From a virus, in the IMG/VR virus record IMGVR_UViG_3300008217_002503, positions 1 to 23,476 of that record: DNA of 23,476 nt, one strand, 5' to 3'. Positions 1-23,476 of the stretch are shown one piece after another. The first letter of the stretch is position 1, and each line of letters begins with the position of its first letter. Below the pieces are notes generated by a model. The model worked only from the letters and a program-made list of their open reading frames with translations. It had not been told where the DNA came from and ran no database searches. The translations under genes were made by a program, and so were the position numbers.

Positions 1-12
1 GCTCCGAACTTT

Positions 13-192
13 TCACCCGCCCCCCACCCTGGGCACATCTTGCATTTCCATCCAATGAACTAAACCGGGGAACATGGGACGGCAGTGCATAAGCCATGCT
101 TTGGCCAAAGAGTAATCAATCCATCCACCCTGGCCTCTTTCGCCGGTTGTGGGGTTAGCCCAAATGATACGAGCCAACGGCTCAATAGCCAC
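13..192 (-). CDS. Small hypothetical phage protein (59 aa)
   Basis: Open frame read leftward from a GTG at 192 to a TGA at 13-15. I do not recognise the family. The product is aromatic-rich (several Trp and Met residues in its second half), with no signal peptide, membrane segment or zinc motif. It starts 15 bases after the stop of the neighbouring 94-residue gene and fits the compact spacing of the operon. A weak AGGA lies just before the GTG and a GGAG lies 11 bases before it. The support is the open frame, its protein-like composition and the fact that it fills the only otherwise empty stretch at the left edge. The start codon is uncertain. Confidence 0.5.
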   Translation of the reverse strand: MAIEPLARIIWANPTTGERGQGGWIDYSLAKAWLMHCRPMFPGLVHWMEMQDVPRVGGG

Positions 193-206
193 TATTCCTG
201 CCGCTC

Positions 207-491
207 CTAGCCACCGATGGGAGGTTCCCTCGGTGTATGTTCCCGAATGAATCCCGCCGCCCCGGCCTGAAGCATCCGGGCAATGGCGTCTGGGGCCACC
301 TCGTAAACGGCCTCGAACATGGCGACCATGTCATAGGTGGTGTCAATCTTGCGGCCAGTGTTACTTATGAATACGCCTTCAACTCCGCGCCCAGAGCGTT
401 CTTTCAACAGGGCGGTGAGCCACGCTTCGAGTGCATCTGCCACTTCCGGTTCCAGCTGCGCCGGGGCTTGTCCGCCATTCCTCTGGGTCAT
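207..491 (-). CDS. Hypothetical protein (94 aa)
   Basis: Starts at an ATG that overlaps the TGA stop of the preceding gene (ATGA, 488-491), which indicates translational coupling. The product is acidic and mostly helical in appearance, with no cysteine pairs or membrane segment. Family not recognised. Its position at the distal end of the early operon, next to an HNH nuclease, is compatible with a small accessory or packaging-region protein, but nothing in the sequence shows that. Confidence 0.65.
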   Translation of the reverse strand: MTQRNGGQAPAQLEPEVADALEAWLTALLKERSGRGVEGVFISNTGRKIDTTYDMVAMFEAVYEVAPDAIARMLQAGAAGFIREHTPREPPIGG

Positions 492-832
492 AGCGCCGCC
501 TGCCCTTGTTGAGTCTCCATTCTCTCCCAGTCAACGACGCCGGTCAGCACGACTCCCATCGCTCCCTCCCCGCATGGACAACGGCAAAGAGCTCCATCTG
601 GGCCCTCCGAATATTGGACGACCATGCCGGGATCGCCTCGCCTGGCTTGAATGGCTCGCTTGCTCACATCCTCGCCATCTAGGAACACCCGGTAATGGAT
701 GTCGCCCCAGGCGACGGCTATCTCGTCCAGGTCTGGAATGTTCTTTTGTACTCTGGACGGAAACTCCTCAGGTGCACATTTGTAGCAATGACCTTCTTAG
801 CAAGTATCTGGGTCCATATAGTGTTTAGCCAT
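488..832 (-). pseudogene. Small cysteine-rich protein interrupted by an in-frame TAA
   Basis: The ATG at 832 directly follows the TAG of the HNH gene and has a strong SD (GGGAGG) inside that gene's end, so this is the natural start. Codon 12 (799-797) is TAA. Beyond it the same frame stays open for about 100 codons to 488. The continuation looks like real protein: it has a Cys cluster straddling the stop (Cys11, Cys16, Cys19) and a later CRCPCGEG motif. The only common start codon after the TAA is a GTG at 688, which has a poor SD and would drop the N-terminal cysteines. Function unknown; probably a small zinc-binding phage protein. It is either a recent nonsense mutation, a readthrough site, or a gene restarting at 688 (66 aa). 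Confidence 0.6.
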
Positions 833-1141
833 CTACCTCCCCTCCCTACCGGTCTTCCTTGAGTGACACGGGTGACACAGCGATTGGAGGTTCGAATGGT
901 CATCGCTGCCGCCCCGATCCCGTCGGACGATGTGGTCTACGTCCGTCGCTGGGACGCCGCAGCTCCGGCACCAGGGCTCCATCGCTAGATGTTCTTTTCG
1001 TATCTTCTCCCACTTGTAACCGTATCCACGCCGGGTCGGGCTGGGCCTAGCGCCTAGTTGATGATCGAAGCACCGACCGCCTCTGGCGGCCAAGCGTGGG
1101 CAACGGGGCTGATTACATGGTGTAGGGGCCTTATACGGCAT
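833..1141 (-). CDS. HNH endonuclease
   Basis: 102-residue HNH nuclease of the type common in tailed phages. The C-terminal half holds the fold: Cys58-x2-Cys61, the DVDH motif at 67-70, Asn84, Cys89-x2-Cys92 and His93, matching the zinc-supported beta-beta-alpha metal nuclease. The N-terminus has a second putative zinc knuckle (Cys9, Cys14, Cys24, His27). In many phages such genes sit beside terminase and help cut concatemeric DNA. Here terminase is not visible, so that role is inferred. It starts 2 bases after the stop of the upstream small membrane protein and ends in a TAG that abuts the ATG of the next gene. Confidence 0.9.
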   Translation of the reverse strand: MPYKAPTPCNQPRCPRLAARGGRCFDHQLGARPSPTRRGYGYKWEKIRKEHLAMEPWCRSCGVPATDVDHIVRRDRGGSDDHSNLQSLCHPCHSRKTGREGR

Positions 1142-1143
1142 CG

Positions 1144-1356
1144 TTACTGGGAGCCCGAGAATTGCTCGCCAATGAATTCCTTAAAATCGTTGATTTGGCT
1201 TGGGTCGATGGTGATATCAGGCTGGACGAACACTGCTGTAATTACAGCCGCAGATGTGACAAGAAGGGCCCCTACGGAGATCCAAAAGGCGTTTCTTGCC
1301 GAATTCTGTGCCTTTCTTGAAGCCTCCCTGGCCTCCTGAAGTTCCTCGTGTTCCAA
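1144..1356 (-). CDS. Small single-pass membrane protein
   Basis: An Ala/Glu-rich, charged, probably coiled-coil N-terminus (residues 1-23) is followed by one hydrophobic segment (about 25-44) and a short acidic tail. The function is not recognised. It could be a lysis accessory or a membrane-anchored early protein. The listed start is a TTG at 1356. The same frame is open and protein-like further upstream to a TAG near 1400, and a GGGGAGG lies 7 bases before an in-frame CTG at about 1384, so the true start may be a non-standard CTG there. The 5' part overlaps the neighbouring gene in another frame. The stop at 1144 is 2 bases from the HNH start. Confidence 0.6.
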   Translation of the reverse strand: MEHEELQEAREASRKAQNSARNAFWISVGALLVTSAAVITAVFVQPDITIDPSQINDFKEFIGEQFSGSQ

Positions 1357-1646
1357 TAGTTGGAAATAGGATTCCGGCTCCAGCGCCCAGCCTCCCCACT
1401 AATGATCGCCGCCTGCCGCACCTTGGCTATATGGCAGTGTCCCACGGCGATGGCGTCGATAATATTCTGATCCAGAGTCCCCAGGTCTCGGCCATACAGC
1501 ATCTGGACCCCAGCCCGCAAAACGTCTTTTCGAGGCTTGTCCTTCATCCCTCGGGGCCGAACGGAGGCCACTACGGTGCTGGGGTGGTACTCAGTCCAAG
1601 GGCTCTTCTCTCCTTTCGTCCTACGTTGATTCGCGGTCAGCCTCAT
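1272..1646 (-). CDS. Hypothetical protein (124 aa), 3' end doubtful
   Basis: A basic, soluble protein of unknown family. Residues 1-90 look authentic (helical, charged), but the last 30 or so are Arg-rich and overlap the membrane-protein gene by 85 bases, as expected if the frame has run past its natural end. A better SD (AGAGG) lies 8 bases before a different ATG at 1653, whose frame gives 10 residues and then TAG. One base indel near 1625 would join that start to this frame. The gene may therefore be frameshifted at either end. I keep it as a CDS because the middle is clearly coding. Confidence 0.45.
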   Translation of the reverse strand: MRLTANQRRTKGEKSPWTEYHPSTVVASVRPRGMKDKPRKDVLRAGVQMLYGRDLGTLDQNIIDAIAVGHCHIAKVRQAAIISGEAGRWSRNPISNYWNTRNFRRPGRLQERHRIRQETPFGSP

Positions 1647-1673
1647 ACGCCATCAGGAAGCCTCTGTTGGTTC

Positions 1674-2111
1674 CTATCGTGGTAGTTCCTGGTCCGGTAG
1701 TCCCCAAACATTGTTGCCGAACAAGTGGAATCGCTTGGACCCAACCAGTTTGTCTCTGGCTTGCAGAGAAGCTTTTTTCTTCCCATTAAAAGCCATGCCT
1801 CTCGACTGACCTATTGGCACAAGGTCGGTAACGTGCAGTGGTCCGACCTCTCGGAAGATTTCCTCCATAATCTGCACATCGGGCTTCCTCCCCTTGACAC
1901 GGTGACCAGCAGCAGTCTCAATGGCGTTGGTTGCCTGTTCCAAAGCGACCATCAGCCCATACTCGATATCCTCCGAATGGTAGATGTCTCTAGAAGTTTT
2001 TACTCCAAAGAGTACGTCTAGGCCCATCTGAGCACAGTCGTCACCGTGAGAGGTATCTTTGATGCGGGCTTGCAGGTTTTTTAGACTAAAGGTAACTATC
2101 GGTTGTTCCAT
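1674..2111 (-). CDS. Winged-helix (HARE-HTH-like) protein
   Basis: The ATG at 2111 is preferred because AAGGAG lies 9 bases upstream; a GTG at 2117 would be too close to it. The product is 145 residues. The C-terminal half reads like a HARE-HTH winged helix: a helix ending in REVGPLHVTDLV, a basic segment, then an aromatic FGNNVWGL end. In that family the domain couples DNA or chromatin targets to modifying enzymes. The N-terminal half is unfamiliar. It may regulate the early operon or act as a DNA-binding partner of the nearby methyltransferase-helicase; this is inference. It ends in TAG at 1674. Confidence 0.6.
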   Translation of the reverse strand: MEQPIVTFSLKNLQARIKDTSHGDDCAQMGLDVLFGVKTSRDIYHSEDIEYGLMVALEQATNAIETAAGHRVKGRKPDVQIMEEIFREVGPLHVTDLVPIGQSRGMAFNGKKKASLQARDKLVGSKRFHLFGNNVWGLPDQELPR

Positions 2112-2133
2112 GGTCACACGCTCCTTGGGTTAG

Positions 2134-2361
2134 CTAGAGTCCGTGGCTGAACGCACAGGTTGGGCAGGGCTGAATCCCGGCTCCGCCGACTTCCCAGGAC
2201 CGCCAGTCCCCTGATATCCGTTTCCCGCACGGGCTCCACATACCTGATAAGTAGCGGCTGCCAGCGGGATACAAGACAACTAAGTGTGCTATGCGACTAT
2301 TCCTGGTCCGCCAGCGCCAGATATACCCTTTGGGTGCTTGGACAAGCTGTTGTTCATTCAT
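2134..2361 (-). CDS. Small Trp-rich protein with C-terminal CxxC
   Basis: 75 residues from an ATG at 2361, chosen because AGGAG lies 10 bases upstream; a TTG at 2370 overlaps that SD. The protein is rich in Trp, Arg and Gly and carries three cysteines. The last two form CPTC, followed by His, which suggests a small zinc-binding fold. Function unknown. It belongs to a run of small Cys-containing proteins in this stretch. The gene is spaced 16 bases from the 48-residue gene upstream and ends in TAG. Confidence 0.6.
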   Translation of the reverse strand: MNEQQLVQAPKGYIWRWRTRNSRIAHLVVLYPAGSRYLSGMWSPCGKRISGDWRSWEVGGAGIQPCPTCAFSHGL

Positions 2362-2377
2362 GGGCGCCAAACTCCTG

Positions 2378-2524
2378 TTATGTAATCTCAGTGATCAGCT
2401 TCCATTCATGCCTCCAGCACCGACTCGGGTAAGCTACGCAAGCCCGAAACCAGCAGCGGTACTCGTTCTGGCAGACATCGCAGGCGTGAAGGTGCCCGGC
2501 CTTGTCGGTAAACAGTACCATCAT
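2378..2524 (-). CDS. Tiny cysteine-rich protein (48 aa), putative zinc finger
   Basis: The ATG at 2524 overlaps the stop of the preceding gene (ATGA) and has a GGAGG SD 5 bases upstream. The 48 residues include four cysteines: CDVC, then Cys in RCWFRAC and a further Cys-Trp-Arg-His near the end. This is consistent with a compact treble-clef or zinc knuckle. No family recognised. The coupling and SD make it a confident gene despite its size. Confidence 0.65.
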   Translation of the reverse strand: MMVLFTDKAGHLHACDVCQNEYRCWFRACVAYPSRCWRHEWKLITEIT

Positions 2525-2814
2525 TCCGGCCTCCCGAAGCGGGCCTCGAACACAGCAAGGTCAGTCGCTAACGGCAAACAAAAATTACAAGCTCCACTGC
2601 CCCAATGTGTCTCTGCGTGATTATTTAATAGTTGACGATAACCTTTTACGACCGCCTGTACCTCGGGCGAGTTGATGGCGGCGAGAAACCCATCACGTTG
2701 GCCGTGTTTCCGAATAGAGCGATAAGCCTCGTTCTTATCCTTGTTGACGATAGTACTAAGTTGAGCAATCGTTTCATCATACGGGGTCCATTGGTGGTCA
2801 GGTGCGGTCCGCAT
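2521..2814 (-). CDS. Hypothetical phage protein (97 aa) with CxxC motif
   Basis: The start at 2814 is favoured because AAGGAGG lies 6 bases upstream. An alternative ATG at 2850, touching the nuclease gene's stop, would add 12 residues but lacks a nearby SD. The product is mainly helical, with a His-x-Cys-x2-Cys group (HWGSGACNFC) near residue 75 that may bind zinc. The next gene starts inside its stop codon. Function unknown; it travels with the nuclease gene in the early operon. Confidence 0.65.
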   Translation of the reverse strand: MRTAPDHQWTPYDETIAQLSTIVNKDKNEAYRSIRKHGQRDGFLAAINSPEVQAVVKGYRQLLNNHAETHWGSGACNFCLPLATDLAVFEARFGRPE

Positions 2815-2850
2815 CGGGGGCCTCCTTGTATCTATGCCAGGCTTCCCCAT

Positions 2851-3206
2851 TCAGTTCTTAACACCAGTCTCTCCTAGAACCCTATGTATTTCCTCTAGGT
2901 CGCTCGGTCGCCACAAGTAGTATTCGACGCCTGGACAATCCGAAAGTGCTTGGCCCCACTCGTCTTGACCGGGAAGCCGCCGGGTTCCGCGTTTGTTCCA
3001 ACGCCCCTTGGTATACTTACCCTTCATAGTCTTGATCTCGGCAAAGATAACGCGGTGCCAGAGAGGATGAACCATGCGGAGATCCGGTTCGCCCGGCTCT
3101 GATTTTCTAGCGTCGTGGGTCCAGCCGACGATCCAGCCGGTTTGGTTGGCGATCTTGAAGATCGTTTCTTGAAGCTCACGCTATTTTACTAAGTCGTCGG
3201 CGATCA
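2851..3206 (-). pseudogene. VRR-NUC nuclease interrupted by an in-frame TAG
   Basis: From the ATG at 3206 the frame reads 8 codons, then TAG (3183-3181), then about 108 codons to TGA at 2851. The post-stop part is a full VRR-NUC domain: helix, GW(I/V)xGWTHD, then the PD-(D/E)xK core GEPDL (Asp42), FAEIK (Glu57, Lys59) and a conserved Q/W helix and YYLWRPSD end. VRR-NUC proteins cut structured or flapped DNA and often sit beside SNF2 helicases in phages, exactly as here. No ATG, GTG or TTG lies between the TAG and the catalytic GEPDL; the first later ATG (3075) is after it, so restart would give a dead enzyme. It is inactivated, read through, or started at a rare codon. Confidence 0.8.
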
Positions 3207-3247
3207 TTGAGAACACCCCGCTGGCGGTATCTGCGGCAGCGTGATTG

Positions 3248-5506
3248 TTAGCATTGCAACGCCATTTTTTGCTGAGTCTGCTCACGCAAAGCCCTACCCA
3301 GATTAGTCAAAGCTGTCTGGTAATATTCGGGCTTCAATTCAATGCCCAGGAATTTCCGACCTTGTTTCAGAGCCACGTATCCCTCAGACCCTATCCCCAT
3401 AAATGGACTCAAGACCACTTCGGAGGGGTTAGACCACAGCCGGATGCACCGCTCAATCACACTCAATTGCAAGGGCGCAATGTGCTTCTCGTCCTTTTCT
3501 GTACGCGCTTCGGCGGCGTTCAATGTATCGGACTCACGTATGTCATACCAGACAGGATGGGCCCATTTAATCCAATCCTCATTGGAAATATCTGGATGGA
3601 TCGGGATGTCTGGCTCGCCAGGCTTACGGAATACTAGGATATAATCAGCCAACCCAGGGCGCAGCCAAGAGGCATCTTTTTTCAATTGCTTGAATAACAG
3701 GGCCTTGCTGTGGGTCCGTACCGCCTGCGCTTGAGGATTTTTGTCCACGGTAACATCCCCATGATAATCAAAACCAGCTTCCACCATGCTCTGTATTACC
3801 AGTCCGCGGAAGTCTTTCAACCCAATAAACCCATCGTAAGCCTTCTTCGCCGGTACCTGTGCGACATGCGTAGCAACAAGACGCCCCGGCTTCATCAACC
3901 TCAGCAAGTGCCCTGCGAACTCGATATAAGCCTCTTCAAAAGTTGTCGTGTCCCTCTTGTTGCCCAAGTCACGGGAGTCAGCCGTATAGCTAAATAAGTT
4001 GAGAAACGGCGGGGAGAACACGCAGAAATCGACGGAGGATTCGGGGAGATCCGACATTTCTTCCAGGCAGTCGCCATGGATAACATTGTAATCCTCTGTT
4101 TGTACAGGCGGTTGCTTGATAGCTATGGCTGTTTCGGGTGTGGTTCCTTGTAAGATGCGGCGCCCATGTGCTGCCACTGCTCCAGCGACACGGTCAATAG
4201 TATTCTTATGTTCGACTTCTTTTTGTAGCACGTTCTCCAATACCGTCCTTTCAAGTTCCGAGATAAGTATGACTACCCTAACAGGATGCTGTTGACCGAA
4301 CCGGTAACTACGACGGATAGCCTGATAATATTGCTCGTATGAATCGCTCAGTCCCAAAAACATGATATTGTGACAAGTTTGAAGGTTCAGACCAAACCCG
4401 CCTATTTTTACCTTGGTTACTAGGACACGCGCACTCTTGTTGACGAATCGACCGATCTTACAAACCTTCTCCTCTATCGAATCGGCCCCTTCCACATCAA
4501 CAGCATCAAGTACTTGTTTTTTTAGGAGTCGGCTTTCTTCGTTCAGCCCACACCAAACTACCCATTGTTCATTTGATTCGTTGAGTATCTTAGCGGCTTG
4601 ATTGATGCGATCGTCCAGACTTAGGCGCCGTGCAGTCAACCGGCCTTCCAGCCCCGATAATCCTGTGACAAAGAGTCGCCCTGTGCGTTGGGCGTAAGCG
4701 GCCATATCAACGGGAGTTAAAATAGATTCCACGGTCAACGGCGGCAGGTGATAGCCATCATCAGAGAAGCCCAGTTGTGATGGATGCCCAAACATCATTG
4801 ACCACGAGGCCAGCCAGGCATAAAACGATTCTTCAGCCCACCCTTTTAGTTTCCAATCAGAGTCGTCATGAGTAAAGAAACTGCCCAACATCTGCCCCCG
4901 AGCCATAACGCCTAAGAATTCAGCGTGATTACCGAGTTCTGTCACGTCATTAGGCGCAGGTGTCGCTGTACAGCAGAGCCGATACGGTACGTCTTGGTAA
5001 CCCTCAATAAGTTTGGTGCGCGTCTTGCCATCCCAACTTTTCAGAATGCTTGACTCGTCCAGGACTAAGGCATCAACGACCTCGGCTGGAAAGTTATCAG
5101 CCATTTCATAGTTCGTCACGTAAAGACCTGGCCTACTAAGTTCATCGGCATCCCTCACATATTTACACTCCCAATCAAACTTACGTGCCTCATAACATGT
5201 CTGTTGAGCGACTGCCAATGGCGCCATGATTAGTCCGGTACCTCCAATCTTACGAAGCCACGCTAATTGCATCGGAGTCTTACCAAGGCCGCAATCCGCA
5301 AAGATCGCAGCCCTTTGACAATCATAGGCCCAATCCACAATGGCTTTTTGGAATGGAAATAACGTAGGTGTCATTTTAGAAACTTTGCAACTACTGCTGG
5401 TAACCTCGCAGCCCAAATCCGGGTGGGCCTTCTTGTAATATTCCAGGGCCCGGCTATCATTGGCGGGCGACGTCCTTTCCTCAGTGATTACGTGTAGCGT
5501 CTTCAT
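3248..5506 (-). CDS. SNF2-type helicase fused to a DNA methyltransferase
   Basis: 752 residues with two enzymes. Residues about 45-445 form an SF2/SNF2-like ATPase: Walker A DCGLGKT (71-77), DESS box (150-153), CTATPAP motif III (179-185), motif V around 363-378 and motif VI QAIRRSYRFGQ (395-405). Residues about 470-745 form a Rossmann methyltransferase: SPPF motif IV (498-501) and the SAM loop SPFMGIGSEG (700-709) near the C-terminus, i.e. the permuted beta-type order. SPP(Y/F) is typical of N4-cytosine enzymes, but N6-adenine is possible. It probably modifies phage DNA against restriction, with the motor supplying translocation or target access. Start at 5506 has GGGAG 7 bases upstream and overlaps the loader gene by 26 bases. 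Next downstream is the VRR-NUC gene. Confidence 0.9.
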   Translation of the reverse strand: MKTLHVITEERTSPANDSRALEYYKKAHPDLGCEVTSSSCKVSKMTPTLFPFQKAIVDWAYDCQRAAIFADCGLGKTPMQLAWLRKIGGTGLIMAPLAVAQQTCYEARKFDWECKYVRDADELSRPGLYVTNYEMADNFPAEVVDALVLDESSILKSWDGKTRTKLIEGYQDVPYRLCCTATPAPNDVTELGNHAEFLGVMARGQMLGSFFTHDDSDWKLKGWAEESFYAWLASWSMMFGHPSQLGFSDDGYHLPPLTVESILTPVDMAAYAQRTGRLFVTGLSGLEGRLTARRLSLDDRINQAAKILNESNEQWVVWCGLNEESRLLKKQVLDAVDVEGADSIEEKVCKIGRFVNKSARVLVTKVKIGGFGLNLQTCHNIMFLGLSDSYEQYYQAIRRSYRFGQQHPVRVVILISELERTVLENVLQKEVEHKNTIDRVAGAVAAHGRRILQGTTPETAIAIKQPPVQTEDYNVIHGDCLEEMSDLPESSVDFCVFSPPFLNLFSYTADSRDLGNKRDTTTFEEAYIEFAGHLLRLMKPGRLVATHVAQVPAKKAYDGFIGLKDFRGLVIQSMVEAGFDYHGDVTVDKNPQAQAVRTHSKALLFKQLKKDASWLRPGLADYILVFRKPGEPDIPIHPDISNEDWIKWAHPVWYDIRESDTLNAAEARTEKDEKHIAPLQLSVIERCIRLWSNPSEVVLSPFMGIGSEGYVALKQGRKFLGIELKPEYYQTALTNLGRALREQTQQKMALQC

Positions 5507-6329
5507 CTCCCCACTCCCTTGCGGTCCGGTAGCTGATGGCTGAGTTGTGCTCCGGCTGGACTATCCCCGACCCAAAATCGAATAAGCGGTCCGCAATGGC
5601 AGGTCCCTGCTTCTCCGCCGTCCTGAGCTCATCATCATTCGTCGTGATGACCATCAATCGATTGTCGGCATACCGGGGAGCTAAGAGTTTGGTCACTTGC
5701 TCTCGGGTCCACTCGCTTGGCTTCTCCCGTCCTAGATCATCAAGCAGCACCACATCGGCGGATTCGTAGCTGCTGAAAAGGCGTTCCAGGCTTTCCTCTG
5801 CTCCTGTGTCGAACGTCGCCCTGAGCTCGGCCAGCCACCTCGGGGCGAACAAGTACTTGACGATGTAATCCTGGTCCAGCATGTCCCGCCCAATGGCTTC
5901 TACCAGGTGGGATTTCCCATTGCCGTTCTGACCCCAAATGACTAGGAAGGCATTACCCCCCTCCCCCGCGGCGAAGTTCTTGGCCGCCTCGTAAGCAGCT
6001 TCAGCGCCCAGGACCGGAGTGAAGTTGGCGAAGGTCCGGGGTTCGCCAGCGTTCGGTAGGTTGGCGTACCGCCGGCGCCGTTCATCCGCACCTGAGCTCT
6101 CCGACCGGCACACGCATGAAACCGCCTGCCCAAAGTCGCTATGACCAACAGGCACATTCCTGGATACCCACCCGAAGTCTTTACACATGGGGCACTTCGG
6201 GCTGGACTCCTCCAACGGCAACTCCTCGTTCGTTGGCCATTTGTTGCTGCCGTCGGCGCATGTCTTCGGCTGCGTCACTATCCGATGCAGGATGTCCCCC
6301 AGGCTTTCCATTGGCCGCTCGATTGCCAT
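5481..6329 (-). CDS. DnaC/IstB-like replicative helicase loader (AAA+ ATPase)
   Basis: 282 residues. Walker A GQNGNGKS (133-140), Walker B VVLLDD (193-198), sensor-I ITTN (228-231) and an Arg finger-like DRLF near 247-250 mark the DnaC/IstB AAA+ class. The N-terminal part carries Cys46-x2-Cys49 and Cys72-x-Cys74, a likely zinc site, as in some phage loaders. It should load the host DnaB-type helicase onto the phage origin, partnered with the initiator encoded just upstream. The ATG at 6329 has GGAG 8 bases upstream, and the gene overlaps the initiator gene by 149 bases. Both frames look genuine in the overlap. Confidence 0.85.
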   Translation of the reverse strand: MAIERPMESLGDILHRIVTQPKTCADGSNKWPTNEELPLEESSPKCPMCKDFGWVSRNVPVGHSDFGQAVSCVCRSESSGADERRRRYANLPNAGEPRTFANFTPVLGAEAAYEAAKNFAAGEGGNAFLVIWGQNGNGKSHLVEAIGRDMLDQDYIVKYLFAPRWLAELRATFDTGAEESLERLFSSYESADVVLLDDLGREKPSEWTREQVTKLLAPRYADNRLMVITTNDDELRTAEKQGPAIADRLFDFGSGIVQPEHNSAISYRTAREWGDEDATRNH

Positions 6330-7095
6330 TGACCCGTCTCCGGTTCTCCATAGCGATTTTTAAAGCCTTATCCAGCCAGTTCCGCCAGGACGTTACCGGC
6401 CCTAGCGGTCCATCATGGTGTTTGGCAACATGCCAGTCGTAAAACTTATCCGCCTCAACCTGGAGGTCCAGCCTGTCAGACATGGCGCTGGCATAAGCGA
6501 CCATCCTGGCCTTGCCCTCCCGTTTGAGCCGCCGGATCGTCCCGAACTTTTCCAGGGTCGAGAAATACTCTGGTTTTTGGAGCTGATGGCCCTTCTCTGT
6601 TGTACTCTCTGTAGTAATCTCTGCTGTATTCTCTGTTTCCTTTAATAGTTCGCTCGGTTCCGCCGAACTAGTCTGCTCGGTTCCGACAGACAAGTCCGCT
6701 CGGTTCGTACAATCTAGTTCGCTCGGTTCCGCCGAACTAGTTGTGCCTTTTGCACATTGGTCTATGAGTTCAGCTAAGCGGTCAAGGTCCAGTTTGTAGT
6801 AAAGCGTCGCAGGCACGCCCCGGCGTCTAACCTGGAGGACTCCAAGTTCCCCCAGAGTGCGTCGGCCGGTTTCTTGATTACGTCGGGTAAGTCCCGTTTC
6901 ATCACTGAGTGCTTGCTCCGTCTTGTAGAACCAACCGTCTGGGTCCCGGGCCCGCGGAGCCCAGTAGAGAAGCTGGGACAGGTACACGGCAGTCGTGACT
7001 GATTCGCACACCCGGGCTAGTAGCGGGTGGTAAGCAATCGGCTGGTCTGTGAGAACTCCTTCAAGGGCTTTCAGTGCCTCTACCCGAGTAGTCAT
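6181..7095 (-). CDS. Phage replication initiator (winged helix, lambda O-like role)
   Basis: 304 residues. Residues about 30-103 form a winged helix of the kind found in phage and plasmid initiators (QLLYWAPRA, KTEQALSDETGL, then an Arg-rich recognition region and a wing). Residues 118-168 are a Ser/Thr/Glu linker encoded by repeated DNA. Residues 170-255 resemble the C-terminal domain of such proteins (FYDWHVAKH, SWRNWLDKAL). The tail is Gly/Arg/Asn-rich. It is followed by a helicase loader, the O/P order of lambda. The linker DNA carries four exact-spaced 23-bp iterons, so the gene probably contains its own binding sites. The start overlaps the upstream stop (ATGA, 7092-7095). Confidence 0.8.
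   Translation of the reverse strand: MTTRVEALKALEGVLTDQPIAYHPLLARVCESVTTAVYLSQLLYWAPRARDPDGWFYKTEQALSDETGLTRRNQETGRRTLGELGVLQVRRRGVPATLYYKLDLDRLAELIDQCAKGTTSSAEPSELDCTNRADLSVGTEQTSSAEPSELLKETENTAEITTESTTEKGHQLQKPEYFSTLEKFGTIRRLKREGKARMVAYASAMSDRLDLQVEADKFYDWHVAKHHDGPLGPVTSWRNWLDKALKIAMENRRRVNGNRAANGKPGGHPASDSDAAEDMRRRQQQMANERGVAVGGVQPEVPHV
6594..6641 (+). repeat. Four tandem 12-bp repeats beside the iterons (possible unwinding element)
   Basis: Four consecutive 12-bp units each begin with TCTCTG, at 6594, 6606, 6618 and 6630. They are richer in A+T than the flanking gene and lie 7 bases from the 23-bp iterons. In protein they encode a 4-residue TTES/TAEI-like repeat of the initiator linker, so a protein-level explanation is also possible. 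Short A+T-rich repeats next to iterons are the usual form of a DNA unwinding element in theta-type origins. That role is inferred. Confidence 0.5.
6649..6740 (+). repeat. Four tandem 23-bp iterons, putative replication origin
   Basis: The 9-mer GCTCGGTTC occurs at 6652, 6675, 6698 and 6721, exactly 23 bp apart. Units run 6649-6671, 6672-6694, 6695-6717 and 6718-6740 with no gap. The first and last units are identical, and each ends in CTAG or a near variant; copies 1 and 4 contain a short dyad (GTTC...GAAC). Twenty-three is not a multiple of three, so the four copies are read in different frames and the periodicity must be kept at the DNA level. Iterons inside the initiator gene, before a helicase loader gene, are the lambda ori arrangement. 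Confidence 0.75.
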
Positions 7096-7367
7096 CCCTG
7101 CCGGACTCCAATAAGCACCATTTGACCGTTCAGCGGCGCCACTATCTCGTCAGGGTTCAGCACTCTCCTGGTCCTTGGGTAAGCTAAGAAATACTCCCCG
7201 CCGTCGGTGGCACCCCGTTCCTCCATGCGCCGGTAGACCTCTTGCTCAAAACGCCCAGCACGCTCCCGATAGTCATCGGCCATCTTCCGGGTGTTCTCCA
7301 GCTGAAGCAGCAGGACCTCATCGGTCAGACTCTCCAATACGCTAGCGATGTCACTTGCTGTTGCCAT
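7092..7367 (-). CDS. Hypothetical coiled-coil early protein (91 aa)
   Basis: The first 50 residues are a charged helix with heptad-like Leu spacing. The rest is a short beta-rich domain. Start ATG at 7367 has GGAG 6 bases upstream, overlaps the end of the previous gene by 17 bases, and its stop overlaps the initiator's start (ATGA). Family not recognised. Tight coupling to the initiator suggests a role in replication or recombination. Confidence 0.7.
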   Translation of the reverse strand: MATASDIASVLESLTDEVLLLQLENTRKMADDYRERAGRFEQEVYRRMEERGATDGGEYFLAYPRTRRVLNPDEIVAPLNGQMVLIGVRQG

Positions 7368-8232
7368 TAGCCGCTCCTCTGCACCAATCGATCAGGTTTC
7401 CGTCTTCATCGTGAATGGGGTGCTTGCCTTGTTTGTCGAACTGGGTGCCATGCTCAGAACAGACGCCCGTAGCCACAGCGGTTGCCTCAGGATTAGATGT
7501 GGGCTGGTGGCCGTTCCCGGATCGGCTAGCTGGCGCCTCACTAACCACGTCGGTGAACACTTCACCCGTCAGCTCTTCCAGATCTTGTGTAAAGAACCGG
7601 GCGACTCCCGGGAGCTTTAGGGCGGCGTCAACGACGGCCCGTTTTTCGGCCATCTTCATGATTGTGTTGGTCTGGTCGAGAGGGTCCGGATTATCCACAC
7701 GCCCCACCTTTTGGCTTTCTATGGCCTCGTCTCCATCGGAGTATTTAGCCCCGCAACCACCCTGCTTCCTCCAACATAGCCAACCGCCGCCGAAGTCCTC
7801 TTTGCCCTTGATAATGGCGGTGGATTTACAGCTGGGGCAGGAGCGCTTCTCGTCCCGGTATCGGTACTTGACTTCCTGGTTGGTGCAGGCGCCTACCCCA
7901 TGAGCAACCACTACTCCCGTCCCGTTTACTTTGATCAGCGCCTCGTATTCGTAGAGGACAAAGCCGGTTTCTGGATCCACTACTGCCCTAGTCTGGTGTG
8001 GTTCCGAGTGGCAGCGCAGAGCTCCGATAATATTGTCGGCGCCGGCCTTCCAAAGGCTGTTGCGGTCCGTGCCGGGGATTACGCCATAGTCCTGGCCCTC
8101 ACGCAGAGCCTCTTTAACTAGACGTTCCAACAGCTCCAGCTGGCGTAATATCGTCTGGATTCCCGTTTCCGTGATCCCGAAGTCCACTGGGATCGCTGGC
8201 TGGTCCGTCGTAGGCGCCGGGGCTATTGTCAT
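7351..8232 (-). CDS. Conserved phage protein with internal zinc ribbon (possible recombination function)
   Basis: 293 residues from the ATG at 8232, chosen for the SD AGAGGTGG just upstream; a TTG at 8250 is less likely. A helical N-terminus leads to DYGVIPGT (49-55) and SLWKAGADNI (59-68), a signature I associate with conserved phage proteins encoded near recombination genes. A zinc ribbon follows (Cys132, Cys135, Cys153, Cys160), then the motif QTNTIMKMAEKRAVVDAAL (187-205), also widespread in such phage proteins. The C-terminus has a second Cys/His set (Cys258, His261, Cys284). The biochemical role is unproven; single-strand DNA binding or annealing is a guess from context. Confidence 0.65.
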   Translation of the reverse strand: MTIAPAPTTDQPAIPVDFGITETGIQTILRQLELLERLVKEALREGQDYGVIPGTDRNSLWKAGADNIIGALRCHSEPHQTRAVVDPETGFVLYEYEALIKVNGTGVVVAHGVGACTNQEVKYRYRDEKRSCPSCKSTAIIKGKEDFGGGWLCWRKQGGCGAKYSDGDEAIESQKVGRVDNPDPLDQTNTIMKMAEKRAVVDAALKLPGVARFFTQDLEELTGEVFTDVVSEAPASRSGNGHQPTSNPEATAVATGVCSEHGTQFDKQGKHPIHDEDGNLIDWCRGAANGNSK

Positions 8233-8335
8233 AATTCCACCTCTTTGCAATTGCCGCTCGATGCGCCTCTACACAATCGAACAACATCAACATGTTCGGG
8301 TAACGACTCCCGCACCTAAAGCAGATGAAGGTCAT
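8114..8335 (-). CDS. Small C2CH zinc-finger protein (73 aa)
   Basis: The ATG overlaps the stop of the upstream gene (TGATG). Residues 4-25 hold Cys5-x2-Cys8-x12-Cys21-x3-His25, a classical small zinc finger. The second half is Gly/Asp/Pro-rich and overlaps the next gene by 119 bases. It probably binds DNA or RNA. The N-terminal finger makes the gene likely, while the long overlap leaves open a frameshift or an unusually long shared stretch. Confidence 0.55.
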   Translation of the reverse strand: MTFICFRCGSRYPNMLMLFDCVEAHRAAIAKRWNYDNSPGAYDGPASDPSGLRDHGNGNPDDITPAGAVGTSS

Positions 8336-9159
8336 CAGAACCCTGCTACCACACTGGTTATCTGGTTGTAGGAGAGACGTTCCACGATCAGGCCGGTGTC
8401 CACGTAGAAGTAGACATCGCCACCTTCAAGGACCTTGATAGAAGAAAGAGTCCCAGGTTCACCTGTTCCCTTAACAACCACCTGGTCCCCAATCTCGAAG
8501 CCGGCATGGGAATCCAGTGTCTCCTCCACGCCGGTGCCGTTCTGCACCTCAACACAACACTCGAAGTCAGGTTCAGGATCCGCAGGAGGCCATTCATCGC
8601 TGGCGGCATCATCGGAGGTATCGTCCTCAGATGACGCCAGGCTTTCCTGGTTTGCCTCTGGTTCCTGATCTATCGGAGCATTGACGATGCCCTCTGGTCT
8701 CCTCTCCGTCTTCCGAGACATCCAATGCTTGAATAACAGGGCCTCCAATTCGTTGGCAGAATATTCTTTCGACGGTTCTCCGTCGGTCGGCACCCAGAAC
8801 TCCGGCCCGCTTCCACCAACGAGGATCCGTTTGACCTCGCCAGTTTCACCCGTCGCTATAATCCGGACAGTGTCCCCCACATTGAACCCACTCGCTGTAG
8901 TCAAACTTTGAGGCTCCATTGCTTGGGAAACCTGGCGGTCAATTGGATCCATCTGCATCTCAGCTTGAGTAAAGGCAGCCGTGACGGCTACGTGCTGCTC
9001 CAGCTTGAGAGCCCGGACAAACCGTAAATACTCCGCCCGGCTAAGGTCCTTGAACACCAGCGTCAAAACGTGTTCGGTGGTCTCCTCTCCGTCTTCCGAG
9101 ACATCCAAGATGTTCTCCTGAACCTTTTTCACGGTCCCCAATCCTTCAATCCAGTCCAT
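8335..9159 (-). CDS. Early protein with two SH3-like (KOW/Tudor-type) modules
   Basis: 274 residues. An N-terminal domain (1-80) is followed by a small-barrel-like module at about 91-130 (FNVGDTVRIIATGETGEV). An acidic, Ser/Asp/Glu/Pro-rich linker (about 160-215) leads to a second module at about 220-258 (FEIGDQVVVKGTGEPGTL). The two modules share the pattern hydrophobic-x-(V/I)GDxVxxxxTGExG, as in KOW or MarR-independent SH3 folds that bind nucleic acid or protein. Family not recognised. The start overlaps the stop of the upstream winged-helix gene (ATGA-type). Confidence 0.65.
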   Translation of the reverse strand: MDWIEGLGTVKKVQENILDVSEDGEETTEHVLTLVFKDLSRAEYLRFVRALKLEQHVAVTAAFTQAEMQMDPIDRQVSQAMEPQSLTTASGFNVGDTVRIIATGETGEVKRILVGGSGPEFWVPTDGEPSKEYSANELEALLFKHWMSRKTERRPEGIVNAPIDQEPEANQESLASSEDDTSDDAASDEWPPADPEPDFECCVEVQNGTGVEETLDSHAGFEIGDQVVVKGTGEPGTLSSIKVLEGGDVYFYVDTGLIVERLSYNQITSVVAGF

Positions 9160-9626
9160 CAGACCCCTTCCTTCGGCAATCTACTTTTCCACCACTTGAG
9201 CTTCTTTAACCGCGACTCACGCATGAGGTCGTCACAAGGCTCGGCCAACCGCGCCTGCCAATATGCCACTTCCGCTGGTGCCCTCTCCCTAATCCGGTCT
9301 GCATTGCCTCTCTTGATATTCGCTAAGACCCGCCGGTCTGTGCCTACCCAGCCTGGCATTAGAACAACTCCCCCTGTTGCTGGATCGGCCACCAGGTGAC
9401 CAGGAGCCGGCCGCCATAATACTGGGGGGTTACCTTTCGATATCTGGCCCAACCGGCTGAGGTCTGAGAGCCGCCGCTGAGTCTCGACATGACCCAGCCC
9501 GGTCAGCACCCCGTAGTGTTTAGCGGTCAATCCCGGCGAGTGTTGCACCACGGCCAAGCACCTATCCATCTGCGTCTGACGCTTACCGCTGGCGGTGAGC
9601 TCGGCGGCGGCCAGGTGGCTCGTCAC
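9159..9626 (-). CDS. Winged-helix DNA-binding protein
   Basis: 155 residues from a GTG at 9626. Residues 1-70 read as a winged helix-turn-helix found in phage early regions: SHLAAAELTASGKRQTQ, a helix with PGLTAKHYGVLTG, and RRLSDLSRLGQI as the recognition helix and wing. The C-terminal half is Arg/Lys/Trp-rich with a helical AEVAYWQARLAEP segment, likely nucleic-acid binding. No good SD precedes the GTG, so translation may be coupled to the gene that ends 25 bases upstream. It is probably a regulator or replication accessory. Confidence 0.7.
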   Translation of the reverse strand: MTSHLAAAELTASGKRQTQMDRCLAVVQHSPGLTAKHYGVLTGLGHVETQRRLSDLSRLGQISKGNPPVLWRPAPGHLVADPATGGVVLMPGWVGTDRRVLANIKRGNADRIRERAPAEVAYWQARLAEPCDDLMRESRLKKLKWWKSRLPKEGV

Positions 9627-9650
9627 GTGATATGGCTGGGAGCTGGGTCA

Positions 9651-9965
9651 TCAAGCTTTCGTGCCAGACCGGGGAGGCTGGGTGGCCTGGTTGCGAGTGC
9701 CCGCCGGTGCTGCATACTCCTTACGTCTTCCCGCTTCCAAATCCGCCACGGTCAGGAGCCTTGGCGCACCACCCAGTTTTCCCCGATCTGACATGCTCAG
9801 TTGCCCCGAATCAAGACTTTTTCTGTAGCTCGCGTTGCCACCTTTTTTTGCAATGGCCCTGGCTGAGAGAGTCAATACACGACCCGAGCCATCACAGGTG
9901 GGGCAGATGGCACCAGAATCCCGTTGATGCCTGCGTTTGGCGGCGCGGCTCTGGGCCTCACTCAT
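9651..9965 (-). CDS. Small zinc-knuckle protein (104 aa)
   Basis: Basic N-terminus, then CPTCDGSGRV (residues 21-30), a DnaJ-like CxxCxGxG half-motif, followed by a Lys/Gly/Ser-rich region (GGNASYRKSL, GKLGGAPRLL). With only one CxxC pair it would bind zinc as a dimer, or with other ligands. Start overlaps the upstream HTH gene by 8 bases. Family unknown; likely nucleic-acid binding. Confidence 0.6.
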   Translation of the reverse strand: MSEAQSRAAKRRHQRDSGAICPTCDGSGRVLTLSARAIAKKGGNASYRKSLDSGQLSMSDRGKLGGAPRLLTVADLEAGRRKEYAAPAGTRNQATQPPRSGTKA

Positions 9966-10176
9966 GGTTCCGATCCGCCTCTAGCACCGCAACCTTGAGA
10001 TCCACGTCCCCGATGCCCAGACGCAGCCGCCAATTCCAAAGGGAGTGGCGGGAGCAACCTAGCTTCTCAGCAACGACACCCAGATCCCGATGCTCCAGGT
10101 AAAGGTCGATGATGGCCTGTTTTAGCGGCTTTCCGGCCATCCGCTCCACCGCTTCCATTGCCGGTGTGTTTGTCAT
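9958..10176 (-). CDS. Helix-turn-helix regulator, first gene of the early operon
   Basis: 72 residues with a clear HTH at about 30-55 (LGVVAEKLGCSRHSLWNWRLRLGI), resembling homeodomain-like or resolvase-type DNA-binding helices. The ATG at 10176 has GGAG 6 bases upstream and lies about 23 bases after the predicted transcription start. As the promoter-proximal gene it is well placed to autoregulate, in the position of Cro- or CII-like proteins. That role is inferred from position only. Confidence 0.75.
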   Translation of the reverse strand: MTNTPAMEAVERMAGKPLKQAIIDLYLEHRDLGVVAEKLGCSRHSLWNWRLRLGIGDVDLKVAVLEADRNHE

Positions 10177-10205
10177 GGTCTACTCCATTTGTCTGTATAG
10201 ATAAT

Positions 10206-10235
10206 AATATAACCCCGTTTCTGTTACTTTGTCAA
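10206..10235 (-). promoter_or_regulatory. Leftward early promoter (sigma-70 type)
   Basis: On the minus strand a perfect -35 TTGACA (10235-10230) is separated by 18 bases from TATATT (10211-10206), which matches 5 of 6 consensus bases. The surrounding stretch is the most A+T-rich part of this region. The first gene begins about 30 bases after the -10. This is the only clear intergenic promoter seen for the early operon. Confidence 0.75.
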
Positions 10236-10253
10236 CCTATTTTGGATATATGA

Positions 10254-10712
10254 GGCCGGTTTCTGGTACTGGGAAAGGGTGGCCGGGAGCGATGGATGCA
10301 CCTAGGACACGTCGCAACAGAGGTGTTGTGGGACTACCTCCAGGCCCGGGCCCAACGAGCCGCCAGGACCAACGCTCTGTGGGTAGACGTAAAGGGAAAG
10401 GCAATGCACACTGACTGGCTCTACAGAATGTTGAAGCGACTGGGTAAGCGGGCTGGCGTACCCAATCTACACCCACACAGGTTCCGGCATACCTTCGCGA
10501 TTAAGTGGCTGGAAGCTGATCAACCGGAGCGTGTCTTAGAAATCGAAGGTGGATGGAAACGGATCCCTGACACTTACTTCGCGACACTCGGCGAGAAACA
10601 CGCCGCTGCCGCCCATCAGCGCATGAGCCCGGCGGACCGGCTAGGTCAGGGGGACAGTGGCAAACCAGGGCTTAGGCAGAGACAGGGTAAGTCTAGAGGT
10701 AGGTTGTGGTGA
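10254..10712 (+). pseudogene. Tyrosine recombinase (integrase), C-terminal remnant
   Basis: The only convincing plus-strand coding region. The frame opens after a TGA at 10251 and begins mid-domain (GKGGRERW), then LGHVATEVLWDYL. The HxxR motif appears as HRFRH (about 10476-10490), followed by GGW and the presumed nucleophile Tyr in DTYF. The whole N-terminal DNA-binding domain and the first catalytic Arg are missing, so it cannot be an active integrase. An ATG at 10296 could start a 138-residue fragment, but no SD was noted. Its broken end lies 19 bases from the -35 of the leftward early promoter, implying a deletion or recombination joint. The stop overlaps a further ATG (10712) giving only 17 codons. 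Confidence 0.8.
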
Positions 10713-10785
10713 TGGCCAAGCGAGATACTAGGAAAGAAGAAGGGCCAATCTCGTTAGCCCACTGACGAAGCAAAGCTCCGAGCCA

Positions 10786-11043
10786 TCATAGATTCTGGAG
10801 CAGAGCCCAGATCCCTCCTCCGCCCCCCAATATGGCCATCACCAAAGCCGTGAGCGTCTTACGACCTAAGACAACGGTGATGCTACCACCATTCCCATTA
10901 CCGTTGGGGTGATTGCGCAAGTGACGCTCAAGGGCCTTCGAGCGTTCCTTGTCCCCCAACTCGATCCGCCCCAACGACCCCCTTATCCAAGGGATGTGCG
11001 CTTCAAGGGTTGCGAGCCGTTCTTTATCACTTCGTTGCAACAT
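10786..11043 (-). CDS. Holin-like membrane protein (XhlA-like architecture)
   Basis: 85 residues: a charged amphipathic N-terminal helix (1-45), a Gly/Asn/Pro hinge (NHPNGNGNGG) and one C-terminal hydrophobic segment (about 64-84). This is the layout of XhlA-type phage lysis proteins. It is the last gene of the structural operon, where lysis genes normally lie, and starts directly after the TAG of the preceding gene. No endolysin gene accompanies it in this window. Confidence 0.6.
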   Translation of the reverse strand: MLQRSDKERLATLEAHIPWIRGSLGRIELGDKERSKALERHLRNHPNGNGNGGSITVVLGRKTLTALVMAILGGGGGIWALLQNL

Positions 11044-11367
11044 CTATGCCACTATCCTTCGCGGGTGTCGAAGGTCGTGACGACGCAGATGTTCGGCACA
11101 CAATAGGGCGACCAACTCCTTCATCTGCTCTATCGACAATGTATCATTCCGGGAGTCCATCAACTCGCGGATCTTGGCGAGACCAGCCGTCTCCGAGGCT
11201 TCCTTATCTTCCAAGTATGCGGCGTATTCCTGAATAATAGCCCGTTGCTGTTGGAGCGTCGGACGCTTCCCAAGTGTCGCAGGCCAGCCGGTAAGGCGGC
11301 CTGCGTCTGTTCGGATTCCGGGTTCGTCGTTGTACTTCCAACCAAGCGCGATGCCCAGGAGCTCCAT
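11044..11367 (-). CDS. Hypothetical tail-region protein (107 aa)
   Basis: An N-terminal beta-like region with Trp-Lys-Tyr and Gly-Trp-Pro, followed by a long charged helix (about residues 40-95). The size, position after a tail fibre gene and before a holin-like gene, and architecture resemble small fibre-assembly or XkdW-like proteins. I do not see a diagnostic motif. The start is coupled to the fibre gene's stop (1-base overlap at 11367). Confidence 0.55.
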   Translation of the reverse strand: MELLGIALGWKYNDEPGIRTDAGRLTGWPATLGKRPTLQQQRAIIQEYAAYLEDKEASETAGLAKIRELMDSRNDTLSIEQMKELVALLCAEHLRRHDLRHPRRIVA

Positions 11368-12263
11368 TAGGGTTCAACCTCCCAAATGACGATGCTTGAA
11401 GGAGCTACTCCACCGAACTTCCTCGCACCTGCATCGCCGTTAAATGTCGTGGTGTTGGCTGCTGGAGCACCAGCGCGGACCTTAAACGTCGTGGCTGACA
11501 CAGTACCAGCATCCATAGGATGAGTGAAACTAACACAATGCCGTGAACCCGTTTCCTGGTCACGGCCTGAAGCAGCACGAAGGGCACCTGCTACGGAGTC
11601 TTGGAATAGAGCCACAACTAAGTCATTGGCAATACTGGTACTGCCCCAGAGGACTACTTGGATTAGGAGTTTGTTTGTCGTCTTGCTCGGGGTAATGGCG
11701 AGGGTCATGTATTCGTCGCCCTCAGTGTTCTGAGGGATCGTGTCGTCGTAGGGCATGACGGTAGTGCCCGTCGCGACTGCGCCGGTCACGGTAGAAACCA
11801 TTTGTTTCAGTTTCCCGACTGTCTGAAGCCACACGGCAGCGCTAGCAGTAGCGTCTACGCAGTGGTAGACCTGGTCGTTGGTAGTGTCGATCCAGATGGA
11901 CCCAACCGCGTAGCCTGCGGCGCTGTCGTCGGTCGCTCCTGGGGCGGCAGAAGCAGCCAGATTGGACTTCTTAGCTGATCCTGTACCCCCCTTGATTTCC
12001 AGGAATCCGTCGAACGCAGAAGCGTCAACTTCCAGACCTCCGACCTCGTGCCGGAGCAGCAAGCTCGCGGCGGAAACAAACGCATGGGCATGAGTCTTGA
12101 AGTCCGTCGCATCCCCGACCGGCACCCGCCCGGTCGCTGGGGCTGTGTTGATATCGAATATGTCATCGAAGGCTGTGAAGTTGTCTTTGATATGGGTGTT
12201 ACCCCACGCGGCGGTCGCTACATCTCCGGTTGTAATTGTTGGAACAGTGGTAAAAGTAACCAT
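11367..12263 (-). CDS. Tail fibre / receptor-binding-type protein
   Basis: 298 residues. Residues 1-65 form an N-terminal attachment region. Residues about 69-149 are a module shared with the 572-residue tail protein (HEVGGLEVDA ... APGATDDSAAGYAVGSIW ... AAVW). The C-terminal domain (about 155-298) has the pattern of many phage fibre tips: DDTIPQNTEGDEYMTLAITP, a beta-rich centre with ALFQD, and TTFKVRAGAP near the end. It probably contacts the host surface. The start overlaps the stop of the zinc-ribbon gene by one base. Confidence 0.75.
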   Translation of the reverse strand: MVTFTTVPTITTGDVATAAWGNTHIKDNFTAFDDIFDINTAPATGRVPVGDATDFKTHAHAFVSAASLLLRHEVGGLEVDASAFDGFLEIKGGTGSAKKSNLAASAAPGATDDSAAGYAVGSIWIDTTNDQVYHCVDATASAAVWLQTVGKLKQMVSTVTGAVATGTTVMPYDDTIPQNTEGDEYMTLAITPSKTTNKLLIQVVLWGSTSIANDLVVALFQDSVAGALRAASGRDQETGSRHCVSFTHPMDAGTVSATTFKVRAGAPAANTTTFNGDAGARKFGGVAPSSIVIWEVEP

Positions 12264-12694
12264 TACTTGCCCGCCAACTTCTTGGTCTGACGCCGGAGAA
12301 CGGCGACAGACTCGTCAGGATTCCACGACCAACTGCGAACGTCCCGGCGTTTCAATAGTTCCTTTTCTATCGCTTCCCGATTAGACGGGAAGACAACAGG
12401 CCACCATAATCCACCCGAACCGCAGGAGAGGCAGGTGAAGAACGGAGCGTGTACGCTAACCATTTCGGCCCCGCCGCACCCAAGGGGACAGTCCGCTACC
12501 CAGCGGCCGGTGTCTATCCGAGCAATTACTTCGCCCTCTGCCTTCTCGTTAGGGACATCCCAGCCACGATTCTGACAAATATTGGCTGCAAACCGCTGTA
12601 CGGAGACTGGCTGCGTATCCTCGTGCTGGACGACCCGGCCTAAGCTGATAGCCGTCTGGACGCTGGGCACGGAGTGTCGCTGCCTTGTTACCAT
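12263..12694 (-). CDS. Zinc-ribbon protein of the tail region (143 aa)
   Basis: The ATG at 12694 is chosen because it overlaps the stop of the hub gene (TGATG) and has AAGGTGG 8 bases upstream; longer in-frame starts run back into the hub gene. Residues about 70-95 contain CPLGCGG and, after HAPFFT, CLSCG, giving a four-Cys zinc ribbon. Then come WWPVVFP and the IEKELLKRRD / WNPDESV motifs, a combination I have seen as a recurring uncharacterised phage protein. The role is unknown. Its place between hub and fibre suggests tail assembly rather than DNA work. Confidence 0.7.
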   Translation of the reverse strand: MVTRQRHSVPSVQTAISLGRVVQHEDTQPVSVQRFAANICQNRGWDVPNEKAEGEVIARIDTGRWVADCPLGCGGAEMVSVHAPFFTCLSCGSGGLWWPVVFPSNREAIEKELLKRRDVRSWSWNPDESVAVLRRQTKKLAGK

Positions 12695-14253
12695 CAGTAC
12701 GCCCACCTTGTAGTGGTCCCCCATTTGGATGTGCCCCAGACAAACCAATCGCTGAATTCTTCGGCACCCGAGAGGCCCCAAGTTACCCAGTGGAAGTGCT
12801 TTCGGTCGATTTGGTGCCGCTCCCACTCAATGAAGAAGTCCTTGTTAATCCCAAAGTTAGCGTCGTTCTGGGCGACGATTGTCATTCGATCCCCGATGTC
12901 CCGCGTTAGAACCTCTGCCCGGTGGCTGCCGTCCCGGTTACCCATCACGGTCACCGCCAATTTAGGGATCGGTTCCTTGTAGATCGCCAGATTGAAGTTA
13001 CACCAGTCTTGTGCCTCGGCGGTGTCTGGAATGTACTCTGGCGACATATTCAACGGCCAAGTCCGCTCACCATATTTGAGCTTCTGGGCATCGGTGTCCT
13101 CAGCTTGGACATAAACAGGATTGTCAGCCGTGACAGGGGTCCCACGAGCTTGGAGCAACGTTAGGTAGACTAAGTCTGAGGCATGGTTGTTTTTCACCGC
13201 GATCTTCATGCGCGTGTCGAACTTCGTCAAGGTGATTATCAGGTCGGCACTGCGGTCAGTCCCACCACCGCCCGACTGAGTGTTCGCTTCGTAATCGGTG
13301 TTCTCGACGAGTGTGGTCCAGGCATCAACTGCGACGGCGTCGGTCGCGCTATCAGGATTCGGGAAGGACGCCCAAAAGGTCTTGGTCGCACCCGCAGCTA
13401 TGCTGGGCGAGTCGGAACCCGACTCGGATAGGGTCCACAGCGTAGCCAGTGCCCCTACTGTGTACCGTTGGACCTTGGCTGGGAAGATGTTGAAGAGCCC
13501 CGCCAGCGGGTCCTGTTCTTCGATCTTCGTGTACGAAAGCGCCGCGCCACCGGCATCGGAGAATGTAACCTGGCTTGTCAGGGCGTCCCCTGCTAACCGG
13601 GCATGACGATCATCAAAGGCGATGTTGCCGTTCTTGGCCTCCCAGAGAAAGCCGCCTTCCGACAACTCAACGCGCTGGATGGCTGTTAGTCCCCTGATGC
13701 CTCCGGTCCAATAGCGCTTGATGGTAGTCTTGCCGGTGTCGATGTCCCTGTCTGCGGAAGGCCAACCGATTTCGTCCAGGATCAAGCCAATTAGGGTGCC
13801 GGCCGCGATATTCGTCTGCATGGCAAGGTGCATGGTTCGTTCAGTGATAGTCCCCAAGGCTCCTATCCCGATTATTCGGGCGTACTGCCCAGGGCGTTGA
13901 TCAACGTAGGGCTCTATACGTAGAAGCTTTCCAGTCCAGACAATGTTGTCATTGAACACGATGGGAAAGTTGTAAGGGAAACTGCCACTCCCCGCCTGTA
14001 TCTGGATATCGCGTCCAGGTAGTAGATTCCCCGTGAGTGGGCCGCTCGAATTGTGGCGGCTATAGTCACCGCTGGCGTTATTCAAGAGGATCGTACATCC
14101 ACCGGCTATCGAGCGACCGGTAAGTTGACTGGCATCATCACGGCCCCGGAACCAACTGGCAGAAAGAACCCGAGCGGTGATGTCTTCCCCGGTATCTCCA
14201 TAGTCACCGTCGTCATCCCAATCGACGGAGACAGTGTAGGTAATGTCAGCCAT
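12694..14253 (-). CDS. Tail hub / baseplate-type protein
   Basis: 519 residues. The N-terminus contains an Asp-rich loop (DWDDDGDYGDTGED, residues about 11-24) that looks like a calcium site, then the recurrent phage tail motif ILLNNASGDYSRHNSSGPL and GNLLPGRDIQIQA, and a domain ending near residue 165. The middle (about 250-380) is a beta-rich insertion. The C-terminal third (PKLAVTVMGNRD, RMTIVAQND) resembles the closing domain of hub proteins that cap the tail tube. It follows the tape measure and tip genes and precedes the fibre, as expected for a siphophage baseplate. Exact equivalence to Tal or Dit is not established. Confidence 0.65.
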   Translation of the reverse strand: MADITYTVSVDWDDDGDYGDTGEDITARVLSASWFRGRDDASQLTGRSIAGGCTILLNNASGDYSRHNSSGPLTGNLLPGRDIQIQAGSGSFPYNFPIVFNDNIVWTGKLLRIEPYVDQRPGQYARIIGIGALGTITERTMHLAMQTNIAAGTLIGLILDEIGWPSADRDIDTGKTTIKRYWTGGIRGLTAIQRVELSEGGFLWEAKNGNIAFDDRHARLAGDALTSQVTFSDAGGAALSYTKIEEQDPLAGLFNIFPAKVQRYTVGALATLWTLSESGSDSPSIAAGATKTFWASFPNPDSATDAVAVDAWTTLVENTDYEANTQSGGGGTDRSADLIITLTKFDTRMKIAVKNNHASDLVYLTLLQARGTPVTADNPVYVQAEDTDAQKLKYGERTWPLNMSPEYIPDTAEAQDWCNFNLAIYKEPIPKLAVTVMGNRDGSHRAEVLTRDIGDRMTIVAQNDANFGINKDFFIEWERHQIDRKHFHWVTWGLSGAEEFSDWFVWGTSKWGTTTRWAY

Positions 14254-14268
14254 CAGTCTCCATTCCGT

Positions 14269-15324
14269 TTAGATCATAATGGTGCGAGGCACAAAACTAG
14301 GCGAGTCCACAGTGTAATTGAGGTCCAGATGAGGTTCACTCCCCGTAGGGGTATAGTCTACGAACCTAATTTGTATTAAGTCCCACGTAGCACTGCTCCA
14401 AGGAGTCGAGCCTGGGTTTGCGATGTAATTGATATCATCAACTATCCGGCAGCCATGCTTGGTAACCCCATTTGCACCTTTGGTAATATTACTTAACCCG
14501 GTTGAATTTAATGTCCAGTCGGTAAACTGCCCTGTTGTGATGGCAGAAATATTGATTGCGGTTGCATAAGTTGTGGTATCAAACTGTCCATAGTCGGTAT
14601 TGACAAGGTCTGTATCGGAAGCGGGAGTGACTCCGACGAAATTAACGGCGCCACCAAAAGCGTTCACCACCCCCGTAATGTATAAAGAGGCTTCGCCGTC
14701 ATCAACAGTGTCGCTGGCACCAATATCGTTACCAGTCAGGTAAAGGAAAATGCCTCGGCTGCAAATTCTCCATTGGTCGGTGGTGCCTGACGTTCGTACT
14801 CCGGCACAATCAAGACCATCACCAGAAGCAGAGTCCTGATGCCCATCACCTGCCGCATCTAGGACTGTTCGCCATGCGGCATCGCCCTCATCTGTGGATA
14901 CCGCACCGTCAACTGTTTTACTCTCAACGTGGGCATCAGGACTAACAACCAAGTGAGCAAACCTTGTGGCATGGAAGCGGGCTCGGGTATTAAGGCTTGG
15001 CCAACGCTGTATCTGATCGAAAGCCATGCGCGTAAGAGCAGGCTCAATATCTTTCCACCGATCCCGCATGATATCCCCATAGACAGCCCCAGGAGAGAAG
15101 TGACCCCCACGATGTTCTCCTCGTGCTGACCAACCTTTGTGAGTAGCATAGGAGCTTCTCGCAAGGCTGATAATTGGCCAGGGTTCGTTGGTCCATGAAG
15201 GAAGACCAAGTAAATCTCGGCCTTCATTAGTTTGTATGAGCGGGACAACAATATCAGCGTACCGAGGAAACCATAGCCTCTCGTCGAGCCCAAGAGGTCC
15301 CTGTATCGCGGCGGCTTTAGGCAT
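14269..15324 (-). CDS. Tail tip / fibre-associated protein (351 aa)
   Basis: The N-terminal 100 residues are a globular region rich in Trp, Arg and Pro. The central and C-terminal parts (about 120-345) are Asp/Thr/Gly-rich, beta-structured and reminiscent of adhesin-like domains in phage tails (SLYITGVVNAFGG, TWDLIQIRFVDY). No enzymatic motif is visible. It starts 8 bases inside the end of the 92-residue gene and is spaced 15 bases from the hub gene. Likely a baseplate or side-fibre component; family name not recognised. Confidence 0.6.
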   Translation of the reverse strand: MPKAAAIQGPLGLDERLWFPRYADIVVPLIQTNEGRDLLGLPSWTNEPWPIISLARSSYATHKGWSARGEHRGGHFSPGAVYGDIMRDRWKDIEPALTRMAFDQIQRWPSLNTRARFHATRFAHLVVSPDAHVESKTVDGAVSTDEGDAAWRTVLDAAGDGHQDSASGDGLDCAGVRTSGTTDQWRICSRGIFLYLTGNDIGASDTVDDGEASLYITGVVNAFGGAVNFVGVTPASDTDLVNTDYGQFDTTTYATAINISAITTGQFTDWTLNSTGLSNITKGANGVTKHGCRIVDDINYIANPGSTPWSSATWDLIQIRFVDYTPTGSEPHLDLNYTVDSPSFVPRTIMI

Positions 15325-15595
15325 CTCGTTGCTCTGGAATCAATTCATGTCCACTCCCAATCCGAAGACGCTTGATTTCTGCCTTGGCGTTGGCGACGAT
15401 CTCTTCCGCCGTCTTATCACCAGGGAAATTGAAGAATAACTCCCGCAACAATCGACTACGGTGGTATCCAGTTACAGGGACCAATTCTCCCAGCACCGGC
15501 TCCATTTGAGTGGTAACACTACCCGAAGAAATCCTTACGGTGGCATGGGTCGAGGAGCCCCATTGAATGACCCTCGCTATTGCAATGTCGATCAT
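15317..15595 (-). CDS. Hypothetical tail-region protein (92 aa)
   Basis: An N-terminal beta half (IAIARVIQWGSSTHATVRI) and a helical C-terminal half with an EEIVANAKAEIKRL segment. The ATG overlaps the stop of the 572-residue gene (TAATG). Family not recognised. The position between a fibre-like gene and the 351-residue tail gene suggests a small baseplate or connector protein. Confidence 0.6.
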   Translation of the reverse strand: MIDIAIARVIQWGSSTHATVRISSGSVTTQMEPVLGELVPVTGYHRSRLLRELFFNFPGDKTAEEIVANAKAEIKRLRIGSGHELIPEQRDA

Positions 15596-17313
15596 TACGG
15601 CAACCTAAATATGAGGGTCAGGATCAAGCCCTTAGGGGCCGTTGTCGAATGGGCATCCACGTCTACTCGGAGCATATCGTTGGTGGCCACATCGTCATTG
15701 GCACCATCGATTACTGCTGGAGTCGCGGCAGTATCTGACCCTGTCTCTCCAGAATCGATGGTCAACTTTGTGGAAAGCATGTCGGCGGCTTGGGTAGCGT
15801 TGGCTATCTGAATGTCCGTCGTCCCAGTCGTTCCGGCGGTGATGACTTCTGCGTGTACCTCGACCAGGTTCATGCCGTTGTATGGACTGGGAATGTGTAT
15901 ATCGGCTTTACCATCGCCAGTTGCGACATCCGTGCCGCGCTCAAACACCACAACTTGAAAGCCTTTTTCGCCATGGACCGATCCAGCTAGACCGTCTGGT
16001 GTGATAGTCCTTGCGGCGTCGGTCCCAGTGTCTATCTCTGCGACCGTCGCTAATTCGGACTTGCCAGGCTGGGTCGCACTAGCATCCGGCACAAGGTTGG
16101 ACCAGGCTATTTTTTTCCCCACTCCCCCGTCGTTGATAAACACTTCATCGGTATCTGCTGGAACTGCAGATAGTGCAGTGAAGTTTTCGGGGTTCAGTAA
16201 GTTGGCTGCGGTGATTTTCTTGACCGTGCCACCGTCGTTGATGGTTACTTCGTCCGAGTCCGCGGGACCAGCGGCCAATTCAGCGAAATTCTCGGGGTTC
16301 AATAATTCACCGACGTCGACTCGTTTGGAAGTTCCCCCATCGCTGATATAAACCTCGTCGGTCTCGACGGGGCCTACAGCCAAGGCGGTCAAAGCCGTGA
16401 GCTTGCTCTCTGACCCGCTTTCAACTAACAGGGCGGCGCTGCCTACCACCTGTGTAATCCCGGTCCAGACTGCCGCGCCCGCTGACACGTCCAGGCAGAT
16501 GTAGGCTTTGTCGGCAGTGGTGTCTATCCATATTGAGCCGACAGAGTAGCCAGAGGCGGAGTCGTCAGAAGCTCCTGGGGCCACAGTGGCAGCTAGGTTG
16601 GATTTGCGGACGGTAGTAGCGCCGCCTTTGACTTCGACGTAGCCATCTCCAGCACTTACGTCGGCCTCAAGACCGCCCATTTCGTGCTTGACTTTGTCAC
16701 CAGCGGTTAAGAAGGCGGCGAGTATTCCCACGGCACCGGCACCAGAACCCCGTAATATGCCGCCGGTAGTGATGGCGGAGACGTCGGCTTCCAGGCCGCC
16801 TCTTTCATGGGCTAACGTACCGGCACTCACTCCTGATGCGTTAATACCGGAGTCCTTAACCAGCAGACCATCAATCGTGACGCCAGCACCAGCATCCTTT
16901 TCATCGATGACATCGACCTTGAGGCTTTTGGTTCCAGCTATCGTTACGTCGCCAGTGAGATCAACGGTCGCCTCTCCCTCGATGGCGGAGATCGCTTCAG
17001 CATCCGTGTATGCGGCTTGAGTGATCTCCATCCAGACCGCCGCCCCAGCCGACACGTCAAGGCAGATGTAGGCCTTGTCGGCTGTCAGGTCTAGCCACAT
17101 GGACCCGACCTTGTATCCGGCGCTCGTGTCGTCGGTGACCCCTGGAGCAGTCGACGCTGAGATATTGTTCTTGCGCCGACTCAGTTGGGTGACGCTGGAG
17201 GCTTCGACCGAATCGCCCGTAGCCTGGCCATCAAACACATGGGCGTCAATGTTCTCGTACTCTGCCTGTGTGAGCGAGGTTCCCTGGGATTTATGCTTGA
17301 GCTCGTCTGCCAT
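15595..17313 (-). CDS. Modular tail fibre/tip protein with internal repeats
   Basis: 572 residues. The N-terminus (1-45) probably anchors to the tail. Two copies of a roughly 50-residue module follow, at 49-98 and 238-288, sharing GYxVGSxWxDxTADKAY and CLDVSAGAAVW. Between them lie HERGGLEADVSA and HEMGGLEADVSA repeats (169-180, 210-221). Residues 314-410 hold three repeats of the form TDEVxIxDGGxxKK...LLNPENF. The C-terminal domain (about 440-572) resembles a beta-rich fibre tip. It begins at the base after the tape measure's stop, where a distal tail protein would usually be found. Confidence 0.7.
   Translation of the reverse strand: MADELKHKSQGTSLTQAEYENIDAHVFDGQATGDSVEASSVTQLSRRKNNISASTAPGVTDDTSAGYKVGSMWLDLTADKAYICLDVSAGAAVWMEITQAAYTDAEAISAIEGEATVDLTGDVTIAGTKSLKVDVIDEKDAGAGVTIDGLLVKDSGINASGVSAGTLAHERGGLEADVSAITTGGILRGSGAGAVGILAAFLTAGDKVKHEMGGLEADVSAGDGYVEVKGGATTVRKSNLAATVAPGASDDSASGYSVGSIWIDTTADKAYICLDVSAGAAVWTGITQVVGSAALLVESGSESKLTALTALAVGPVETDEVYISDGGTSKRVDVGELLNPENFAELAAGPADSDEVTINDGGTVKKITAANLLNPENFTALSAVPADTDEVFINDGGVGKKIAWSNLVPDASATQPGKSELATVAEIDTGTDAARTITPDGLAGSVHGEKGFQVVVFERGTDVATGDGKADIHIPSPYNGMNLVEVHAEVITAGTTGTTDIQIANATQAADMLSTKLTIDSGETGSDTAATPAVIDGANDDVATNDMLRVDVDAHSTTAPKGLILTLIFRLP
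16084..16374 (-). repeat. Three ~33-residue DGG repeats in the tail fibre gene
   Basis: Encodes residues about 314-410 of the 572-residue tail protein. Each unit has the pattern (T/S)DEV-x-I-x-DGG-x3-K and is followed by LLNPENF in the first two copies. The third copy ends differently (NLVPD). This looks like a repeated beta-hairpin of a trimeric shaft. Confidence 0.75.
16450..16602 (-). repeat. Fibre module, copy 2 (shared with 17020-17169 and 11817-11966)
   Basis: Encodes the APGxxDDSAxGYxVGSIW ... AAVW module of about 50 residues. The copy at 17020-17169 in the same gene, and the copy at 11817-11966 in the separate fibre gene, are clearly homologous at protein level and partly alike in DNA (the stretch encoding ADKAYICLDVSAGAAVW is nearly the same in both copies of this gene). 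Confidence 0.8.
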
Positions 17314-20052
17314 TTACCCCACCAATGGTGTCCCGACGAACCCACCCCTCAGGGCTGCATCCCGCACGGTGCGCGTGATATGCGTATCTAAGTCGTCGAT
17401 GCCAATTACGTCGCCTGAGACGTACACGTTGACATTCAGGCCCCCTGAGCGTCCGCCTGGCCCCAAGGGAGCCACGGTTGCCCCGGTGGGTAGCGTGAGC
17501 ATCTCTGGGCCCCTTTCGCCTACTAGCACGGCCCCAGGACTTGTGAGCCTGCCGCCTTGGGCCAGGCCCTCCAAGCCTTTACCGACGTGGAATTGAAAGC
17601 CGTCTATGACCCGTAACTGACTTTCCTGTTGCACCAGACCGGCGACGTCGGACAGCTTCTCATTGATATTGGCTAAGCTCGCGTCTATCTCCGAGGTACT
17701 CACCCCTGCATCTATGTTGCGGACCTTTTGCAACAAGAGTGCTTCGCGACCACCGATTAGCCCCGCTGAACGCTGCGATATTTGGTCGGTGAGGGGTATC
17801 GCAGCAGTTGCTTGGGCGGCCTCATTGGCTACCTTGGTCAGTTCCCGCATTCTGGCGGCAAGGTTTTCGAGGTTGATCGTTCCTTCTGTGTCTAGCCTCA
17901 GAAGTAGATCCCGCCAGCTTTCACCCTCCAACCTCATGGAGGCAAGATTTGCGATTATGCTTGAGGCTGCCTTCCCCGTTGTTTCTGCGATGGCGTCCAG
18001 CACACTCTGAGCGCTACCGCCCAAATCCTTCCAGGCCTGACCCTGTTCGGAAAAGTTAAATAGCAGGCTCCCCGTCATGTCGTCAAAGCTCTGCTTAGCC
18101 CTGGCCAACGTGCGTTCACGATTCTGTTGATCTAACTCTCTAGCAGCGTTAGACTCGGCAATGAACTGGAGTTGGTCGCGAGTCAGCTTACTGAACGTTT
18201 CTTTACCAAGCTGAACAAGGACATTGCCAAATTCCTCCTCAAGCTTCTCTCTGGCCTCGAGGTTTCGAGCCCTCTCGGCAACGCTTTCCTCATCGATACT
18301 GGCAAGTGCCACCGCATTCGCTTGATAGAGGTCGAAGCTCCTGGACAATGCGGTTTCCAGTATTAGCTGCCGCCGGATTGCGGCTCCCTGCGCCTGCCGC
18401 TCACTTTTCTCATCAGCCTCGTCGCTTATCTCCTGCATCTCAACCCTAGCGTTCGCAAGTAGAGCCGGAAGTTGATCAGTAAACGACTTAACCTCCAATG
18501 GCATACTAGCTAAAGCAGACTCTATCTCATTAGCCATGAGAGCGACGGCACTGCCAACCTGGCCCGCTATGGGTGGAATACCGCCTAGACCCTCCTTAAA
18601 CAGATGGGCCTTATTTCCTGCTTCACCAAGTTTAGGAGTAATATCTTCGAGTTCGCGGCGCGCTCTGATAAGGTGGTCATGCACCTCCCGTTCGGAGTCC
18701 CTCAGCTCATTGAGTTCCTTTTTTAGTTTCCCGCTGGCACTACCGAAGGGTGAGATCATCCCGATAAAGGAATTTAAGACGGAGTTTTGCTCTTCGAGTT
18801 CCAGCCGGAGTTCCTGCCATCTAGCCCGGAGGCTCATAAGTTCCTGCTCCAGTTGGGCGACGCTCATTTCTCTAAGCTGCGCCGTTGTTAAGAAGGCAGC
18901 CTCTCCTATTTCCTTGATACGTTCCGTAGTGTCGCCGAATAGCTTGCCCAGGCCAGGCAAGAACGCAAAGGCGTCCCCTAAAGTGCTAGCAATATCAAGG
19001 ATGCCTTGGATGCCGTTCTTAATCACAAAAACCGCTTCCTCTACGACGGCCTTAACCCCATCCCAAACAGCGCCCCAGTCAGCCCCCATCTTTTTCGCCA
19101 CCAAAACGAGACCAGCAACAGCAGCGGCGATCAGCCCAACCGGCCCCAGGGCGACGGTGAAAGCCCCACCAAAGGCAGCAACTCCAGCGATAAGGCTGGG
19201 CAGGATGATGAGCAACGGCCCCAGCACCAACATCAGACCCCCCACGGCGGCTGCGGCTATAGCTATGAACTTGGTTAACTGAGGGTGTTCCTTCGCCCAG
19301 TCTTGGACCCTCTTGATAACTGCTGTTATCCGCTTTATCGCTTCCTCAAGGACAGGTGCGAGTGCGCTCCCAATGGTTATCGAGACTCCCGTAATAGAAC
19401 TCTTCAGTCGGGTCATAGTGTCTGAGAGCTGCGCCGCTTTGTTCGCCGCTTCCTGGTCGAATACGATACCGAGATCGTGCGCTTCCTTCCTGAGCGCCGC
19501 GATGCCCTCTTGGCCTTCATTCAACAGAGGCAGTAGACGAGTCCCCGCCCGCCCAAAGACATCCTGGGCTAACGCGGCCCTCTCCAAATCCCCAGGGACC
19601 GCCGCAAGGGCACCTGATAGAAGCTCAAACGTTTTTTCCGGTGACAGCCCTTCCAATTGCTTAACACTGACGCCTAGCCTATCCAGCGCATCAGTCGAAG
19701 TGGATAAACCGTCTCTGGCGTCCAGTACGAAGCTCGCCATCCGTTTTATGCCGTTTTCAAAAGCCTTAATATCAGATCCGGAAATTTTCACGGCGTGAGC
19801 CCATTCGGACAGAGCCTCGGTGCCAAACCCCGTCCTTAGCGCCATCTTCTGAATCTCGTCGCCCATGCTGACAAAATTCTTAATACTGAGTGCGGCCGCT
19901 CCGGTGATGATGCCACCCATGGCCGTCATCGCCATGCCCATCTTTTTGGCCTTGGCAGCCACTTGGTCGAGCTGACCCTGCATCTTCCCCAAAGGGCCTG
20001 AAAGCTTGTCGCGGGCTTGTAAGAGTACTGAGAGGGTTGCTACATCAGCCAT
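17314..20052 (-). CDS. Tape measure protein
   Basis: 912 residues, the longest gene here. Residues 1-260 are helical with an N-terminal coiled coil (KMQGQLDQVAAKAKKMG) and a TMP-like region (GTEALSEWAHAVKISGSDIKAFENGI, PEKTFELLSGALAAVPGD). Residues about 262-320 are strongly hydrophobic with Gly/Ala, the membrane-inserting stretch typical of TMPs. Long charged coiled coils fill 390-480 and 510-640. The C-terminus is Gly/Val-rich (GGLNVNVYVSGDV). It sets tail length and forms the DNA channel at infection. At about 0.15 nm per residue (general rule for TMPs) it would give a tail near 140 nm. It overlaps the end of the chaperone frame by 8 bases. Confidence 0.9.
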   Translation of the reverse strand: MADVATLSVLLQARDKLSGPLGKMQGQLDQVAAKAKKMGMAMTAMGGIITGAAALSIKNFVSMGDEIQKMALRTGFGTEALSEWAHAVKISGSDIKAFENGIKRMASFVLDARDGLSTSTDALDRLGVSVKQLEGLSPEKTFELLSGALAAVPGDLERAALAQDVFGRAGTRLLPLLNEGQEGIAALRKEAHDLGIVFDQEAANKAAQLSDTMTRLKSSITGVSITIGSALAPVLEEAIKRITAVIKRVQDWAKEHPQLTKFIAIAAAAVGGLMLVLGPLLIILPSLIAGVAAFGGAFTVALGPVGLIAAAVAGLVLVAKKMGADWGAVWDGVKAVVEEAVFVIKNGIQGILDIASTLGDAFAFLPGLGKLFGDTTERIKEIGEAAFLTTAQLREMSVAQLEQELMSLRARWQELRLELEEQNSVLNSFIGMISPFGSASGKLKKELNELRDSEREVHDHLIRARRELEDITPKLGEAGNKAHLFKEGLGGIPPIAGQVGSAVALMANEIESALASMPLEVKSFTDQLPALLANARVEMQEISDEADEKSERQAQGAAIRRQLILETALSRSFDLYQANAVALASIDEESVAERARNLEAREKLEEEFGNVLVQLGKETFSKLTRDQLQFIAESNAARELDQQNRERTLARAKQSFDDMTGSLLFNFSEQGQAWKDLGGSAQSVLDAIAETTGKAASSIIANLASMRLEGESWRDLLLRLDTEGTINLENLAARMRELTKVANEAAQATAAIPLTDQISQRSAGLIGGREALLLQKVRNIDAGVSTSEIDASLANINEKLSDVAGLVQQESQLRVIDGFQFHVGKGLEGLAQGGRLTSPGAVLVGERGPEMLTLPTGATVAPLGPGGRSGGLNVNVYVSGDVIGIDDLDTHITRTVRDAALRGGFVGTPLVG

Positions 20053-20296
20053 TTACTGCCTCCATCGATTCCATCCAAAGTGCAGTTTGGGGTTCGGTCA
20101 TTTTGCTTGCGTCTTGGTTGTGCTGAGCCTTGGCGCTTTCCATCATCCGAGCGTCCAGAATCCTGCGTACCACGGCCATATCCTGAACCATCGCTACGTC
20201 GGGTGTGCAATTAAACGCCTCGCACACCACACCGATGATGACTTCAGGCGGCTGCGGGCCCTCGCCGAGGATGTACTCAGCAAGGGCCTTTAAGCG
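20045..20296 (-). CDS. Tail assembly chaperone, -1 frameshift extension (GT-type)
   Basis: This frame has no good start of its own (only a GTG at 20230 deep in the open frame). It is continuous in the -1 frame with the end of the upstream chaperone through the A_AAA_AAC site at 20302-20296. Slippage gives a fusion of about 145 residues from the upstream frame plus 83 from this one, ending just inside the tape measure gene. By analogy with lambda gpG/gpGT, the minor fusion product binds the tape measure and recruits the tube protein. The extension is helical with several Met residues and no enzymatic motif. Confidence 0.85.
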   Translation of the reverse strand, partial: RLKALAEYILGEGPQPPEVIIGVVCEAFNCTPDVAMVQDMAVVRRILDARMMESAKAQHNQDASKMTEPQTALWMESMEAVNG

Positions 20297-20302
20297 TTTT
20301 TT
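20257..20302 (-). other. Programmed -1 ribosomal frameshift signal
   Basis: The heptamer A AAA AAC (20302-20296) lies in the correct register (CGA AAA AAC), two codons before the zero-frame TAA at 20290. After a 7-base spacer there is a 9-bp stem, GGCCCTTGC (20288-20280) with GCGAGGGCC (20265-20257), containing one G-U pair and a 14-base loop. Slippery heptamer, spacer and stem all fit a canonical bacterial -1 signal. Confidence 0.85.
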
Positions 20303-20730
20303 CGAGCCGCTTCAGTTTCCTTGCCCTGGGCCGCTGCAATCAGCCACATGAGCTCGTCGTCGGTAAGTCGTTCCAGAACGCCGGGGTCATTATGCGGTTG
20401 CGGTAAAACTGCCCCTTTTTCCATCCCGGTCCAGTTCCACGAGATGATCCGTTGGGATAGTTCCTGGCAAAGAGTCCGGATAGATTCGGCACCATTTAGG
20501 GCTGCCGTAGCCACGTCAGCCAGCGCCATTATCTCCGCAAGGGACCTGCACGGGAGCAGGTCCACCCATTCGCCTTCGTGGACGTGATAGGCGGTACCTG
20601 CACTCTTGATCTCCCCGCCCTCGATCACGCGGCCCACATAAACAACGCAATCGTCAGACTCAACCCGGGTCGGGGGTATCTTCCATTTCGAGTCAGTTTC
20701 AACCTCAGTTTCACCTTTCGGTTTAGTCAT
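20290..20730 (-). CDS. Tail assembly chaperone (G-type, unshifted product)
   Basis: 146 residues from the ATG at 20730, which follows AGGAGG by 3 bases. A longer in-frame start at 20808 would translate the hairpin leader and is rejected. The N-terminal half is beta-like (VVYVGRVIEGGEIKSAGTAYHV), as if from a small globular domain. The C-terminal half is helical with ISWNWTGMEKG and LERLTDDELMWLIAAAQG. Position between tail tube and tape measure genes, and the frameshift at its 3' end, identify it as the pre-tape-measure chaperone. Confidence 0.85.
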   Translation of the reverse strand: MTKPKGETEVETDSKWKIPPTRVESDDCVVYVGRVIEGGEIKSAGTAYHVHEGEWVDLLPCRSLAEIMALADVATAALNGAESIRTLCQELSQRIISWNWTGMEKGAVLPQPHNDPGVLERLTDDELMWLIAAAQGKETEAARKNA

Positions 20731-20753
20731 GGTCCTCCTGTACTGGTTTAGTT

Positions 20754-20781
20754 GGGGAGGGCACCAGTACGAGCCCTCCCC
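20754..20781 (-). terminator. Strong hairpin between tail tube and chaperone genes (attenuator?)
   Basis: A perfect 9-bp stem GGGGAGGGC / GCCCTCCCC with a 10-base loop lies in the 86-base gap between the tail tube gene stop (20817) and the chaperone start (20730). There is no T-run after it on either strand, so it is not a classical intrinsic terminator. It may act as a partial terminator or an mRNA 3'-end stabiliser, which would keep tube protein levels above those of the chaperone and tape measure. Confidence 0.5.
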
Positions 20782-20816
20782 GCGGCCGCCCATCGGCGTT
20801 ACCGCCAATGGCTGGT

Positions 20817-21224
20817 TTAAGCCCTGGTGGGAGCTGCGCCGTCCGCAGCCGCCGAGCCGCCGTTGTGCAGGATGCTGGCGGCGTAGGTGACCGGACCATT
20901 GACCCCTGCTGTGATGGTGTACGAAGTCACGATGCCGAAGCCGTTGTAGCCCGTGGCCCCATCCGGCTCGACGTCGTACTCCTCACCCTCCAATCCCAAT
21001 TCCCCGAATATCGTCGCGTCACCTTGCGACGCCGCCGGGTCCCAGAACCCCGCCACGTCAATGCTCAGCGTGGGCTTGCCAGCCAGGAAGTTTTGCCAGG
21101 CATCGGCGAAGGCGGTTATCTCTGCTGGGGGCACCGAGAAATTAAGGGTGACGGAATTCAGTTCATCCTCGATAGCGACGCTGTCGAAGCTGACATCTGC
21201 ATCCTTGCCGTGTACACGCGCCAT
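20817..21224 (-). CDS. Tail tube protein paralogue 1, probable major tail protein
   Basis: 135 residues. The N-terminus MARVHGKD, then LNFSVPPAEITAFADAWQNFLAGK and a beta-rich remainder, match the next gene upstream closely and the third paralogue more distantly. The pattern fits single-domain tail tube proteins of siphophages. Its SD (AGGAGGT, 7 bases from the ATG) is the best in the cluster, and it is followed by a strong hairpin, both consistent with high expression. It is adjacent to the chaperone genes, the usual place for the major tube protein. Assignment to tube rather than connector is inference. Confidence 0.7.
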   Translation of the reverse strand: MARVHGKDADVSFDSVAIEDELNSVTLNFSVPPAEITAFADAWQNFLAGKPTLSIDVAGFWDPAASQGDATIFGELGLEGEEYDVEPDGATGYNGFGIVTSYTITAGVNGPVTYAASILHNGGSAAADGAAPTRA

Positions 21225-21241
21225 TTAGTTACCTCCTGTCT

Positions 21242-21667
21242 CTACGATGTTGCTCTAGTAGTGTTGCCGGAATGTTGCAGGGTCGCCGTATAGGTGGCAG
21301 GTCCGCCCACTGGTAGGGATACGCTGTAATTCGCCACCAACACCCCCGTCAGCCCCGACGCTGTGCATTGGTACTCCGGGTCACTGGCGCCGGGCCCACT
21401 ACCGGTTGGGTCAAACACCGTTGATTTGACGCCTGCCCCGAAGCCTTCGAAGAGGGTCACATCCCCACCGCCCGCGGCCATGTTCAACGTTCCCGCGATC
21501 TCCGTCGATACCGACGGCTTGCCAGCAACGAAGTTTTGCCAGGCGTCGGCGAACGAGGTTATGTCCGCCGGAGGCACTTCAAAGTTCATTACAACGTTGT
21601 TTAGCTCCCCCTCAAGGCTGACGGCGTTATAGCTTAAATTGACATCTTTACCATGGACGCGCGCCAA
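21242..21667 (-). CDS. Tail tube protein paralogue 2 (TTG start)
   Basis: 141 residues. Shares MARVHGKD at the N-terminus and the region PPADITSFADAWQNFVAGKP with paralogue 1, with more divergence beyond residue 65. The start is TTG at 21667 with GGGAGGT 8-9 bases upstream, and the gene begins one base after the preceding stop. The weaker start codon suggests lower yield than paralogue 1. It could form a specialised part of the tail such as the terminator ring or a tube segment. Confidence 0.7.
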   Translation of the reverse strand: MARVHGKDVNLSYNAVSLEGELNNVVMNFEVPPADITSFADAWQNFVAGKPSVSTEIAGTLNMAAGGGDVTLFEGFGAGVKSTVFDPTGSGPGASDPEYQCTASGLTGVLVANYSVSLPVGGPATYTATLQHSGNTTRATS

Positions 21668-21668
21668 A

Positions 21669-21875
21669 TTACTTCACCTCCCAGTCCCATTCATCCCGCC
21701 AAAGTTGGCCCAACGGGGAATCTGGATGAACGACCAAAGTATTCGCGGGATATGCGGCCGCAGGGATGGACGAGAATGGACAGTCCGTCTCGTGCATACC
21801 ACCAGTGGTCAAGCTACAGCAAGCACACTGATCGGGGACATTCCAGCGAAGGCCGCCAGTAGTTGAGAATTGCAT
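21669..21875 (-). CDS. Small Cys-containing protein in the tail tube cluster (68 aa)
   Basis: The ATG at 21875 lies 7 bases after the stop of the upstream tail gene. An in-frame ATG at 21920 would overlap that gene by 38 bases and is less likely. The product has CACC, then Cys within HETDCPF, suggesting a zinc site, and ends in a Trp/Asp-rich segment. It is inserted between two paralogous tail genes. Family not recognised. Confidence 0.55.
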   Translation of the reverse strand: MQFSTTGGLRWNVPDQCACCSLTTGGMHETDCPFSSIPAAAYPANTLVVHPDSPLGQLWRDEWDWEVK

Positions 21876-21882
21876 CGTCTTC

Positions 21883-22632
21883 TTACGTCTCCCTCTCTCC
21901 CAGGGTGATAACCAAGTCAAAAGTCCGGCTGCCCGCCCCGGAGATCGTCACCACCACCCTCCACCAGGTATCTGTAAATGCCCCAGCGGCCTCCTGGACC
22001 TCATGGAGGGCCACGCTGGCCTGGTTCAGCGTCGTGAAGGTCAATCGGGTCGTCTCACCGCCGGCCGAGCTGTCAGCGTCGCTCTCGATGGTTACGTCGC
22101 AATCGTTGTTTCCCGACCCGCCTGGTGCCGATAAAAGCCGAAGAATCCCAACCAAGGTCTGGGTGGCGCCAACCGACCCGACTTGAAACTTGGTCCCGTT
22201 CTCAGTGGCCGCCACTGCCGTGTCCTTGTATATCAGCGCAGCCCGGACCACGGCCTGGTCACCCAACCAGGTCACATTCAGCCCGATCGCTGCGGCAGTC
22301 TCCGATACAATTGGACGTTCTGTGATGTTCGTACGGCCCTCGTAGCCGAAGTTGCCTTCGGTATCACCACCCGGATAAACCCCCACCCGCCGCTGGCTAG
22401 ACGTCAGATCAATGAACGTCTCCCCGTCATAGTTGGGGGAGCTGGTGGAGAATAGGCCCTGGATGTTGAATTGGAAGGTAGCCTTGCCCTCAACGAAAGT
22501 CGCGTGGGTGTCCGCGAACGCAGTTACCTCTCCCGGTGTCTCCGAGAAATCCAGTTGGGCGTTGTTCGAGACGCCGCTGAGATCGAACTCGTCAACGAAA
22601 TGGGCGACGGACTTCGCCGTTATTCGTACCAT
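21883..22632 (-). CDS. Tail tube-like protein paralogue 3 with extra C-terminal domain
   Basis: 249 residues. Residues 1-75 align with the two shorter paralogues: NNAQLDFSETPGEVTAFADTHATFVEGKATFQFNIQG. The rest is beta-rich. The final 100 residues (TQTLVGILRLLSAPGG, then DTWWRVVVTISG and a closing LVITLG) match a recurrent domain of phage major tail proteins. It may be the main tube subunit with a surface domain, the two shorter genes being derivatives, or a tail terminator. AGAAGG precedes the ATG by 4 bases. Confidence 0.7.
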   Translation of the reverse strand: MVRITAKSVAHFVDEFDLSGVSNNAQLDFSETPGEVTAFADTHATFVEGKATFQFNIQGLFSTSSPNYDGETFIDLTSSQRRVGVYPGGDTEGNFGYEGRTNITERPIVSETAAAIGLNVTWLGDQAVVRAALIYKDTAVAATENGTKFQVGSVGATQTLVGILRLLSAPGGSGNNDCDVTIESDADSSAGGETTRLTFTTLNQASVALHEVQEAAGAFTDTWWRVVVTISGAGSRTFDLVITLGERET

Positions 22633-22845
22633 TTACCCTTCTGCCTCCAGAGATTCCAGCGGCTTTGTATAGGGCTGGATCGCTTGCGCCCGTAATAGGC
22701 CCCGGATGTCTATCGGCTCGTCTCCGTCAAACGAGAACACGTCGGACTTAAATATCCGCATACTGCTAGGCGTCTTCCCCGGTCCCTGGGGAATCAGCAG
22801 TTTCTTCCGGGCTATGTACGGTCCCAGATATACTTCCTCGTTCAC
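22633..22845 (-). CDS. Small head-tail region protein (70 aa)
   Basis: The start is taken as GTG at 22845, with GGAG 7 bases upstream. Longer in-frame starts (to 22938) read an Arg/Trp-rich segment antagonistic to the overlapping gene and look non-coding. The product is a compact, mostly beta protein (EEVYLGPYIARKKLLIPQG, DEPIDIRGLLRA). It lies directly before the tail tube genes. Family not recognised; likely a connector or tail accessory. Confidence 0.6.
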   Translation of the reverse strand: MNEEVYLGPYIARKKLLIPQGPGKTPSSMRIFKSDVFSFDGDEPIDIRGLLRAQAIQPYTKPLESLEAEG

Positions 22846-23011
22846 GTTCAATCTCCAACAGAGTCCACCGTTTGGCTCCCTTGTCCAGCCCCGGACACTC
22901 CCGGTTAACCCGGACCCGAACTTCCGCCATGCCGGCACCGCTCTCCAACATCTCCTTGGCGATGGTGGCGGCTCTTTCCCGCTCTGGGTCCATCTTGATT
23001 AGCTGTGTCAC
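22766..23011 (-). CDS. Hypothetical protein (81 aa)
   Basis: The ATG overlaps the stop of the gp10-like gene (ATGA, 23008-23011). A charged helical N-terminus (ERERAATIAKEMLESGAG) is followed by VRVRVNRECPGLDKG and an acidic, Ser/Thr/Pro-rich tail. The last 80 bases overlap the following gene in another frame. Family not recognised. The position fits a small head-completion or tail-joining protein. Confidence 0.6.
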   Translation of the reverse strand: MTQLIKMDPERERAATIAKEMLESGAGMAEVRVRVNRECPGLDKGAKRWTLLEIERERGSISGTVHSPEETADSPGTGEDA

Positions 23012-23476
23012 CTCTTCCCCTTGGCGATAGCCTTATTGATCTCCTCGACGATGAACGTCCCAAACTTGGCTACTGCCGGCCGCTTCATCAATGCCCACGC
23101 CGGAACCATCCACGGCCTAGCCCTCATTCCTGGGTGTAGGGCTTTAGTGCCGTAAACGATGCCGTCTTTTCTCCCGACCATGACCCTTTTGCCGCTCTTA
23201 GGACGTGTTCGCGTGGCTGAGCCGGTTCTCCCGGCCTGCATCAGGTGGGACTTGGTCCCAAATTCAAACAGGTGCCCAATCTTGGACCAGTCGGTTTCTC
23301 GTTTCGCCCCAATCTTGGCGAATGCCACCTTATTGGTTGCCGTAGATTTGGCCACCACCGACTTGGCGTGTTTGCCCCCTGCAACTTTCCTCACATTTGC
23401 CCTGGCTGCCTTTAGCACCGTTTGTTGAGCAGCCCTCCGTAGGGACGCTCGAAGGATTCCCCTCTGAGTCTTGTCA
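23008..23476 (-). CDS. HK97 gp10-like head-tail/tail completion protein, 5' end outside window
   Basis: The frame stays open to the right edge, with plausible protein (ILRASLRRAAQQTVLKAARANV) upstream of the GTG at 23418, so the gene begins beyond the window. Conserved landmarks of the HK97 gp10 family are present: a basic helical N-terminus, HLFEFGTKSH in the centre, then HPGMRARPWMVPAW and a helical end. Such proteins act at the tail's head-proximal end during joining. Its place before the tail tube genes agrees. Confidence 0.8.
   Translation of the reverse strand, partial: DKTQRGILRASLRRAAQQTVLKAARANVRKVAGGKHAKSVVAKSTATNKVAFAKIGAKRETDWSKIGHLFEFGTKSHLMQAGRTGSATRTRPKSGKRVMVGRKDGIVYGTKALHPGMRARPWMVPAWALMKRPAVAKFGTFIVEEINKAIAKGKR

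Follow-up and report, generated by a model that had tools for sequence, protein, structure and literature searches.

The replication origin of phage lambda consists of four dyadic iterons placed in the linker codons of an O-type initiator gene, followed on the side of the helicase loader gene by a tract that melts easily (PMC5043065, PMC7466680; lambda sequence). Lambdoid O proteins bind A/T-rich single-stranded DNA (PMC7466680), and DnaA, RctB and plasmid Rep proteins are established binders of specific single-stranded DNA (ssDNA) sequences within unwinding elements (PMC10797057). An initiator–helicase loader module with the origin inside the initiator gene also characterizes phage SPP1 (oriL in gene 38; likened here by its description) and phage 80alpha (ORF20) (PMC5499656). 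The RepA_N iteron origins of pSK41, pTZ2162 and the PLE satellite contain semi-palindromic direct repeats around an A-tract (PMC7145576). Short specific ssDNA words beside double-stranded binding sites are found at Bacillus subtilis oriC, where the DnaA-trios and the DnaD recognition element present a CTACTA-like sequence on the same strand as in the locus described below (PMC10201434). Repeated specific ssDNA words in an unwinding element adjoining the initiator sites are likewise a property of Vibrio cholerae ori2 (RctB) and of plasmids with Rep initiators (PMC10797057).

Here we describe a locus in a 23,476-nucleotide stretch of viral DNA (IMG/VR record IMGVR_UViG_3300008217_002503; the whole stretch is referred to as the window) that resembles these systems, lambda above all. 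The origin type is already known, and the locus is a new member of it. What is probably new is a conserved 12-mer element beside the iterons, which the original prediction of a lambda-like origin had overlooked, and for which searches by exact motif strings and by topic in the literature outside most subscription journals returned no description.

The gene at 6181–7095 on the minus strand codes for a protein of 304 residues with phrog_9773, "replication initiation O-like", as its best profile (E 5.3e-38) and weaker matches to DnaD-like families. An AlphaFold2 model of this protein, calculated from 52 homologues, consists of a winged helix (residues ~20–115) predicted with confidence, a disordered linker (~119–180) and a helical C-terminal domain of lower confidence. 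Based on pLDDT, DSSP and the ORF coordinates, the linker is encoded by 6556–6741 (−), so that the iteron array and the 12-mer tract fill DNA coding for a flexible linker. The next gene in the operon, located 3' of the initiator gene at 5481–6329 (−), encodes a DnaC-like AAA+ helicase loader (phrog_50, E 2e-36; Pfam Bac_DnaA and IstB) and no homologue of P. These assignments agree with the predicted winged-helix, O-like initiator next to a DnaC-like loader. The two reading frames share up to 149 bp (6181–6329), counting the loader from the first ATG of its ORF.

The modelled N-terminal winged helix appears to resemble the RepA proteins of the RepA_N origins. The first three Foldseek hits of the initiator model are N-terminal domains of RepA_N plasmid initiators (among them 4pql and 4pt7), with the Rep–DNA iteron complex 5kbj close behind, all at weak E-values. 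Since VIA-align places 4pql and 4pt7 (Z 9.8, rmsd ~6) level with CRP-type winged helices, this comparison backs the fold class and not the family. By sequence the initiator falls outside RepA_N: no Pfam family scored above threshold. Across the 52 initiator homologues Pfam detected nothing except DnaT in four, the C-terminal domains being diverse, and the family profile matched no sequence of a solved structure. Further differences from the RepA_N origins are that the PLE repeats are noncoding and that no 12-mer tract has been described there.

The core GCTCGGTTC occurs four times within the linker codons (6652, 6675, 6698, 6721), and both strands of the window are otherwise free of it. Tandem Repeats Finder (TRF) assigns a period of 23 with 4.2 copies (6646–6742), and a repeat search gives spacings of 23, 23 and 23. 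The four units on the minus strand (iteron 1, 6647–6669; iteron 2, 6670–6692; iteron 3, 6693–6715; iteron 4, 6716–6738) are phased as had been proposed, and the first is identical to the last. The proposal had also set the sites two helical turns apart; the tandem spacing holds, while 23 bp correspond to about 2.2 turns rather than exactly two. Every iteron is an imperfect dyad of the form AGTTCG-N11-CGAACT with 6-bp arms, the complete dyad being that of iterons 1 and 4. Iteron 2 differs from iteron 1 at two arm positions per side, and these changes compensate each other such that the arms remain complementary. Iteron 3 retains the core with a degraded dyad (three of six arm pairs). Complementarity at 20 of 24 arm positions was attained by 13 of 4000 column permutations. 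A possible, unproven fifth unit follows in register at 6739–6761 (−), degenerate and with a dyad of its own (TGTGC-CTTTT-GCACA).

The assertion that coding constraint cannot account for the 23-bp period stood up to a direct calculation: the best single-lag match over 69 bp is 52/69 at lag 23, and none of 3000 codon shuffles reached this value (mean 32.2, maximum 39). GC skew had been named as another check, and here the expectation failed, because the cumulative skew of the window has no turning point at the array.

The loader side of the iterons carries, at a distance of about 10 bp, another array with a period of 12 bp (6592–6636; 6594–6637 in TRF). It contains three copies of the 12-mer on the minus strand, CAGAGAATAC (6626–6635), CAGAGATTAC (6614–6623) and CAGAGAGTAC (6602–6611), and a partial fourth, CAGAGA (6594–6599; sequence and TRF). 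Nearest-neighbour stability marks 6590–6645 as an easily melted stretch and proposed DNA unwinding element: its GC content is 39% compared to 56% for the window, and only 0.2% of all 56-bp stretches in the window, or 0.7% of those in the gene, have a weaker stacking energy. The boundary between the two arrays carries CTATTA in gene sense (6643–6648, −). In relatives, CTATT is enriched at this boundary (31 of 91 within 25 bp, ~2.5 expected).

Dyadic iterons in linker codons, an adjoining loader gene and, between them, a tract that melts easily reproduce the lambda design that had been predicted. The differences lie in the details. Lambda iterons are 18 bp long and follow each other in steps of 20, 24 and 23 bp, compared to exactly 23 bp here; the lambda tract is plain A/T-rich DNA where this locus has a sequence-conserved array of CAGAGANTAC 12-mers; and the lambda loader is P instead of a DnaC-like protein. 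As the lambda origin contains no tandem 12-mers, the element is not required by every O-type origin. The A/T-rich region of lambda does contain CTATTACA at its near end and a single 9/10 match, CAGAGAATTC, at its far end; this resemblance is post hoc and no more than suggestive.

Searches of viral contigs by pattern are biased in that the word is their starting point. Therefore, the main tests were carried out on homologues retrieved by protein-based searches, which gave 175 loci, or 106 after removal of near-duplicates, the window included. Homologues with 20–40% identity contain an array of 21–24 bp period at the same place, made of different repeat sequences. Upstream of the 12-mers, lag 23 gives a mean match of 0.477 versus 0.267 for control coding DNA from the same genes. 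Among 91 non-redundant homologues with a tract, the best period upstream of it is significant and 21–23 bp long in 78 (exactly 23 in 67). This result answers the question, raised with the original prediction, whether the period outlives changes in the protein: it does, with both the repeat and the linker peptide differing. The consensus repeats are dyadic at p ≤ 0.05 in 34 of the 78 arrays (~4 expected) and at p ≤ 0.01 in 17.

The arrays of relatives cannot be aligned with one another. Phages with similar iterons tend to have similar winged helices (partial rank correlation 0.49, Mantel p 0.002), but the C-terminal domain shows no such relation (partial rank correlation 0.014). Such covariation is the signature expected of an initiator that would read its own iterons through its N-terminal domain. 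One locus, L279, seemed to combine the same iterons and C-terminus with a different N-terminus; this counter-example was discarded, as an expanded array had shifted the ungapped comparison. The L279 array upstream of the 12-mers is hugely expanded, with ~15 units in near-identical three-unit blocks, apparently via unequal exchange.

The 12-mers behave differently from the iterons. ACAGAGACTAC is present with at least 9 of 11 matching positions in 91 of the 106 homologous genes retrieved by protein. The profile of 216 copies, CAGAGANTAC, has nine strong positions and one free position, and the element is oriented, with 223 matches in sense direction compared to two as reverse complement. In motifs selected by their peptide, glutamate is encoded by GAG in 120 of 122 cases (48% elsewhere) and the first-position threonine by ACA in 58 of 59 (22% elsewhere). 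The third codon of the motif encodes Ile, Thr, Asn or Ser, yet always reads A-N-T. Hence, wobble positions are held fixed while one second codon position may vary, the reverse of coding constraint. In addition to the 12-bp step, steps of 10, 11 and 13 bp occur between copies, and copies with an 11-bp step occupy frames 0, 1 and 2 in 12, 8 and 2 of 22 non-redundant genes.

The same DNA also occurs outside the gene. Plasmid pBSG3 from Bacillus amyloliquefaciens (L355, 720–860) contains a block with 79% identity to the array and tract of Bacillus phage PM1; this block is interrupted by single-base indels and stop codons, and no such initiator gene is found around it. Five B. velezensis plasmids contain the same PM1-like block. 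Fixed wobble bases, the use of all three frames, the one-way orientation and the plasmid block without the initiator are four independent observations from which we can conclude that the 12-mer is selected as DNA. By accession, the PM1-like origin block is recorded, besides pBSG3, in NC_022531, NZ_CP009680, NZ_CP090151, NZ_CP117183 and NZ_CP117198. These Bacillus plasmids are small and mobilizable and have a Rep of the rolling-circle type; the block on them could possibly serve as a decoy or as a phage-dependent replication origin. Small Acinetobacter plasmids (L356, 3120–3150; L357, 1256–1440) contain 12-mer-like DNA outside annotated genes. These tracts could be decayed initiator genes and were set aside as evidence.

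The exact two-copy word was found on 79 viral contigs, in every case within ORFs of the initiator type. A degenerate three-copy pattern returned 116 readable loci, comprising 114 O-like genes, one truncated contig and one false positive, a large repetitive gene. A 35-base query against GenBank phages matched 102 records, which include phages of Acinetobacter, Staphylococcus, Klebsiella, Vibrio, Pseudomonas, Bacillus and Synechococcus as well as Lactobacillus phage mv4. Among the matches listed with annotation, most lie in replication-initiator or O/DnaD-like genes. Matches in bacterial genomes include cyanobacterial and Chloroflexota records, and the word is constant in phages of Pseudomonadota, Bacillota, Cyanobacteriota and Chloroflexota. 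About 14% of the homologues lack a canonical tract; in several of these the 23-bp array persists, and less strict words, for example CAAAGAATAC or GACTAC, come after it.

With these observations in hand, we have little doubt that the locus is a phage replication origin inside the linker-coding part of its own initiator gene, and the covariation and the lambda precedent make it very probable that the winged helix of the initiator binds the iterons. By analogy with known unwinding elements, the 12-mers are rather likely to serve for unwinding and ssDNA capture. Taken together, a bipartite phage origin in which iterons bound by winged-helix dimers adjoin a sequence-specific unwinding and ssDNA-capture element appears probable. 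The steps of the proposed mechanism are modelled on lambda and on plasmid systems. Dimers of the O-like protein would occupy the four dyadic 23-bp iterons through the N-terminal winged helix to form an O-some-like complex, and this complex would strain open the adjacent low-stability tract of CAGAGANTAC 12-mers. One strand of the opened tract would then be held sequence-specifically, most likely by the initiator and possibly by its C-terminal domain, and the neighbouring DnaC-like loader would deliver the host DnaB-type helicase.

Under this proposal the iterons vary because each initiator would read its own, and the 12-mers are constant because the step they would serve is one that all these phages have in common. 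The presence of the word at the same spot in hundreds of very different phages probably reflects a common role in the start of replication. The general form of this idea, to which we assign an even chance, is that an oriented CAGAGANTAC word in two to four copies, about one helical turn apart, would be read by one common factor or protein surface independently of the iterons and the type of loader, making the origin a swappable winged-helix–iteron cassette joined to a universal opening element. The 12-mer would differ in this respect from the words of V. cholerae ori2 and plasmid Rep origins, which are other in sequence, belong to unrelated initiators and are replicon-specific, whereas the 12-mer is common to very different phages. 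As to the binder of the 12-mers, our tentative first choice is the initiator itself over a conserved host factor, just short of an even bet; the diversity of the C-terminal domains is awkward if all of them are to read one word.

A reader of the 12-mers that is supplied by the host and universally conserved, similar to the situation at the DnaA-trio or DnaD-recognition element of the Bacillus oriC, is an unlikely alternative but deserves consideration. It would explain why the word is constant across phages of four phyla and across types of helicase loader, and the CTACTA-type sequence lies on the same strand and the same side of the binding sites as CTACTATTACTTCTACTA of B. subtilis (PMC10201434). 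However, the base inside the would-be trio is free (A, C, G or T), and neither the periodicity of consecutive 3'-[G/A]AT-5' trios nor the DnaA boxes of B. subtilis are retained. The strict reading as a DnaA-trio or DnaD element (TAGTAG on the lower strand, with the right polarity) was rejected for this free base. The window contains a single TACT, short of the TnnT pair needed by DnaD. No DnaA-box array adjoins the 12-mers: a weak TTTTGCACA (6748) and a single box (7691) do not exceed chance expectation for the window. The latter is a perfect TTATCCACA DnaA box (7691–7699, +) about 0.95 kb from the array.

Capture by the initiator is also preferred over the improbable reading in which the 12-mers owe their constancy mainly to a role as recombination joint, where the winged helix and iterons are exchanged against the C-terminal domain and loader. 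The similarity of N-terminal domains says almost nothing about that of C-terminal domains (rho 0.06), and a nearly identical winged helix with iterons and tract can be paired with unrelated C-termini, and vice versa. In ~600 bp scanned, the break point of 21 of 41 disjoint pairs with a sharp break in identity falls at the tract or no more than 15 bp from its end, a count that is indicative since the pairs are ungapped and anchored at the tract. These break points suggest an exchangeable cassette of winged helix and cognate iterons. A recombination joint should, however, preserve a block of homology instead of nine bases with one free, and should not tolerate steps of 10, 11 and 13 bp that break the frame.

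Slightly less credible still is that the array acts as an operator or RNA hairpin regulating the initiator operon, and not as an origin. A repressor could read the dyads, and the array folds better than shuffled sequences both as RNA and as ssDNA (z −3.8 and −3.7). On the other hand, near-identical dyadic tandem repeats are expected to fold, for which reason the RNA hairpin was set aside, and the 12-mer tract is unstructured. The position, the pairing of array with tract and the sharing with plasmids without the initiator would seem to fit an origin better.

That the 12-mers serve specifically for the landing of the DnaC-like loader is, in our view, very improbable. In favour of such a site, the loader is an AAA+ relative of DnaA (Bac_DnaA match), and cryptic ssDNA binding by lambda P and DnaC was reportedly observed by Learn et al. 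in 1997 (cited in PMC5043065). Among 69 genes downstream of 12-mer-bearing initiators, however, 19 encode a DnaB-like helicase, 10 a P-like protein and 4 a DnaC-like protein, with the rest including unknowns, and in phiMR11 the same 12-mers precede a small loader and a DnaB helicase. Since the downstream genes vary, the word is not tied to one loader, and a loader-specific site was rejected. The least credible reading, that the repeats merely reflect a low-complexity repetitive linker, finds both arrays within the coding gene where they encode the linker, and nearly all 12-bp-step copies reading TETTTETT in one frame, but a period that is not a multiple of three and the codon, frame and plasmid tests described above eliminate a coding-only explanation.

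Many phages have an origin hidden in the initiator gene, and such origins are hard to find because every phage has its own iterons. The constant, oriented word of 12 bp is a sequence tag for these origins in metagenomic phages and prophages, and raises the question of which reader recognizes one word across phages of four phyla with different loaders. The pBSG3 block points to plasmids as possible carriers of a phage origin, which would be a decoy or a hitch-hiker there, and the break points at the tract suggest that origin specificity is swapped together with the winged helix.

Several other features of the window were recorded. The gene at 3248–5506 (−) encodes a 752-residue protein in which an SNF2-like helicase is fused to an N6/N4 DNA methylase. 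The reading frame at 10296–10712 (+), on the strand opposite to the phage operon, corresponds to the C-terminal part of a tyrosine recombinase (positions 70–160 of the Phage_integrase profile) and is apparently truncated. The structural genes at 11367–12263 and 15595–17313 (both −) have the module KSNLAA..APGA.DDSA.GY.VGSIWIDTT in common. Finally, of three neighbouring tail-protein-like genes without Pfam match (20817–21224, 21242–21667 and 21883–22632, −), the first two are paralogues with 44% identity, and the third resembles them by eye.
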